Source of the DNA: Brevundimonas sp.
GTDB taxonomy: Bacteria; Pseudomonadota; Alphaproteobacteria; Caulobacterales; Caulobacteraceae
Assembly (NCBI RefSeq): GCF_013912005.1
Contig: NZ_JACESB010000002.1
Location: forward strand, 62,001 to 126,000
Reading direction: 5' to 3'
Length of the DNA stretch: 64,000 nt
Part shown: piece after piece, positions 1 to 64,000 of the stretch
How the letters are laid out: every line of letters starts with the position of its first letter
Position numbering within the stretch: position 1 is the first letter of the stretch
Notes under the pieces: model-generated
The model's input: the letters and a program-made list of their open reading frames with translations, nothing else
Databases searched by the model: none
Told to the model about the DNA's origin: nothing
Position numbers and translations under genes: made by a program

Positions 1-998
<998 letters not shown>

Positions 999-1556
999 TC
1001 AGTGGCCGGCGTGGCCGCCGCCCGCCGGGTCCATCCCGGCGATCTGGTTGTAGTGGCGCGCCACGATCGGCACGGCGGCCGTCGCCGCGGTCTTCAGCTG
1101 GGGCGTGTCGCCGTTGCGGGAGTAGCTGGTGTGCAGCCGCAGGGCTTCCTCGTGAGCCATCACCTGCTGCTGCCGGTACAGGGCGTCGCGGGCCGTCCCC
1201 TGCGCCGCCTGCAGCTGGCGGATCATCTCGGCCTTGCGTGGATCGAGCGCCGGCGGCGGCGGCGTCATGCCGGCGGCCCGGGCCGCCTCCATCACCGTGC
1301 GCGTGGTCATGGTGTGGTGCTCGATCATCATTTCGGCGAAGCGGCGCAGGTCGGCGTCCTGCGTCGACTGCATGACCAGCTGGCTGGACTGGATCTCGTA
1401 GAGGTCGCTGGCGCCGACCATGCGGACGAACTCCATGCCGGCCGGGGCCGGCTGGTCCATGGCGGCCTCCGCGATGGGGGCGGCGGCGCCCGTCGGCATG
1501 CCGCCGCAGGCGGACAGGAGCGCGGCCGCGGCCGCGCACATCATGAGACGTTTCAT
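999..1556 (-). CDS. DUF4142 lipoprotein
   Basis: The protein has 185 residues and a lipoprotein signal: MKRLMMCAAAAALLSAC, with lipobox LLSA-C17. The mature part contains the DUF4142 helical core (YEIQSSQLVMQSTQDADLRR, FAEMMIEHHTMT, and later DALYRQQQVMAHEEAL), which resembles a ferritin-like four-helix bundle. The His-rich tail GGGHAGH is unusual. The family is periplasmic or membrane-anchored, and its biochemical role is unknown. Members are often induced by stress in alphaproteobacteria. An EcfG-type promoter motif lies 41-65 bp upstream, which supports membership of the general stress regulon. It is transcribed alone and ends before the ferredoxin gene. Confidence 0.85.
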   Translation of the reverse strand: MKRLMMCAAAAALLSACGGMPTGAAAPIAEAAMDQPAPAGMEFVRMVGASDLYEIQSSQLVMQSTQDADLRRFAEMMIEHHTMTTRTVMEAARAAGMTPPPPALDPRKAEMIRQLQAAQGTARDALYRQQQVMAHEEALRLHTSYSRNGDTPQLKTAATAAVPIVARHYNQIAGMDPAGGGHAGH

Positions 1557-1596
1557 CGATCAACTCCTGGGCGCGCAGAGGCGCGCGCGGGACCCC

Positions 1597-1621
1597 AACC
1601 GGGGGGAGCCGTCGACGTTCC
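1597..1621 (-). promoter_or_regulatory. EcfG-type promoter candidate for DUF4142 gene
   Basis: On the minus strand GGAAC (1621-1617) is followed by 16 bases and then GGTT (1600-1597). The EcfG consensus is GGAAC-N16/17-CGTT, so this matches 8 of 9 positions, including the strongly conserved GTT. It sits 41 bp from the start codon of the gene below it. Confidence 0.6.
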
Positions 1622-1641
1622 TGTGTCGGCCGGCCGACGGA

Positions 1642-2445
1642 TCAGGCCGCGGGCGCGGTTTTCTTCCGGGACGGCGAGACCATCAGCTTCTTGGTCTCGG
1701 CGATGGCCTTGGCCGGGTTCAGCCCCTTCGGACACACCTGGGCGCAGTTCATGATGGTGTGGCAGCGGTAGAGCTTGAACGGATCCTCGAGGTCGTCGAG
1801 CCGCTTGTCGGTGGCGTCGTCGCGGCTGTCGGCGATCCAGCGGTAGGACTGCAGCAGCGCGGCCGGGCCGAGGTACTCGGTCTGGTTCCACCAGTAGCTG
1901 GGGCAGCTGGTCGAGCAGCAGGCGCACAGGATGCACTCGTACAGCCCGTCCAGCTTCGCCCGGTCCTCCGGCGACTGCAGGCGCTCCTTCTCCGGGTCCG
2001 GCTCGTCGGACTGGAGGTAGGGCTGGATCGAGTCGTACTGGGCGTAGAACAGCGACAGGTCCGTCACCAGGTCCTTGACCACCGGCTGGTGCGGCAGCGG
2101 GGCGATGGCGATGGTGTCGGAGGCGCACTCCTCCATGCCCTTGGTGCAGGCCAGCGCATTGCGTCCGTCGATGTTCATCGAGCAGGAGCCGCAGATGCCC
2201 TCGCGGCACGAGCGCCGGAACGCCAGGGTGGGGTCGATCTCGTTCTTGATGTGGATCAGGGCGTCGAGCAGCATCGGCCCGTGCTCGTCGGCCGAGACCT
2301 CGTAGACGTCCCAGCGCGGATCGGCGTCGATCTCGGGGTCGTAGCGGTAGACCTTGTAGGTCTTGACGTTCTTTGCGCCGGGCGGGGCCTTGTAGACCTT
2401 GCCGGTGACGGGCTTCGAGCCCTTGGGAAGCGTAAGCTGGACCAT
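1642..2445 (-). CDS. sdhB: Succinate dehydrogenase iron-sulfur subunit
   Basis: This 267-residue subunit carries electrons from SdhA flavin to quinone. The N-terminal plant-type ferredoxin domain has [10 protein letters not shown] plus ACTKG for the 2Fe-2S cluster. The C-terminal domain has [12 protein letters not shown] and [17 protein letters not shown] for the 4Fe-4S and 3Fe-4S clusters. The ATG overlaps the sdhA stop by one base (TGATG), so the two genes are translationally coupled. The basic and Ala-rich ends (SRKKTAPAA) are normal for alphaproteobacteria. It is the last gene of sdhCDAB. Confidence 0.98.
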
Positions 2446-4229
2446 CAGTAAACCCGCGCCTTGGGCTCGATGTAATCGATGTCCCTGGACATCGTGTAAT
2501 TGTGCACCGGACGGTAGTCGATGCGCACCGTCTCGCCCGGGACCTTCCAGGCGAGGGTGTGCTTCATCCAGTTCTGGTCGTCGCGGTCCGGGTAGTCCTC
2601 GCGGGCGTGGGCGCCGCGGGATTCGGTGCGGTTCAGCGCCCCCTCGATGGTGACCAGCGCCTGGGCGATGAGGTTGTCGTACTCGAGGGTCTCGACCAGG
2701 TCGGTGTTCCAGATTAGCCCGCGGTCGGTGGTGCGGATGTCGGCTCCGGCGGCGTCGATGGCGCGCAGCTTCTCGACCCCCTCGGCCAGGGTCTTGCCGG
2801 TGCGGAACACCGCCGCGTCGGACTGCATGGCCCGCTGCATGCGGATGCGCAGCTGGGCGGTCGGGGTCGAGCCGTCCGCGTGGCGGAAGCGGTCGAGGCG
2901 CGCCAGGTGCGGGTCGGTCGCCGAGGCCGGGGCGTCCGGCACCGCCGACGCCTTGTCGACGATCTCGCCGGTGCGCAGGCCGGCGGCGCGGCCGAACACC
3001 ACCAGGTCGGTCAGCGAGTTGGAGCCCAGCCGGTTGGCGCCATGGACCGAGACGCAGGCGGCCTCGCCCACGGCCATCAGGCCCGGCACCACGCTGTCGG
3101 GGTTCCCGTCGCGAAGGGTCAGCACCTCGCCGTGATAGTTCGTGGGGATGCCGCCCATGTTGTAGTGCACGGTCGGCAGCACCGGGATCGGCTGCTTCGT
3201 GACGTCCACCCCGGCGAAGATCTTGGCCGATTCCGAGATGCCCGGCAGGCGCTCGTGCAGGATGGCCGGGTCGAGGTGGTCGAGGTGCAGGAAGATGTGG
3301 TCCTTGTTCGGACCGACGCCCCGGCCCTCGCGAATCTCTATGGTCATGGAGCGGCTGACCATGTCGCGCGGCGCGAGGTCCTTCACGGTCGGGGCGTAGC
3401 GCTCCATGAAGCGCTCGCCCTCGGAGTTGGTCAGATAGCCGCCCTCGCCGCGGGCGCCCTCGGTGATCAGGCAGCCGGCCCCGTAGATGCCGGTCGGGTG
3501 GAACTGGACGAACTCCATGTCCTGCAGCGGCAGGCCGGCGCGCAGCACCATGGCGTTGCCGTCGCCGGTGCAGGTGTGGGCGCTGGTGGCGCTGAAATAG
3601 GCGCGGCCGTAGCCGCCGGTGGCCAGGATGACCAGCTTGGCGCGGAAGCGGTGCAGGGTGCCGTCGTCCAGCTTCAGCGCCGTCAGGCCGGTGCAGACGC
3701 CGTCCTGCATGATCAGGTCGAGGCCGAAATACTCGACGAAGAACTCGACCTCGCGGCGCACCGACTGGCCGTAGAGGGTGTGCAGGATGGCGTGGCCGGT
3801 GCGGTCGGCGGCGGCGCAGGTGCGCTGCACCGGGCCCTCGCCGAAGTTGCGGGTCATGCCGCCGAAGGCCCGCTGGTAGATGCGGCCGTCCTCGGTGCGG
3901 CTGAAGGGCACGCCCCAGTGCTCCAGCTCGTACACCGCCTGCGGGGCGTTGCGGACCAGGTACTCGATGGCGTCCTGGTCGCCCAGCCAGTCCGACCCCT
4001 TGACGGTGTCGTACATATGCCACTGCCAGGAGTCCTCGCCCATGTTGCCGAGCGAGGCGGAGATGCCGCCCTGGGCCGCGACCGTATGCGAGCGGGTCGG
4101 GAAGACCTTGGTGACGCAGGCGACCTTCAGCCCCTGCTGGGCGGCGCCGAGGGCGGCGCGCAGGCCGGAGCCCCCGGCGCCCAGCACCACGACGTCATAG
4201 GCGTGATCGACGAATTCGTAGGCGGCCAA
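2445..4229 (-). CDS. sdhA: Succinate dehydrogenase flavoprotein subunit
   Basis: The 594-residue protein oxidises succinate to fumarate at the inner face of the membrane. It begins with an FAD-binding Rossmann motif ([14 protein letters not shown]). The family's covalent FAD attachment site is recognisable at H48 in SHTVAAQGG. Further hallmarks are HPTGIYG, the active-site segment RGEGGYL, and the C-terminal HTLAWK region. Its length matches bacterial SdhA. The gene lies 3 bp after sdhD and overlaps sdhB by one base, so it is certainly part of the operon. Confidence 0.98.
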
Positions 4230-4232
4230 AGA

Positions 4233-4637
4233 TCAGGCTCCGAGACCGGCCGGGAGCGGGGCCGAGCCCAGCGCCAGGCGCACGATGAAGAAGACGCCGG
4301 CCGCGGCCAGCAGGAGGCAAAGGGCGCCGATGAGGCCGAGCAGGGCCGTGCGCGACGACGGCTTGTGGATGTAGTCGTCGACGATGACCTTGAGGCCCAT
4401 GTTCATGTGCCAGACGCTGATCAGCAGCGTCACGGCCAGCAGGCTGCTGTTGACCGGCGAGCGGAACCAGTCGAGCGCGCCGTCGTAGCCGGCGCCGGAG
4501 AGGCTCCAGGCGCTCCACAGCCCCCAGAGGGCCAGCGGGACCAGCACCAGGGCGGACAGGCGTTCGGCCGTCCACTCGCCGGCGCCATGGCGCTCGGACA
4601 CCTTCACATTGCGGATGAAGCGGGCGGACTTGCTCAC
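4233..4637 (-). CDS. sdhD: Succinate dehydrogenase membrane anchor subunit
   Basis: The 134-residue protein has three predicted membrane helices (about residues 27-47, 56-78 and 100-122). It contains WHMNMGLKVIVDDYIH, in which the first His is the usual haem b ligand and the Asp-Tyr pair lines the quinone site. A GTG start is used; it overlaps the sdhC stop by four bases (GTGA). With SdhC it anchors SdhAB in the inner membrane. Confidence 0.93.
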   Translation of the reverse strand: MSKSARFIRNVKVSERHGAGEWTAERLSALVLVPLALWGLWSAWSLSGAGYDGALDWFRSPVNSSLLAVTLLISVWHMNMGLKVIVDDYIHKPSSRTALLGLIGALCLLLAAAGVFFIVRLALGSAPLPAGLGA

Positions 4638-5107
4638 AGAACCACCTTTCCGGACGCGAACAGTACGATCCAGAAGCCGACGGAGATCACCAGGGCCGCG
4701 ATGAAGCTGACCACGGTCAGGGCGTCGGCCGCCTTCGGGGTGAGTCCGGCGCCCGCATCCCAGACCAGATGGCGGACGCCGGCGGTCAGGTGGTAGGCCG
4801 CGGCGCAGGTGATCCCGAACCAGATCAGCAGGCCGAGAGGCGATCCCATGAAGGCGGCGTAGCCGGCGTAGGCGTCCGGACCGAAGGCCGCGGCGGCCAG
4901 CCAGCCGCCGATGAACAGGCTGCCCACCGACAGGGCGCCGGCGGCGAAGCGGTTGAGGATCGAGCCCCACATGGTGGTGTGGAAGCGCCAGATCTGCAGG
5001 TGGGGAGACAGCGGCCGGACCCGGCCGTTGGGCTGACGCACGAAACGGCCGGTCTGGTCCGTCGTCGGATCGTTGGAGGCGTCGCCCGGAAGGGGAGAGC
5101 TCGACAT
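4634..5107 (-). CDS. sdhC: Succinate dehydrogenase cytochrome b556 subunit
   Basis: The protein has 157 residues from the ATG chosen here; a TTG six codons upstream is an alternative. A polar N-terminal segment is followed by SPHLQIWRF, three membrane helices and YHLTAGVRHLVWD, which carries the haem-ligand His region of the family. The quinone-site signature S-I-x-H-R-x-T-G is altered to SILNRFAAG, so Asn replaces the usual His. It is the first gene of sdhCDAB. A sigma-70-like promoter lies about 60-90 bp upstream. Confidence 0.93.
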   Translation of the reverse strand: MSSSPLPGDASNDPTTDQTGRFVRQPNGRVRPLSPHLQIWRFHTTMWGSILNRFAAGALSVGSLFIGGWLAAAAFGPDAYAGYAAFMGSPLGLLIWFGITCAAAYHLTAGVRHLVWDAGAGLTPKAADALTVVSFIAALVISVGFWIVLFASGKVVL

Positions 5108-5164
5108 GTTGCGAATGGTTCTCAAAAACCCGAGCGAAATCAGCGGCCGCTCTATGATGTTCTG

Positions 5165-5193
5165 GCTTTAGTGAGCGGTGCGCCGGGGGTCAA
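5165..5193 (-). promoter_or_regulatory. Candidate sigma-70 promoter of sdhCDAB
   Basis: On the minus strand TTGACC (5193-5188) is separated by 17 bases from TAAAGC (5170-5165). The -35 box is strong and the -10 box weak. It lies in the only gap upstream of sdhC. No other regulatory site was recognised there. Confidence 0.45.
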
Positions 5194-5295
5194 CGCGGCG
5201 CGGCCGCCCGTCGCAGGGCCCGGACGCGTCCCCACGATTCGGCGCGCGATGCGGAGCGGCTTGCGGCCGCGGCCGGGGAACGGCAGCCTGCGGCC

Positions 5296-5847
5296 ATGTC
5301 GGGACTTCTGCCAGTTCTCCTTGCGGCCCTGATCTCCCCCCAGGCTGCGCCGCATCCGTCCGCCGCGACTCCCTACGAGGCGCCGGCCGTTCGCCCGTTC
5401 GAGCCGCCTCCCGGCTTCGGAGAGGAGCCGGCGCAGGGGGACGGGGGCGGTGTCGCCTCCCGTCCGCCGCTCGAGGCGCCGGTGAGCGTGGACGCCTACG
5501 TCCGCTCCTACGAGACGAGTCCGGCCGACGCCGAGGTCGCCTACGACCAGGGGGTCGCCTCGGCCGAGCTCCGGGCGGACCAGTCGGCCGGGCCGCTGGA
5601 CGGCTACTGGCGCGCCGTCGACGGCGAGGGAGAGGTCCTGTTCGACCTGGTCCTGAGCGACGCCGGCGGCGTGGTGGAGGGCGGCTGGCGCGGCCGCCGG
5701 GGCGCGGGCGCGGCGGTCGTGGACTCCGGGGAGCTGCGTCTGGACGGCCTCGGCTCCCTGCGCCTGCAGCGGAGCGGCCAGGGCTGGCGGGGCGTGCTGC
5801 GCGCCGGCGGCGCGGAGCGGCGGGTGACGCTCAGCCGCCCCGGGTGA
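5296..5847 (+). CDS. Exported hypothetical protein
   Basis: I do not recognise the family. The 183-residue product starts with a short hydrophobic stretch (MSGLLPVLLAALISPQAAP) that looks like a signal peptide. A Pro/Glu-rich low-complexity region to about residue 60 follows. From about residue 95 there is a compact domain of alternating strands (DGYWRAVDGEGEVLFDLVLSD, then repeated Gly-rich turns), suggesting a small periplasmic beta domain. It is divergent from the sdh operon, and its last 17 bases overlap the convergent HIT gene. Codon use is like its neighbours, so it is probably a real gene. Confidence 0.65.
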   Translation: MSGLLPVLLAALISPQAAPHPSAATPYEAPAVRPFEPPPGFGEEPAQGDGGGVASRPPLEAPVSVDAYVRSYETSPADAEVAYDQGVASAELRADQSAGPLDGYWRAVDGEGEVLFDLVLSDAGGVVEGGWRGRRGAGAAVVDSGELRLDGLGSLRLQRSGQGWRGVLRAGGAERRVTLSRPG

Positions 5848-6256
5848 GGCGCAGCCGCGAGAGGGCGATCTGCAGCGGCTGGGCGGCGTAGGGGACCGGC
5901 GCCCCCTTTCCCCACACCGGATCCGGCCACAGACCGTCGTCATGGCGGCGGCCGATCACGTGCACGTGCAGCTGGGCCGTCACATTGCCGAGCGACGCCA
6001 CGTTCAGCTTCTGGATCGGCCGGCCCGCCGCTTCGGCGATCTCGCGCACCAGCCGCCCGGCCGCGATCACCTCCTCGGTCAGCGTCGCGCGGGCCGCGGG
6101 GTCCAGGTCCTCCAGTTCGTGCAGGCCCTCGCGGCGCGGAATCAGGATCAGCCAGGGAAAGCGGGAGTCATCCTGGAGCCTGACGTGGCACAGCGGCCAG
6201 TCGACGGCGGCGACGGAACCCGACTGGAAGGCCGGATCGAGCTGGAAAGCGCACAT
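5831..6256 (-). CDS. HIT-family hydrolase
   Basis: The 141-residue protein carries the histidine triad QLHVHVIGR near residues 96-104, with the upstream helix and strand pattern of the HIT fold (HVRLQDDSRFPWLILIPRR). HIT proteins hydrolyse nucleoside phosphoramidates, adenylates or dinucleotides in the cytosol. The exact substrate cannot be told from the sequence. The third His of a canonical HxHxHxx triad is replaced (HVHVIGRRH), as in several alphaproteobacterial HIT proteins. The 3' end overlaps the convergent exported protein gene by 17 bp. Confidence 0.9.
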   Translation of the reverse strand: MCAFQLDPAFQSGSVAAVDWPLCHVRLQDDSRFPWLILIPRREGLHELEDLDPAARATLTEEVIAAGRLVREIAEAAGRPIQKLNVASLGNVTAQLHVHVIGRRHDDGLWPDPVWGKGAPVPYAAQPLQIALSRLRLTRGG

Positions 6257-6299
6257 GCGCCTCGGTCGCCTGTCGGCGGCGCGGCGTCAACAAGGATCG

Positions 6300-7178
6300 T
6301 CAGTCCAACGCATAAACAACGCAGGCCTCGTCCGCGAGCTCGCGGAGGGGCGGTTGCAGCGCGAGCCGGGCGGCCTCGATCTGCTGTTCCGTCGGCGCGC
6401 CGCGCCCGGCCGGCGCAGGCGGAGCCGGGGGAGCGGGCGGCGGGGGCGGCGCGAACGCCGGCGCATAGTCGACATCGGTGGCCAGCGAGGTCCCGCCGTA
6501 CGAGGGCCAGCCGGCCAGCACGTCCGTCTGGCAGGCCCGGCCGGTGGGATCGATCACCCTGACGGCGCCGAGCGACGCCCCGGCGTTGGCGGCGGCCTCC
6601 CGGGCCCGCCGGGCCGCATCGCGCACCGCCTCCCCCTGCAGCCAGGTCTTCACCGCATTGTCGGGCTCGAGGTTGAAGGAGACCTGGCCGATGGAGGTGG
6701 GCTGGGCCGCCACGACCGTGGCGTAGACCCGCTCCAGCACGCGCATGTCGCGCACCGTGACGCTGATGGCCGCGTCGGCCTGGTACCGCTCGATGCGGTC
6801 GGACCGGACGTTGTCGCGGAGCACCCCGTTCTCGTCGCGGTACTGATCGTAGAGCGGCCGGGTGCTGACGGTCGTCTCCACCCGCACCGTGTCGACGCCA
6901 TAGGCCGCCAGCGCCTGGCTGAGCGCCCGGATCTGGTCGGCCGCCCGGGCCGAGGCGTCGGGGGCGCTGCGGTCGATCGCCTGGAAGGCCGCGCCGAAGG
7001 ATGCGCGGTTGGCGGGCACCTGGGTGCGGACGTGGCCGATCGAGGCGATCACCGGATCGCGCATCCACCAGGGCGCGGGCACGTAGCGCTCGCCGATGGT
7101 GGCGGGCGGGGTCTGGGCGGCGGCTGCGGCCGGAACGGCGGCGACGGCGACGAGGACGGCGGCGAGCAGACGAGGCAT
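6300..7178 (-). CDS. SIMPL-domain (DUF541) exported protein
   Basis: The ATG chosen here gives 292 residues and follows AGGGAG at good spacing. A longer frame to 7247 exists but would place the signal peptide internally. The product begins MPRLLAAVLVAVAAVPAAAAAQ, a clear signal peptide. A SIMPL domain follows: repeated YGVDTVRVETTVSTRP, AISVTVRDM and GAVRVIDPTG segments, ending in a Pro/Ala-rich linker (APPPPPAPPAPPAP). SIMPL proteins are periplasmic and form oligomeric assemblies; their enzymatic role is unknown. It is a single gene between HIT and the divergent ahpC. Confidence 0.85.
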   Translation of the reverse strand: MPRLLAAVLVAVAAVPAAAAAQTPPATIGERYVPAPWWMRDPVIASIGHVRTQVPANRASFGAAFQAIDRSAPDASARAADQIRALSQALAAYGVDTVRVETTVSTRPLYDQYRDENGVLRDNVRSDRIERYQADAAISVTVRDMRVLERVYATVVAAQPTSIGQVSFNLEPDNAVKTWLQGEAVRDAARRAREAAANAGASLGAVRVIDPTGRACQTDVLAGWPSYGGTSLATDVDYAPAFAPPPPPAPPAPPAPAGRGAPTEQQIEAARLALQPPLRELADEACVVYALD

Positions 7179-7264
7179 GCGGGACTCCCTTTGGACCTGC
7201 CGAGGGTGGCGAACCGCGCGCCCGCGGTAAAGGCCGCGGACCCGCATCGTCAGGCCGCGTCAGC

Positions 7265-7318
7265 CTATGATGCCGATAGGAATTATCTATCGCGGAAACC
7301 GGTTTCCTATCATTGACT
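7265..7318 (+). promoter_or_regulatory. OxyR-type operator and -35 box upstream of ahpC
   Basis: CTAT (7265-7268), ATAG (7276-7279) and CTAT (7287-7290) are each separated by exactly 7 bases. This reproduces three of the four units of the OxyR tetramer site ATAG-N7-CTAT-N7-ATAG-N7-CTAT. A degenerate unit (ACCG, 7298-7301) continues the register. TTGACT at 7313-7318 can serve as the -35 box just downstream, as expected for OxyR activation. I could not identify a convincing -10 box. Confidence 0.65.
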
Positions 7319-7407
7319 TTGTGCAGCGCACGCGCCATCTCGGCATCGCAGCGCCGCTCCCCCGGCGCTCCGGATTTCCACCAGACCAACCTTCGAGGAG
7401 AACAGCG

Positions 7408-7962
7408 ATGCTGGGCGTCGGTCAGAAACTGCCTGAGTTCAAGATCATCGGCGTGAAGCCGGGCTTCAACAGCCATGAAGAGAACGGCGTCTCGGCGTTC
7501 GAGCCGGTCACCGAGAAGAGCTTCGAGGGCAAGTGGAAGGTCATCTTCTTCTACCCGAAGGACTTCACCTTCGTCTGCCCGACGGAGATCGCGGAATTCG
7601 CCAAGCTGGCCCGCGACTTCGAGGACCGCGACACCGTGGTGCTCGGCGGCTCGACCGACAACGAGTTCACCAAGCTGGCCTGGCGGCGTGACCACGCCGA
7701 CCTGAACAAGCTGCCGATCTGGCAGTTCGCCGACAACGGCGGCAAGCTGGCCCGCGCCCTGGGCGTCCTCGACGAGGAAGAGGGCGTCGCCCTGCGCGCC
7801 ACCTTCGTGGTCGATCCGCACAACGTCATCCAGCACGTCTACGTGACCAACCTGAACGTCGGTCGCGCCCCGGCCGACACCCTGCGCGTCGTCGACGCCC
7901 TGCAGACCGACGAACTGTGCGCCTGCAACCGCCCGGTGGGTGGCGAGACCCTGGCGGCGTAA
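7408..7962 (+). CDS. ahpC: Peroxiredoxin, AhpC/Prx1 type
   Basis: The 184-residue enzyme reduces H2O2 and organic hydroperoxides. The peroxidatic Cys is C57 in FYPKDFTFVCPTE, and resolving Cys candidates C171/C173 lie in ELCACNRP near the C-terminus. The start is the ATG seven bases after CGAGGAG. A frame open further upstream runs through the OxyR site and is not credible. The ahpD gene follows 159 bp downstream and is the expected reductant partner, in place of AhpF. Regulation by OxyR is predicted from the upstream site. Confidence 0.96.
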   Translation: MLGVGQKLPEFKIIGVKPGFNSHEENGVSAFEPVTEKSFEGKWKVIFFYPKDFTFVCPTEIAEFAKLARDFEDRDTVVLGGSTDNEFTKLAWRRDHADLNKLPIWQFADNGGKLARALGVLDEEEGVALRATFVVDPHNVIQHVYVTNLNVGRAPADTLRVVDALQTDELCACNRPVGGETLAA

Positions 7963-7984
7963 CAGTAGCGCCAGCGTCTTCACG

Positions 7985-8016
7985 AACAGGCGGCGGCGCA
8001 AGTCGCCGCCTGTTTT
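7985..8016 (+). terminator. Terminator or attenuator between ahpC and ahpD
   Basis: An 11-bp perfect stem (7985-7995 with 8004-8014) and 8-base loop end in TTTT. It should end most ahpC transcripts and leave limited read-through into ahpD, giving more peroxiredoxin than AhpD. Confidence 0.8.
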
Positions 8017-8121
8017 GTATCCGCCCTGCCGCGCCGACGTGAGCGACCGGATCGCTGCGGCCCGGGCGCGGCCGGCGGGCTTCACGCCGCGCGAGGCGCG
8101 GCAGCTCTCAAGGAGTCTTCC

Positions 8122-8655
8122 ATGTCGATCGACGCCCTGCGCGATCTCATCCCCGCCTATGGCAAGGACATCTCGCTGAACCTGTCCTCGCTGGCCAGCG
8201 AGACGGTGCTCAACGACCAGCAGAAGTGGGGCTGCTTCCTGGCCTCCGCCCACGCCGTCGGCGTCGCGCCGGTGGTCCGCGCCATCGAGGCGCAGGCCGC
8301 CGCCGTCCTCTCGCCCGAGGCGATGAACGCGGCCAAGGCCGCGGCCGCCATCATGGGCATGAACAACATCTACTACCGGTCGCTACACCTGATGAAGAAC
8401 CAGGAGTACACGACGCTTCCGGCCCGCCTGCGCATGAACGTCATCGCCAATCCGGGCGTGGAGAAGATGGACTTCGAGCTGTGGTCGACGGCCGTGTCGG
8501 CGATCAACGGCTGCGGCGCCTGCATGGACGCCCACGAGGCCGAGCTGCGCAAGCACGGGGTGGCCAACACCCAGGTGCAGGCGGCGCTCCGGATCGGCGC
8601 GGTGGTCCACGCCGCCAGCCGGATCATCGCCTCGGAAGCGGCGCTGGCCGGCTGA
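8122..8655 (+). CDS. ahpD: Alkyl hydroperoxide reductase AhpD
   Basis: The 177-residue all-helical protein has the AhpD active site INGCGACMDAHE, with C131 and C134 and a His four residues on. AhpD proteins shuttle electrons from lipoyl or NADH-linked donors to AhpC. The ATG follows AAGGAG. The stop TGA abuts the stop of the convergent gene (TGATCA), so the two genes meet without a spacer. Confidence 0.94.
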   Translation: MSIDALRDLIPAYGKDISLNLSSLASETVLNDQQKWGCFLASAHAVGVAPVVRAIEAQAAAVLSPEAMNAAKAAAAIMGMNNIYYRSLHLMKNQEYTTLPARLRMNVIANPGVEKMDFELWSTAVSAINGCGACMDAHEAELRKHGVANTQVQAALRIGAVVHAASRIIASEAALAG

Positions 8656-9174
8656 TCAGCGCGCGTCCAGATGATCGGCGAGCCGTGCGAACTGCTCGCC
8701 GATCACGGCGTCGACCGGCTCCGCGAGGGCGCCTGCGCCCGGGGCGGAGACCACGAACGACCATTTGAGCAGCCGGGCGGAGCCGGTCTCGGCCTCGGCC
8801 CAGCTGATGGTCAGCACCGCATCCGCCGCCATGCCCTGCAAGGGGCCGAACGGGGCGTCGAAGCGGACCATGCGCCGCTCCGGCCAGACCAGCACCGCCT
8901 CGCCGTGCCGGACCCCGCCGCCGGGAAGCGCTTCGCACCAGCAGCCGCCGGGCCGCAGATCGACGGTCAGGTTCGAGGCGGAGCCCGACCAGGTATGGGC
9001 GTCGCTCCACCATCCGGCGGGGCGGCCGATCGCGGCGAGGATCGCGTCGGGCGCGGCCGACACGGGCCGCTCATAGGTCAGGGTGAAGCTGTCGGCGCTG
9101 CGACTGGCGATTTCGGCGCAGGCCGGGCCGGCGACCAGCCACAGCGCGGCGCCGGCGAGCAGTTGGGCTTTCAT
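8656..9174 (-). CDS. Exported SRPBCC/START-like domain protein
   Basis: The 172-residue product has a signal peptide (MKAQLLAGAALWLVAGPACAE). The following domain matches the SRPBCC fold order: FTLTYERPVSAAPDAILAAI, then WWSDAHTWSG, a strand-rich middle (VRFDAPFGPLQGMAADAVLTISW), and a long C-terminal helix (PVDAVIGEQFARLADHL). Such domains bind hydrophobic ligands. Secreted members of this kind are common in Caulobacterales, with no assigned role. It is a single gene between convergent ahpD and murI. Confidence 0.72.
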   Translation of the reverse strand: MKAQLLAGAALWLVAGPACAEIASRSADSFTLTYERPVSAAPDAILAAIGRPAGWWSDAHTWSGSASNLTVDLRPGGCWCEALPGGGVRHGEAVLVWPERRMVRFDAPFGPLQGMAADAVLTISWAEAETGSARLLKWSFVVSAPGAGALAEPVDAVIGEQFARLADHLDAR

Positions 9175-9232
9175 CAGGGCGTCCTCCCGACGCGCATCGG
9201 CGCCGACGGCCGCGGCGACGTCAAGAGGCGTC

Positions 9233-10084
9233 TCAGGCGGCGTCGAAGGTCAGCGGCGCGCCCCAGAACTGGCTGACCAGCTCCGACTGCGGCCCGGGCT
9301 GGCCGGTGGTTAGGAAGTCGCGCCGGCCGGATCCGCCCAGGTCGTACTCCGGATGGCGGGCGAAGTAGCGGTCCAGCGCATCGGCCACGGCCGTGGGCTG
9401 ATGGATCAGCGGCGTGCCCGGCGGCAGGGCGGCGGCGAAGACGTCGGCGACGATCTCGTAGTGGGTGCAGCCGAGGATGGCCTTGTCCGGGTGGCGGCCG
9501 ATGCGGCGGCGCAGGGCGTCCACATGATCCTGCACCACCACCCGCAGCTCCTCCGCGGGCGCGCCGAGCTCGATCAGCCCGGCCAGTCCGGGACAGGCCT
9601 CGGAGAAGACCGCCAGGTCCTCGCGCCGCTTGTCGATCTCGATCTCGTAGACGCGGCTCATCGCGGTGGCGGCGGTGCAGAAGACGCCGACGACGTCGAT
9701 GGCCTCGACCTTTTCCCCGTGGCGTTCGGCCTCGTAGGACCACGGCAGGCCCGTGGCGGCCTCGATGGTCGGGACGATGATGCCGAGCACGTTCAGCGGC
9801 CGCCCGTGCCGGGCCCGGGCCTCGGGCACCCAGGTCTGCTGCAGGCGGCGCAGGGCGATGGCCGAGGCGGTGTTGCAGGCCAGCACGATGACGCTGGCGC
9901 CCGCCTCGAACAGCCGCTCGCAGCCGGCGCGGGTCAGATCGACGATGTCCTCGCCTTCGCGGCCGCCGTAGGGGGCGTTGGCCTGGTCGGCCAGATAGAC
10001 GAAGTCCCGCGCCGGGAAGCGGCGGGTGAGTTCGCGGTGGACCGTCAGGCCCCCCACGCCGGAGTCGAAAACGCCTATGGCCAT
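9233..10084 (-). CDS. murI: Glutamate racemase
   Basis: The 283-residue enzyme supplies D-glutamate for peptidoglycan. It starts with the family signature IGVFDSGVGGLTV, followed by YLADQANAPYG. Catalytic cysteines are C70 in VLACNTAS and C206 in ILGCTHYE, each followed by the expected Thr. Its length is typical. It is cytosolic and lies alone on the minus strand. Confidence 0.96.
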   Translation of the reverse strand: MAIGVFDSGVGGLTVHRELTRRFPARDFVYLADQANAPYGGREGEDIVDLTRAGCERLFEAGASVIVLACNTASAIALRRLQQTWVPEARARHGRPLNVLGIIVPTIEAATGLPWSYEAERHGEKVEAIDVVGVFCTAATAMSRVYEIEIDKRREDLAVFSEACPGLAGLIELGAPAEELRVVVQDHVDALRRRIGRHPDKAILGCTHYEIVADVFAAALPPGTPLIHQPTAVADALDRYFARHPEYDLGGSGRRDFLTTGQPGPQSELVSQFWGAPLTFDAA

Positions 10085-10211
10085 GATCGCGCGCTTTAGC
10101 CGCGCCGCCCTGCGGCGTCCACCGGCGAAGATTACAGCCGGTTCAGGTGACAGTCAGGCGGAGGAGGGCATAGGGTCACCCACCCCCTCGTTCGGCAGCC
10201 CGGAGCGCCCC

Positions 10212-12389
10212 ATGCACAGACGACACCTTCTCATCGCCGGCGGGAGCTTCATGGCCCTGTCGGGCTGCGCCGCGAACGGCATGGAACCGGGCATGGGCGA
10301 AGCCGGCCAGACGCCGGCCTCGCTGGCCGAGGACGCCCGCATCGGTCGCGCCGTCCTGCCGGCGCAGACGCCGCGGGCGGAGCTTCTGCAACCGTGGACC
10401 GGTCCCTACCAGGGCGTGCCGCCGTGGGACAAGGTCACGGCGCCCAAGCTGCGGGAGGCCATCCTCGAGGGCATCGAGCTGCAGCGCGCCGAGATCGCGG
10501 CGATCGCCAACAACCCGGACGCGCCGACCTTCGCCAACACCCTGGTGCCCTACCAGATGGCCGGCGAGCCGCTGGACCGGGCGAGCAGCATCTTCGGGGT
10601 CATGACCCAGAACATCGGCTCGGACGACTACCAGGCCGTGGACACCGAGGTGTCGCCGCTGCTCTCGGCCGCCGGCGACGAGATCATCTTCAACGAGGCG
10701 CTGTTCGCCCGCATCCGCGCCGTGGCGGACAACGCCGGACGGATGGGGCTGACGCCGGAGCAGACCCGCTACGCCGAGCGCACCCGCGACGCCTTCGTCC
10801 GCAACGGCGCGGCCCTGGACGCGGCCGGCAAGGCCGAGCTCGGCCGGATCAACACCGCCCTGTCGAACGCCTTCACCGCCTTCTCGCAGAAGGTCGTCAA
10901 CGACGAGAAGACCTGGACGGTCATTCCGACCGAGGCCGGGATGGCCGGCATGCCGGCGTCGAACAAGGCCGCCGCCGCCGCGGCCGCCCGCGCCCGCAAC
11001 ATCGACGGCTGGGTGATCGTCAACACGCGCTCCAGCGTGGATCCCTTCCTCAGCTTCGCCGACGACCGCGCCCTGCGCGAGCAGGTTTGGCGCAAGTTCG
11101 TCAACCGCGGCGACAACGGCGACGCCAACGACACCAACGCCACCATCGCCGAGATCGTCCGTCTGCGGGCGGAGCGCGCGAAGCTGCTGGGCTTCCCGCA
11201 CCACGCGGCCTGGCGGATGCAGGACACGATGGCGAAGACGCCCGAGGCGGCCATGGACCTGATGATGCGGGTCTGGGAACCGGCCAAGGCGCGCGTGGCG
11301 GAGGAGGTGGCGGACATGCGCGCCATCGCCGGCCACGACATCGAGCCGTGGGACTACCTGTACTACGCCGAGAAGGTCCGGAAGCAGAAGTACGACCTCG
11401 ACCAGAACGAGCTGAAGCCGTACTTCGAGCTCAACAACGTGCGGGCCGGGTCGTTCGAGATGGCGCGGCGGCTGTACGGCTTCACCTTCGAGAAGCTGCC
11501 GGCGGGGACGGTGCCGGTCTGGCATCCGGACGTGGTGGTCTACGAGGTCAAGGACCACGGCCGGCACGCCGGCCTGTACTACGCCGACGACTACGCCCGT
11601 CCGGGCAAGCGTTCGGGCGCCTGGATGACCAGCTACCGCGGCTACTCGACCTACGACGGGGTCAAGAACGTGCTGGCCTCGAACAACAACAACTTCATCA
11701 AGGCCGAGGGCGACCAGCCGGTGCTGATCTCGCTGGACGACGCCGAGACCCTGTTCCACGAGTTCGGCCACGCCCTGCACTACCTGTCGTACCGGATCAC
11801 CTATCCGGGCCTCGGCGGCACGCCGCGCGACTACGTGGAGTATCCGTCCCAGGTGCACGAGCACTGGGTGCTGAGCCGCCCGATCCTCGACGGCTACATG
11901 AAGCATGTGGAGACGGGCCAGCCGATGCCGCAGGCGCTGGTCGACAAGATCGAGGCCTCGCAGACCTTCAACCAGGGCTACGCCACGGTCAGCTACCTGT
12001 CCTCGGCCCTGGTCGACATGGACCTGCACACCCGCGCCGATCCGCCGACCGATCCGGACGCCTTCGAGCGCGAGAGCCTGGCCCGCTACGGCATGCCGAA
12101 GGAGATCGTGATGCGGCACCGCCTGCCGCAGTTCAATCACCTGTTCACCTCGGACGCCTACTCGGCCGGGTACTACAGCTACCTCTGGTCGGAGGTGATG
12201 GACGCCGACACCTGGGCCTACTTCGAGGAGTCCGGCGACGTGTTCAATCCGGACATCGCCGCCCGCTACAAGGCGATCATCCTGTCGGAGGGCAACTCCT
12301 CCGACCGCGGCGAGGCCTATCGCCGCTTCCGCGGCCGCGACCCGGACGTGGCCGCCCTGCTCAAGGTGCGGGGCTTCCCGACCCACTGA
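10212..12389 (+). CDS. Exported M3-family zinc metallopeptidase
   Basis: The 725-residue protein begins MHRRHLLIAGGSFMALSGC. The twin Arg before the hydrophobic core suggests Tat export, and LSG-C19 is a lipobox. The C-terminal half holds the M3 zinc motif HEFGH at about residue 516 (ETLFHEFGHALH), with a downstream Glu helix and the YSAGYYSYLWSEV region typical of peptidyl-dipeptidase Dcp and oligopeptidase A. It probably trims peptides in the periplasm, whereas most family members are cytosolic. The lipoprotein or Tat signal is the unusual part. A strong terminator follows. Confidence 0.92.
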   Translation: MHRRHLLIAGGSFMALSGCAANGMEPGMGEAGQTPASLAEDARIGRAVLPAQTPRAELLQPWTGPYQGVPPWDKVTAPKLREAILEGIELQRAEIAAIANNPDAPTFANTLVPYQMAGEPLDRASSIFGVMTQNIGSDDYQAVDTEVSPLLSAAGDEIIFNEALFARIRAVADNAGRMGLTPEQTRYAERTRDAFVRNGAALDAAGKAELGRINTALSNAFTAFSQKVVNDEKTWTVIPTEAGMAGMPASNKAAAAAAARARNIDGWVIVNTRSSVDPFLSFADDRALREQVWRKFVNRGDNGDANDTNATIAEIVRLRAERAKLLGFPHHAAWRMQDTMAKTPEAAMDLMMRVWEPAKARVAEEVADMRAIAGHDIEPWDYLYYAEKVRKQKYDLDQNELKPYFELNNVRAGSFEMARRLYGFTFEKLPAGTVPVWHPDVVVYEVKDHGRHAGLYYADDYARPGKRSGAWMTSYRGYSTYDGVKNVLASNNNNFIKAEGDQPVLISLDDAETLFHEFGHALHYLSYRITYPGLGGTPRDYVEYPSQVHEHWVLSRPILDGYMKHVETGQPMPQALVDKIEASQTFNQGYATVSYLSSALVDMDLHTRADPPTDPDAFERESLARYGMPKEIVMRHRLPQFNHLFTSDAYSAGYYSYLWSEVMDADTWAYFEESGDVFNPDIAARYKAIILSEGNSSDRGEAYRRFRGRDPDVAALLKVRGFPTH

Positions 12390-12395
12390 GGCGAC

Positions 12396-12425
12396 AAGGG
12401 CCCGCGGAGCGATCCGCGGGCCCTT
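12396..12425. terminator. Bidirectional terminator between M3 peptidase and UrcA gene
   Basis: AAGGGCCCGCGGA, a four-base loop and the exact complement followed by TTT form a 13-bp stem. It lies between two convergent genes and can serve both. Confidence 0.85.
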
Positions 12426-12450
12426 TGCATGGACGCGGCGCCGGTCCGGC

Positions 12451-12771
12451 TCAGGCCGGCCAGGCGGGGGCGGCCATGGCCAGCAGGCGCTCGCCGCGGC
12501 GGGCGCGGGCGTAGTCCTCCTGCCGCGGGCGCGGCAGCTGGCGGACGATTTCGCGCTGGAGGATCCTGACGCAGTTGGTGTCGATCATCTGCGACGGACC
12601 GCGGCGGCAGGTGTTGCGGGCGGCCTCGGCGGCGCGCGCGTCGAAGGCGGCGGCGCCGGCGCCGGTGGACAGGTCCAGGTCGGCGAAGGGCACGCGCACG
12701 GCGTCCTGGGCGGCGGCCGGGGCGGCGTACAGCAGCGCGGCGCCGGCGAGGGAAAGCAGGGTGCGAGTCAT
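12451..12771 (-). CDS. UrcA-family exported protein (copy 1)
   Basis: The ATG at 12771 follows GGAGCTCTTCCA and gives 106 residues starting with a signal peptide (MTRTLLSLAGAALLYAAPAAAQD). The mature protein has the UrcA pattern: a V-x-F-ADLDLSTGAGAAAFDAR motif, AARNTC, then a second Cys (IDTNCVRILQREIVRQL). The paired cysteines probably form a disulfide. UrcA proteins are small periplasmic proteins of unknown function, common in Caulobacterales and sphingomonads. A paralogue lies directly upstream. Confidence 0.8.
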   Translation of the reverse strand: MTRTLLSLAGAALLYAAPAAAQDAVRVPFADLDLSTGAGAAAFDARAAEAARNTCRRGPSQMIDTNCVRILQREIVRQLPRPRQEDYARARRGERLLAMAAPAWPA

Positions 12772-12912
12772 TGGAAGAGCTCCAGGCCGCGGGATTGCGG
12801 CACAAGCCACATGATTGTCGGATGTGACGTTCGCCAGACCAGAATCGCGACAACACGGCGACTACAGGCCGAGAACTGCGAAGCTACCCAAAAGCAGGAC
12901 TTATGGCATGTC

Positions 12913-12936
12913 GGGGCCGCCCACCCGGGCGGCCCC
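12913..12936 (-). terminator. GC-rich hairpin after UrcA copy 2
   Basis: A 10-bp perfect stem with a 4-base loop begins 15 bases past the stop of the second UrcA gene. No U tract follows, so its strength as a terminator is uncertain. Confidence 0.5.
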
Positions 12937-12950
12937 GGTGCATGCGGCGA

Positions 12951-13253
12951 TCAGCCCTCGACGAGGGGCGCGCGCCCGAGGGCCAGATCGGCCTGGGCGG
13001 CGGCGGGCAGCTGGCGCACGGCCTCCGCGCGGAAGGCCGCGATGCAGCGATCGCGGTCGCCCATCCGGCTGCCGGGCTGGCGGGCGTCACGGCAGAGCCG
13101 GCGCGCCGCCGCGTCGAGCCGGGCTTCGAAGGCGGCCGCGCCGGCGGCGGTCGACAGGTTGAGGTCGGACCAGGGCACCCGCGCGTCCTGGGCGGCGGCG
13201 GCGCCGGCTCCGGCGAGAACGGCGACGGCGGCGAGAGAAGCGATGATTTTCAC
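12951..13253 (-). CDS. UrcA-family exported protein (copy 2)
   Basis: The 100-residue paralogue of the gene downstream shares its layout: signal peptide (MKIIASLAAVAVLAGAGAAAAQD), then VPWSDLNLSTAAGAAAFEAR, AARRLCRD and a second Cys in RDRCIAAFRAEAVRQLP. The two copies share the LDLST/LNLST-AGAAAF core and the REIVRQL/AEAVRQL segment, so they arose by tandem duplication. Separate hairpins and separate 5' gaps suggest that they are transcribed independently. Function is unknown. Confidence 0.8.
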   Translation of the reverse strand: MKIIASLAAVAVLAGAGAAAAQDARVPWSDLNLSTAAGAAAFEARLDAAARRLCRDARQPGSRMGDRDRCIAAFRAEAVRQLPAAAQADLALGRAPLVEG

Positions 13254-13407
13254 GACGATCTCCTTGGGGGATGCGGTCGCTCAGGGGGGCGACGGCCGGG
13301 AGATACGGTCACGCTGTTGCAGGCTGATGTGCCTTCGAAGGCGAAAAGGCGACCCTGCGTGAATTCGCCGAAAGCTGAACGGTGATCACCCGACGGCGGC
13401 CCTCGCC

Positions 13408-13436
13408 TTGTCTTCGCCGGGGTTTTCCGCCATAAG
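13408..13436 (+). promoter_or_regulatory. Candidate sigma-70 promoter of ffh-rpsP
   Basis: TTGTCT (13408-13413), 17 bases, then CATAAG (13431-13436). It lies in the 332-bp gap before ffh. The rest of that gap holds a GGTGATCACC palindrome at 13381-13390 and the hairpin listed next. No small gene was seen there. Confidence 0.4.
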
Positions 13437-13513
13437 CCGCCGCTTCCGGCGCAAGTGAACCCTGCGTCTCCACCTGCACGACCCCGGCCCGGCCGGACGA
13501 GGCAGGCGAGAAC

Positions 13514-13541
13514 CCCCCGTCGACGTGATCGTCCACGGGGG
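13514..13541 (+). other. Hairpin in the ffh leader
   Basis: CCCCCGT pairs with ACGGGGG, and after one C-C mismatch GACG pairs with CGTC around a TGAT loop. It ends 44 bases before the ffh ATG. There is no U tract, so it is a leader structure and not an intrinsic terminator. Its function is unknown. Confidence 0.45.
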
Positions 13542-13585
13542 CCGTCGTCGTATGGAGCCGCGGGACCGCGCAAGAAAGGGTTTGG

Positions 13586-15106
13586 ATGTTCGAGGCTCTG
13601 AACGAGCGGCTGACAGGCGTCTTCGACCGGATCACCGGGCGCGGCGCCCTGTCCGAGAAGGACGTGGCCGAGGCCATGCGCGAGGTGCGCGTGGCCCTGC
13701 TCGAGGCCGACGTCGCCCTGCCGGTCGTCAAGGACTTCATCGCCTTCGCCACCGAGCGCGCCACCGGCGAGGAGGTGATCCGCTCGGTCAAGCCCGCCGA
13801 CCAGGTGGTCAAGATCGTCTACGACGGCCTGGTCGAGATGCTGGGCGGCGAGGAGCCGGTCCCGCTCAACACCAACGCCACGCCGCCGGCGGTGGTGCTG
13901 ATGGCCGGCCTGCAGGGGTCGGGCAAGACCACCACCTCCGCCAAGCTGGCGCTGCGGCTGACGAAGTTCGACCGCAAGAAGGTGATGATGGCCTCGCTGG
14001 ACACCCGGCGTCCGGCGGCCATGGAGCAGCTCGAGACCCTCGGCAAGCAGATCGAGGTGGCCACCCTCCCCATCGTCAAGGGCGAGAGCGCGGTGCAGAT
14101 CACCCGCCGCGCCCTGCAGGCGGCGAAGCTGCAGGGCTTCGACGTCCTGATCCTCGACACCGCCGGCCGCATCACCCTCGACGAGGCCCTGATGGCCGAG
14201 GTGGCCGAGGTCGCCCAGGTGGCGAAGCCGGTCGAGACCCTGCTCGTCGCCGACAGCCTGACCGGTCAGGACGCGGTGCGCACCGCGCGCGCCTTCCACG
14301 AGCGCCTGCCGCTGACCGGCCTGATCCTGACCCGCGCCGACGGCGACGGGCGCGGCGGGGCCATGCTGTCGATGCGGGCCGTCACCGGCCTGCCGATCAA
14401 ATACCTCGGCGCCGGCGAGAAGGTCGACCAGCTGGAGGTGTTCGACGCCCGCCGCGTGGCCGGGCGCATCCTCGGCCAGGGCGACATCGTGGCCCTCGTC
14501 GAAAAGGCCAGCCAGGAGCTCGACCAGGCCAAGGCCGAGAAGATGGCGCGGAAGCTGGCCAAGGGCCAGTTCGACCTCGACGACCTGATGGGCCAGCTGC
14601 AGCAGATGAAGCGCATGGGCGGCCTGCAGGGGATCATGGGCCTGCTGCCCGGCGTGGCCAAGATGAAGGCCCAGATGGCCGACGCCAACATCGACGACCG
14701 GATGATCAGCCGCCAGGAGGCGATCATCAGCTCGATGACGAAGGCCGAGCGCAAGAAGCCCGACCTGCTGAACGCCAGCCGCAAGCGGCGCATCGCCGCC
14801 GGGGCCGGGGTCGAGGTCCAGGACGTCAACCGCCTGCTCAAGCAGCACCGCCAGATGGCCGACACGGTCAAGGCGCTGTCGCGCGGCGGGCCGAAGAAGA
14901 TGCAGCAGATGGCCGCCATGCTGGGCGGCGTCGGCGGCGGCATGGGCGGGCCGGACATGGCGCGCCTCAAGGCCATGGGGGGCGGCAAGATGCCCGAACC
15001 CTCGGCCGACGAACTGAAAGCCCTCCAGGACCGGCTCGCCGGCATGGGCGGCGGACAACTGCCGGGGGGGCTTCCGGGCCTGCCGGGCTTCCCCAAGAAG
15101 AACTGA
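13586..15106 (+). CDS. ffh: Signal recognition particle protein Ffh
   Basis: The 506-residue GTPase binds 4.5S RNA and signal sequences and targets nascent membrane proteins to FtsY. It shows an N domain, a G domain with GLQGSGKTTTSAKLA (about residues 108-122), DTRRPAAMEQL, LDTAGR and TRADGDGRGGA, and a Met-rich M domain with RKRRIAAGAGV for RNA binding. The Gly/Pro-rich tail (GGGQLPGGLPGLPGFPKKN) is normal for the group. It heads the ffh-rpsP-rimM order. Confidence 0.97.
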   Translation: MFEALNERLTGVFDRITGRGALSEKDVAEAMREVRVALLEADVALPVVKDFIAFATERATGEEVIRSVKPADQVVKIVYDGLVEMLGGEEPVPLNTNATPPAVVLMAGLQGSGKTTTSAKLALRLTKFDRKKVMMASLDTRRPAAMEQLETLGKQIEVATLPIVKGESAVQITRRALQAAKLQGFDVLILDTAGRITLDEALMAEVAEVAQVAKPVETLLVADSLTGQDAVRTARAFHERLPLTGLILTRADGDGRGGAMLSMRAVTGLPIKYLGAGEKVDQLEVFDARRVAGRILGQGDIVALVEKASQELDQAKAEKMARKLAKGQFDLDDLMGQLQQMKRMGGLQGIMGLLPGVAKMKAQMADANIDDRMISRQEAIISSMTKAERKKPDLLNASRKRRIAAGAGVEVQDVNRLLKQHRQMADTVKALSRGGPKKMQQMAAMLGGVGGGMGGPDMARLKAMGGGKMPEPSADELKALQDRLAGMGGGQLPGGLPGLPGFPKKN

Positions 15107-15127
15107 CTTCCGAGAAAGAGACCTGAA

Positions 15128-15682
15128 ATGCTGAAGATTCGTCTGGCCCGCGGCGGCGCCAAGAAGCGCCCGTACTACTACATCGTCGTCGCCGACTCGC
15201 ACGCCCCGCGCGACGGCAAGTTCATCGAGCGCGTCGGCACCTACAACCCGATGCTGCCGCGCGACGGCGAGCAGAAGCGCGTCACCCTGAAGACCGACCG
15301 GATCGCCGAATGGCTCGGCAAGGGCGCCCAGCCGACCGACCGCGTCGCCCGCTTCCTGTCGCAGGACGAGGCGCTGGCCGGCAAGGTGAAGTGGACCCAG
15401 GGCAACAACCCGAAGAAGGCCGAGCCGGGCAAGAAGGCCCAGGAGCGCGCCGCCGAGCGCGCCCAGCGCGAGGCCGACCGTCTGGAAGCCGAAGCCGCCG
15501 CGAAGGCCGAGGCCGCCGAAGCCGCCGCCCGCGCCAGGGAAGAAGCCGAGGCCGCCAAGGCCGCTGCGGACGCCGCTCCGGCCGAGGAGGCTCCGGCCGC
15601 CGAGGAAGCTCCGGCCGCTGAGGCCGGCGCCGAGGAGGCCCCGGCCGCCGAAGAGGCGACCGAGGAGAAGGCCGAGGGCTGA
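15128..15682 (+). CDS. rpsP: 30S ribosomal protein S16 with long Ala/Glu tail
   Basis: The first ~85 residues are a complete S16 ([39 protein letters not shown]). A tail of roughly 95 residues follows, made almost only of Ala, Glu, Lys, Pro and Arg. It starts with a helical [17 protein letters not shown] stretch and ends in EEAPAAEE repeats. Alphaproteobacterial S16 often has a tail, but this one is longer than the core itself. A strong terminator follows, so rimM needs read-through or its own promoter. Confidence 0.97.
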
Positions 15683-15705
15683 GGCCTTCGCCGGACCGAA
15701 TGCGG

Positions 15706-15741
15706 AAGGCGGCGTCCCCCGGGGCGCCGCCTTTCTTTTTT
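15706..15741 (+). terminator. Rho-independent terminator after rpsP
   Basis: AAGGCGGCG, a ten-base loop and the exact complement CGCCGCCTT are followed by TCTTTTTT. Confidence 0.9.
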
Positions 15742-15800
15742 GCGTGCGCCGGCCGCGCTTCGCGCTAGTTGAGGCGCAACATGAACGGCGACGGTCCCCG

Positions 15801-16331
15801 ATGAGCGAAAGCAAGGAGAAGCTGGTTCTGGTCGGCCAGGTGGCCGGCGGGTTCGGCGTGAAGGGCGAGGTGCGGGTGACGGCCTGGACCGCCGATCCCA
15901 TGGCCCTGCTCGACTACCGCGACCTGCTGCGCGCCGACGGCTCGCCGGGCCTGACCCTGCTGTCCGGGCGGCTCGACAAGAACGGCGTGGTCGGCCGGGC
16001 GAAGGAGATCGCCACCAAGGAGGCGGCCGACGCCCTGCGCGGCCTCAAGCTGTTCGTCCCCCGCGCCCGGCTGCCGGAGCCGGAGGAGGACGAATTCTAT
16101 CTGGCCGACCTGATCGGCCTGGAGGCGCGCGATCCCGAGGACGCCGTGCTGGGTCGGGTCAAGTCGGTGCAGAATTTCGGGGCCTCGGACATGCTGGAGA
16201 TCGCCCCGGCGACTGGCGGCCCCACCTGGTACCTGCCCTTCACCCGCGAGGCGGTCCCGGACCTGCACATCGCCGACGGCTGGCTGCGCGCCGTGCGGCC
16301 GACGGAGGTCGACGAGCGCGAGCCCGACTGA
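15801..16331 (+). CDS. rimM: 16S rRNA processing protein RimM
   Basis: The 176-residue ribosome maturation factor binds S19 and helps assemble the 30S head. The N-terminal RimM domain has VGQVAGGFGVKGEVRVTAW, and the PRC-barrel half has DLIGLEARDPEDAVLGRVKSVQNFGASDMLEI and YLPFTREAVPDL. The ATG at 15801 is preferred. A seven-codon leader ORF starting at 15781 ends with an ATGA overlap at this start and may couple translation. The usual next genes trmD and rplS are absent. Confidence 0.95.
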   Translation: MSESKEKLVLVGQVAGGFGVKGEVRVTAWTADPMALLDYRDLLRADGSPGLTLLSGRLDKNGVVGRAKEIATKEAADALRGLKLFVPRARLPEPEEDEFYLADLIGLEARDPEDAVLGRVKSVQNFGASDMLEIAPATGGPTWYLPFTREAVPDLHIADGWLRAVRPTEVDEREPD

Positions 16332-16353
16332 ACCCCGCCCTCCGCCGGGCGTT
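16329..16353 (+). promoter_or_regulatory. Near-consensus EcfG promoter upstream of DUF3597 gene
   Basis: TGAAC (16329-16333), 16 bases, then CGTT (16350-16353). This differs from GGAAC-N16-CGTT at one base. The DUF3597 start codon lies 29 bases downstream. The -35 box overlaps the rimM stop codon. Confidence 0.45.
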
Positions 16354-16381
16354 GATCGCCCGCACCAAGGAGGCGACGCGC

Positions 16382-16768
16382 ATGGGCATCTTCAGCTCGA
16401 TATGGGAGCGGATCCGGGGACACAGGAAGGCGCAGGCGCCGACGCCGCAGATCCCGACGCCGACCATCGCCCCGACCGCCGCCGCGCCGGTCGCGACGAC
16501 CCTCCCGCCGGTCGACGTCGAGGCGGTGCTGCAGTCGATGGCCGAGATGAAGGGCGAGGCGGCCGGGAACTGGCGCACCTCGATCGTCGACCTGCTCAAG
16601 CTGCTCGGCCTCGACTCCAGCCTCGAGGCGCGCAAGCAGCTCGCGGAGGAGCTGAATATCCACGCCGGCGCGCACGGCTCGGCCGAGCAGAACATGGCCC
16701 TGTCGAAGGCGGTGTGGCGCAAGCTGGCCGAGAACGGCGGCCTGGTGCCCGACTCGCTGCGGGACTGA
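16382..16768 (+). CDS. DUF3597 domain protein
   Basis: The 128-residue protein begins MGIFSSIWERIRGH and has a Pro/Ala/Thr-rich linker to about residue 40. It ends with the DUF3597 helical domain (VEAVLQSMAEMKGEAAGNWRTSIVDLLKLLGLDSSLEARKQLAEELN). The domain is a small helical fold of unknown function with no signal peptide. AAGGAGG precedes the ATG. A near-consensus EcfG promoter lies immediately upstream, so stress induction is plausible. The KTSC gene follows 15 bp later, probably on the same transcript. Confidence 0.82.
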   Translation: MGIFSSIWERIRGHRKAQAPTPQIPTPTIAPTAAAPVATTLPPVDVEAVLQSMAEMKGEAAGNWRTSIVDLLKLLGLDSSLEARKQLAEELNIHAGAHGSAEQNMALSKAVWRKLAENGGLVPDSLRD

Positions 16769-16783
16769 GGCGGAGCGGCGGCC

Positions 16784-16993
16784 ATGCCCTCCAGCGTCAT
16801 CCGCCGCTTCACCTACGACGAACCGCACCGTCGCCTGCGCGTGATCTTCACCTCGGGCGACGTCTATGACTACGAGGCGGTGCCGCCGGAGGTCGTCGCG
16901 GACTTCCGCGCCGCCTTCTCGAAGGGGCGGTTCTTCGGGCCGAACATCCGCGACCGGTACGCCTATCGCCGCGTGGAGCGGAGCGCGCGCTAG
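16784..16993 (+). CDS. KTSC-domain protein
   Basis: This 69-residue protein is essentially one KTSC domain: SSVIRRFTYDEPHRRLRVIFTSGDVYDYEAVPPEVVADFRAAFSKGRFFGPNIRDRY. The domain is found alone or fused to lysyl-tRNA synthetase-like proteins, and its role is unknown. It follows the DUF3597 gene by 15 bp and overlaps the convergent fabI stop by four bases. Confidence 0.82.
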   Translation: MPSSVIRRFTYDEPHRRLRVIFTSGDVYDYEAVPPEVVADFRAAFSKGRFFGPNIRDRYAYRRVERSAR

Positions 16994-17811
16994 CCCTCGT
17001 CGCTGTCCGGCAGGCCCATCATGTGGAAGCCGGCGTCGACGTGGATGACCTCGCCGGTGGTCGACAGGCCGAGGTCCGAGCACAGCCACAGGGCGCAGCC
17101 GGCGACGCCCTCCATGGAGGTGTCCTCCTTCATCGCCGACATGGCCCGGCCCTGGGCGATCATGCCGCGGCCGCCCGAGATGCCGGCCAGCGACAGGGTG
17201 CGCATGGCCCCGGCCGAGATGGCGTTGACGCGGATGCCTTTGGGCCCGAGGTCGCGGGCGATGTAGCGGGTCGCCGCCTCCAGCGCCGCCTTGGCCACGC
17301 CCATGGTGTTGTAGTTCGGGATGGCGCGCTCGGACCCGAGGTAGGTCATGGTGATCATGGCGCCGCCGTTCGGCATCAGCTTCGAGGCGCGGCGGGCCAC
17401 GTCGACGAAGCTGAAGGCCGAGATGTTCATGGCCAGCAGGAAGCTGTCACGGGTGGTGTTGTCGACGAACGAGCCCTGCAGCTCGTTCTTGTTGGCGAAG
17501 GCCACCGAGTGGACGACGAAGTCGAGGGTCCCGAATTCCTTCTCCAGTTCCGCGAAGGCGGCGTCCATCGAGGCGTCGTCGGTGACGTCGGCCTGGATGA
17601 GCAGCCTGGCGCCGACGCTCTCGGCCAGCGGGCGCACGCGGCGCTCCAGCCCCTCGCCGAGATAGGTGAAGGCCAGTTCGGCGCCCTGGGCGGCCAGCTG
17701 GGAGGCGATGCCCCAGGCGATGGAATTGCTGTTGGCGACCCCCATGATCAGGCCCTTCTTGCCCTTCATGAGTTCACCGGTGGGCATGTTCCAGCCGCTC
17801 TCGCTCGCCAT
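16990..17811 (-). CDS. fabI: Enoyl-[acyl-carrier-protein] reductase (NADH)
   Basis: The 273-residue short-chain dehydrogenase catalyses the last step of each fatty-acid elongation cycle. It has the FabI-type nucleotide motif GLIMGVANSNSIAWGIA, and the catalytic Tyr pair and Lys at Y157, Y167 and K174 (TYLGSERAIPNYNTMGVAK). This is the diazaborine/triclosan target family. Its ATG is two bases after the antiporter stop, so both genes are one transcript. fabB and fabA lie just upstream on the same strand. Confidence 0.96.
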   Translation of the reverse strand: MASESGWNMPTGELMKGKKGLIMGVANSNSIAWGIASQLAAQGAELAFTYLGEGLERRVRPLAESVGARLLIQADVTDDASMDAAFAELEKEFGTLDFVVHSVAFANKNELQGSFVDNTTRDSFLLAMNISAFSFVDVARRASKLMPNGGAMITMTYLGSERAIPNYNTMGVAKAALEAATRYIARDLGPKGIRVNAISAGAMRTLSLAGISGGRGMIAQGRAMSAMKEDTSMEGVAGCALWLCSDLGLSTTGEVIHVDAGFHMMGLPDSDEG

Positions 17812-17813
17812 CG

Positions 17814-19106
17814 TCAGTCTCCGTCCTTCGAGGCGGGAGGGTTAGCAGGGGCGGCGCCCTCGGGGAAGGCCGCGGCGGTCGTCTCGCGGCGACGGCTCAG
17901 GCGCGCCAGCAGCGGCGTCGCGGTGACGCCGTGCACCACGATCGACAGCAGGATGATGAAGCCCACCACGGCCCACAGCCGCTCGCTGTCGCCGAAGTCG
18001 CCGTGGTTGATGCCGTAGGCGAGGTAGTAGACCGAGCCGACGCCGCGGATGCCGAGGAAGGCCAGCAGCAGGCGCTCGCGCAGGGGCTGGCCCGAGCCGA
18101 CCATGGCCAGCAGCCCGGCCGCGGGGCGAACGAGGAAGACGACGGCGAGGCCGACGAGGGCGTCCGTCCAGGTCAGGCTGGACAGCAGGCCGTTGGCCAG
18201 GGCCCCGCCGAACAGGACCAGCAGCAGCATCATCAGCAGCCGTTCGATCTGGTCGGAGAAGTCGTGCATCTCCTGGTGGAAGTCGTGGTCGCGCTCGGAG
18301 CCGCGGATCATCACGGCGCAGACGAAGACGGCGAGGAAGCCGTAGCCGTGGACGATCTCGGTGAGGGAATAGGCGATCAGGGTGGCGGCCAGCGCGATGA
18401 GTCCGTCCGCCAGCCGGGACAGGCCGCGACGGCTGCGGAACAGCAGATAGCCGAGGACCTTGCCGATCAGCAGGCCCGCGCCCAGGCCGGCCAGCAGCTT
18501 CCAGCCGACCTTGACGGTGAACCAGTCGGTCAGACCCGTCTGGCTGGCCAGGCCGCCGGCGGCGGCGAGGATGGCGAGGTGGACGAAGGGGAAGGCGAGG
18601 GCGTCGTTCAGCCCGGCCTCGGAGGTCAGGCCGAAGCGGACCTCGTCCTCGTCGCCGGACTTCGGCGGCCCGACCTGGACGTCGGCGGCCAGCACCGGAT
18701 CGGTCGGCGCCATGCTGGCCCCGAACAGCAGGGCCATGGCCAGGCTGAAGCCCAGTCCCGCCCAGCCGAGAACGGCCGTCGCCGCAATGGTCAGCGGCAT
18801 GGCGACGATCAGCAGCCGCCAGGTGGTCGACCAGGCGCGCCAGCCCGGCGGCCGGTCAATCTTCAGCCCCGCCCCCATCAGGCTGATGATCACGACCAGT
18901 TCGGTCAGGCGCTCGGCCGCCGTGTCCCAGGTGCGCGGGTCGGGGTCGAAGGCCAGGAGACCGCTGGAGAACACCAGCACGCCGAGGGCGACGCACAGGA
19001 TGGCGAGCGTCAGCGGCAGCCGCTTGAGGCCGACCGGCGCCCAGGACACCAGCAGCACCACGCCGCCGAGGCCCAGCAGGAAGAGGATGTAGGGATCGGC
19101 GGTCAG
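17814..19106 (-). CDS. Cation/proton antiporter, CPA1 type
   Basis: The protein has about 12 hydrophobic segments and family motifs LTELVVIISLMGAGLKIDR, APTDPVLAADVQVGPP, SEAGLNDALAFPFVHLA and FLGIRGVGSVYYLAYG. The conserved Asp in LNDALA is the usual ion-binding residue. An in-frame GTG at 19061 would give 415 residues but truncates the first helix. A CTG at 19106, six bases after GGAG, restores the family-typical start TADPYILFLLGLGG and gives 430 residues. I prefer the CTG with moderate certainty. The role is probably Na+ or K+/H+ exchange at the inner membrane. Confidence 0.85.
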   Translation of the reverse strand: MTADPYILFLLGLGGVVLLVSWAPVGLKRLPLTLAILCVALGVLVFSSGLLAFDPDPRTWDTAAERLTELVVIISLMGAGLKIDRPPGWRAWSTTWRLLIVAMPLTIAATAVLGWAGLGFSLAMALLFGASMAPTDPVLAADVQVGPPKSGDEDEVRFGLTSEAGLNDALAFPFVHLAILAAAGGLASQTGLTDWFTVKVGWKLLAGLGAGLLIGKVLGYLLFRSRRGLSRLADGLIALAATLIAYSLTEIVHGYGFLAVFVCAVMIRGSERDHDFHQEMHDFSDQIERLLMMLLLVLFGGALANGLLSSLTWTDALVGLAVVFLVRPAAGLLAMVGSGQPLRERLLLAFLGIRGVGSVYYLAYGINHGDFGDSERLWAVVGFIILLSIVVHGVTATPLLARLSRRRETTAAAFPEGAAPANPPASKDGD

Positions 19107-19159
19107 GAGCGGCTCCGTGTGTCGGGGAGCCGACTATAGCGCGCCGGGCGTGTTGCGGT

Positions 19160-20389
19160 TCAGACCTTCGACAGGATCAGCGTGCCGTTCGTCCCGCCGA
19201 AGCCGAAGCTGTTGGACATGACGTGGGTCAGCTCGCCGTCGTGGCGCTGGCGCAGGATCGGCATGCCCTCGAACTCGGGGTCGAGGTTTTCGATGTGGGC
19301 GCTCTCGGCGGCGAAGCCGTGCTTCATCATCAGCAGGCAGTAGATGGCCTCCTGGGCACCCGCCGCGCCCAGGCTGTGGCCGGTCAGGGACTTGGTCGAG
19401 GAGATCATCGGCAGGGCGTCGCCGAAGACGTTGCGCACCGCGCCCATCTCCTTGCTGTCGCCCACCGGCGTCGAGGTGCCGTGCGGGTTGAGGTAGTCGA
19501 TCTTCGGATTGCCGGCCATCTCCAGGGCGATGCGCATGCAGCGCTCGGCGCCCTCGCCCGAGGGGGCGACCATGTCGTAGCCGTCGGAATTGGCGCCGTA
19601 GCCGGTGACCTCGGCGTAGATGGTCGCGCCGCGCGCCTTCGCCCGCTCGTATTCCTCCAGCACGACGATGCCGGCGCCGCCGGCGATGACGAAGCCGTCG
19701 CGGTCCTTGTCATAGGCCCGGCTGGCCCTGGCCGGAGTCGCATTGAAGTTCGAGGACATGGCGCCCATGGCGTCGAACATGTTGGACATCGACCAGTCGA
19801 TGTCCTCGCAGCCGCCGGCGAAGACCACGTCCTGCTTGCCCCAGGCGATCTGTTCGGCGGCCGCGCCGATGCAGTGGGCGCTGGTCGCGCAGGCCGAGCT
19901 GATCGAATAGTTGATCCCCTTCAGCTCGAACCAGGTGGCCAGCACGGCCGAGGGGCCGGAGGCCATGGCCTTGGGCACGGCGAACGGGCCGATGCGCTTG
20001 GGTGAGCCTTTCTCGATCGTGGTCTGGGCCGCCTGCAGGATGACCTGGGTCGAGGGGCCGCCCTCGCCGACGATCAGGCCGATGCGCTCGTCCTTGATCT
20101 CCTCGGGCGTCAGGCCGGAGTCCTTCAGCGCCTCCTCGAAGGCGATATGGCCCCAGGCCGTGCCGTTGGCGAGGAAGCGGGCGGCGCGGCGGTCGACGCG
20201 CGGGGCCCAGTCCTCGGCGGTCCAGCCGAGCGCCGGCGGGGCCCAGACCTGCGACCGGAAGCCGTGCGCGGCGTGATCCTCCGCGAAGCGGACGCCGGAA
20301 CGGGCCTCGCGCAGGGAGGCCGCGACCTCGTCCTGCCCGGTGCCGATCGAGGAGACGATGCCCAGTCCGGTGACGACCACTCGCCGCAT
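19160..20389 (-). CDS. fabB: 3-oxoacyl-ACP synthase I
   Basis: The 409-residue condensing enzyme begins [16 protein letters not shown]. The catalytic triad is C167 in [14 protein letters not shown], one His in [11 protein letters not shown] and one in [13 protein letters not shown]. Pairing with fabA 38 bp upstream is the classic arrangement for anaerobic-type unsaturated fatty-acid synthesis, which supports FabB over FabF. It is cytosolic. Confidence 0.95.
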
Positions 20390-20427
20390 GCTGCTTCCTT
20401 CAGTTATCCGTTCACTGTTCAGCGGAC

Positions 20428-20961
20428 TCAGCCGCCGGCGGGTTCCGCATTGCCGCCGAACAGGCCGACGCGCATGTCGTCGCAGCGGTAGATGATCTCG
20501 CCGTCCGCCTCGAGCACGCCGTCGGCGATGCCCATGACCAGCTTGCGGTTGATGACCCGCTTGAGGTCGATCTTGTACACCACCCGCTTGATGTCAGGCG
20601 TCACCTGGCCGGTGAACTTCACGTCGCCGACGCCGAGCGCCCGGCCGCGGCCCTGGCCGCCGATCCAGCCGAGGTAGAAGCCGACCAGCTGCCACATGGC
20701 GTCGAGGCCGAGGCAGCCCGGCATCACCGGATCGCCGATGAAGTGGCACTGGAAGAACCAGAGGTCCGGGTGGATGTCGAGTTCGGCCTCGACATAGCCC
20801 TTGCCGTGGGCGCCGCCGTCGGCGTTGATCTGCACGATGCGGTCGAACATCAGCATCGGCGGGGCCGGCAGCTGGGGATTGCCGGGTCCGAACAGCTCGC
20901 CGCGGCCCGAGGCGAGAAGGGCGGGGTAGTCGAAGGACGACGGATACTGGGACTGGGTCAA
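20428..20961 (-). CDS. fabA: 3-hydroxydecanoyl-ACP dehydratase/isomerase
   Basis: The 177-residue hot-dog enzyme makes the cis-3-decenoyl-ACP that starts unsaturated fatty acids. Active-site residues H73 and D87 lie in [23 protein letters not shown]. Strands around [24 protein letters not shown] match FabA rather than FabZ. It is the first gene of fabA-fabB. A weak sigma-70-like promoter lies about 60-90 bp upstream. Confidence 0.97.
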
Positions 20962-21020
20962 GGACGTCTCCGCGGGTTTCCCCCTGCGCCGGCCGGGGCC
21001 GGTTCGTATGGTTGCGCTGC

Positions 21021-21049
21021 GGGTTACACGAGGGAACCCTGGGGCTCAA
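21021..21049 (-). promoter_or_regulatory. Candidate promoter of fabA-fabB
   Basis: On the minus strand TTGAGC (21049-21044), 17 bases, TAACCC (21026-21021). It is the best sigma-70-like pair in the 94-bp gap. Both boxes are imperfect. Confidence 0.3.
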
Positions 21050-21055
21050 ACGCTT

Positions 21056-21853
21056 TTAGGCCGCTCCGGGGGCCGCAGGGGCGTCCGGATTGGTCAGGCG
21101 GATCTCGAAGACCGCCGGCCAGTTCTTGCCGGTGACGAACAGCCGCCGCCCCTCCGGGTCCCAGGCGATGCCGTTGAGCACGTCGTCGGCGGGGTTCATG
21201 CCGCGCCGGTCCCGGAGCAGGCCGGAGAGGTCGATGACGCCGGTGACGGCGCCGCTGGCCGGATCGATGCGCACGATGAGGTCCGACTGCCAGACGTTGG
21301 CGAACACCTCGCCGTCGACCCACTCCAGTTCGTTGATCCGCAGCAGCGGCCGCCCCTGCAGGGTGACCGCGACCCGGCCGGTCTCGGCGAAGGTCTGCGG
21401 ATCGAGGAAGCGCAGCGCCGACGTGCCGTCGGACAGGATCAGCCGCTCGCCGTCGTCGGTCAGGCCCCAGCCCTCGCCGGCGTAGGCGAACTCGCCGGCC
21501 GGTTCGAGATCGTCCGCATCCCAGACGAAGCCGCGCCCGCTGCGCCACGTCAGGGTCACCACGCGGCCGTTGATCTCGGTCAGGCCCTCGCCGAACAGGG
21601 AGGGCTCCAGCTCCCGCCGCTGCAGGACGGCGCCGTCCTCCAGCCGCACCCGCCGGATGGTGGACGGATATCGGCCGGTGCTTTCCAGCAGCTCGCCGTC
21701 GCGCCAGGCGAGGCCCTGGGTGAAGGCGGTGCGGTCGTGCGGCCAGACCCGCACCACCTCGTAGCCGTAGACCGGCACAGGCGGGACGGCGGGCGACTGG
21801 GCGGCCGCCGGCGTCGCCAGAAGAAGCAGGGCCAGGCGCGCCAGCCCGCGCAC
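21056..21853 (-). CDS. Exported glutaminyl-peptide cyclotransferase
   Basis: A GTG start two bases below the terC stop gives 265 residues with a signal peptide (RGLARLALLLLATPAAAQ). The mature part is a beta-propeller of the plant/bacterial glutamine cyclotransferase family: RTAFTQGLAWRDGELLESTGRYPSTIRRV, GEGLTEINGRVVTLTWRSG, INELEWVDGEVFANVWQSDLIVRIDP and LNGIAWDPEGRRLFVTGKNWP. These proteins cyclise N-terminal Gln to pyroglutamate, here probably in the periplasm. The gene is tightly linked to terC. Confidence 0.9.
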   Translation of the reverse strand: MRGLARLALLLLATPAAAQSPAVPPVPVYGYEVVRVWPHDRTAFTQGLAWRDGELLESTGRYPSTIRRVRLEDGAVLQRRELEPSLFGEGLTEINGRVVTLTWRSGRGFVWDADDLEPAGEFAYAGEGWGLTDDGERLILSDGTSALRFLDPQTFAETGRVAVTLQGRPLLRINELEWVDGEVFANVWQSDLIVRIDPASGAVTGVIDLSGLLRDRRGMNPADDVLNGIAWDPEGRRLFVTGKNWPAVFEIRLTNPDAPAAPGAA

Positions 21854-21855
21854 GG

Positions 21856-22698
21856 TCAGACGCCGGGCTCGGCGGTCTCGCGGCGGTTCAGCTCCGCCTG
21901 CCGCGCCTCTTCCGCCCGGGCCTTCCGGGCGGCCCCGGCGCGACCCCACATGTTCAGGGCCTCGACCAGGGCCGAGAAGGCCATGGCCGCATAGATGTAG
22001 CCCTTGGGCACGTGGACGCCGAAGCCGTCGGCGATCAGCACGGCGCCGATCATCAGCAGGAAGCCGAGCGCCAGCATCACCACGGTCGGGTTCTTCTCGA
22101 TGAAGTTGGCCAGCGGATCGGCGGCCAGCAGCATCACGGTCACCGCGGCGATCACCGCCACGATCATGATCGGGATGTGATCGGTCATGCCGACGGCGGT
22201 CAGGATCGAGTCGATCGAGAACACCAGGTCCAGCAGGATGATCTGGAAGATCGCCGCGCCCATGTTGTTGATGACGGCGTTCTTGGCGTCCATCACGTCG
22301 TGCGTCGGCTTGGGATCGACCGTGTGGTGGATCTCCTTGGTGGCCTTCCAGACGAGGAACAGGCCGCCGGCGATGAGGATCAGGTCGCGCCAGCTGAAGG
22401 CGGTCTCGAACGAGGGCTCGCCGTGGGCGCCGGCCGGGCCGACGAGGCCGAGGTCGAAGACGGGCGCCGTCAGTCCGACGATCCAGCCGATGGTCATCAG
22501 CAGACCCAGCCGCATGATCAGGGCCAGGCCGATGCCGATCCGCCGCGTCCGCTGGCGCTGCTCCGGCGGCAGCTTGTTCGACAGGATGGAGATGAAGACC
22601 AGGTTGTCGATGCCGAGCACCACCTCCATCACCACCAGGGTGACCAGCGCCGCCCAGGCGGCGGGGTCGGAGAACAGGGTGACGAGGCTGTCGAACAT
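21856..22698 (-). CDS. TerC-family integral membrane protein
   Basis: The 280-residue protein has about seven membrane helices with the two TerC acidic motifs: [14 protein letters not shown] near the N-terminus and [20 protein letters not shown] mid-protein. Two long charged loops are present. TerC proteins are implicated in metal (notably Mn2+) efflux coupled to secretion. Tellurite resistance is a historical name only. It is cotranscribed with the glutaminyl cyclotransferase. Confidence 0.92.
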
Positions 22699-22773
22699 GG
22701 AGTGTCCCGGCGAAAGAAGCTTGGGCGGAAAGCGCTAGGCGTCCGTTGCGTTCCGATCAAGCGTCAAGGCACG

Positions 22774-23640
22774 TCAGCGGGCTGCGCCCGCCGCCGTGGC
22801 GTCGAGGTCGACCACCACGGGGAAATGGTCGGATATCACCCGGCCGCCGAAGGAATCGGTCAGCACGCCGAAGCGTTCGACCGCCAGCCCCGGCCCGACG
22901 AAGACATGATCGATGGCGACGCCGTCGTTGTCGCGGGCGATGTCGAAGGCGTTGAAGGTCCCGGCCGGGCCGAAGACCACGGGACTCAGCGTGCGGGCGT
23001 CGGCGAGGCCGCCCTCGACGATGATCCGGTACGGCGGGGTGTCCGGCCCGGTGTTGAAGTCGCCCATCAGCACGATCCGGGCGGCGGCGCCGTCCACCGA
23101 GAGCGGCTCCATGGCGGCGACCAGGCGGGCGCACTGTTCCCGCGCCTCGACCCCGACGTGATCGAAATGGGTGTTGCGCACGTCGAGCAGGTCGCCCGTG
23201 CGGCGGTCGCGGAGCAGCACGCGGGTCACGGTGCGGGGGTAGGCGGCGTCCCAGCCTTTCGACGGCACGGTCGGCGTCGGCGAGCACCAGAAGGTCTCCG
23301 TCCGCAGCCGCTCGTAGCGGTCGCGCCTCCAGAACAGGGTGGCGCTCTCGCCCGCCTGCCCGTCGTCGCGCCCCACGCCGTAGCGGTCGTAGCCGGGCAA
23401 CTGCGCCGCCAGCCAGTCGACCATCGCCGGCTGGGCCTCCTGCACCCCGAGGAGGTCGGGGTCGACGAAGGCGATCTGGGCCGCCATGTGCGGCCGCCGC
23501 TCCGGCCAGGGCGGATTGTCCGAAGGCACGTCGACCCGGATGTTGTAGCTCATCACCCGGAACGGCTCGCCGGCGCCGGCCGGGCCGGCGAGGCCGGCGA
23601 GGACGAGGACGGCGAGGGCCGCGAGAGGTCGGAAGGGCAT
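22774..23640 (-). CDS. Exported endonuclease/exonuclease/phosphatase-family protein
   Basis: The 288-residue protein has a signal peptide (MPFRPLAALAVLVLAGLAGPAGAG). An EEP-fold domain follows: FRVMSYNIR, the metal-binding Glu in DLLGVQEAQ, NTHFDHVG, MGDFNTGPD, AIDHVFV and the terminal SDHFPVVVDL. It is a Mg2+-dependent phosphoesterase acting in the periplasm. Lack of a nuclease-specific signature leaves phospholipid, sugar phosphate or nucleic acid as possible substrates. It is a single gene, divergent from atpH. Confidence 0.9.
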   Translation of the reverse strand: MPFRPLAALAVLVLAGLAGPAGAGEPFRVMSYNIRVDVPSDNPPWPERRPHMAAQIAFVDPDLLGVQEAQPAMVDWLAAQLPGYDRYGVGRDDGQAGESATLFWRRDRYERLRTETFWCSPTPTVPSKGWDAAYPRTVTRVLLRDRRTGDLLDVRNTHFDHVGVEAREQCARLVAAMEPLSVDGAAARIVLMGDFNTGPDTPPYRIIVEGGLADARTLSPVVFGPAGTFNAFDIARDNDGVAIDHVFVGPGLAVERFGVLTDSFGGRVISDHFPVVVDLDATAAGAAR

Positions 23641-23740
23641 GGCGGACTCCGGCGCAGGGACGGCGCAGCATGCCTGCGCCCCGTCCGGGCGGGGCTCACA
23701 AGCTGTTACGCCCGGGCGCCGGTGCGGCCTGCTGCCTCGG

Positions 23741-23769
23741 TTGCGGTTTGGGGGCGCGGGTGCTATCAG
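23741..23769 (+). promoter_or_regulatory. Candidate promoter of the atp operon
   Basis: TTGCGG (23741-23746), 17 bases, then TATCAG (23764-23769), about 134 bp before atpH. Spacing and both boxes fit a sigma-70 promoter. The leader between it and atpH shows no obvious conserved structure. Confidence 0.5.
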
Positions 23770-23902
23770 GCGCCCGGCTTAGGCCGAGGGCGCGTCGCAA
23801 GGCGCGTCCCCGGCGTGCTTTCTTCAAGCATTTCAGGCCTTTGATCGGGGCGAACCCGCCGCCGGTCCTAACCCGAAACGCCAACCCGCGCGGACCTTGT
23901 AA

Positions 23903-24457
23903 GTGGCTGACGATTTCAGAACGACGGAAGTCGGCGAGCGCTATGCACAGGCGCTGTTCGACCTGGCTGACGAGACGGGCGCGCTGGACGCCGTGCGCGC
24001 CGACCTGAAGTCGCTGCGGGCGGCCTGGGTCGAGAGCGCCGACCTGCGCCGGCTGGCGACCTCTCCGGTGGTCGCGGCCGAGGACCAGCAGAAGGGTCTC
24101 GTCGCCATCTCGGACGCGGCGAAGTTCCACCGCACCACCCGCAACTTCCTCGGCCTGCTCGGCCAGAACGGCCGCGCCCGCGACCTGCCGGGCGTGATCG
24201 CCGGCTTCGAGGCGCTGTACGCGAAGAAGACCGGCGTGGTTGCCGCCGAGGTGGTCACCGCCCAGCCGCTCGACGCCGGGCAGCTTAAGTCGATCCAGAC
24301 CGCCCTGCGCGCCGCGCTCGGCAAGGATCCTGAACTGACCACCCGCGTGGACCCGTCGATCCTCGGCGGCCTCAAGGTCAAGGTGGGCTCGAAGCTGTTC
24401 GACGCCTCGCTGAAGACCAAGCTCGACCAGATGAAGTTCGCCCTCAAGCGCGCGTAA
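23903..24457 (+). CDS. atpH: ATP synthase F1 subunit delta
   Basis: The 184-residue stator subunit links F1 to the peripheral stalk. It has the delta-family N-terminus ERYAQALFDLADETGALDAV and the C-terminal signature ILGGLKVKVGSKLFDASLKTKLDQMK. A GTG start is used. It is the first of five F1 genes in the order delta-alpha-gamma-beta-epsilon. The Fo genes are not in this window, as expected for alphaproteobacteria, where they form a separate cluster. Confidence 0.96.
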   Translation: MADDFRTTEVGERYAQALFDLADETGALDAVRADLKSLRAAWVESADLRRLATSPVVAAEDQQKGLVAISDAAKFHRTTRNFLGLLGQNGRARDLPGVIAGFEALYAKKTGVVAAEVVTAQPLDAGQLKSIQTALRAALGKDPELTTRVDPSILGGLKVKVGSKLFDASLKTKLDQMKFALKRA

Positions 24458-26059
<1,602 letters not shown>

Positions 26060-26091
26060 GACCGGACCGGATAGCGAGAGAGTAGCGCCGG

Positions 26092-26970
26092 ATGGCCAGC
26101 CTCAAGGAAATGCGCAATCGGATCGGAAGCGTGAAGTCCACGCAGAAGATCACGAAAGCCCTGAACATGGTCGCCGCGGCCAAGCTGAAGCGCGCCCAGG
26201 AGCAGGCCGAGAGCGCCCGTCCCTACGCCCGCAAGATGGCCGCCGTGATCGCCAATCTGGCGGCCGGCGTCTCGGGCGACGGGGCGCCGAAGCTGCTGGC
26301 CGGCACGGGCTCGGACCAGAAGCACCTGATCGTCGTCGCCACCGGCGACAAGGGTCTGGCGGGCGGCTTCAACACCAACGTCATCCGGGCCGCGCGCGAG
26401 CGCATCAAGACCCTGCTGGCCGAGGGCAAGGACGTCCGCATCGTCGCCGTGGGCCGCAAGGTCCGCGACGGCCTGTCGCGCATCTACGGCGACCGCATCG
26501 TCCGCACTTTCGAGATGTCGGAGCACAAGACCATCGGCCTGCCGGCGGCGGAGCCGGTCGCGGCCCTGATCGCCGAGGAGTTCGAGGCCGGGAACGCCGA
26601 CGTCGTGACCCTGTTCTACAGCCGCTTCCAGTCGGTCATCTCCCAGGTGCCGACGCCGAAGCAGCTGATCCCGGCGGTCGTCGACGGCGACGCGCCGCCC
26701 ATCGACCTGAACGGCGCCGTCTACGAGTACGAGCCGTCCGAGGAGGAGATCCTCGAGACCCTGCTGCCGCGCAACATCACCACCCAGGTGCTGGCCGCCC
26801 TGTACGAGAACCAGGCCAGCTTCTTCGGGGCCCAGATGGGCGCCATGGACAACGCCACGCGCAACGCGGGCGACCTGATCAACAGCCTGACCCTGCAGTA
26901 CAACCGCAAGCGCCAGGCCCAGATCACCACCGAACTGATCGAGATCATCGCCGGCGCGGAAGCGCTCTGA
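26092..26970 (+). CDS. atpG: ATP synthase F1 subunit gamma
   Basis: The 292-residue central rotor shaft begins [32 protein letters not shown]. It ends with the conserved [41 protein letters not shown]. The terminal helices form the coiled-coil axle. It lies 32 bp after atpA. Confidence 0.98.
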
Positions 26971-28557
<1,587 letters not shown>

Positions 28558-28558
28558 G

Positions 28559-28828
28559 ATGGCCGGAAAGCTGCAGTTCTCCCTGGTCGCCCCGGAACGC
28601 GAGGTCTTCGCGGGCCTCGTCGACCAGGTCGACGCCCCGGGCGTCGAGGGTGACTTCGGCGTGCTGGCCGACCACGCCCCGTTCATGACCGCCCTGCGCG
28701 AAGGCGTGGTGACGGTCATCGACGGCGGCTCGCGCCGCCAGTTCGAGGTGCACGGCGGCTTCGCCGACGTCACCCCGGCCGGCCTGACCATCCTGGCCGA
28801 GAAGGCCTCGGAAGTGGCGGCGGCGTAG
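28559..28828 (+). CDS. atpC: ATP synthase F1 subunit epsilon
   Basis: The 89-residue protein contains only the N-terminal beta-sandwich (LQFSLVAPEREVFAGLVDQVDAPGVEGDFGVLADHAPFMTALREGVV, HGGFADVTPAGLTILAEKA). It lacks the C-terminal helical domain that inhibits ATP hydrolysis in E. coli. This short form is usual in alphaproteobacteria, which use the zeta subunit instead. It is the last gene of the operon, with the terminator cluster behind it. Confidence 0.96.
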   Translation: MAGKLQFSLVAPEREVFAGLVDQVDAPGVEGDFGVLADHAPFMTALREGVVTVIDGGSRRQFEVHGGFADVTPAGLTILAEKASEVAAA

Positions 28829-28894
28829 GGCCGTCTTGTCGTCCCCGAAGCCGCGCAGCGGCCACCGGGGACGTCACACTGCAATATCCTCCCT

Positions 28895-28926
28895 CTCCCG
28901 GAAGGCGCAGCGCGCCTGTCCGGGAG
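28895..28926 (+). repeat. Palindromic element A downstream of atpC
   Basis: CTCCCGGA pairs with TCCGGGAG, and the inside AGGCGC pairs with GCGCCT. The outer arms are the same as those of the next hairpin, so the two look like copies of one interspersed palindromic unit. It lies in the 334-bp gap between atpC and the SMR gene. Confidence 0.55.
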
Positions 28927-28945
28927 CCGGGTTGAAGCCTCCCGT

Positions 28946-28982
28946 CTCCCGGTTCAGCTCTGCGAGCTGCCCGGGAGTTTTT
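28946..28982 (+). terminator. Terminator of the atp operon (palindromic element B)
   Basis: CTCCCGG...CCGGGAG (7 bp) encloses CAGCTC...GAGCTG (6 bp) and is followed by TTTTT. This makes a strong intrinsic terminator 118 bp past atpC. Confidence 0.8.
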
Positions 28983-29001
28983 GGTTGGTGGAAGCCCGTC
29001 C

Positions 29002-29036
29002 GTCCCGGCGCTCCGCTTCGCTTCGGCCGGGATGAC
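29002..29036. repeat. Palindromic element C with GCTTCGCTTCGG core
   Basis: TCCCGGC and GCCGGGA (29003-29009 and 29026-29032) flank CGCTTCGCTTCG and run on into ATGAC. The form resembles the many-copy intergenic units of alphaproteobacteria that read CCCGGC...GCCGGGATGAC. Only one copy is in this window. Confidence 0.5.
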
Positions 29037-29104
29037 AAGTGTTGCGCTTGACCGTTCACGGCCAGGCCCTAGATAGCCCCTGCAAGACGAGGCCACGTCC
29101 TCGC

Positions 29105-29159
29105 TCCCGCGGACGCGGGACCAAGCCCGGGACGGCCCGGCCCTTTGAGAGGAGGGCCG
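29105..29159 (+). promoter_or_regulatory. Candidate guanidine-II-like riboswitch before the SMR gene
   Basis: Hairpin P2 is CCGGG-ACGG-CCCGG (29127-29140), with the ACGR tetraloop that defines guanidine-II (mini-ykkC) hairpins. An upstream hairpin TCCCGC-GGAC-GCGGGA (29105-29120) occupies the P1 place but lacks ACGR. Downstream, CGGCCCT (29138-29144) can pair with AGGGCCG (29153-29159) and bury the GAGAGGAGG Shine-Dalgarno. That pairing competes with the 3' arm of P2. This layout fits ligand-induced translation of a guanidine exporter. The P1 loop mismatch keeps the call tentative. Confidence 0.45.
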
Positions 29160-29162
29160 CGC

Positions 29163-29492
29163 ATGGCCTGGACGTATCTGATCATCGCCGGACTGCTGGA
29201 AATCGTCTGGGCGTACTTCATGAAGCAGTCGGCGGGATTCACCCGCCTGTGGCCCAGCGTCGCCACCCTCGCCTTCATGGGCGTCAGCTTCGCCCTGCTG
29301 TCGCTGGCCATGAAGAGCCTGCCGATGGGCACCGCCTATGTGGTGTGGACCGGGATCGGGGCGGTCGGCGCCTTCATCGTCGGCGTGATCTTCCTCGGCG
29401 AGCACCTCAGCCCGCTGCGGGTGCTGGCCGCCCTGCTGGTCCTCGCCGGCCTGGTGCTGTTCCGCCTCGCGCCTGACGGGACGCCGCGCTGA
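29163..29492 (+). CDS. SMR-family transporter, SugE/Gdx type
   Basis: The 109-residue protein has four membrane helices and the SMR glutamate in LLEIVWAYFMKQSAGF (E13). The segment MKSLPMGTAYVVWTGIGAVGAFIVGVIFLGE matches the Gdx/SugE subgroup, which exports guanidinium in exchange for protons, better than the multidrug QacE/EmrE subgroup. A strong AGGAGG lies 7 bases before the ATG, inside the candidate riboswitch. It is a single gene, convergent with rppH. Confidence 0.88.
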   Translation: MAWTYLIIAGLLEIVWAYFMKQSAGFTRLWPSVATLAFMGVSFALLSLAMKSLPMGTAYVVWTGIGAVGAFIVGVIFLGEHLSPLRVLAALLVLAGLVLFRLAPDGTPR

Positions 29493-29497
29493 TCGCG

Positions 29498-29971
29498 CTA
29501 GACCACCAGCGGCGCGAAGGCCGCGACCACCTGCTCGTAGGCCGCGCGCTTGAACGGGACGATCAGCCCGGGCGCCTCGTCCAGACGGCCCCAGCGCCAG
29601 GCGTCGAACTCGATCTCGGCGTGCTGCTCCAGATCGATCTCGGACTCCTCGCCGGTGAAGCGGAAGGCGAACCACTTCTGCTTCTGGCCCTTCCAGCCGC
29701 GCGCCTGCTTCGAGCCGCCGTAGTCGGGTGGGAAGTCGTAGGCGATCCACTGCTGGATCTCCGCCAGCGGCTCGACCGAGGTCACCCCGGTCTCCTCCGC
29801 CAGCTCGCGCCGGGCCGCCGCCTCGTAGTCCTCGCCCTCGTCGACGCCGCCCTGCGGGAACTGCCAGTTGTGCGGGCCGGGGGTGCTGGCGCGCCGGCCG
29901 TACCAGACCCGGCCGTCCGGGTGGAACAGCACGACGCCGACGTTGGGGCGGTGGTGGGGGAAGTCGGTCAT
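29498..29971 (-). CDS. rppH: RNA pyrophosphohydrolase
   Basis: The ATG at 29971 gives 157 residues, the usual RppH length. A frame open to 30031 would translate through the inverted repeat and is rejected. The start HRPNVGVVLFHPDGRVWYGRR is followed by WQFPQGGVDEGEDYEAAARRELAEETGV, a complete Nudix box, and GQKQKWFAFRF. RppH removes pyrophosphate from 5' mRNA ends to trigger decay. It is the last gene of the cluster that starts at obgE. Confidence 0.95.
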   Translation of the reverse strand: MTDFPHHRPNVGVVLFHPDGRVWYGRRASTPGPHNWQFPQGGVDEGEDYEAAARRELAEETGVTSVEPLAEIQQWIAYDFPPDYGGSKQARGWKGQKQKWFAFRFTGEESEIDLEQHAEIEFDAWRWGRLDEAPGLIVPFKRAAYEQVVAAFAPLVV

Positions 29972-29975
29972 GGGC

Positions 29976-30072
29976 AGGTTCCAGGTGCTGGGGGCCAGGT
30001 TCTGGAGGAATGGCGCCGACGCCGGGCGCAACGCGCCTTCCCCTGGCGCCTGGCCCCCAGCACCTGGAACCT
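29976..30072. repeat. Long inverted repeat with perfect 24-bp arms
   Basis: The arms 29976-29999 and 30049-30072 are exact reverse complements, separated by 49 bases. Pairing can extend outward with one mismatch. The right arm overlaps the last codons and stop of the deacetylase gene, and the left arm ends five bases before the rppH ATG. The CCTGG/CCAGG-rich sequence resembles interspersed repeats rather than a simple terminator. Confidence 0.8.
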
Positions 30073-31258
30073 ACCGCCCCGGCCGCTGGGTCATCGCCGA
30101 CGCCGGCGCCAGCTGCAGGCCGCGGGCGTCGAGGCCGGCGGTCCAGCGGGCCACCGCCTCGACCGTCACCGGATAGCTGAAGCCCGAGCCCATGGCCTGG
30201 CCGCGGGCCTTCGCCAGGGCCTCCAGCGCGGCCAGCTGGCCGACGATCGCCGTGGGGGTCTGCTGCTCGTCGATGATCCGGCTGGCGCTGGCCCGGGCCC
30301 AGGCCCCGCGGCTGTTGCTCATCGAGCCGTCGTCGAGGAAGGCGATGCCGTGGCGGCGCAGCAGGGCGGTGAAGGCCGTCATACCGGCTTCGGACGTCGC
30401 GAAGCGGTCGCCGAGATAGTTGGTGACGCCGAAGTAGCCGGTGGCGCGGCCCAGCAGCCAGCCCAGCTTCGCCTCGATCTCGGCGGGCTCGGCCGAGGCC
30501 AGCAGGGTGTAGGGGCCGGGGTCGTTGGCCGGATAGCCGGTCGGCTCCATCGGGATCTCGATCATCACCTCATGGCCCTGGGCGCGGGCCAGGTCGATCC
30601 AGCCCTGCAGGCCCTCGGCGTAGGGCACGAAGGACAGGGTGACCTCCGCCGGCAGGCGCTCGATCGCCGCCCGGGTGGTGGTGGCGTTCAGACCGAGGCC
30701 GCCGACGACCACGGCTACGCGCGGCCGGCCGTCCGGACGGAAGGGGCGGGCGTAGGCCTGGGCCGGCACCCGGCCGTCCGGGGCGATGCGGGGCAGGGGG
30801 CCGTCCGGTCCCGGCTGGTGCAGGCCGGCGATGGGCGCCGGCGGCAGGGGCCGGGCCGCGACGCGCGGGGCGGTCACCGGCGCGCCGTCTCCGGACACGG
30901 TGGCCCCGTCGGGCAGGGTGATGACCGCCTCGCCCATCAGCGCCGGGTCGGTCTCTCCGGTCAGGTCGGCGTACAGGCCGCCGGCCATGGAGAAGGCCTC
31001 CAGCCCCGTGGGCGGCGGCGCGGCGGCGGCCGCCTCGCGCTTGAGGGCGATGCGCGCCGACGGGGCGCCGGCGCGGGGGTCGCCGAGGACGGTGACGAAC
31101 AGGGCGGCGGCGCCGAGCAGCAGCAGGCCCGCCCCGGCCACGGCGACCGGCGGTTTGCGGAGCAGGCGAAGGGCCGGGGCCAGCCGGTCGCGCAGGGCGA
31201 CCCGGGCGGGCGGCGTTCCGGCGGTGGCGGCGAGAACGGACTGGCGCTTTGCGAACAT
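30071..31258 (-). CDS. Divergent polysaccharide deacetylase-family protein (YibQ-like)
   Basis: The ATG at 31258 gives 395 residues; a longer frame to 31306 is less likely. One membrane helix lies near residues 37-58 (VAVAGAGLLLLGAAALFVTVL). A Pro-rich periplasmic linker and the catalytic-like domain follow: RVAVVVGGLGLNATTTRAAIERLPAEVTLSFVPYAEGLQGW, GHEVMIEIPMEP and IAFLDDGSMSNS. This family keeps the NodB fold but lacks a typical zinc site. It often sits behind envC-ctpA genes, as here, and is thought to act in the cell envelope. The stop codon lies in the inverted repeat. Confidence 0.88.
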   Translation of the reverse strand: MFAKRQSVLAATAGTPPARVALRDRLAPALRLLRKPPVAVAGAGLLLLGAAALFVTVLGDPRAGAPSARIALKREAAAAAPPPTGLEAFSMAGGLYADLTGETDPALMGEAVITLPDGATVSGDGAPVTAPRVAARPLPPAPIAGLHQPGPDGPLPRIAPDGRVPAQAYARPFRPDGRPRVAVVVGGLGLNATTTRAAIERLPAEVTLSFVPYAEGLQGWIDLARAQGHEVMIEIPMEPTGYPANDPGPYTLLASAEPAEIEAKLGWLLGRATGYFGVTNYLGDRFATSEAGMTAFTALLRRHGIAFLDDGSMSNSRGAWARASASRIIDEQQTPTAIVGQLAALEALAKARGQAMGSGFSYPVTVEAVARWTAGLDARGLQLAPASAMTQRPGR

Positions 31259-31364
31259 GGACCGTGCGGACGCTTCAGGCGGGCCCGCGCAGGCGGACCC
31301 CTTCAACGCTCACCTTGCCCGCGCCCGGTTAAGAAAGCCTAACGCGGCGTTAGCCATGCGCCGG

Positions 31365-32735
31365 TCAGTTCGGCGGCGGGGCCTCGGTCTCCGTGGCGGC
31401 CATCTCGGACCCGGGCGGCGTCACCACGATCCCCTCCGGCGCGGCCGCCAGCCGGGTCAGCTCCCCGCCGGCGCGCAGCACGTCGAAGGCCCGCTCCAGC
31501 TGGTAGTCCTTGTCGGCGTCATAAGCCTCTCCGGGCGCCTCGCGCGGGGTGTGCGCGCCCTTGCGCTCGGCCCCGATCGAGGAGTCGAGGGCGGTGGCGT
31601 AGGCGGCCTCGGAGTAGATGAAGCTGGAGCGCGAGACGATCCGCGCCTCGGCGGCCGAACGCGCCACCTCGAGGTCGGGCTCGATGCCGATCTTCTGGAT
31701 CGAGCTGCCCGAGGGCGTGTAGTAGCGCGCCGTGGTGATCGACAGGGCGCCGTCGGCGCCGCCGCGGAGCGGAATGACCGTCTGCACCGAGCCCTTGCCG
31801 AAGCTGGTCAGGCCGACGATCGTCGCCCGCTCGTGGTCCTTGAGGGCGCCGGCCACGATCTCGGACGCCGAGGCCGAGCCGTAGTTGATCAGCACCACCA
31901 CCGGCGCGCCGCCGGTCAGGTCGCCCGGGCGGGCGAAGTAGTGCTGGATCTGCTCGGGCTTGCGGCCCCGCTGGCTGACGATCTCGCCGCGTTCGAGGAA
32001 GGCGTCCGAGACGGCGATGGCGGCGTCCAGCAGACCGCCGCCGTTGTTGCGCAGGTCCAGCACCCAGCCCTTGATGGCGGGGTTCTCGCCCTTCAGTCGG
32101 GCGATGGTCTCCTCCAGCTCGCGCCCGGTGTTCTCGTTGAAGGTGGAGACGCGCAGGTAGCCGAACTCGCCTTCGACCCGGCCGGAGACGGACTCGATCT
32201 TGATCACCTCGCGGGTCAGGACGACCTCGCGCGGCTCCTCGCCGTCGCGCAGGAAGGTGACGTTGACCGAGGTGCCGACGGCGCCGCGCAGCTTCTCCGA
32301 CACCTGGCTGACCGTCAGGCCCGAGGCGCTCTGGCCGTCGATGGCGGAAATGACGTCGCCCGCCTGCACCCCGGCGCGGGCGGCGGGACCGCCGTCCATC
32401 GGCGAAATGATCTTCACCAGCCCGCCCTCGGCGGTGATGGTCAGTCCGACCCCGGAGTACTGGCCCTCGGTGCGTTCGCGCAGTTCGCTGTAGTCCGTCG
32501 GCGGCAGATAGTTGGAGTGGGGGTCCAGCGCCCCCATCATCCCCTGCAGCGCCGCCTCGATCAGCTTCTTGTCGTCCACCGGCACGACGTAGGCCTGCTC
32601 GACGATGCCCAGCACGTCGCCGAACAGGCCGATCATGCGGAACGCCTCGTTCCGCGGGCTCTGCCCGGCGGCGGTGGCGGCCCCCAGTCCGACCACGGTG
32701 GCCGCGGCGGCGCCGATCATCAGCAGCTTGCGCAT
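31365..32735 (-). CDS. Carboxy-terminal processing protease, S41 family
   Basis: The ATG at 32735 gives 456 residues with a signal or anchor sequence (MRKLLMIGAAAATVVGLGAATAAG). Domains in order are an N-terminal helix pair (DPHSNYLPP), a PDZ domain (SGVGLTITAEGGLVKIISPMDGGPAARAGVQAGDVISAID) and the S41 core. The core has catalytic Ser in NYGSASASEI and Lys in TSFGKGSVQT. It processes periplasmic or envelope proteins. Its place between the EnvC-like and deacetylase genes is conserved in alphaproteobacteria, suggesting a link to peptidoglycan hydrolase control. Confidence 0.95.
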   Translation of the reverse strand: MRKLLMIGAAAATVVGLGAATAAGQSPRNEAFRMIGLFGDVLGIVEQAYVVPVDDKKLIEAALQGMMGALDPHSNYLPPTDYSELRERTEGQYSGVGLTITAEGGLVKIISPMDGGPAARAGVQAGDVISAIDGQSASGLTVSQVSEKLRGAVGTSVNVTFLRDGEEPREVVLTREVIKIESVSGRVEGEFGYLRVSTFNENTGRELEETIARLKGENPAIKGWVLDLRNNGGGLLDAAIAVSDAFLERGEIVSQRGRKPEQIQHYFARPGDLTGGAPVVVLINYGSASASEIVAGALKDHERATIVGLTSFGKGSVQTVIPLRGGADGALSITTARYYTPSGSSIQKIGIEPDLEVARSAAEARIVSRSSFIYSEAAYATALDSSIGAERKGAHTPREAPGEAYDADKDYQLERAFDVLRAGGELTRLAAAPEGIVVTPPGSEMAATETEAPPPN

Positions 32736-32859
32736 TCGTATTCTTCTCTCCGGCCGGAACCCGGCCGCATCCATCTAGGCGTCCGGCGGTCCGATTTCGT
32801 GGCCGCCGCGCCGAAAGGGGATAAAATCAGCGTCATCGGGGGTTGGGAAGGGAATTCCC

Positions 32860-33930
32860 CTAGCGCAGCCACGGCGCCGGATCGATCGGGCGCTCCTCGC
32901 GCCGCAGCTCGAAGACGACCTCGCCGTCGCCTGCGGTGCGCCCGACCTTCTGGCCGTCGGTCACCCGGGCGCCGGTCTCGACCGCCACCTCGTCCAGACC
33001 GGCGACGACGGCGCGCCAGCCCGGGCCGAGATCGAGGATCACCACCTGTCCCCAGCCGGACAGGGGGCCGGTCCAGGCCACCCGGCCGGCCGCCGGGGCG
33101 CGCGCCTCCAGGTCGTCGCCGCGCCAGCGCCAGCCGGTCGATCCGCGACCGAACCGCGCCGAGGGCGCCCCGCTGACCGGCGCGGTCAGGCGGCTCCGTC
33201 CGCCCGGGAGGCGGGTCGCCGCGGAAGGCGCGTCCGGCTCCGGCGCCGGGACGTCGGCGCCCAGCGCCCGGAGCTGGCGCTCCAGGGCCGCGGCGGCGCG
33301 CTCGGCCTCCTGCGCCTCGGCCCGCAGCACCGCCTGCAGCGCCGTCTTGCGCGCCGCCAGCCGCTCGATCTCGGCCCGGCGATCGCCGCGGGCGCTCTCG
33401 GTGGTGAACAGCTGCTCGCTGTTCAGCGCCGCGCGCCGGCGGATGCGGGCCAGTTCCGTCTGGCGGTCGACCAGCGCCTGGGCCCGCGTCTGCAGCTCGG
33501 GGGCGACGGCGCGCATCAGGATGCTGGCGCGCACGGTGTCGACGGCGCGGTCGGCGGGGATCAGCAGCGGCGGCGGCGGCCGCCGGCTCAGCGTCTGCAG
33601 GGCGGACAGCAGGCGGGCCTGGCGGCCGCGCGCCTCCGACAGCCGCGCGACCAGCGCCGCCTCCCGCACGCCCAGCTCCCGCAGCCGCGCCCGCTGGGCC
33701 GCGATCAGGGCGTCGTCGGCGTCGACGGCGCTGCGCAGGGACGCCAGCTCCCGCTCCAGCGCGGCGATCTCGGCGGCGGCTTCCGCCGCCCCGGCCCGCA
33801 GACTGCGGGCGCGGGCCCGCTCGTCCCGGAACTCCGCCTGCAGCCGCGCCGGATCTCCGGCCGCCTGCGGCGCGGCGGCGACCGGCAGGGCCGTGGAGAC
33901 GGCGATGAGGGCGAGGACCAGCGGGCGCAT
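32860..33930 (-). CDS. EnvC-like murein hydrolase activator
   Basis: The 356-residue protein has a signal peptide (MRPLVLALIAVSTALPVAAAP), a long coiled coil rich in Ala, Arg and Glu to about residue 220, and a C-terminal LytM/M23 domain (RAPAAGRVAWTGPLSGWGQVVILDLGPGWRAVVAGL). Zinc ligands expected in active M23 enzymes are absent: the HxxxD and HxH positions are not His (RWRGDDLEA and VVFELR). It is therefore a degenerate activator like E. coli EnvC, which switches on amidases at the septum. Its start overlaps the rlmH stop by one base. Confidence 0.9.
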   Translation of the reverse strand: MRPLVLALIAVSTALPVAAAPQAAGDPARLQAEFRDERARARSLRAGAAEAAAEIAALERELASLRSAVDADDALIAAQRARLRELGVREAALVARLSEARGRQARLLSALQTLSRRPPPPLLIPADRAVDTVRASILMRAVAPELQTRAQALVDRQTELARIRRRAALNSEQLFTTESARGDRRAEIERLAARKTALQAVLRAEAQEAERAAAALERQLRALGADVPAPEPDAPSAATRLPGGRSRLTAPVSGAPSARFGRGSTGWRWRGDDLEARAPAAGRVAWTGPLSGWGQVVILDLGPGWRAVVAGLDEVAVETGARVTDGQKVGRTAGDGEVVFELRREERPIDPAPWLR

Positions 33931-34394
33931 CAGTCGCGATGATAGGGCGAGCCGGCGAGGATGGTCACGGCGCGATAGATCTGCTCGACCAGCATGGCCC
34001 GGGCGAGGGCGTGCGGCCAGGTCTGGGGGCCGAAGGCGAGGGTGGAGGCGGCGGCGGCGCGGACGCTGTCGTCGAGGCCGTCCGCCCCCCCGACGGCGAA
34101 CACCAGCCGGCGCTCGCCGCCGTCGCGAAGGCCGGCGATATGGCTGGCGAAGGCGCGGCTGGAATATGTCTTGCCGCGTTCGTCGCAGGCGATCAGGTGG
34201 GCGCCCTCGGCGGCCTTCAGGATCAGCTCCGCTTCGGGGGCCTTGCCGGGCTTGCGCGGCTCGAGGTCGATCAGCTCCACCGGGCCCAGGCCCAGCGCCC
34301 GCCCGGCGAGGGTGGCGCGCCCGGCCCAGTCGGCGGCGAGCTGCGCCTCCGGTCCCCGCCCCGGCTTGCCGATGGCGACGACGCCAAGCTTCAT
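33930..34394 (-). CDS. rlmH: 23S rRNA pseudouridine-1915 N3-methyltransferase
   Basis: The 154-residue SPOUT methyltransferase has the knot and SAM-binding segments LVFAVGGADGLDDSVR and LARAMLVEQIYRAVTILAGSPYHRD at the C-terminus. It modifies position 1915 in helix 69 of 23S rRNA. The rsfS-rlmH order is typical. It is coupled to the EnvC-like gene by an overlapping stop and start. Confidence 0.94.
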   Translation of the reverse strand: MKLGVVAIGKPGRGPEAQLAADWAGRATLAGRALGLGPVELIDLEPRKPGKAPEAELILKAAEGAHLIACDERGKTYSSRAFASHIAGLRDGGERRLVFAVGGADGLDDSVRAAAASTLAFGPQTWPHALARAMLVEQIYRAVTILAGSPYHRD

Positions 34395-34404
34395 CGGTCC
34401 GGCG

Positions 34405-34809
34405 TCAGGCGCGCGCGGCGCCGCGGTGGCCGCTGTCGACCGACCAGATCTTCTCGATGTTGTAGAAGGCGCGCACTTCCGGTCGGAACAGGTGGACGAT
34501 CACGTCGCCGGCGTCGAGCAGGACCCAGTCGCAGTGCGGCAGGCCCTCGACCTTCACCTTGCCCAGACCGTGGTCCTTGAACAGGCGCTGCAGGTGGTCG
34601 GCCAGGGCGCCGACGTGGCGGTGCGAGCGGCCGGACGCCACGATCATGGCGTCGGACATCGGGCTCTTGCCGCGCAGGTCGATCAGGACGATGTCCTGCG
34701 CCTTGTCGTCGTCGAGCTTCGAGAGGATGGCCTGTTCGAGGTCGGTCGAGCCGACCGGGAGGGGAGCCTGCGGACCGTCTTCGGTGCGGATGGGCGCGAT
34801 CGGGTCCAT
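34405..34809 (-). CDS. rsfS: Ribosome silencing factor
   Basis: The 134-residue protein has the RsfS/Iojap domain: LEQAILSKLDDDKAQDIVLIDLRGKSPMSDAMIVASGRSHRHVGALADHL, then VEGLPHCDWVLLDAGDVIVHLFRPEVRAFYNIEKIW. It binds ribosomal protein L14 and blocks subunit joining under starvation. An acidic or Pro-rich N-terminus of about 20 residues precedes the domain. It lies between nadD and rlmH. Confidence 0.95.
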   Translation of the reverse strand: MDPIAPIRTEDGPQAPLPVGSTDLEQAILSKLDDDKAQDIVLIDLRGKSPMSDAMIVASGRSHRHVGALADHLQRLFKDHGLGKVKVEGLPHCDWVLLDAGDVIVHLFRPEVRAFYNIEKIWSVDSGHRGAARA

Positions 34810-34907
34810 CTCGTGCGCCGTGTTGGAAACGGCGTCGTCTTGCGCGTCATACGCGGGCGAGGGGGTCAGCGGAGAGCTCCGGAAGGGTTACGAAAGACGT
34901 CAGCCTA

Positions 34908-35627
34908 TCACGAACCGGCCCGCGCGTCACCGGTTCCCGCCGCGGCGGCGGCGCGCAGGGCGGTTGACGACCGCGGGTTGAGGGGCGCCGACAGCCACGC
35001 CCAGGCCGGGGCCGGCGTCTCCGGCAGGGATCGCGCGCGATGTTCGGGGACGCGCGCCCGGGCGAAGCGCTCGGCGGCCGGGGCGGTGCGGCTCTCCAGC
35101 AGCGAGCCCGGCCGGGCGATCACCGCCACCGGCATCAGCCGCATGATGTCGGTCCAGCCCCGCCAGCGGTGGAAGCTGGCCAGGTTGTCCGAGCCCATCA
35201 GCCAGACGAAGCGCACGCCGGGGTGGCGATCCACGAGCGCGCGCAGGGTCTCGACGGTCCAGCTGGTGCCGATCCGGGTCTCCACGTCCGAGACGATCAT
35301 CGACGGCCCGTGCGCCGCCAGCCGCGCCGCCCGTGCGGCCGAGGCCATGCGTTCGGCCAGCGGCGCGCTGTCGCGGGCGTCCTTGAGCGGATTCTGCGGC
35401 GAGACCAGCCAGACCACCCGGTCCAGGTCGAGACGCCGCATCGCCGTCTCGGCGACATGGGCGTGGCCGTCGTGGGCGGGGTTGAAGGAGCCGCCGAACA
35501 GCCCGACCCGCATGCCCGGCCGCAGATCCAGCCCGTCGCGCAGCGCTCCCCGGCGGGGGCCGAAGGCGCGGGGCGCGGGACCGGCGTGGAAGAAGGGCAA
35601 GACGCGCTCGCGAGGACTTATGCTCAC
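34908..35627 (-). CDS. nadD: Nicotinate-nucleotide adenylyltransferase
   Basis: The enzyme makes deamido-NAD from nicotinate mononucleotide and ATP. The nucleotidyltransferase motif GLFGGSFNPAHDGH and the terminal PRSSTALRA are both present, with VWLVSPQNPLK and FVWLMGSDNLASFHRW between them. The GTG at 35627 gives 239 residues. A Met 38 codons in, at [10 protein letters not shown], would give a more standard length, so the N-terminal extension is uncertain. It precedes rsfS with a 98-bp gap. Confidence 0.93.
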   Translation of the reverse strand: MSISPRERVLPFFHAGPAPRAFGPRRGALRDGLDLRPGMRVGLFGGSFNPAHDGHAHVAETAMRRLDLDRVVWLVSPQNPLKDARDSAPLAERMASAARAARLAAHGPSMIVSDVETRIGTSWTVETLRALVDRHPGVRFVWLMGSDNLASFHRWRGWTDIMRLMPVAVIARPGSLLESRTAPAAERFARARVPEHRARSLPETPAPAWAWLSAPLNPRSSTALRAAAAAGTGDARAGS

Positions 35628-35666
35628 CAGCGCCCTAACACGGGCGAACGGCGCTGTCGCCGCCGA

Positions 35667-35855
35667 TCAGCCGGGCTGTCGCTTGAAGGTGTCGCCCACC
35701 TCGGTGGCGTCCGGCCCGTCGGGACCGGCGCTCCGCCTCTCCCGCTCGCCGGTGCGCTTCACCGCCGCGTCGGAGGTCGAGGCGTCCGGCTTGCCCAGCG
35801 GAATGGCGCCGTTCCCGTCGCGTCCGTCGGTCTGGATCGGCATGTCGTCGGCCAT
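35667..35855 (-). CDS. Small hydrophilic hypothetical protein
   Basis: I recognise no family. The 62-residue product (MADDMPIQTDGRDGNGAIPLGKPDASTSDAAVKR...) has no signal peptide or membrane helix, is charged and Gly/Asp-rich, and is probably disordered. AAGGAG precedes the ATG at good spacing, and codon use fits the region. It lies between obgE and nadD on the same strand. It may be a small stress or accessory protein, or a spurious frame. Confidence 0.5.
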   Translation of the reverse strand: MADDMPIQTDGRDGNGAIPLGKPDASTSDAAVKRTGERERRSAGPDGPDATEVGDTFKRQPG

Positions 35856-35902
35856 GGAAAGCTCCTTCGCGGACGTAAGGAGCGGGGCGCGGCGTGGGTT
35901 CC

Positions 35903-36991
<1,089 letters not shown>

Positions 36992-37000
36992 TTACAGGCC

Positions 37001-37075
37001 GGGAGGGATGAGGGATCAGGGATGAGGGATGAAGAGGAGCGCGCGTCCCTCTTCCCTCATCCCTCTTCCCTCATC
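37001..37075. repeat. Imperfect inverted repeat of GGGATGAGGGAT units
   Basis: The left half carries three GGGAT(G/C)AGGGAT-like units, and the right half carries the complementary TCCCTCAT units, separated by about 10 bases. It fills the gap between ald and obgE, both on the minus strand. It could end ald transcription but lacks a U run. The tandem units look like an interspersed repeat. Confidence 0.65.
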
Positions 37076-37082
37076 GCCTGGC

Positions 37083-38201
37083 TCAGCCCTTCGCCCACAC
37101 CCCGAACGGGTCCGACCAGCCCAGCCCCATGGCTTCCGCCACGGCCGGATAGGTGATCTCGCCCTTAAGGACGTTCAGGCCGCGGGCGAGGTGCGGGTTC
37201 TCGCGCAGGGCCTCGAGCCCCTTGTCCGCCAGCGCCAGCCCGAACGGCAGGGTGGCGTTGTTGAGGGCCTCCGAGGAGGTGCGCGGGGCGGCGCCGGGCA
37301 TGTTGGCGACGCAGTAGTGGACCACGCCGTCGATCTCGTAGGTCGGGTCCTCGTGGGTGGTGGCGCGGCTGGTCTCGAAGCAGCCGCCCTGGTCGATGGC
37401 GACGTCGACCAGCACCGAGCCGTTCTTCATCGCCTTCAGGTCCTCGCGCTTGATCAACTTGGGCGCGGCGGCGCCCGGCACCAGCACGGCGCCGATGATC
37501 ACGTCGGCCTTCACCATCTCCTCGTCGATGGCGTTGATCGAGGAGTAGCGGGTGATGACGCGGCCCTGGGTGACCTCGTCGATATAGGCCATGCGCGGGA
37601 TGGAGCGCTCCAGCACCACCACCTCGGCGCCCAGGCCCATGGCCATGCGCGCGGCGTTCAGGCCGACGACGCCCCCGCCCAGCACCAGCACGCGGGCCGG
37701 GGCCACGCCCGGGACGCCGCAGAACAGCAGGCCCATGCCGCCGTTGTGCTTCAGCAGGGTCTCGGCGGCCGAGAAGACGGCGATGCGGCCGGCGACCTCG
37801 GACATCGGCGCCAGCAGCGGCAGGCCGCCGCGGGCGTCGGTGACGGTCTCGTAGGCGATGGCCGCGCACTTCGAGGCGATCAGCCCCTTCGTCTGCTCGG
37901 GATCGGGGGCGAGGTGCAGGTAGGTGAACAGGATCTGGTCCTCGCGGAGCATCTCCCACTCGACCTTCTGGGGCTCCTTGACCTTCACGATCATGTCGTT
38001 GTTGGCGAAGATCTCGGCCGCGGTGGCGACGATCCTGGCCCCCGCCTTCGCATAGTCCTCGTCGGTGAAGCCCGCGCCCAGGCCGGCCCCGCCCTCGACC
38101 GACACCGCGTGGCCGTGGGCCACGTATTCGCGCACCGCCGTCGGCGTCAGGCCGATGCGGTGCTCGTTCTTCTTGATCTCCTTGGGGACGCCGACGCGCA
38201 T
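37083..38201 (-). CDS. ald: Alanine dehydrogenase
   Basis: The 372-residue enzyme interconverts L-alanine and pyruvate with NAD+. It has the N-terminal signature MRVGVPKEIKKNEHRIGLTP, the pyruvate-binding Lys and His in VKVKEP and FTYLHLAPD, the nucleotide motif VLGGGVVGLNAARMAMGLGAEVVVLE and YCVANMPGAAPRTSSEAL. A divergent Lrp/AsnC gene next to ald is the usual arrangement and probably senses alanine. Confidence 0.97.
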   Translation of the reverse strand: MRVGVPKEIKKNEHRIGLTPTAVREYVAHGHAVSVEGGAGLGAGFTDEDYAKAGARIVATAAEIFANNDMIVKVKEPQKVEWEMLREDQILFTYLHLAPDPEQTKGLIASKCAAIAYETVTDARGGLPLLAPMSEVAGRIAVFSAAETLLKHNGGMGLLFCGVPGVAPARVLVLGGGVVGLNAARMAMGLGAEVVVLERSIPRMAYIDEVTQGRVITRYSSINAIDEEMVKADVIIGAVLVPGAAAPKLIKREDLKAMKNGSVLVDVAIDQGGCFETSRATTHEDPTYEIDGVVHYCVANMPGAAPRTSSEALNNATLPFGLALADKGLEALRENPHLARGLNVLKGEITYPAVAEAMGLGWSDPFGVWAKG

Positions 38202-38297
38202 GGGAGTTTCCTCGTCTGATGGGGGCGCGGCCGGCTCTGCGGCCGGCTCGCTTCGCGGCGCAATCTAGCGGTGGTCGATGCGCAGGTTCCTGTTCTT

Positions 38298-38310
38298 TTC
38301 AGCGCCTGAA
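38298..38310. promoter_or_regulatory. Small palindrome in the ald-lrp intergenic region
   Basis: TTCAG-CGC-CTGAA lies 38 bp before the regulator start in the divergent promoter region. It is a possible operator for the Lrp-type protein, but short enough to occur by chance. Confidence 0.3.
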
Positions 38311-38347
38311 GGCCGTACATTCGCAGCTTCTGCCAATGAGGCCGCTC

Positions 38348-38824
38348 GTGAAGACGATTTCCGCCGTCGCCCTCGACGACACCGACCGCAAGATGATCCG
38401 CGCCCTGCAGGCCGACGGCCGCATGACCAACGCCGACCTGGCCAGGGTGGTGAACCTGTCGGAGAGCGCCTGTCTGCGTCGGCTCAGGGCGCTGGAGGCG
38501 GCGGAGGTGATCAGCCGCTACACCGCCATCATCAACGAACGGGCGGTCGGCCTGCCGATCAGCGTCTTCGTCACCGTCACCCTCTCGTCCCAGGCCGAGG
38601 CGGCCCTGACCGCCTTCGAGACCGCCATCGCCGCGGTGCCGGAGGTGGTCGAGTGCTACCTGATGACGGGCGGCTCGGACTATCTGCTGCGTCTGGTGGT
38701 GCGCGACGTCGACGATCTCGAGCGGGTCCACTCGCGGGAGCTGACGCGGATTCCGGGGGTCAGCCGGGTGTCGTCCAGCGTGGCGATGCGGACGGTGGTC
38801 AAGCGGGGCGCGCTGCCGGTGTGA
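38348..38824 (+). CDS. Lrp/AsnC-family transcriptional regulator
   Basis: The GTG at 38348, six bases after GAGG, gives 158 residues; an ATG at 38336 adds four. The N-terminal helix-turn-helix is LDDTDRKMIRALQADGRMTNADLARVVNLSESACLRRLRALEAAEVISRY. The C-terminal RAM ligand domain has VVECYLMTGGSDYLLRLVVRDVDDLERVH. Such proteins bind DNA as octamers and respond to amino acids. Its divergent neighbour ald is the likely target, as with AldR/BkdR-type regulators. Confidence 0.93.
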   Translation: MKTISAVALDDTDRKMIRALQADGRMTNADLARVVNLSESACLRRLRALEAAEVISRYTAIINERAVGLPISVFVTVTLSSQAEAALTAFETAIAAVPEVVECYLMTGGSDYLLRLVVRDVDDLERVHSRELTRIPGVSRVSSSVAMRTVVKRGALPV

Positions 38825-38908
38825 GGCGAGCCCGAAGGGCGCCCGCCCGTCTGGATTGAAGGTGTTTGACACCAGGCGGCCGCAAGGCGCTCAATCGACC
38901 TCGTGGGT

Positions 38909-39310
38909 ATGAACGAGAACATCGCCGCCTGGACCGATCGCGAGCCGACGCTCGACGAAGAACTGCGGGCCTTGGGCGAGGAGGATGTCGTCGAGATGGG
39001 GTACCTGCCTCCCGAGTGGACGGGCGTGTTCGCGCACGTGTTCATCTCGACGGCCCTCGGCCAGCATGGCCCCCGCATCAAGCTGTACGTTCGCAAGGGC
39101 CGGCATCAGCCGAGCGCCTCGATTTCGATCGGGCCGCAGCCGAGAATTCTCGCCAGCAGCCTGGATGATCGCGACCTGAAGCGCATCTCCCCCAAGGCGC
39201 TGGAGTGGGTGGCCCTGAACCACGAGGCGTTGACCCGGTTCTGGTTCGAAGGCGACGACATGGACATTCCGGACATCGCCGAATTCGGCAGCCGGCTGAA
39301 GAAGGTCTGA
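38909..39310 (+). CDS. Conserved hypothetical cytosolic protein
   Basis: I cannot name the family. The 133-residue protein has an acidic N-terminus (WTDREPTLDEELRALGEEDVVEMGYLPPEWTG), a strand pair (RIKLYVRKGRHQPSASISIGPQP) and an ending of DLKRISPKALEWVALNHEALTRFWFEGDDMDIPDIAEFGSRLKKV. The KAxEWVxLNHEALxxFW stretch resembles small proteins often seen beside toxin-antitoxin loci, but no partner gene is visible. It follows the Lrp regulator by 84 bp and is convergent with gabD. Confidence 0.65.
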   Translation: MNENIAAWTDREPTLDEELRALGEEDVVEMGYLPPEWTGVFAHVFISTALGQHGPRIKLYVRKGRHQPSASISIGPQPRILASSLDDRDLKRISPKALEWVALNHEALTRFWFEGDDMDIPDIAEFGSRLKKV

Positions 39311-39313
39311 GCC

Positions 39314-40762
39314 CTACCGCAGCGCCAGCGTCACCTGTTTGATGTCGACGTACTCGTCGATCCCGTGAATCGAGCCCTCCCGGCCGTAGCCGGACTGCTT
39401 GACCCCGCCGAAGGGGGCGACGGCGGTGGAGATGAGGCCGGTGTTGACGCCGCACATGCCGGCCTGGATGCCCCGCCCCATGCGCATCGCCCGGTCGAGG
39501 TCGCGGGTGAAGACGTAGGAGGCGAGGCCGAACTCGCTGTCGTTGGCCAGGGCCAGAACCTCTTCCTCCGTGTCAAAGGGGAAGACCGGGATCAGCGGAC
39601 CGAAGGTCTCCTCGCGCCGGAACAGGGCGTCGTCGCCGCCGAAGGTCACGGTCGGCTGGAAGAAGCGGCCGCCGAGCGCATGCGGTTCGCCGCCGGTGAG
39701 GATCTCGCCGCCCGAGGCCTTGGTCAGGGCGAGGTGGTCCTGGACCTTGCGCACCGCCTTGTCCTCGATCAGCGGCCCGACCTTCACCCCGGTCTCGAAG
39801 GCGCCGCCGACGGGGATCTGCGACACGGCGTCGGCCAGCCGGCGGGCGAAGTCCCCGGCCACCGAACGCTCGACATAGACGCGGTTGGGGCAGACGCAGG
39901 TCTGGCCCGAGTTGCGGAACTTGCCCTTGATGGTCTCGGCCACGGCGAGGTCGAGGTCGGCGTCGGCGAAGACGATCAGGGGGGCGGCGCCGCCCAGCTC
40001 CATCGACACACGCTTCAGGGTCGGGGCGCACTGCTCGGCCAGCAGCCGGCCGATCGGGGTCGAGCCGGTGAAGCTGAGCTTGCGGATCAGGGGCGAGGCG
40101 GTCAGGACGCCGCCGATGGTCGCGGCGTCGCCGGTGACGATGCTGAGCACGCCCTTGGGCAGGCCGGCCTCACAGGCCAGTTCGGCCAGGGCGAGGGCGG
40201 TGAAGGGGGTCTGGCTGGCCGGCTTGACCACGGCGGTGCAGCCGGCGGCGAGGGCCGGCCCCAGCTTGCGCGTCAGCATGGCCGCCGGGAAATTCCACGG
40301 GGTGATGAAGGCGCACGGCCCGACCGCCTCGCGGAAGGTCAGGATGACGTGGCCCAGCGGGCTGTCCTGGGTCTCGCCGATCAGCCGCTCGGCCTCGCCG
40401 GCGAACCATTTGATGAAGCTGTTGGCGTAGGCGACCTCGCCCTTCGCCTCCTCGAACGGCTTGCCGTTCTCCAGCGCCATCAGGGCCCCGAGGCCCTCGG
40501 CGTTCTCGTCGATCAGCCGGGCCCAGTCGCGCAGGAAGGCGGCGCGCTTGTGCGGATCGGAGCGGGACCAGGCCGGGAAGGCGTCGTGGGCGGCCTGGAT
40601 CGCCCGCTCCGTCTCCGCCGCGCCGAGATCGGGGACATGGCCGATGATCTCGTCCGTGGCCGGGTCGTCCACGGCGATGCGCTTCTCGGCGGTGACGGGT
40701 TCGCCGGCGATCAGGGCGTGCTCGCGCAGCAGCTTCAGGCCGGCGTCTCGGGCGTGGGTCAT
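39314..40762 (-). CDS. gabD: Succinate-semialdehyde dehydrogenase
   Basis: The 482-residue aldehyde dehydrogenase has TPWNFPAAMLTRKLGPALAAGCTAVVKP, SFTGSTPIGRLLAEQ, the catalytic Glu in MELGGAAPLIVFADAD and the Cys in NSGQTCVCPNRVYV. The CVCPNR sequence and GGVKQSGYGREGSIHGIDEY ending are typical of GabD. It oxidises succinate semialdehyde to succinate, feeding the TCA cycle. The MFS gene lies 34 bp upstream on the same strand and may import a related substrate. Confidence 0.92.
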   Translation of the reverse strand: MTHARDAGLKLLREHALIAGEPVTAEKRIAVDDPATDEIIGHVPDLGAAETERAIQAAHDAFPAWSRSDPHKRAAFLRDWARLIDENAEGLGALMALENGKPFEEAKGEVAYANSFIKWFAGEAERLIGETQDSPLGHVILTFREAVGPCAFITPWNFPAAMLTRKLGPALAAGCTAVVKPASQTPFTALALAELACEAGLPKGVLSIVTGDAATIGGVLTASPLIRKLSFTGSTPIGRLLAEQCAPTLKRVSMELGGAAPLIVFADADLDLAVAETIKGKFRNSGQTCVCPNRVYVERSVAGDFARRLADAVSQIPVGGAFETGVKVGPLIEDKAVRKVQDHLALTKASGGEILTGGEPHALGGRFFQPTVTFGGDDALFRREETFGPLIPVFPFDTEEEVLALANDSEFGLASYVFTRDLDRAMRMGRGIQAGMCGVNTGLISTAVAPFGGVKQSGYGREGSIHGIDEYVDIKQVTLALR

Positions 40763-40796
40763 GGCTTCGTCCGGTTCGGGGAGGAACGGAAACGTC

Positions 40797-42464
40797 TCAG
40801 GTGGGGATGGCGTTCAGGTCGCGGCGCCGGGTTTCGGGCAGCCACAGCAGGCTGACCACCACCGCCACCGCCGTGAAGAAGACCGAATACCACAGGCCGA
40901 AGTAGATGTTCCCCGACCAGGCCACCAGGGCGAAGCTGGCCGCCGGCAGCAGGCCGCCGACCCAGCCGGTGCCCACGTTGTAGGGCAGGCTCATCGCCGT
41001 ATAGCGCACCCGCGTGGGGAACAGCTCGACCAGGGCCGCGGCCTGCGGCCCGTAGAGGGCGGTGGCGGCCACCATGAAGATCATCAGGATGGCGAAGACC
41101 AGGGGAAGGTTGATGCGCGCCGGATCGGCCCGCTGCGGGTAGCCCGCGGCGGCCAGGGCGGCCTTGATCCGGCCGTCGACGTCCGCCCGCGCCGCCGCCA
41201 GCGACTCCGGGTCCAGCCCCCGGCCGTCGACCGAGGCCACCTCCGTCGCGCCGACCCGGACCACGGCGACCGATCCGGGCGGGGCGGCGACGTTGGCGTA
41301 GGACACCCCGGCGTTGGACAGCACGCTCTTGGCGATGTCGCAGCTGCTCGAGAAGCTGGCCTTGCCCACTGGGTCGAACTGCAGGGCGCAGGCGGCGGGA
41401 TCGGCCGCCACCGTCACCGGCGCCGCCGCCTGCGCCTCCGCCAGCGCCGGATTGGCCGCGCGGGTGAGGGCGTGGAAGCCGGGGAAGAAGGCGACCAGCG
41501 CCAGGATCATGCCGAACAGCATCACCGGCTTGCGCCCGATGCGGTCGGACAGCCAGCCGAAGAAGACGTAGAGCCCCGCCGAGGCGACGGTCAGCGCCAG
41601 CACCAGCTGGTCGACGGTGTTGGTGTCGACCTTCAGCACCCGCTCCATGAAGAAGCGGGTGTAGAAGTACCCGCAGTACCAGACCGCTCCCTGGGCGATC
41701 ATGATGCCGAACAGGGCCAGCAGCACGAAGCGGCCGTTCCTCCACGTTAGGAAGGCCTCCCGGTAGGGGGCGCGATGATCCGCGTCCGAGGCCTCGGCCT
41801 CCATGCGGCGGTAGGCGGGGCTCTCGTTGAGGCGCAGCCGGATCCACAGCGAGATGGCCAGCAGCAGGGCCGAGAGCAGGAAGGGAATGCGCCAGCCCCA
41901 GGCGTCGAACGCCTCCGCCCCGACTGCGGCGCGGGTGACGAGGATCACCGTCAGCGCCCCGATCAGGCCGAAGGCGGCGGTGGTCTGGATCCAGCCGGTC
42001 AGGTAGCCGCGACGGCCCGGCGGGGCATGCTCGGCGACATAGATGGCGGCGCCCCCGTACTCGCCGCCGAGGGCGAACCCCTGCAGCATGCGCATGACCA
42101 GCAGCAGGATCGGCGCTGCGACGCCGATCTGGCCGTAGTCCGGCAGCAGGCCGATCGCCACGGTCGCCAGTCCCATCAGGGTGATGGTGACGAGGAAGGT
42201 CGTCTTGCGTCCGGTGCGGTCGCCGAACCAGCCGAACACCAGGGCCCCGAGCGGCCGCACCACGAAGCCGAGCCCGAAGGTCAGCAGGGCCATGATGTAG
42301 GCCACCGTCTCCCCGGCGTCGGCGAAGAAGTGCCGCGCGATGACCGTCGCCAGCGAGCCGAAGACGAAGAAGTCGTACCATTCGAACGCCGTGCCGGCCG
42401 CGGAGGCGGTCACCACCGTGCGCAGACCGGGTTCCTTCCCGGCGTCATCCCTTGTCGCCGTCAC
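40797..42464 (-). CDS. MFS transporter, metabolite:H+ symporter (MHS) family
   Basis: The GTG at 42464 follows GGGGGAGG and gives 555 residues. MHS signatures are TVVTASAAGTAFEWYDFFVFGSLA, RPLGALVFGWFGDRTGRKTTFLVTITLMG and the mid-loop DRIGRKPVML. Twelve membrane helices are expected. An insertion of about 115 residues between helices around TM8 and TM9 (ALAEAQAAAPVTV to QRADPARI) contains two Cys and is probably periplasmic; ordinary MHS permeases are about 430 residues. Related proteins carry dicarboxylates, shikimate or proline. The substrate is unknown. Confidence 0.88.
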   Translation of the reverse strand: MTATRDDAGKEPGLRTVVTASAAGTAFEWYDFFVFGSLATVIARHFFADAGETVAYIMALLTFGLGFVVRPLGALVFGWFGDRTGRKTTFLVTITLMGLATVAIGLLPDYGQIGVAAPILLLVMRMLQGFALGGEYGGAAIYVAEHAPPGRRGYLTGWIQTTAAFGLIGALTVILVTRAAVGAEAFDAWGWRIPFLLSALLLAISLWIRLRLNESPAYRRMEAEASDADHRAPYREAFLTWRNGRFVLLALFGIMIAQGAVWYCGYFYTRFFMERVLKVDTNTVDQLVLALTVASAGLYVFFGWLSDRIGRKPVMLFGMILALVAFFPGFHALTRAANPALAEAQAAAPVTVAADPAACALQFDPVGKASFSSSCDIAKSVLSNAGVSYANVAAPPGSVAVVRVGATEVASVDGRGLDPESLAAARADVDGRIKAALAAAGYPQRADPARINLPLVFAILMIFMVAATALYGPQAAALVELFPTRVRYTAMSLPYNVGTGWVGGLLPAASFALVAWSGNIYFGLWYSVFFTAVAVVVSLLWLPETRRRDLNAIPT

Positions 42465-42565
42465 CGGCCGCCTCCCCCGCAGGGCGCCGTCTGCGGGCGC
42501 CTCGGCCGGGATGCTAGTGGGCCCCGCCGGCCGCGCAAGAGGCCGAACGGCGTTCCGGACAGGCG

Positions 42566-42602
42566 AAGGCCCGCCGGCGGGGGGTCCGGCGGGCCTTCTT
42601 CT
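42566..42602. terminator. Terminator hairpin below the entericidin gene
   Basis: AAGGCCCGCCGG, eight-base loop, exact complement, then CTTCTTC on the plus strand. It lies 50 bp past the entericidin stop on the minus strand and before the MFS start, so it isolates the stress genes from the transporter. Confidence 0.7.
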
Positions 42603-42652
42603 CAACCGGGCCGCATGTCGGGGGAGGCAGCGGCCCGGGAAGGGGAATCAGG

Positions 42653-42790
42653 TCAGTTGCTGGCGTCCTCGGCCGCGTCGGTGACCGCCTCGCCGGCGGC
42701 CGAGGCGTCGCGGCCGACGCCCGAAATGGTGTTGCAGGCGGCCGTCGTCAGGGCGGCGGCGGCGGCGATGAGGATGAAAACCTTGCGCAT
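42653..42790 (-). CDS. Entericidin-family small lipoprotein
   Basis: This 45-residue gene encodes MRKVFILIAAAAALTTAAC, a signal peptide with lipobox before C19. The sequence NTISGVGRDASAAGEAVTDAAEDASN follows, which is the entericidin A/B pattern (CNTxxGxGxD...G.A...A). Entericidins are tiny membrane lipoproteins; EcnB is linked to stationary-phase lysis, and homologues are GSR targets in several alphaproteobacteria. GGAGACGCCAAG precedes the ATG. A perfect EcfG promoter lies 42-66 bp upstream, inside phyK. Confidence 0.88.
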   Translation of the reverse strand: MRKVFILIAAAAALTTAACNTISGVGRDASAAGEAVTDAAEDASN

Positions 42791-42829
42791 CTTGGCGTCT
42801 CCAGAGGGCCGGGGAGGGCGTCTGGCGTA

Positions 42830-44599
42830 TCAACGTCGCGGCTGCGGCGGGGTTCCGACGTCGGCGGGATCGACCGGGACGACGGCCTCGGGCGTGGCGA
42901 AGGTCATCCGCGCCAGGGTCCCGCCGCCCGGCGCCGCGAGGATCTCCACCTCGCCGCGCAACTGCTTGGCGAAGGCGCCCATCAGGGTGCGGCCGACGCC
43001 GGCGCGCAGGGTCTCGGTGACGCCGGGGCCGTCGTCCTCGACCTCCAGCACGCTGGTTTCGCCCTTGACCCGGAAGCGCACCTTCAGCGCGCCGCCGCGG
43101 CCGGCGAAGGCGTGCTTCTGCGCATTGGTGACCGCCTCCACCAGCCACAGGGCCAGCGGCGCCAGCTTGTCCGGATCGACGACCAGCGAATCCGCTTCCA
43201 CCGAGGAGGTCACCAGATGGCCGCGGCCGCTTTCCCCGGCGATCAGCTGCCCGACCAGCTCGGTCAGGAAGATGCGGGCGTCGGCATAGCGCAGGTCGTC
43301 GCTCTGGTAGAGGGTGCGGTAGATCAGGGCGAGGGCCGAGATGCGCTGGCGCGTGTCCCCGACGGCCGCCCTGGCGGGCTCGTCCTTCAGCGCCCGCTGC
43401 TGCATCGACAGCAGCGAGGAAATGATCTGCAGGTTGTTCTTCACCCGGTGGTGGATCTCGCGCATCAGCGCGTCCTTCTCCGCCAGCGAGGCGAGCAGGG
43501 CGGCGTCGCGGGTGGTGATGGTCTCGGCCAGGTCGTCGAGGGTGCGGGCGAGCACGCGAATCTCCGCCGGCGCGTTGACGGCCTGGACCGGGCGGACGGT
43601 GAAGCGCCCGCGGGCGTAGATGGAGGCGACCCGCTCCAGATAGTCCAGCCAGCGGACGATGATGCGCTCACTGACCAGCATCACCATGGCGAAGGCGGCG
43701 AGCCAGGCGGCGAGCGGAAGCAGCAGCAACCCGACCGGATTGAGTCGCGCCCACGACAACAGGCCCGGCGCCGGGGCCGACAGCAGGGCGTAGACGTCCC
43801 GTCCCGCCAGCGCCGCGCCGGCGAACACCCGACGCCCGTCCGCCGTATCGGCCTCGAACACCGCCGACCCGCTCTCCCGCGCCCGGTCGACCCAGCCGGT
43901 GAGTCTCTTGTCGTCGGCGAGATCGAACGCCGCCCGGTTCGAGGCGGTCAGGATGGCGCCGGAGGCGTCGGTCAGCGCCGTGGCGGAGTCCGGGGGCAGG
44001 GCCGGATCGGCGACGTCCGGCTCCAGCGCCGAGAGCGGAATCAGGGCGAGCATGGCCCCGTCGAAGGCGCCGAGGGGCCGCTCGAGGCGCAGGGCGACGA
44101 TCAGGGCCGGCGGTTCGCCGGGTGCGGCCGGGGCCCGGGCGAGCACGGTGGACTCCCCGGCCCGCAGGCGCCGGAACCAGGGCGTTTCCCGGCTGCGCGT
44201 CAGCCAGGCCGGGGCGCTGCGGGACAGGCCTTCCGACGCGCAGGTGGCGGCGCCGGTGGCGGTCACCCGCGCCAGTCCGTCCAGCCCCTCGAGCCGGTTG
44301 ACCAGGGCCGTCAGGCGCGGCTGGCAGAACACCTCGAGCGCTTCCGGGCGCAGCGCCTGGAGCAGAACGCTGGCGGTGTCGAGACGGGCCTTGGCGCGGG
44401 CCGCTGTGCGCTCGGCGGCCAGCTGCAGGTCCCTGCGCCGTTCGGTGTCCTGCTCGCGGAACTGCGACTGCGCCTGAACGGCCCCCAGGACCAGGATGGG
44501 CAGCAACGCGCCCGCCATGGCGACGCCGAGGCGGAAGCGGATGCCGTGGATGCTCGGGCGGGCCAGTCCCCGGCCGAGCGCGCGTCCGAGCCGGACCAC
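42830..44599 (-). CDS. phyK: GSR sensor histidine kinase, HWE/HisKA_2 type
   Basis: The 589-residue kinase starts with GTG six bases after the ecfG stop. Membrane helices near residues 23-43 and 286-308 enclose a periplasmic sensor domain of about 240 residues (PAS/CHASE-like). A cytoplasmic HAMP-like linker leads to EIHHRVKNNLQIISSLLSMQQR, with the phosphoacceptor probably H384, and an ATPase domain with N-box VEAVTNAQKHAF and VEDDGPGV. Its place in nepR-ecfG-kinase identifies it as the PhyK that phosphorylates PhyR. The signal it senses is unknown. Confidence 0.88.
   Translation of the reverse strand: MVRLGRALGRGLARPSIHGIRFRLGVAMAGALLPILVLGAVQAQSQFREQDTERRRDLQLAAERTAARAKARLDTASVLLQALRPEALEVFCQPRLTALVNRLEGLDGLARVTATGAATCASEGLSRSAPAWLTRSRETPWFRRLRAGESTVLARAPAAPGEPPALIVALRLERPLGAFDGAMLALIPLSALEPDVADPALPPDSATALTDASGAILTASNRAAFDLADDKRLTGWVDRARESGSAVFEADTADGRRVFAGAALAGRDVYALLSAPAPGLLSWARLNPVGLLLLPLAAWLAAFAMVMLVSERIIVRWLDYLERVASIYARGRFTVRPVQAVNAPAEIRVLARTLDDLAETITTRDAALLASLAEKDALMREIHHRVKNNLQIISSLLSMQQRALKDEPARAAVGDTRQRISALALIYRTLYQSDDLRYADARIFLTELVGQLIAGESGRGHLVTSSVEADSLVVDPDKLAPLALWLVEAVTNAQKHAFAGRGGALKVRFRVKGETSVLEVEDDGPGVTETLRAGVGRTLMGAFAKQLRGEVEILAAPGGGTLARMTFATPEAVVPVDPADVGTPPQPRR
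42832..42856 (-). promoter_or_regulatory. EcfG promoter of the entericidin gene, inside phyK
   Basis: On the minus strand GGAAC (42856-42852), 16 bases and CGTT (42835-42832) match the EcfG consensus at every position. It overlaps the last codons of phyK, 42 bp before the entericidin ATG. Confidence 0.8.
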
Positions 44600-44604
44600 C
44601 GCGA

Positions 44605-45213
44605 TCAGTCCCGAACGCTGCTCAGGCGGTCTGCATCGGCGAGAATGGAGCGCATGGCGTCGCCGGCGGCGCGGCCGTCGCGAGCGTAGCCGCCCTTTTC
44701 AAGCGTGGCCTGGAGCGCCTTTCGCGCCCGTGAAACCCGGCTCTTCACGGTGCCCACGGCGCACTGGCAGATCTCCGCCGCCTCCTCGTAGGCGAAGCCG
44801 CCGGCGCCGACGAGGATCAGCGCCTCCCGCTGCTCCTCCGGCAGGGTGGCCAGGGCGAGCCGCAGCTCGTCCAGGGCCACGGGGGATTCGGGATCGTCCA
44901 CCGCGACGAGGGTGCGCTCTGCGGCTTCCTGGTCGAGCTGCGACTGGCGCCAGGAGCGGCGCTTCTCCGAATAGAACTGGTTGCGCAGGATCATGAAGGT
45001 CCACGCCTTCATGTTGGTGCCCATCTGATAGCTGGCGCGGGCGTCCCACGCCTTCATCATGGCGTCCTGGGCCAGGTCGTCCGCGGCGGTGGGGTCGCCG
45101 GTCAGGGTGCGCGCAAACGCCCGCAGGTGCGGGATCAGCCCGACGAGCTCCTTCTTGAAGGCGTCGTCGTCTGCGGAAGGAGGCTTGGGCGGCGGGTTCG
45201 TCGCACCGCTCAT
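44605..45213 (-). CDS. ecfG: General stress ECF sigma factor EcfG/SigT
   Basis: The 202-residue ECF sigma factor has a region 2 (FKKELVGLIPHLRAFARTLTGDPTAADDLAQDAMMKAWDARASYQMGTNMKAWTFMILRNQFYSEKRR) and a region 4 (ALATLPEEQREALILVGAGGFAYEEAAEICQCAVGTVKSRVSRARKAL) typical of EcfG (ECF15). It directs RNA polymerase to GGAAC-N16-CGTT promoters and is held by NepR until PhyR is phosphorylated. The start overlaps nepR by four bases (ATGA). It is called sigT in Caulobacter. Confidence 0.96.
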   Translation of the reverse strand: MSGATNPPPKPPSADDDAFKKELVGLIPHLRAFARTLTGDPTAADDLAQDAMMKAWDARASYQMGTNMKAWTFMILRNQFYSEKRRSWRQSQLDQEAAERTLVAVDDPESPVALDELRLALATLPEEQREALILVGAGGFAYEEAAEICQCAVGTVKSRVSRARKALQATLEKGGYARDGRAAGDAMRSILADADRLSSVRD

Positions 45214-45404
45214 GCGCCGCCCTCGCCGGAGGACCGCTTGTCGGCCCGCCGGAGGATTTCGAGGAACTCGTCCGGCACCGGTTCGTTCACGACTTCATCG
45301 AACATATGCCGCAGCTTGACGCCGATAGCCTGCTGACGAAGGCGCGCTTCCTCCAGGCCGGCCCCCTTGGGCGGCTTGCCCGGCGGGTTGGTTTGGTCTG
45401 TCAT
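45210..45404 (-). CDS. nepR: Anti-sigma factor NepR
   Basis: The 64-residue protein carries the two NepR helices: LRQQAIGVKLRHMFDEVVNEPVPDEFLEILRRADK. It binds EcfG in unstressed cells and is captured by phosphorylated PhyR. The ATG at 45404 is preferred over a longer frame that reads through the promoter. The stop overlaps the ecfG start, which keeps anti-sigma and sigma amounts linked. An exact EcfG promoter lies 42 bp upstream, giving autoregulation. Confidence 0.94.
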   Translation of the reverse strand: MTDQTNPPGKPPKGAGLEEARLRQQAIGVKLRHMFDEVVNEPVPDEFLEILRRADKRSSGEGGA

Positions 45405-45445
45405 CGATAAAACGGTCGCCACCCTGACGCTGTTGTTGAGCCCCA

Positions 45446-45470
45446 AACGCCAGCCTGCCTGGACGGTTCC
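45446..45470 (-). promoter_or_regulatory. EcfG promoter of nepR-ecfG-phyK
   Basis: On the minus strand GGAAC (45470-45466), 16 bases, CGTT (45449-45446), a perfect consensus. It lies back to back with the phyR promoter. Confidence 0.9.
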
Positions 45471-45511
45471 TGTGCCGCAGTGAAAATATGCTCAAGCTTC
45501 GCGGGTCCGGC

Positions 45512-45536
45512 GGAACCGTGGCGGATTTGATACGTT
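45512..45536 (+). promoter_or_regulatory. EcfG promoter of phyR
   Basis: GGAAC (45512-45516), 16 bases, CGTT (45533-45536), a perfect consensus 57 bp before the phyR ATG. Confidence 0.9.
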
Positions 45537-45593
45537 GACCGGGACTGCTGCGGTCTCGCTTCCGGAGGCCGGATTCTGTCGGGGATCTACCGA

Positions 45594-46388
45594 ATGAGCC
45601 TGCTGGCCCGCCTTGCGCCACACCTTCCCTACGTCCGTCGCTACGCGCGGGCGCTGACCGGCGACCAGACCACCGGCGACAACTACGTCCGGGTGGCGCT
45701 GGAGGCGCTCGCCGCGGGCGAACGGCAGCTGCCCGCCGACATGACGCCGCGGGTCGCCCTCTACCACGTGTTCCACGCCATCTGGGCCTCGACGGGCGCC
45801 CGGCTTGAGGACAAGAGCGGCATCGACAACCGCGACGATCCGTCGAACCGGCTGATGCGGATCGCTCCGCGCTCGCGGCAGGCGTTCCTGCTCACCGCGC
45901 TGGAAGGGTTCACGCCTTCGGAAGCCGCCCAGATCCTCGACGCCGACGCCCAGGACGTCGAGCGGCTGATCGGAGAGGCCCAGGCCGACATCGACGCCGA
46001 ACTGGCCACCGACGTGCTGATCATCGAGGACGAGGCGATCATCTCGGCCGACATCGAGAGCCTGGTGAAGGAGCTCGGTCACCGGGTGACCGGCACGGCC
46101 ACCACCCACGACGAAGCGGTCGACGCCGTGGCCCGCCACCGGCCGGGCCTGGTGCTGGCGGATATCCAGCTGGCCGACGGCTCCTCGGGCATCGACGCGG
46201 TCAAGGACATCCTGAAGCGGATCGACGTGCCGGTGATCTTCATCACCGCCTTCCCCGAGCGCCTGCTCACCGGCGAGCGGCCGGAGCCGACCTTCCTGAT
46301 CACCAAGCCCTTCCAGCCTGAGACGGTGAAGGCGGCGATCAGCCAGGCGCTGTTCTTCCATCCGTCCCGCCAGAAGGCCGCCGCCTGA
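45594..46388 (+). CDS. phyR: General stress response regulator PhyR
   Basis: The 264-residue anti-anti-sigma factor has an N-terminal sigma-like domain (residues 1-130: HLPYVRRYARALTGDQTTGDNYVRVALEAL, then LEGFTPSEAAQILDADAQDVERLIGEA). A C-terminal receiver domain follows, with acidic pocket IIEDEAIIS, phosphoacceptor D190 in VLADIQLADGSSG, the Thr in FITAFPERL and the Lys in ITKPF. Phosphorylation exposes the sigma-like domain to bind NepR and free EcfG. It is divergent from nepR and followed by a strong terminator. Confidence 0.97.
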   Translation: MSLLARLAPHLPYVRRYARALTGDQTTGDNYVRVALEALAAGERQLPADMTPRVALYHVFHAIWASTGARLEDKSGIDNRDDPSNRLMRIAPRSRQAFLLTALEGFTPSEAAQILDADAQDVERLIGEAQADIDAELATDVLIIEDEAIISADIESLVKELGHRVTGTATTHDEAVDAVARHRPGLVLADIQLADGSSGIDAVKDILKRIDVPVIFITAFPERLLTGERPEPTFLITKPFQPETVKAAISQALFFHPSRQKAAA

Positions 46389-46416
46389 TCGAGGGCGGCG
46401 ATCCATCCAGGACGTC

Positions 46417-46447
46417 ACGGCCCCGGTCTTGCGACCGGGGCCGTTTC
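46417..46447. terminator. Terminator between phyR and the membrane protein gene
   Basis: A 12-bp perfect stem (46417-46428 with 46433-46444) with a TTGC loop lies between two convergent genes. The U tract is short (TTCCGTT). Confidence 0.75.
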
Positions 46448-46462
46448 CGTTCGGGGCGAGGG

Positions 46463-46831
46463 TTAGCGGTCTTCCACCGGCTCGGACATCACCGTCGGCG
46501 CGTTGACGTTGGGGGCGTCCCCGGTGGGCGGCGAGGTCGGCTCGCCGGTGGCGGTGGTCGGCGCGTCGGCGGTCGGGATCTCGCGCGCCGCCTCGCCCTG
46601 GAAGGCGGCGGCGTCGACCGCCTGGTCGCCGTCGTTGGCGTTGGTCTCGGCCAGCCGGCCGGCCGAGGCGAAATAGATCACCGCGAACGCGATCACGACC
46701 ATGCCGATGGCCCCGAACAGCACCATCATGATGCGCTTTCCGCCCCGGCCCTGGCGGGCGTACTGCGCCTCGACGGGCCGCCCCTCGTGGACGGCGTCGG
46801 CGGATTTGTCGTGCGGAGATTCGTGGCTCAT
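46463..46831 (-). CDS. Single-pass membrane protein, probable GSR target
   Basis: I do not recognise a named family. The 122-residue protein has a charged cytoplasmic N-terminus (MSHESPHDKSADAVHEGRPVEAQYARQGRGGKR), one membrane helix at about residues 34-55 (IMMVLFGAIGMVVIAFAVIYFA), and a disordered Ala/Pro/Thr tail outside. GGGAGGCGATCC precedes the ATG. An exact EcfG promoter lies 36 bp upstream, divergent from the gsrN-like RNA, so it is almost certainly stress-induced. Its job is unknown. Confidence 0.78.
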   Translation of the reverse strand: MSHESPHDKSADAVHEGRPVEAQYARQGRGGKRIMMVLFGAIGMVVIAFAVIYFASAGRLAETNANDGDQAVDAAAFQGEAAREIPTADAPTTATGEPTSPPTGDAPNVNAPTVMSEPVEDR

Positions 46832-46866
46832 GGATCGCCTCCCGGTTCGTTGGGTCAGGCCTGATC

Positions 46867-46891
46867 AACGGGCCGCGAGCGTCGCCGTTCC
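46867..46891 (-). promoter_or_regulatory. EcfG promoter of the membrane protein gene
   Basis: On the minus strand GGAAC (46891-46887), 16 bases, CGTT (46870-46867), a perfect match 36 bp from the start codon at 46831. Confidence 0.85.
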
Positions 46892-46929
46892 GGACTCGCC
46901 GGGCGCGCGAAAAAAATCCCCGACCCGCC

Positions 46930-46954
46930 GGAACCCCGGGGCGGGACCTCCGTT
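46930..46954 (+). promoter_or_regulatory. EcfG promoter of the gsrN-like RNA
   Basis: GGAAC (46930-46934), 16 bases, CGTT (46951-46954), a perfect match. The next plus-strand ORF lies 187 bp away behind a terminator, so the direct product is the short RNA below. Confidence 0.85.
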
Positions 46955-46959
46955 ATCGG

Positions 46960-47076
46960 ACTGCGGAGGCGGCGACGCCCCCCCGACTTGAGACTGGCGA
47001 AAGCCGGTCTGTCGCCTCCGCACCTCATTCTCGATGATGCCACTTCAGGCGGACCTTCGGGTCCGCCTTTTTCTTT
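46960..47076 (+). ncRNA. gsrN: GsrN-like general stress small RNA
   Basis: An exact EcfG promoter is followed about 115 bases later by a strong terminator, with no ORF between. The predicted RNA folds well. Stem TGCGGAGGC (46962-46970) pairs with GCCTCCGCA (47014-47022). It encloses an unpaired C7 run (46978-46984) and an 8-bp hairpin with a GAAA tetraloop (46991-47010). A single-stranded linker (47023-47046) leads to a UUCG-capped terminator. Caulobacter GsrN is a SigT-dependent sRNA whose C-rich 5' loop pairs with mRNAs such as katG. The C7 loop, promoter and position beside phyR-nepR-ecfG fit that RNA. The 5' end is inferred. Confidence 0.75.
47047..47076 (+). terminator. Terminator of the gsrN-like RNA
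   Basis: AGGCGGACC-TTCG-GGTCCGCCT, a 9-bp stem with an extra-stable UUCG loop, followed by TTTTCTTT. Confidence 0.92.
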
Positions 47077-47140
47077 GCCGCTGGACAGGCTGCCGGGGCG
47101 CGGCACTATGCGCGTCCACAAAGAAAACCCGGAGGATCCG

Positions 47141-48163
47141 ATGGCCCGAACCAATCGTCAGTGGGTGCTGCGTCAGCGGCCGATGGGGCTGATCAAGCCC
47201 GGCGACCTCGAACTGGTCGAAAGCGCGCTGCCGGAGCCGGGCGAGGGCGAGGTGCTGGTCCGCACCGTCTACCTGTCGCTGGATCCGACCAACCGCACCT
47301 GGATGAACGACGTCGAGGGCTATCTGCCGCCGGTGCCGCTCGGCGGCGTGATGCGGGGCCTCACCCTCGGCGTGGTCGAGGAGAGCCGATCGGACCGCTT
47401 CGCCGCCGGCGACGTGGTGACCACCGCCGCCGGCGGCTGGTCGGACTATGCGGTGGTGTCGGCGCGCGAGGCCTCCCGGGTGCACCGCGCCCCGGGCCTG
47501 CCGCTGACCGCCAACATGTCGGTGCTCGGCATGACCGGCATGACCGCCTGGTTCGGCGTCACCGACGTGCTGAAGCCGCAGCCGGGCGAGACGCTGGTGA
47601 TCTCCGCCGCCGCCGGGGCGGTGGGCTCGATCGCCGGCCAGGTGGCCAAGGCCCATGGCGCCCGGGTGATCGGCATCGCCGGCGGACCGGACAAGTGTCG
47701 CTGGCTGACCGAGGAGCTCGGCTTCGACGCGGCGGTCGACTACAAGAACGAGGACGTCGGCGACGCCCTCGACCGCCTCGCCCCGGATGGCGTCGAGATG
47801 AATTTCGAGAACGTCGGCGGCGACATCATGATCGCCGTGTTCAACCGGCTGAAGGTGCACGGCCGCATGGCCGTGTGCGGCCTGATCTCTTCCTACAACG
47901 CCACGCGCATGCCGCCGGCCCCGAACTTCGGCCGGATCATCACCCACCGGCTGAACCTGCGCGGCTTCCTCGTGCTCGACTATGCGCCGCGGGCGAAGGA
48001 GATGGTGACGGGGATGGCGCCGATGGTGCTGGACGGCCGCATCAAGTGGAAGGTGCACGTCGACGACGGGCTGGAGGGCGCGCTGGATTCGCTCAACCGC
48101 TTGTTCACCGGCGACCACGACGGCAAGCTGCTGGTGCGGGTGTCGGAAGAGCCGGCCGCCTGA
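47141..48163 (+). CDS. NADP-dependent oxidoreductase, zinc-free MDR family
   Basis: The ATG at 47141, after GGAGGATCCG, gives 340 residues. A frame open further upstream crosses the sRNA and terminator and is rejected. The protein belongs to the CurA/leukotriene B4 12-hydroxydehydrogenase branch: RPMGLIKPGDLELVESALPEPGEGEVLVRTVYLSLDPTNRTWM, then MSVLGMTGMTAWFGVTDV and the nucleotide motif AAAGAVGSIAGQVAKAHGARVIGIAGG. No zinc ligands are present. Likely substrates are alpha,beta-unsaturated carbonyls. A hot-dog protein gene follows 16 bp later. Confidence 0.92.
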   Translation: MARTNRQWVLRQRPMGLIKPGDLELVESALPEPGEGEVLVRTVYLSLDPTNRTWMNDVEGYLPPVPLGGVMRGLTLGVVEESRSDRFAAGDVVTTAAGGWSDYAVVSAREASRVHRAPGLPLTANMSVLGMTGMTAWFGVTDVLKPQPGETLVISAAAGAVGSIAGQVAKAHGARVIGIAGGPDKCRWLTEELGFDAAVDYKNEDVGDALDRLAPDGVEMNFENVGGDIMIAVFNRLKVHGRMAVCGLISSYNATRMPPAPNFGRIITHRLNLRGFLVLDYAPRAKEMVTGMAPMVLDGRIKWKVHVDDGLEGALDSLNRLFTGDHDGKLLVRVSEEPAA

Positions 48164-48179
48164 ATACGGAGCCGCCGGC

Positions 48180-48587
48180 ATGAGCGAACCGCTGCACGTC
48201 CACTTCGAGGACCTGGGCGTGGGGGAGGTGGTGCCGCTGGGGGCCTGCGCCGTGGACGGCGCGGCCCTCGAGGCCTTCGTCGAGCGCTTCCTGCCGGGCT
48301 GGGACGTGGCCTACGGCGCGCCCGACGCCATGGTCTATGCGCTGTGGAGCCGGATGTTCTCCGACAAGGCCTCGGGGTGGGCCCAGTCCAAGGTGCTGGC
48401 CGTCGACGGGCTGCGCTACCAGCGCAACCCGCCCGCCGGCGAGTTGATGCGCGGGCGCATGACGGTGATGGGCAAGGACCCCGTCGGCGACGGCAAGGGC
48501 ATCCTCATCGCCCAGCACGACCTGCTCGACGAGGCCGGGCGGCTGGTCTTCTCCTGCCTCACCCGGTCGCTGCTGGCCCGGCGGTAG
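48180..48587 (+). CDS. MaoC-like hot-dog fold protein
   Basis: The 135-residue protein has hot-dog-type order: HFEDLGVGEVVPLGACAVDGAALEAFVERF, WDVAYGAPDAMVYALWSRMFSDKASG, then strands VLAVDGLRYQRNPPAGELMRGRMTVMGKDPVGDGKGILIAQHDLLDEAGRLVFSCLTRSLLARR. It is probably an acyl-CoA hydratase or thioesterase relative; the MaoC catalytic Asp-His dyad is not clearly conserved. GGAG precedes the ATG. It shares a transcript with the MDR reductase, suggesting acyl or enoyl-CoA metabolism. Confidence 0.75.
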   Translation: MSEPLHVHFEDLGVGEVVPLGACAVDGAALEAFVERFLPGWDVAYGAPDAMVYALWSRMFSDKASGWAQSKVLAVDGLRYQRNPPAGELMRGRMTVMGKDPVGDGKGILIAQHDLLDEAGRLVFSCLTRSLLARR

Positions 48588-48611
48588 GGACCGGATCGGG
48601 CGCAGCACAGA

Positions 48612-48641
48612 AAGGGCGACCCGCCGGAGCGGGCCGCCCTT
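48612..48641. terminator. Bidirectional terminator before SapC gene
   Basis: AAGGGCG and CCCGC pair with GCGGG and CGCCCTT across one A-C mismatch, around a CGGA loop. It lies between two convergent genes. Confidence 0.7.
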
Positions 48642-48669
48642 GCATCCGCTGTCCGCCGGCGGGCGGCCG

Positions 48670-49467
48670 TCAGGCGTTGGCGGCGGCCGGCTGGGTCGCG
48701 GCCCGCTGGAAGGCCAGGGCGATCAGGCGATCCCAGCCCAGCAGCGAGACCAGATGGGCGTAGATCTGGCCGAGCGCGCCGTTGTCGCGCAGCTCCGCCA
48801 GCTTCTCCGCCGGCAGGGCCTTCAGCCGGTCCTCGGAAACCGCATAGTACTCGGCCAGCTTCTGCGCCTGGCCGGGCGTGCCGTCCGGGTTCCGCGGGGT
48901 GAAGTTGGCCTCGCGCACGTCCAGCAGGTCGAGATCCTTCAGCAGCTGCACGAAGGCGTCGGTGCGCTGCCGCTCCTGTTCGAAGTTGTTGCAGAACTCC
49001 ATCGCCTGGCGCGTGTAGGCCGACGGCTGGCCGTCCTCGAACAGCGGCGTGGTCCCGCCCTCGACGATGAAAGGCGCCGCCCGGTCGATGCACAGGATGA
49101 GGCGCTTCTGGACGTCGTCGTTGGCGAACACGAAGGGGTAGCGGCGCACATAGGCCGGGATGTAGGCGTCGCCGCGGAACTCGCCGTCGGCGCTCACATA
49201 CAGGTTCTCGCCGCTGCGCAGGCCCATCACCGCCACCGGCTGGCGGGCGTCGCCGACGAAGATCACGGGGTACGACAGGGCGGCCGGCGCGAATTCCGTG
49301 ACGGTGAGCGGCACGAGGTGGGTCTGGCTGGCGAAGGCGTAGGGCTTCTCGACCGGGTTGGCGCCCAGCTTGCCGTGGGCCTCGGCCGACAGCGGCTCGG
49401 GCCGGCCGTAGAACAGGACATTGCCGGAAAGGGCGCCGCTCTGGGCGTTGGCGGTGGTGTCGGTCAT
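48670..49467 (-). CDS. SapC-family protein
   Basis: The ATG at 49467 gives 265 residues. SapC landmarks are LVPLTVTEFAPAALSYPVIFVGDARQPVAVMGLRSGENLYV, AYIPAYVRRYPFVFAND and LCIDRAAPFIVEGGTTPLFEDGQPSAYTRQAMEFCNNFEQERQRTDAFVQLLKDLDLL. Named after a Campylobacter S-layer-linked protein, SapC homologues are common in alphaproteobacteria without a proven role. No signal peptide is present. It is a single gene. Confidence 0.9.
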   Translation of the reverse strand: MTDTTANAQSGALSGNVLFYGRPEPLSAEAHGKLGANPVEKPYAFASQTHLVPLTVTEFAPAALSYPVIFVGDARQPVAVMGLRSGENLYVSADGEFRGDAYIPAYVRRYPFVFANDDVQKRLILCIDRAAPFIVEGGTTPLFEDGQPSAYTRQAMEFCNNFEQERQRTDAFVQLLKDLDLLDVREANFTPRNPDGTPGQAQKLAEYYAVSEDRLKALPAEKLAELRDNGALGQIYAHLVSLLGWDRLIALAFQRAATQPAAANA

Positions 49468-49639
49468 GGACGCGATCGCAGCTCGGGTGTGAAAGAGAGG
49501 CGCGCCTTCTAGCCCGGATGGTTCGGGGCGGCAAACCGCTCGTCGCCGCAACCGGGGCGGCCCGCCGGCGCGGCGGCCGAACGCCGCGACCGGGGGTCTC
49601 CGTGTTGCGGCGGGCGCGACGAGGGCCTAGCTCTGGCGC

Positions 49640-50125
49640 ATGGCCGAAAGCTGCACCCATCGCCATGACGGAGTCCCCCCGAGCTGGGACGAGATCACCG
49701 TCGCCCTCGACGCCGCGGGGGCCCGGCTGAGCTCCGAGGGCGAACGCATGACCCCGGCGCGGCTGCGGGTTCTCGAGCTCCTGCTCGCCGCCGGCGAGCC
49801 CGTGAAGGCCTATGACCTCATCGCCCGCTTCGGTCCGGACGGGCAGCCGGCCAAGCCTCCGACGGTTTACCGGGCGCTCGAGTTCCTCGAGCGGAAGGGG
49901 CTGGCCCACCGCATCGCCTCGATCAGCGCCTATGTCGCCTGCACCGAGGGGGAGGCGGCCCATGCGGCGGCCTTCCTGATCTGCGACTGCTGCGGCGCCA
50001 CGGCCGAGGTGGCCGCTCCCCTCGCCGAAGGCCTGGACCGGGCGGCGCGGGACGCCGGCTACAGCATCGCGCGCACCACCGTCGAGGCGCATGGCCGCTG
50101 CCCCGCCTGTCGGGCCGAGGGCTGA
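49640..50125 (+). CDS. Fur-family zinc uptake regulator (Zur-like)
   Basis: The 161-residue protein has the Fur winged-helix domain (RMTPARLRVLELLLAAGEPVKAYDLIARFGPDGQPAKPPTVYRALEFLERKGLAHRI). Two structural-zinc CxxC pairs follow: CDCC at about residue 115 and CPAC near the C-terminus. The His-rich start (AESCTHRHDG) and the AxxKAYDL pattern fit Zur better than Fur. It would repress zinc-uptake genes when zinc is plentiful. No zinc transporter gene is in the window. Confidence 0.87.
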   Translation: MAESCTHRHDGVPPSWDEITVALDAAGARLSSEGERMTPARLRVLELLLAAGEPVKAYDLIARFGPDGQPAKPPTVYRALEFLERKGLAHRIASISAYVACTEGEAAHAAAFLICDCCGATAEVAAPLAEGLDRAARDAGYSIARTTVEAHGRCPACRAEG

Positions 50126-50169
50126 GGCGCGCACTGGCGAACGGAGCGCCGGCCGCCTATGTCGCCGCC

Positions 50170-51060
50170 ATGGACGCTGTCCGGCTGACCCCGCCCCGCC
50201 GCCTGAGACTCCCCGTCGCCAACCGCTGGGGCGCGGGCGAGATGGCCGTGCTCGACTTCGGCGACCCCGCCCGGCCCGTCGACCTGGTCTTCGTCCACGC
50301 CAACGGCTTCAACGCCATGACCTATCGCACCCTGCTCGCGCCCCTGTCCGGCGCCCTCAGGGTCTGGGCGCCGGACCTGCGCGGCCACGGCGCCAGCGCC
50401 TTGCCGGCGGAGCCGCAGGGCCGGCGCGGCTGGGCCGACCACCGCGACGACCTCGTCGCCCTGCTCGACGCGATCGACGGCCCGCCGGTGGTGCTGGCCG
50501 GCCATTCCATGGGCGGCACGGCGGCCCTGCTCGCCGCCGCCGCGCGGCCGGAGAAGGTTTCGCGCCTGGTGCTGCTGGATCCGGTCATCTGGACCCGCTG
50601 GAGCCAGGGCCTGCTCCGCCTGCCGCTGTTCGACCGGATGGCGCGCCGCATTCCGCTGGTGAAGTCGGCGCTGCGGCGGCGGGCGGTCTTCGACAGCCGT
50701 GAACAGGCCCTCGCCGCCTACCGCGACCGGGGCGCGTTCCGCGGCTGGCCGGAGACCCTTCTGATCGATTACCTGACGGACGGGCTGACCGAGACGGCGG
50801 CCGGCTTCGCCCTGTCCTGCCCGCCGGAGTGGGAGGCCTCCAACTACGCCGCCCAGGCCCACGACCCGTGGCGGGCGCTGCGCGAATTCCGGGGCCCCGT
50901 GCGTATCCTGAAGGCCGTCGAGGGCTCGACCTGCCACGTCCCCGTGGCGCCGCGCGGCCTGCCGCACGTCTCGGTCGAGATCGTCGCCGGCGGCACGCAC
51001 TTCTTCCCGATGCTGCAGGCGGACGTCGCCCGCGACGCCCTGTTCGAGGCGGCCGTCTGA
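50170..51060 (+). CDS. Alpha/beta hydrolase
   Basis: The 296-residue enzyme has the oxyanion-hole region VFVHANGFNAMTYR, DLRGHGAS, nucleophile elbow GHSMGG (Ser near residue 114), an acid residue region (VRILKAVEGSTC) and the final His in GGTHFFPM. No signal peptide is seen. The substrate is unknown; the lid region (WTRWSQGLLRLPLFDRMARRIP) is helical. It follows zur by 44 bp and could be cotranscribed with it. Confidence 0.9.
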   Translation: MDAVRLTPPRRLRLPVANRWGAGEMAVLDFGDPARPVDLVFVHANGFNAMTYRTLLAPLSGALRVWAPDLRGHGASALPAEPQGRRGWADHRDDLVALLDAIDGPPVVLAGHSMGGTAALLAAAARPEKVSRLVLLDPVIWTRWSQGLLRLPLFDRMARRIPLVKSALRRRAVFDSREQALAAYRDRGAFRGWPETLLIDYLTDGLTETAAGFALSCPPEWEASNYAAQAHDPWRALREFRGPVRILKAVEGSTCHVPVAPRGLPHVSVEIVAGGTHFFPMLQADVARDALFEAAV

Positions 51061-51136
51061 CGCTGGCGCCGCCGCGCCCCAGGGTCTAAACCGCGCCCCA
51101 CAAGAACAAGCCTCCAGTCAGGGAAACGCCCCGCAC

Positions 51137-52639
<1,503 letters not shown>

Positions 52640-52649
52640 CGACGCGCTG

Positions 52650-52675
52650 CGCCGGAGGGGTTCGCTTCTCCGGCG
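52650..52675 (+). terminator. Hairpin after mmsA
   Basis: CGCCGGAG pairs with CTCCGGCG around a 10-base loop. It starts 11 bases past the stop and has only a weak T run. Confidence 0.45.
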
Positions 52676-52743
52676 TTCGCGGCGGCGCAAATCGGTGATA
52701 GGCGTTAAGCTTGACGAACCGCCACGCTGGAGCGCCCCCCCGC

Positions 52744-53628
52744 ATGCGACGCTTTTTCGTCTGGTCCGCGCTGGCCGCGGTCATCGGCCTCGCCCTCGCC
52801 GGCGGCGGCTACTGGGCCTACTGGAACTTCTACGCCCGCTTTCAGCCGGTCGTGGTCAGCCGTAACCAGGCCGAAATCCAGCGCCTGCTGGATGAGAGCT
52901 CGTGGATCTCGGCGGGCGGGGGCGGCGCGCCCCTCTACATCGTCGGCTACCGCGACTCCGCCGCCATGCAGCGCTACGAGCGCGAGGAGGTCCCCAAGCT
53001 CCGGGCCGCCGGGGTCGAGGCGCGGATCATCGTCTTCGCCCGGCCGGACCGGGAGGGACTGGCGCAGTCCACCCCCGCCGAACGGGCCACCGTGGCGGAG
53101 CTCTGGCTGACGCGGGACTGGGTCCTGTACCAGCGCTGGACAGCGACGCCGCCGCGCAACTGGACCGCCGCCGGCATCCCGGCGGCCGACGGCAACCTCG
53201 CCCGCAGCGCCGTGGTCGACGCCGGCCGCGACTTCGTCGCGGCCCTGTCGCGCCACCTCGGCGAGGCCGGGCTGCAGACCCGCTATCCGCTGATCGTCTG
53301 GCGCGACCGCGAGGGCTACATGAAGGCCTGCGCCTGCTCCGACAGCCGGTCCTGGGCCTTCATCCGCGACGACCTCGACGCGCCGGACCGCATCGATCCC
53401 GCGCCGGTGGCCGGCGTCGGGGAGGCGCTGGCGGAAGAGGCCGCCGCGCCGGGTCAGCCGCTGCCCTATCCCGCCCTGCCGTCCGCCCCGCCCGCCGCGG
53501 GGGCGACGCCGGGAGCGGATGCGCCGGCCGCCGCGTCGGCTCCGGCTGCGCGTCCCCGGCCGGCCCCGCCCGCCGGGCCGCCGGCGGCTCCGGAGGCGAA
53601 ACGCTCCGACGACACGACCTTTTTCTGA
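52744..53628 (+). CDS. Membrane-anchored thioredoxin-like hypothetical protein
   Basis: The ATG at 52744, 11 bases after GGAG, gives 294 residues. One N-terminal membrane helix (MRRFFVWSALAAVIGLALAGGGYWAYWNFYARF) precedes a periplasmic domain. That domain has an order reminiscent of a thioredoxin-like fold: PLYIVGYRDSAAMQRYEREEVPKLRAAGVEARIIVFARPD, then TPAERATVAELWLTRDWVLYQRWTA and YPLIVWRDREGYMKACACSDSRSW. The CAC pair lies late in the domain and not at a CxxC site. The last 80 residues are Ala/Pro-rich. The family is not recognised with certainty. Confidence 0.7.
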   Translation: MRRFFVWSALAAVIGLALAGGGYWAYWNFYARFQPVVVSRNQAEIQRLLDESSWISAGGGGAPLYIVGYRDSAAMQRYEREEVPKLRAAGVEARIIVFARPDREGLAQSTPAERATVAELWLTRDWVLYQRWTATPPRNWTAAGIPAADGNLARSAVVDAGRDFVAALSRHLGEAGLQTRYPLIVWRDREGYMKACACSDSRSWAFIRDDLDAPDRIDPAPVAGVGEALAEEAAAPGQPLPYPALPSAPPAAGATPGADAPAAASAPAARPRPAPPAGPPAAPEAKRSDDTTFF

Positions 53629-53637
53629 GCGCCGGCG

Positions 53638-54807
53638 TCAGAGGACGCGGTCGCAGGCGTCGATCAGCCGGTCGACGTCCGCCTCGTCCTGGTAGAGGCC
53701 GAAGCCGAAGCGCAGCACGTCGTCACGCACGTCCGTGACGATCCCCGCGTCGAGCAGCCGCGCCTTCCAGTCCGCCGCGTGGGAGTGGCGCAGGGCGAGG
53801 AAGCGGGCGTGGGGCTCCGCCCCGGCGAGCGGATTGAGGATGACGGCCCCGGACAGCTGCCCGGCCCGCCCCTCGCGCACCGCCGCCTCGAAGCGTCGCA
53901 TCAGCGCGAGCGCGTGGTCCGTCACGGCGGCGGTGTCGAGGCCGGCCTCGTCCAGCATCCTGCGGACGCCGTTGAAGCGGTACAGCGAGGTGAAGTCCGA
54001 GGTCGCGCCCCAGAAGCGTCCGGCGTCGGCGCGGTACTGCACGCCCTCGGGCGGGCCGGTCAGGTTGCCGAACTCCGCGAACCAGCCGGTGACGACGGGG
54101 CGCGGGCAGAAGCCGTCGGGCGCGTGCATGAAGCCTGCGCCCTCGCCCGACATGGCGTATTTGTAGCCGCCGCCGAGGTAGAAGACCCGATCCGCCACGG
54201 CGGACAGGTCGGTCGGCAGGGCCATGAAGCCATGGTAGCCGTCGACCACCACCCACGGGCCGGCGGGGTCGGCCAGCGTCGCCAGCTCCGCGAGCGCCCC
54301 GAACACCTGTCCGGTCCGGAAGAAGACCTGGCTGACCACGATCAGGTCGAAGCCGCCGCCCTGCGCCGCCTCGAGGAAGCGCTCGGCGAAGCTGTCGAAC
54401 GGGTGCAGCGGAATGCGGGTGACGACGGCCTCGCCAGCCTCTTCCCAGCGCTCGCCCTGGCGGCGGAACGAGTGGAATTCGCCGTCCGTCGACAGGATGC
54501 GCACCGGCTTGCGCTCGACGCCCGAGAACAGGCGCACCAGGAAGTCGTGGGTGTTGGAGGCGAACACCACGGTGTCCGGCGACGGCAGGCCGAGCTCCCT
54601 CGCCACATGGCTCTGCGCCTCCGGCACGACCTTGCCGAAGATCAGGTCCCACTTGCGGTCGGCGAAGTGGTTGGCCTCCACCCAGGCCCGGATCTGGCCG
54701 TCGAAGCTGGCGTCCGGCCACAGGTGGTGGCTATGGGCGGCGAAGTGCAGCCGCTCCGGATCGAGCGACAGGGCGCGGGAGAACAGGTCCTTGCGCGCCC
54801 CGGTCAT
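53638..54807 (-). CDS. PLP-dependent aminotransferase class V family protein
   Basis: The 389-residue protein has the fold-type I layout: HFAAHSHHLWPDASFDGQIRAW, cofactor region FASNTHDFLVRLFSG, the Asp in VVVDGYHGFMALP, and the PLP Lys in VFYLGGGYKYAMSGEGAGFMHAP. The overall order resembles kynureninase and the cysteine-desulfurase-like group, but no tryptophan-pathway neighbours are present. The C-terminus ends in a small domain with ADVDRLIDACDRVL. The gene follows secA by 2 bp on the same strand. The substrate is unknown. Confidence 0.85.
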   Translation of the reverse strand: MTGARKDLFSRALSLDPERLHFAAHSHHLWPDASFDGQIRAWVEANHFADRKWDLIFGKVVPEAQSHVARELGLPSPDTVVFASNTHDFLVRLFSGVERKPVRILSTDGEFHSFRRQGERWEEAGEAVVTRIPLHPFDSFAERFLEAAQGGGFDLIVVSQVFFRTGQVFGALAELATLADPAGPWVVVDGYHGFMALPTDLSAVADRVFYLGGGYKYAMSGEGAGFMHAPDGFCPRPVVTGWFAEFGNLTGPPEGVQYRADAGRFWGATSDFTSLYRFNGVRRMLDEAGLDTAAVTDHALALMRRFEAAVREGRAGQLSGAVILNPLAGAEPHARFLALRHSHAADWKARLLDAGIVTDVRDDVLRFGFGLYQDEADVDRLIDACDRVL

Positions 54808-54809
54808 GC

Positions 54810-57704
54810 TCAGACCAGCGCCCCGTGGCAGTGCTTGAACTTGCGGCCCGAGCCGCAGGGGCAGTCGGCGTTGCGGGGGGTCCGCTCCCAGCCGACCGGC
54901 AGGGCGTCGACGGGCAGGCGGGCGCGGTCCTCGCCCTGCAGCGCGCCTTCCGGCAGCTGCGCCGACGGATTGGCCATCTCGTTCTCGCCGGTGCCGGGGT
55001 TCAGGTGGATCTCCTGGAACTCCGGCAGCTCCATCGGCGGCGGGGTCTCGAAGCGGAACTCCACCGTCATCAGCCAGCGGGTGACGTTGTGGCGCAGCTC
55101 ATAGAGCAGCGTCTCGAACAGGTTGAAGGCCTCGGTCTTGTACTCGTTCAGCGGATCGCGCTGGCCGTAGCCGCGCAGGCCGATGACGCCGCGCAGATGG
55201 TCGAGGTGCACGAGGTGCTCGCGCCACTGCATGTCGATCATCTGCAGCAGGAACTGCTTCTCGAGGTTGCGGGTCTGCTGCTGGCCGACCAGCTCCAGCC
55301 GCTCGGCGGCGCGCGCGTCGGCGGCGGCGGCGATGCGCTCCTCGATCTCCTCGTTCGACACGCCTTCCTCGGCCGCCCACTCGCGCAGCGGCAGCTCCAG
55401 ACCGAGGGTGTGGCGCACCTTCTCGTCCAGCCCCTCGATGTCCCACTGCTCGGCGTAGGCCTTCGGCGGCATGTGCTTTTCGACGAGGTCGGAGATCACG
55501 TCGGTGCGGAATTCCGCGACCAGCTCCGACAGGTCCTCGGCGTCCATGAACTCCTGGCGCTGCTCGAACACGGCCTTGCGCTGGTCGTTCACGACGTCGT
55601 CGTACTTCAGCAGGTTCTTGCGGATGTCGTAGTTGCGCTGCTCGACCCGCTTCTGGGCGGTCTCGACCGCCCGGTTCAGCCAGGGGTGGGAGATGGCCTC
55701 GCCCTCGGCGACGCCGAAGCTGCGCATGATGGCGTCCAGCCGGTCGCCGGCGAAGATGCGCAGCAGGTCGTCCTCGCAGGACAGGAAGAATTTGGAGACG
55801 CCCGGGTCGCCCTGGCGGCCGGTGCGGCCGCGCAGCTGGTTGTCGATGCGGCGGCTCTCGTGACGTTCGGTGCCGAGCACGAACAGGCCGCCGGCGGCCA
55901 GCGCCTTGTCCTTCTGAACGGCGATGTCGGCCTTGAACTCGGCCTCCTTGGCCGCCTCCATCTCCGGCGTCACCTCGATCGCCATGTTGCGCTGGTCGAG
56001 ACGCCACTTCTGCATCCGCATCTCGAGGTTGCCCCCGAGCTGGATGTCGGTGCCGCGGCCGGCCATGTTGGTGGCGATGGTCACGGCGCCCGGCAGGCCG
56101 GCGTCGGCGACGATGTAGGCTTCCTGCTCGTGCTGGCGGGCGTTGAGGACGCTGTGCGGAATGCCGCGACCCGTCTTCACCTCGATGTCGAAGTCCTCGT
56201 CCTTCAGCGCCTGGTACGCCTTGCGCGCCGCGGCCCGGACCTTCGGGTCCTCGCTGCGGACCTCGGTCTCCAGATGCGCGTGCTGCGGCTTCAGCGTCCG
56301 GATCGTGACCTTGTACTCGTAGGTCTCGAGCAGCTTCGACAGCGTCTCGGACTTCTCGATCGACACGGTGCCGACGAGGATCGGCTGGCCGCGCACGTGG
56401 CATTCGGCGATCTGGCCGGCGATGGCCAGGTTCTTCTCGGCCTCGGTGCGGTAGATCTCGTCGTCGTGGTCGATGCGCTGCACCGGACGGTGCGTCGGCA
56501 CCTCCAGCACGTCCATCTTGTAGATGTCGAGGAACTCCTGCGCCTCGGTCGCCGCCGTGCCGGTCATGCCGGACAGCTTCTCGTAGAGGCGGAAGTAGTT
56601 CTGGATGGTGACCGAGGCCAAGGTCTGGTTCTCGGGCTGGATCTTGACGCCTTCCTTGGCCTCGATCGCCTGGTGGAGACCCTCCGACAGCCGCCGGCCC
56701 TGCATCATGCGCCCGGTGAACTCGTCGATCAGCATGATCTCGCCGGCGCGGATGATGTAGTCCTTGTCCTTGACGTAGAGGGTGTTGGCCCGCAGCGCCT
56801 GGTTGATGTGGTGCACCAGGGTGATGTTGGCCGCGTCGTAGAGGCCGGTCGTGTCGGGCGCGAACAGGCCGCGCTCCTCCATGATCTGCTCGATCCGCTC
56901 CGAGCCCTCCTCGGTCAGCAGCGCCTGGCGCTGCTTCTCGTCCAGATCGTAGGTCGCCTTGTCCTGGATCAGGTCCTTGATGATCGTGTCGACCGTCACA
57001 TAGAGCTCGGACCGGTCCTCGGTCGGGCCCGAGATGATCAGCGGCGTCCGGGCCTCGTCGATCAGGATCGAGTCCACCTCGTCGACGATGGCGAAGTGGT
57101 GCGGCCGTTGCACCATCTCGCGCCGGTCGTAGACCAGGTTGTCGCGCAGATAGTCGAAGCCGAATTCGTTGTTGGTGCCGTAGGTGATGTCCGCCGCATA
57201 GGCGGCCTGGCGCTGGCCCTGGCTGAGGCCGTTGACGATCACGCCGACCTCGAGGCCGAGGAAGCGATAGACGCGGCCCATCCATTCGGCGTCGCGGCGG
57301 GCCAGGTAGTCGTTGACGGTGATGACGTGGACGCCCTTGCCCAGCAGGGCGTTCAGGTACACCGGGGCCACGGCCACCAGGGTCTTGCCCTCGCCGGTCC
57401 GCATCTCGGCGATGCCGCCGTCGTGCAGGATCATGCCGCCGGTCAGCTGAACGTCGTACTGACGCTGGCCCAGCACCCGCTTCGAGGCCTCCCGCGCCAC
57501 CGCAAAGGCGTCGTTGAGGATCTTGTCGAGGTTTTCGCCCGCCGCGATGCGGTCGCGGAAGGCGTCCGTCATCATCCGCAGCTCCCCGTCCGACAGGGCG
57601 GCGTACTTCGCCTCCAGCGCATTGATCTTCTGGACCCGGCTCATGAAGTCGCGGACCTTGCGGTCGTTGGATGAGCCGAAAATCTTCTTGGCGATGCCGA
57701 GCAT
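54810..57704 (-). CDS. secA: Preprotein translocase ATPase SecA
   Basis: The ATG at 57704 gives 964 residues starting [17 protein letters not shown], the standard SecA start; an open frame upstream is not credible. It has Walker [12 protein letters not shown] (about residues 101-111), [51 protein letters not shown], the helical scaffold, and a C-terminal zinc finger [14 protein letters not shown] that binds SecB and ribosomes. It drives protein export through SecYEG. A consensus -35 promoter lies about 170-200 bp upstream. Confidence 0.98.
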
Positions 57705-57872
57705 GGGTGTTCCGAAGGCGGTCGAGCGGCGGATGGCTCTGGTACGAGGTCCCGGAAGGGCGGCGGTCAGACGCCGCGGAGAGGCCTCGGCGACGCCGGC
57801 CCGCGCGCCCTGACGGGCGGTCGCACGGGGCCGCGCGAACATTCGAAAACCCCTCGACTTGGGCGCAGGCGG

Positions 57873-57901
57873 GACTTAAGCACCGGCCTTATCCCTGTCA
57901 A
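57873..57901 (-). promoter_or_regulatory. Candidate promoter of secA
   Basis: On the minus strand a perfect TTGACA (57901-57896), 17 bases, then TAAGTC (57878-57873). The leader to secA is about 165 bases and shows no recognised secM-like gene. Confidence 0.5.
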
Positions 57902-57941
57902 CGCGAGGGCCTTTCGCCGCCCGCAGACGGAGCGCGCCCGC

Positions 57942-58850
57942 ATGCGGTCTTCCCGCCTCCTGTTTTCCGCCCTGCTGGCCCTGTCGCTGACCGTGGCCGC
58001 CTGCGGCCGGGGCGGCGGCGACGACCGGCCGCCCGAGCCCGGCGACCGCGCCGTCGCGCGGGTCCAGAACGAGACGATCTGGGCCTCGGACGTGAAGCGC
58101 GAGGCCGTGGCCCAGGGCCTGGTCGGCGAGGGCGAGCCGCTCGACGTCACCTCGGACCTGTTCCGCCGCGTGCTCGACGAGGTGATCGACCAGAAGCTGC
58201 TGGCGAGCGAGGCCGAGCGTCGCGGCCTCGACAACTCGGCCCTGGCCCAGCGCCGGCTGGAGGCCACCCGCGAACGCATCCTCGGCGACATGCTGGTCGA
58301 GACGGTGGTCAACAACACCATCTCCGAGCGCAAGGTCGAGGAGCTCTACCAGGAGCAGCTGCGGCTGGCCCGGACCTCGGAGGAGATCCGCACGCGGCTG
58401 ATCCTGTCGCGCACCCGGGCGGAGGCCGACGCGGTCATCGGCATCCTCGCCCAGGGCGCCGCCTTCGAGGCCGTCGCCATGGAGCGCTCGATCGACGAGG
58501 CGACCCGCTTCTCCGGCGGCGACCTCGGCTACTCCACCCTGGATGTGATGCCCCAGGCCTACGCCAACGCCCTGCGCGGCCAGCCGGCCGGCTCGACCGT
58601 CGGACCCTTCCAGACGGAGGGCGGCTGGGCCGTGCTGCGGGTCGAGGACCGCCGCCGCGAGACGCCGCCGACGCTCGAGCAGGCGCGGCCGCAGATCGTG
58701 CGCTACCTGACCTACGAGGGCGTCCGCCAGCTGCTGGAGGAGCTGCGCGGCCGCGCCGACGTCGACGTGCTGCTCAACGGCGAAGCCGCGCGCTCGCAGG
58801 AGCCCGCCTCGGCGCCCCCGGCCGCCCCGGCGAAGGCGGACGCCTCGTGA
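57942..58850 (+). CDS. Periplasmic peptidyl-prolyl isomerase lipoprotein (parvulin type)
   Basis: The 302-residue protein has a lipoprotein signal (MRSSRLLFSALLALSLTVAAC, C21). A SurA-N-like chaperone region (VLDEVIDQKLLASEAERRGLDN) and a parvulin domain follow: IRTRLILSRTRAEADAVIGILAQGAAFEAVAMERSIDEATRFSGGDLGYST and GPFQTEGGWAVLRVEDRR. It helps fold exported or outer-membrane proteins. Divergence from secA fits an export role. Its stop overlaps the argJ start (GTGA). Confidence 0.92.
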   Translation: MRSSRLLFSALLALSLTVAACGRGGGDDRPPEPGDRAVARVQNETIWASDVKREAVAQGLVGEGEPLDVTSDLFRRVLDEVIDQKLLASEAERRGLDNSALAQRRLEATRERILGDMLVETVVNNTISERKVEELYQEQLRLARTSEEIRTRLILSRTRAEADAVIGILAQGAAFEAVAMERSIDEATRFSGGDLGYSTLDVMPQAYANALRGQPAGSTVGPFQTEGGWAVLRVEDRRRETPPTLEQARPQIVRYLTYEGVRQLLEELRGRADVDVLLNGEAARSQEPASAPPAAPAKADAS

Positions 58851-60217
58851 GCCGTCCGCCCGTCTCCGGCCGCGGCCTGACCGGCCAGAAGATCGAACAG
58901 GCCCTCGAGAAGGCCTTCGATCCGTTCGCCTCGGCGCTGAAGCGCGCGGCCCCCCCGCGCCCCGCGCCGGGCAAGCCCGGCCTGCAGATCTCGCCCCTCG
59001 CCGTGCCCTTCCCCGCGATCCCGCCGATCGGAGGGGTCGAGATCGCCACCGCCCGGGCCGGCTTCTACAAGCACGAGCGCGAGGACCTGGTGGTCTTCCG
59101 CTTCGCCCCCGGCACCACCTGCGCAGGGGTCTTCACCCGCCACAAGGTGGGTTCGGCGCCCGTCGACTGGTGCCGGCGTCGGCTTGAGGCCGAGGCCGGC
59201 GGCATGGACGTCCGGGCGCTGGTCGTGAACGCCGGCTGCGCCAACGCCTTCACCGGCAAGGCCGGCGCCGACGCCGCCCGCCGCACCGCCTCCGAGGTCG
59301 CCAAGCGCTTCGGTTGCCGCCAGCGCGACGTCCTGCTGGCCTCCACCGGCGTGATCGGCGTGGTGCTGGACGACCGGAAGATCGCCGCCCGGCTGCCGGA
59401 GATCGAGACCGGCCTCGGCGCCGACAACTGGGCCGCCGCGGGCCGCGCCATCATGACCACCGACACCTTCCCCAAGGGCTCGTACGCCGAGTGCGAGATC
59501 GAGGGGGTCCGGGTGAAGGTCGCCGGGATCGCCAAGGGCTCGGGCATGATCGCGCCCGACATGGCGACCATGCTGGCCTTCATCGTCACCGACGCGGACA
59601 TCCACCCGAACGTCCTGCGCGCCATGCTCGGCCTGCACGTGCGCACCACCTTCAACTCGGTCACCGTCGACGGCGACACCTCGACCAACGACACCTGCCT
59701 GCTGTTCGCCACCGGCGCCTCCGGCGCGCCCCGCATCGGCCGGGTCGGGGACCGGCGGCTGAAGGACTTCTCCCGCGCCCTCGACCAGGTGATGCTCGAC
59801 CTCGCCCACCAGCTGGTTCGCGACGGGGAGGGCGCCACCAAGTTCGTCAAGGTGACCGTCGACGGCGCCGCCAGCCCGGCCTCGGCGCGCAAGCTGGCCA
59901 AGTCGATCGCCGACAGTCCGCTGGTGAAGACGGCGCTGGCCGGCGAGGACGCCAACTGGGGCCGGGTGGTGATGGCCGTCGGCAAGACCGAGGAGCCGGT
60001 CGACCGGGACCATCTGATGATCCGCTTCGGCCCGCACGTGGCGGCGATCGACGGCGCGCCCTCGCCGACCTACGACGAGGCGAAGATGAGCGCCTACATG
60101 AAGAGCCCGGAAATCGACATCACCGTCGACGTCGGCTCCGGCCGCGCCTCGGCCACCGTCTGGACCTGCGACCTGACGAAACGCTACGTCGAGATCAACG
60201 GCGACTACCGCTCGTGA
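58847..60217 (+). CDS. argJ: Bifunctional glutamate N-acetyltransferase / N-acetylglutamate synthase
   Basis: The 456-residue precursor of the arginine pathway is self-cleaved at the conserved KGSGMIAPDMA|TMLAF site, leaving T241 as the nucleophile. Other landmarks are VNAGCANAFTG, the oxyanion Thr pair in STGVIG, and TFNSVTVDGDTSTNDTC. An N-terminal extension of about 45 residues precedes ISPLAVPFP. The GTG start overlaps the PPIase stop, and the end overlaps mutT in the same way. Confidence 0.96.
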   Translation: MSRPPVSGRGLTGQKIEQALEKAFDPFASALKRAAPPRPAPGKPGLQISPLAVPFPAIPPIGGVEIATARAGFYKHEREDLVVFRFAPGTTCAGVFTRHKVGSAPVDWCRRRLEAEAGGMDVRALVVNAGCANAFTGKAGADAARRTASEVAKRFGCRQRDVLLASTGVIGVVLDDRKIAARLPEIETGLGADNWAAAGRAIMTTDTFPKGSYAECEIEGVRVKVAGIAKGSGMIAPDMATMLAFIVTDADIHPNVLRAMLGLHVRTTFNSVTVDGDTSTNDTCLLFATGASGAPRIGRVGDRRLKDFSRALDQVMLDLAHQLVRDGEGATKFVKVTVDGAASPASARKLAKSIADSPLVKTALAGEDANWGRVVMAVGKTEEPVDRDHLMIRFGPHVAAIDGAPSPTYDEAKMSAYMKSPEIDITVDVGSGRASATVWTCDLTKRYVEINGDYRS

Positions 60218-60624
60218 GCGAGCCGCTGAAGACCGTCCTCGTCGTCGCCGTCGCCCTGGTGGACCCGGACGGGCGGGTGCTGATCGCCCAGCGGCCCGAG
60301 GGCAAGCAGCTGGCCGGCCTGTGGGAGTTTCCCGGCGGCAAGGTCGAGCCGGGCGAGCGGCCGGAGGCGGCGCTGATCCGGGAACTGAAGGAAGAATTGG
60401 GCATCGACGTCAACGAGGCCTGCCTCGCGCCCTTCGTGTTCACCAGTCACGCTTACGAAACGTTTCACCTCTTGATGCCACTGTACCTGTGCCGACGGTG
60501 GTCGGGGACGGTGCAGGCGCGCGAACATGCCGCGCTGAAGTGGGTGCGGCCGGGCCGGCTGTCCGACTACCCCATGCCGCCGGCGGATGAACCCCTGGTC
60601 GCCTGGTTGCGCGACCTGCTCTAG
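60214..60624 (+). CDS. mutT: (Deoxy)nucleoside triphosphate pyrophosphohydrolase MutT
   Basis: The 136-residue Nudix enzyme has the full box GGKVEPGERPEAALIRELKEELGI and the MutT-type flanks VLIAQRPEGKQLAGLWEFPGG and ALKWVRPGRLSDYPMPPADEPLV. It removes 8-oxo-dGTP from the nucleotide pool. The GTG start overlaps the argJ stop (GTGA), so PPIase-argJ-mutT is one coupled operon. Confidence 0.94.
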   Translation: MSEPLKTVLVVAVALVDPDGRVLIAQRPEGKQLAGLWEFPGGKVEPGERPEAALIRELKEELGIDVNEACLAPFVFTSHAYETFHLLMPLYLCRRWSGTVQAREHAALKWVRPGRLSDYPMPPADEPLVAWLRDLL

Positions 60625-60642
60625 CCGCCGGAGGAGGCGCCG

Positions 60643-60822
60643 ATGAGACGTTTCCTTTCCCGCTTCCGCCGCGACGAGGATGGAGCCACGGCCATCGAAT
60701 ACGGCCTGATCATCGCCCTCATCTTTCTCGCCATCGTCAGCGCCCTGACAGCCTTCGGGAACGCCACCAGCGGCATGTTCAACAGCGCGATGAACGCCCT
60801 GCGCGCCGCGATGGGCGGCTAG
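60643..60822 (+). CDS. Flp/Fap-type pilin
   Basis: This 59-residue protein is a type IVb Flp pilin: MRRFLSRFRRDEDGATAIEYGLIIALIFLAIVSALTAFGN. The G-ATAIEYGLIIALI segment contains the prepilin peptidase site after Gly, the E5 residue and the single membrane helix. GGAGGAGGCGCC precedes the ATG 18 bases after mutT. No tad or cpa assembly genes are nearby, so it is an orphan copy. Its stop overlaps the stop of the convergent methyltransferase gene. Confidence 0.92.
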   Translation: MRRFLSRFRRDEDGATAIEYGLIIALIFLAIVSALTAFGNATSGMFNSAMNALRAAMGG

Positions 60823-61709
60823 TCCGCTTCGTCCCCGGTCCGCTCGGTCACCCCCAGGGCGTCCGCCAGCCGCATTTTCGCCGAGCCGCGGGGCAGGGGC
60901 TTCTGCTGGCTCTCGTGCGGAGCCCACCCCGCAAGGTGGATGATCTCGAAGGTGGCCGGGATGCGGCCGTCCGGATCGGCGAAACGGTCGGCGTACAGCT
61001 CCGCCGCCCGGGCCACGACGGCCCGGCTCAACGGACGCACCGGCCCGGCCAGGACATTGGTCTCGCCCATGGCCCGGAGGTCGCGGACGAGGGCGAGCAG
61101 GTCCGGATAGCGCACCGTCAACCGGTCGACGTCGGCCACCGGCAGGGCGAACCCCGCCCGCTGCAGCAGGGCCGCCCCGTCGAAGCCGTCGGCGAAGGGC
61201 GACACCCGCGCCTGGGCGCCGCCCCGGACCTCCAGCTCCGCCTCGGTCAGCACCCCCCGCAGCTCCTTCAGGGCGCCGGCCCCGAGCAGGGATCCGATGA
61301 ACAGCCCGTCCGGTTTCAGCGCGCGGCGGATCTGCGCCAGGGCCCCCGGCAGGTCGTTGGCCCAGTGCAGGCTCATCAGCGAGACGATCAGATCCTGCGA
61401 CTGCGCCTCCAGCGCCAGCGGCGCCTCCCCCGGACCGGCCCGCTCGGCCAGCGATCCGACGACCTGGACCTGTCCGACCCGGGCCGCGGCGGGGCTGCCG
61501 GCGAGAACCCGCTCGAACACCCCGGGCTGGGCCGAGAGATCGGCGGCTTCAGGCCATTCCCGGACCAGGGCGTCGAGGCTGTCCACGGCGTTCTCCGCCG
61601 CCCGGACGTGCAGGAAGTCGGCGCCGGCGAAAGCCCGGCGGCTGCGTTCCAGCCTTGCCGTCCGGCGGCGGGTGTCGAAAATGCGCGGCGGAGCGGAGGA
61701 CGAACTCAT
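60819..61709 (-). CDS. SAM-dependent methyltransferase, BioC/NDUFAF5-like
   Basis: The ATG at 61709 gives 296 residues. The N-terminus PPRIFDTRRRTARLERSRRAFAGADFLHVRAAENAVDSLDAL matches the NDUFAF5/BioC-like group. Motif I is worn (VREWPEAADLSAQPG), and SLMSLHWANDLPGALAQIRRALKPDGLFIGSLLG and the closing region HLAGWAPHESQQKPLPRGSAKMRLADAL follow. In mitochondria NDUFAF5 hydroxylates a complex I subunit; the bacterial role is unproven. The ATG overlaps the ATG of divergent comF. Confidence 0.85.
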   Translation of the reverse strand: MSSSSAPPRIFDTRRRTARLERSRRAFAGADFLHVRAAENAVDSLDALVREWPEAADLSAQPGVFERVLAGSPAAARVGQVQVVGSLAERAGPGEAPLALEAQSQDLIVSLMSLHWANDLPGALAQIRRALKPDGLFIGSLLGAGALKELRGVLTEAELEVRGGAQARVSPFADGFDGAALLQRAGFALPVADVDRLTVRYPDLLALVRDLRAMGETNVLAGPVRPLSRAVVARAAELYADRFADPDGRIPATFEIIHLAGWAPHESQQKPLPRGSAKMRLADALGVTERTGDEAD

Positions 61710-62502
61710 GCAGCCACAGGATGGGACCTGGCGGGCGGCTTGGGAAGCGGCGGCGGGCGCGGGACGTCTGGTGGGCCGCAATCTGGCCGATCTTCTGCTG
61801 CCGCCGCTGGCCCACGACGCTCCGGAGGCCACGGCGGGCGCGGGGCTGTCGGCGCGGGCGTGGAGCCGGGTGAGCTTTCTCGAGGATCCGGTCTGTGACG
61901 GCTGCGGCGCGGCCTTTGAGATGGACGGCGGCGATTTCGCCTCCGAGCGCTGCGCCGCCTGTCTCGCCCGGCCCTACGCCTTCGCCCGGGCGCGCGCCGC
62001 CTGCGTCTATGACGAGGCGTCCCGGGGGCTGATCCTGCGGTTCAAGCATGGGGATCATCAGCCCTACGCGCCGCTCTTCGCCCGCTGGATCAGCCGGGCG
62101 GCCGCCCCGCTCCTGGCCGAGACCGACGCGATCGTCCCGGTTCCGCTCCACCCCTTGCGGCTGCTGTCCCGGCGCTTCAACCAGTCGGCCGAGATCGCCC
62201 GCCCGCTGGCCCGGCTGGCGCGCCGCGACTACCTGCCCGACGCCCTCGTGCGCCTCAGCCACACCGCCAGCCAGGGCGGCAAGTCGGCGCGCGGGCGCCG
62301 GCTGAACGTGAGGAAGGCCTTCGCCGTGACCGAAGCCGGGGCCCGGCGGGTGCGCGGGCGCCGCATCCTTCTCGTCGACGACGTGTTGACCACCGGCGCC
62401 ACCGCCGAGGGCTGCGCCCGCGCGCTGCTCGACGCCGGCGCCCGCTGCGTCCACCTGGCCGTCATCGCCCGGGTGCGGACGACGCGGGAACCGCCTACAT
62501 AG
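61708..62502 (+). CDS. comF: ComF-family phosphoribosyltransferase-like protein
   Basis: The ATG at 61708, seven bases after GGAGGA, gives 264 residues. An N-terminal double zinc finger (CDGCGAAF, CAACLARPY) precedes a PRTase-fold domain with VPVPLHPLRLLSRRFNQSAEIARPLAR and the PRPP loop ILLVDDVLTTGATAEGCARAL. In transformable bacteria ComF helps DNA uptake; in others its role is open. It heads comF-grxC-nitrilase-DUF1178. Divergent start codons share the tetramer CATG. Confidence 0.92.
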   Translation: MQPQDGTWRAAWEAAAGAGRLVGRNLADLLLPPLAHDAPEATAGAGLSARAWSRVSFLEDPVCDGCGAAFEMDGGDFASERCAACLARPYAFARARAACVYDEASRGLILRFKHGDHQPYAPLFARWISRAAAPLLAETDAIVPVPLHPLRLLSRRFNQSAEIARPLARLARRDYLPDALVRLSHTASQGGKSARGRRLNVRKAFAVTEAGARRVRGRRILLVDDVLTTGATAEGCARALLDAGARCVHLAVIARVRTTREPPT

Positions 62503-62528
62503 CGGCTACAGCAATCAGGAGATCTCCC

Positions 62529-62786
62529 TTGGCCGACGTCGTCATCTACACCAAGCCCGGCTGCCCCTACTGCACCGCCGCCAAGGCGCTGCTCGAACGC
62601 AAGGGCGCGGACTTCACCGAGATCGTGGCCTCCAACGATCCGGAGAAGAAGCAGGAGATGATCCAGCGCTCGAACGGCCGCATGACCTTCCCGCAGATCT
62701 TCATCGACGACCGTCACATCGGCGGCTGCGACGACCTGCAGGCGCTCGACCGGAAGGGCGGACTGGATCCGCTGCTCGCCGCCTGA
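62529..62786 (+). CDS. grxC: Glutaredoxin 3
   Basis: The 85-residue redoxin has the dithiol active site TKPGCPYC (C12, C15), the cis-Pro in MTFPQIFID, and the GSH-binding HIGGCDDLQAL. A TTG start fits the family length; a weak GGAGATCTCCC precedes it. The stop overlaps the nitrilase ATG by one base (TGATG). Confidence 0.95.
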   Translation: MADVVIYTKPGCPYCTAAKALLERKGADFTEIVASNDPEKKQEMIQRSNGRMTFPQIFIDDRHIGGCDDLQALDRKGGLDPLLAA

Positions 62787-63622
62787 TGACGGCGGTTCCG
62801 GTCGCCCTCGTGCAGACGCGCACGCCGGCCTCGCCGGCGGCGGCCCTGGCCCACGTCGCCCCCCTCGTCCGCGAGGCGGCGGCGGGCGGGGCGAAACTGG
62901 TCCTGACCCCGGAGGCGACCAACTTCGTGATCCGCGACCGCGCGGCCCGCGAGGCCGTCCTGACCACGGTCGAGGACGACGAGGTGGTCCGCGGCCTCCG
63001 GGCGTTGGCCGCGGAGCTCGGCGTCTGGCTGCTCATCGGATCGGCCATCGTCCGCTCCGGCGTGGAGGGCGACGATCGCGCGGCCAACCGCTCGATCCTG
63101 ATCGACGACCGGGGCGGGATCGCTGCGACCTACGACAAGCTGCACGTCTACGACGTCGACCTCCCGACGGGCGAAAGCTGGCGCGAGAGCGCCGCGATCC
63201 GGCCGGGCGAGGCGGCGGCGCTGGCCGAAACCCCGTGGGGCGGGCTGGGGCTGACCGTCTGCTATGACCTGCGCTTCCCCCGGCTCTTCCGCGCCCTGGC
63301 GAAAGCCGGCGCATCGATGATCGCCGTCCCCTCCGCCTTCACCGTCCCGACCGGGGAGGCGCACTGGGAGACCCTGCTGCGCGCCCGGGCCATCGAGACC
63401 GGCTGCTGGATCCTCGCCCCCGCCCAGGGCGGGGCGCACGAGGACGGCCGGCGGACCTGGGGCCGGTCGACGGTGGTCGGGCCGTGGGGCGAGGTGGTGG
63501 CCAAGCTTGACCACGACGCGCCCGGCGTGCTGTTCGCCACGCTCGACCTCGATGCCGTGGCCCGCGCCCGCCAGGCCGTGCCGCAGCTGACCCACGACCG
63601 CGACTTCGCCCCGCCCCGATGA
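62786..63622 (+). CDS. Carbon-nitrogen hydrolase (Nit1/Nit2-like)
   Basis: The 278-residue nitrilase-superfamily enzyme has the catalytic triad E43 (TPEATNF), K118 (YDKLHVYDVD) and C159 (GLTVCYDLRFP). It is closest in pattern to the Nit proteins that hydrolyse deaminated glutathione, fitting the grxC neighbour. It is coupled on both sides: TGATG with grxC and ATGA with the DUF1178 gene. Confidence 0.92.
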   Translation: MTAVPVALVQTRTPASPAAALAHVAPLVREAAAGGAKLVLTPEATNFVIRDRAAREAVLTTVEDDEVVRGLRALAAELGVWLLIGSAIVRSGVEGDDRAANRSILIDDRGGIAATYDKLHVYDVDLPTGESWRESAAIRPGEAAALAETPWGGLGLTVCYDLRFPRLFRALAKAGASMIAVPSAFTVPTGEAHWETLLRARAIETGCWILAPAQGGAHEDGRRTWGRSTVVGPWGEVVAKLDHDAPGVLFATLDLDAVARARQAVPQLTHDRDFAPPR

Positions 63623-64000
63623 TCCGCTACGCCCTTCATTGCGACCAGGAACACGCCTTCGAGGCCTGGTTCGGCTCCTCGTCCGACTATGACGAGCAGG
63701 CCGCGCGCGGGCTCGTCCAGTGCCCGATCTGCGGCTCGTCGGGGGTGAGCAAGCAGATCATGGCGCCGGCGGTGACCGGCACGAAGACGTCTGCAGCGCC
63801 CGAACTGGCGGCGAAGATGCAGACCATGATGATGCAGGCGGCGCGCGAGGTGCGCAGCCACGTCGAGCAGAATTTCGAATACGTCGGCGACGCCTTCGCG
63901 CGCGAGGCCCGCGACATCCACGAGGGCCGTTCCGAGCGACGCGAGATCTACGGCGAGGCGACGCCGGCCGAGGTGAAGAAGCTGCGCGACGACGGGGTGC
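63619..64000 (+). CDS. DUF1178 protein (3' end missing)
   Basis: The first 127 residues are visible before the window ends. They match DUF1178: MIRYALHCDQEHAFEAWFGSSSDYDEQAARGLVQCPICGSSGVSKQIMAPAV, with a rubredoxin-like CPIC pair, then a Met/Gln-rich helical stretch and EYVGDAFAREARDIHEG. Function is unknown. Linkage to grxC and nitrilase is common in alphaproteobacteria. Confidence 0.9.
   Translation, partial: MIRYALHCDQEHAFEAWFGSSSDYDEQAARGLVQCPICGSSGVSKQIMAPAVTGTKTSAAPELAAKMQTMMMQAAREVRSHVEQNFEYVGDAFAREARDIHEGRSERREIYGEATPAEVKKLRDDGV

Follow-up and report, generated by a model that had tools for sequence, protein, structure and literature searches.

The general stress response locus of a Brevundimonas genome

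The stretch of DNA analysed here (the window; 64,000 nt) comes from a Brevundimonas genome of 2.89 Mb in 42 contigs and carries a general stress response (GSR) locus, with the following genes and features.

42830..44599, minus strand: phyK, sensor kinase (NF051872, 880.7 bits, over cut-off)
44605..45213, minus strand: ecfG/sigT-type ECF sigma factor (Sigma70_r2 and r4_2 matches)
45210..45404, minus strand: nepR, anti-sigma factor (NF051865, 116.2 bits, over cut-off)
45594..46388, plus strand: phyR, PhyR anti-anti-sigma response regulator (NF006623, 380.6 bits, over cut-off)
46930..46954, plus strand: EcfG (sigma-T type) promoter, GGAAC-N16-CGTT, exact match
46963..47074, plus strand: gsrN, small RNA of the GsrN family, about 112 nt (RF01529 match 46965-47068; exact ends inferred)
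46963..46973, plus strand: 5' strand of an 11-bp closing stem, pairing with 47011-47021 (57-sequence alignment)
46978..46987, plus strand: exposed C7-GAC loop, the presumed mRNA-pairing seed (from the conservation of CCCCCGAC)
46991..47010, plus strand: GAAA-capped hairpin (7/8 pairs changed on both sides)
47011..47021, plus strand: 3' strand of the closing stem (same covariation as the 5' strand)
47022..47046, plus strand: single-stranded linker with a conserved UCUCGAUGAU, a possible second contact (from genus counts)
47047..47074, plus strand: UUCG-capped intrinsic terminator and U tail (9-bp stem with T-tail)
47141..48163, plus strand: oxidoreductase (ADH_N_2 domain match), 3' of the RNA and outside the RNA unit

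No EcfG-specific model matched the ECF sigma factor above its own cut-off, and the name ecfG is therefore given from its position beside nepR and phyR. Measured from the start of the RF01529 match (46965), the distances to the RNA are 0.58 kb for phyR, 1.56 kb for nepR, 1.75 kb for ecfG and 2.37 kb for phyK; an earlier note on this DNA had placed the RNA within 1.4 kb of ecfG, nepR and phyR, which is true for phyR only, the actual range being 0.58-1.75 kb. Nearness to these genes, typical of GsrN but not required, is thus present at this locus.

Exact EcfG-type promoters also stand before nepR-ecfG (45446-45470, minus strand) and before phyR (45512-45536, plus strand), an arrangement that would fit a GSR locus regulating itself. 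Between phyR and the RNA, a gene on the minus strand (46463-46831) encodes a 122-aa protein with a hydrophobic stretch (judged by eye) and no Pfam or NCBIfam match. It has an exact EcfG-type promoter of its own (46891-46867, minus strand), and is likely an additional EcfG-controlled gene. ORFs resembling it occur in 28 of the 85 locus stretches retrieved, 16 of these 28 being from Brevundimonas.

A conserved promoter precedes a covarying structured RNA

The perfect GGAAC-N16-CGTT promoter described earlier is exact at 46930-46954, which places an EcfG/SigT consensus at the RNA start, as in the GsrN/RF01529 family; judging by this promoter, transcription of the window gsrN would depend on EcfG. 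To assess conservation we used 84 loci (83 relatives and the window; one spurious locus, L116, was excluded). An exact GGAAC-N15..17-CGTT falls in the 48 nt before the RF01529 match at 45 of the 84 loci, compared with 49 of 8400 random stretches from the same loci. A further 34 loci differ by one -10 base (the random control covers the exact form alone); of the remainder, four read GGAAC..CATT by eye and one is cut by a contig end.

The segment 46963-47074 is predicted to fold at -56.5 kcal/mol (z -5.2), and none of 200 shuffles folds as well. The C7 tract, the GAAA-capped hairpin, the linker and the UUCG-capped terminator are all present as earlier described, while the closing stem, previously called 9 bp, has in fact 11 bp (46963-46973 with 47011-47021). 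In the loop, the C7 tract is followed by GACUUGA, and the window copy has the layout of its family: a 5' stem around an exposed C-tract, a hairpin and a terminator.

We examined covariation in an alignment of the 59 loci that scored at least 50 bits and were at most 93% alike, less the short L107 and L109, leaving 57 rows. Across these rows 97.4% of cells in the 5' domain are paired, a figure that falls to 32-52% when the controls are slid; of its 19 pairs, 13 changed on both sides, and 0 of 500 shuffles did as well on any measure. Within this domain the closing stem is paired in 99.8% of cells, with 6 of 11 pairs changed on both sides, and the GAAA-capped hairpin in 94%, with 7 of 8. Terminator cells are 87% paired, against 31-57% when slid, and 8 of 9 pairs changed on both sides, a count of 8 that 1 of 500 shuffles also reaches. 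The earlier description of this stretch as holding no ORF was loose, as mechanically called ORFs overlap the RNA (for example 46701-46991 and 46988-48163, both plus strand); the compensatory changes in the stems speak for an RNA at 46963-47074.

Conservation extends to the loop. CCCCCGAC is found in all 57 aligned copies and in 83 of the 84 loci overall, the exception being in genome G118, and the C-tract ranges from 5 to 14 nt in the 57 rows, mostly 7 or 8. A Phenylobacterium copy (L095, genome G108) carries the expanded tract of 14 Cs. The covariance search and alignment of relatives that the earlier note had called for thus found both the stems and the C-run conserved.

Counted by genus, the linker sequence UCUCGAUGAU occurs at 20 of the 22 loci in Brevundimonas, 12 of the 16 in Phenylobacterium and 2 of the 22 in Caulobacter; it is possibly a second pairing site or an Hfq site.

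At 66 of the 84 loci phyR is found no more than 1.6 kb upstream of the RNA and in the same orientation. Of the other 18, five have the end of a contig at a distance of about 1 kb or less, and four are Caulobacter copies (genomes G130, G077, G134 and G096), in line with the distal position reported for C. crescentus gsrN (PMC5869019).

The RNA is a member of RF01529 and a GsrN homologue

When the whole window was scanned with Rfam, the sole match over a curated cut-off was RF01529 ("CC3552") at 46965-47068, which scored 107 bits against a cut-off of 50 (E 1.2e-16). The match is full length and shows no notable difference from the family. SorY (RF02651) matched the 3' part weakly (21.7 bits against a cut-off of 111), and the RNA is not a member of that family.

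To compare RF01529 with GsrN we used the 46 distinct predicted GsrN-binding strings in Table 1 of PMC5869019, paired with the Caulobacter copy in genome G130, one of the two top-scoring RF01529 copies. Of these strings 31 pair full length with the G130 copy, where 1000 shuffles of that copy give a mean of 5.6 and a maximum of 19, and 13 are exactly complementary (shuffles: mean 0.39, maximum 6); GUCGGGGGGCGUC, for instance, is the complement of GACGCCCCCCGAC in G130. The window copy pairs fully with 14 of the 46, a number inside the shuffled range of G130, and exactly with 7. Together with the anatomy, these strings indirectly indicate that RF01529 is GsrN.

The resemblance to GsrN of Caulobacter crescentus (ccna_R0081), as presented in PMC5869019, extends to the EcfG/SigT promoter, the hairpin, the terminator, Caulobacteraceae descent and an exposed C-tract loop in the 5' stem, with six Cs in C. 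crescentus and seven in the window copy; the C-rich loop is there described as the most conserved part of GsrN. The same source reports that C. crescentus GsrN is processed to a stable 5' isoform, the full-length form being stabilised by Hfq, and that gsrN typically lies near ecfG/nepR/phyR, the distal C. crescentus gene being the exception. The window gsrN, which adjoins these genes, differs in this from its C. crescentus counterpart, as it does in carrying the linker UCUCGAUGAU, present at so few Caulobacter loci.

The reading of this RNA as a GsrN homologue at the GSR locus is borne out by what we observe directly: covariance-model family membership, the promoter sequence and its conservation, the predicted fold with its covarying stems, the conserved C-tract and synteny. 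It is also already known, with BLASTn homologues of GsrN reported in Caulobacter, Brevundimonas and Phenylobacterium (PMC5869019). The label "orphan" was accordingly wrong, as both the GsrN paper and Rfam cover the RNA. In the literature searched, CC3552 and sRNA appear jointly in no paper, the accession RF01529 appears in none, and PMC5869019 was the sole match for GsrN with Brevundimonas.

Distribution in Caulobacteraceae

RF01529 matched at E<=0.001 in 84 of 149 family genomes, 79 of them over the cut-off. Among 14 named control genomes it was found in Caulobacter vibrioides only, and in an order sample, which overlaps the family sample, in 52 of 299 genomes, all Caulobacteraceae. We also searched 385 genomes of the class with R1, a model of our own; its three matches are all to Brevundimonas genomes, the window's own included. 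Applied to 24 of the 65 RF01529-negative family genomes, R1 recovered a weak copy each in G028 and G127. Taken over many genomes, the covariation and promoter evidence confirms that GsrN is widespread in the general stress response of Caulobacteraceae.

GsrN-like RNAs have also been proposed in Rhizobiaceae and other groups on the basis of an EcfG promoter, locus and exposed loop (PMC5869019), all of which the window RNA has in common with them; R1 gave no sign of a sequence relation in the 385-genome class sample, where it matched Brevundimonas only.

The copy in G127 (L304, contig C1, 2349925-2350024, minus strand; R1 39.3 bits) is a Brevundimonas copy with phyR and the oxidoreductase beside it. 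Its EcfG promoter is exact, and both the conserved linker and the terminator are kept, but its 5' domain has lost the C5-GAC tract; the katG search gave no match in this genome either.

Among the listed DNA-pattern matches in named genomes, those in Actinoplanes (L163) and two Bryobacterales (L176 and L185) were set down to chance, because neither RF01529 nor R1 matches there; three unplaced MAG records in the same list (L152, L160 and L180) have RF01529 over the cut-off. The excluded L116, a second RF01529 match in genome G078 (35 bits), lies antisense within a pyrB-like gene (by eye) and has neither C-tract nor promoter. Comparable weak second matches occur in G376, G381 and G386.

A probable trans-acting RNA of the general stress response

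We consider it very probable that Brevundimonas GsrN is a trans-acting sRNA of about 112 nt, transcribed by EcfG under stress, whose C-loop pairs with G-rich mRNA. By homology, stress would activate PhyK and PhyR, upon which NepR would release EcfG; EcfG-RNA polymerase would then transcribe gsrN, and the exposed C7-GAC(UUGAG) loop in the 5' stem would pair with G-rich stretches of mRNA, presumably altering their translation or stability. For Brevundimonas, we infer transcription, EcfG dependence and target pairing by analogy with C. crescentus (PMC5869019).

The RNA could instead be a cis-acting leader, an attenuator or riboswitch, of the oxidoreductase gene, which starts on the same strand 73 nt 3' of the RNA match and adjoins the RNA at 19 of 22 Brevundimonas loci. 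However, the RNA is closed by an intrinsic terminator, and it is kept at 62 other loci, beside none of which the oxidoreductase was found (0/62); the gene neighbours the RNA in Brevundimonas alone, which speaks against the RNA being its leader, and we regard this reading as highly improbable. That the signal arises from a chance fold of GC-rich intergenic DNA behind a chance promoter might be entertained on the grounds that GGAAC-N15..18-CGTT is matched exactly at five more places in the window, two of which fall within coding sequence (six observed in all against 1.16 expected). This idea can be practically dismissed: it is refuted by the stem covariation, and both the E-value of the RF01529 match and the conservation of the promoter before the RNA stand against it.

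The katG leader site and the targets of GsrN in Brevundimonas

In C. crescentus, the GsrN loop pairs with GUCGGGG at the 5' end of katG mRNA, as proved by katG(RS)/gsrN(RS) swaps (PMC5869019). With this pairing proven, and katG present in the window's genome, GsrN might here too act mainly through the katG leader and raise KatG, a link drawn in the earlier note. We searched 44 genomes for katG, of which 42 carry gsrN by RF01529 (all except G107 and G127), and obtained a match in 35, partial only in G135. Thirty of these 35 matches have loci and yielded upstream stretches, including 18 from Brevundimonas, one of which (G107) has no gsrN match. In these stretches, each covering 170 nt before the family match with the first codons included (a longer leader could hold a site), GTCGGGG occurs in none of the 18 from Brevundimonas, in 3 of the 11 from Caulobacter and not in the only one from Phenylobacterium. 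Moreover, katG gave no match in 8 of the 42 gsrN-bearing genomes (G092, G035, G101, G006, G074, G093, G007 and G009). The stretch CAAGTCGGG lies within the katG coding sequence of the window's genome; just 6 of the 18 Brevundimonas have it. We preferred the string count for this question since duplex energies were uninformative, with z between -1.7 and 1.7 even for the GTCGGGG-bearing G130 and G077.

The GTCGGGG counts and the gsrN-bearing genomes that lack katG therefore make katG leader pairing look specific to some Caulobacter; unlike in C. crescentus, the scanned Brevundimonas stretches have no leader site. Control of katG in the window's genome probably does not run through the C. crescentus leader site, and we think it unlikely that GsrN acts here mainly through that leader. 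The one proven target site of GsrN is thus not conserved outside some Caulobacter. Over Caulobacteraceae as a whole, GsrN may have kept its C-loop and EcfG control while its target set was rewired in Brevundimonas, so that mRNAs other than katG carry the stress function, perhaps with the UCUCGAUGAU linker as a second seed; we hold this to be plausible, if slightly short of an even bet.

Neither a loop-complement search nor a leader comparison found a conserved alternative target in Brevundimonas. The loop complement AAGTCGGGGG occurs genome-wide at 6, 8 and 7 places in G000, G147 and G037, one place in each being the RNA gene itself in antisense; there is no excess, because the reversed pattern is more frequent (10, 10 and 8 places). 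Missing from the other 4 of the 7 Brevundimonas orthologues found, the loop-complementary GAAGTCGGGG stands 18 nt before a TTG start in three close species (L275:1564, L277:1500 and L284:1500), ahead of a gene that by eye resembles a hybrid histidine kinase, and offers a weak lead to a candidate GsrN target.
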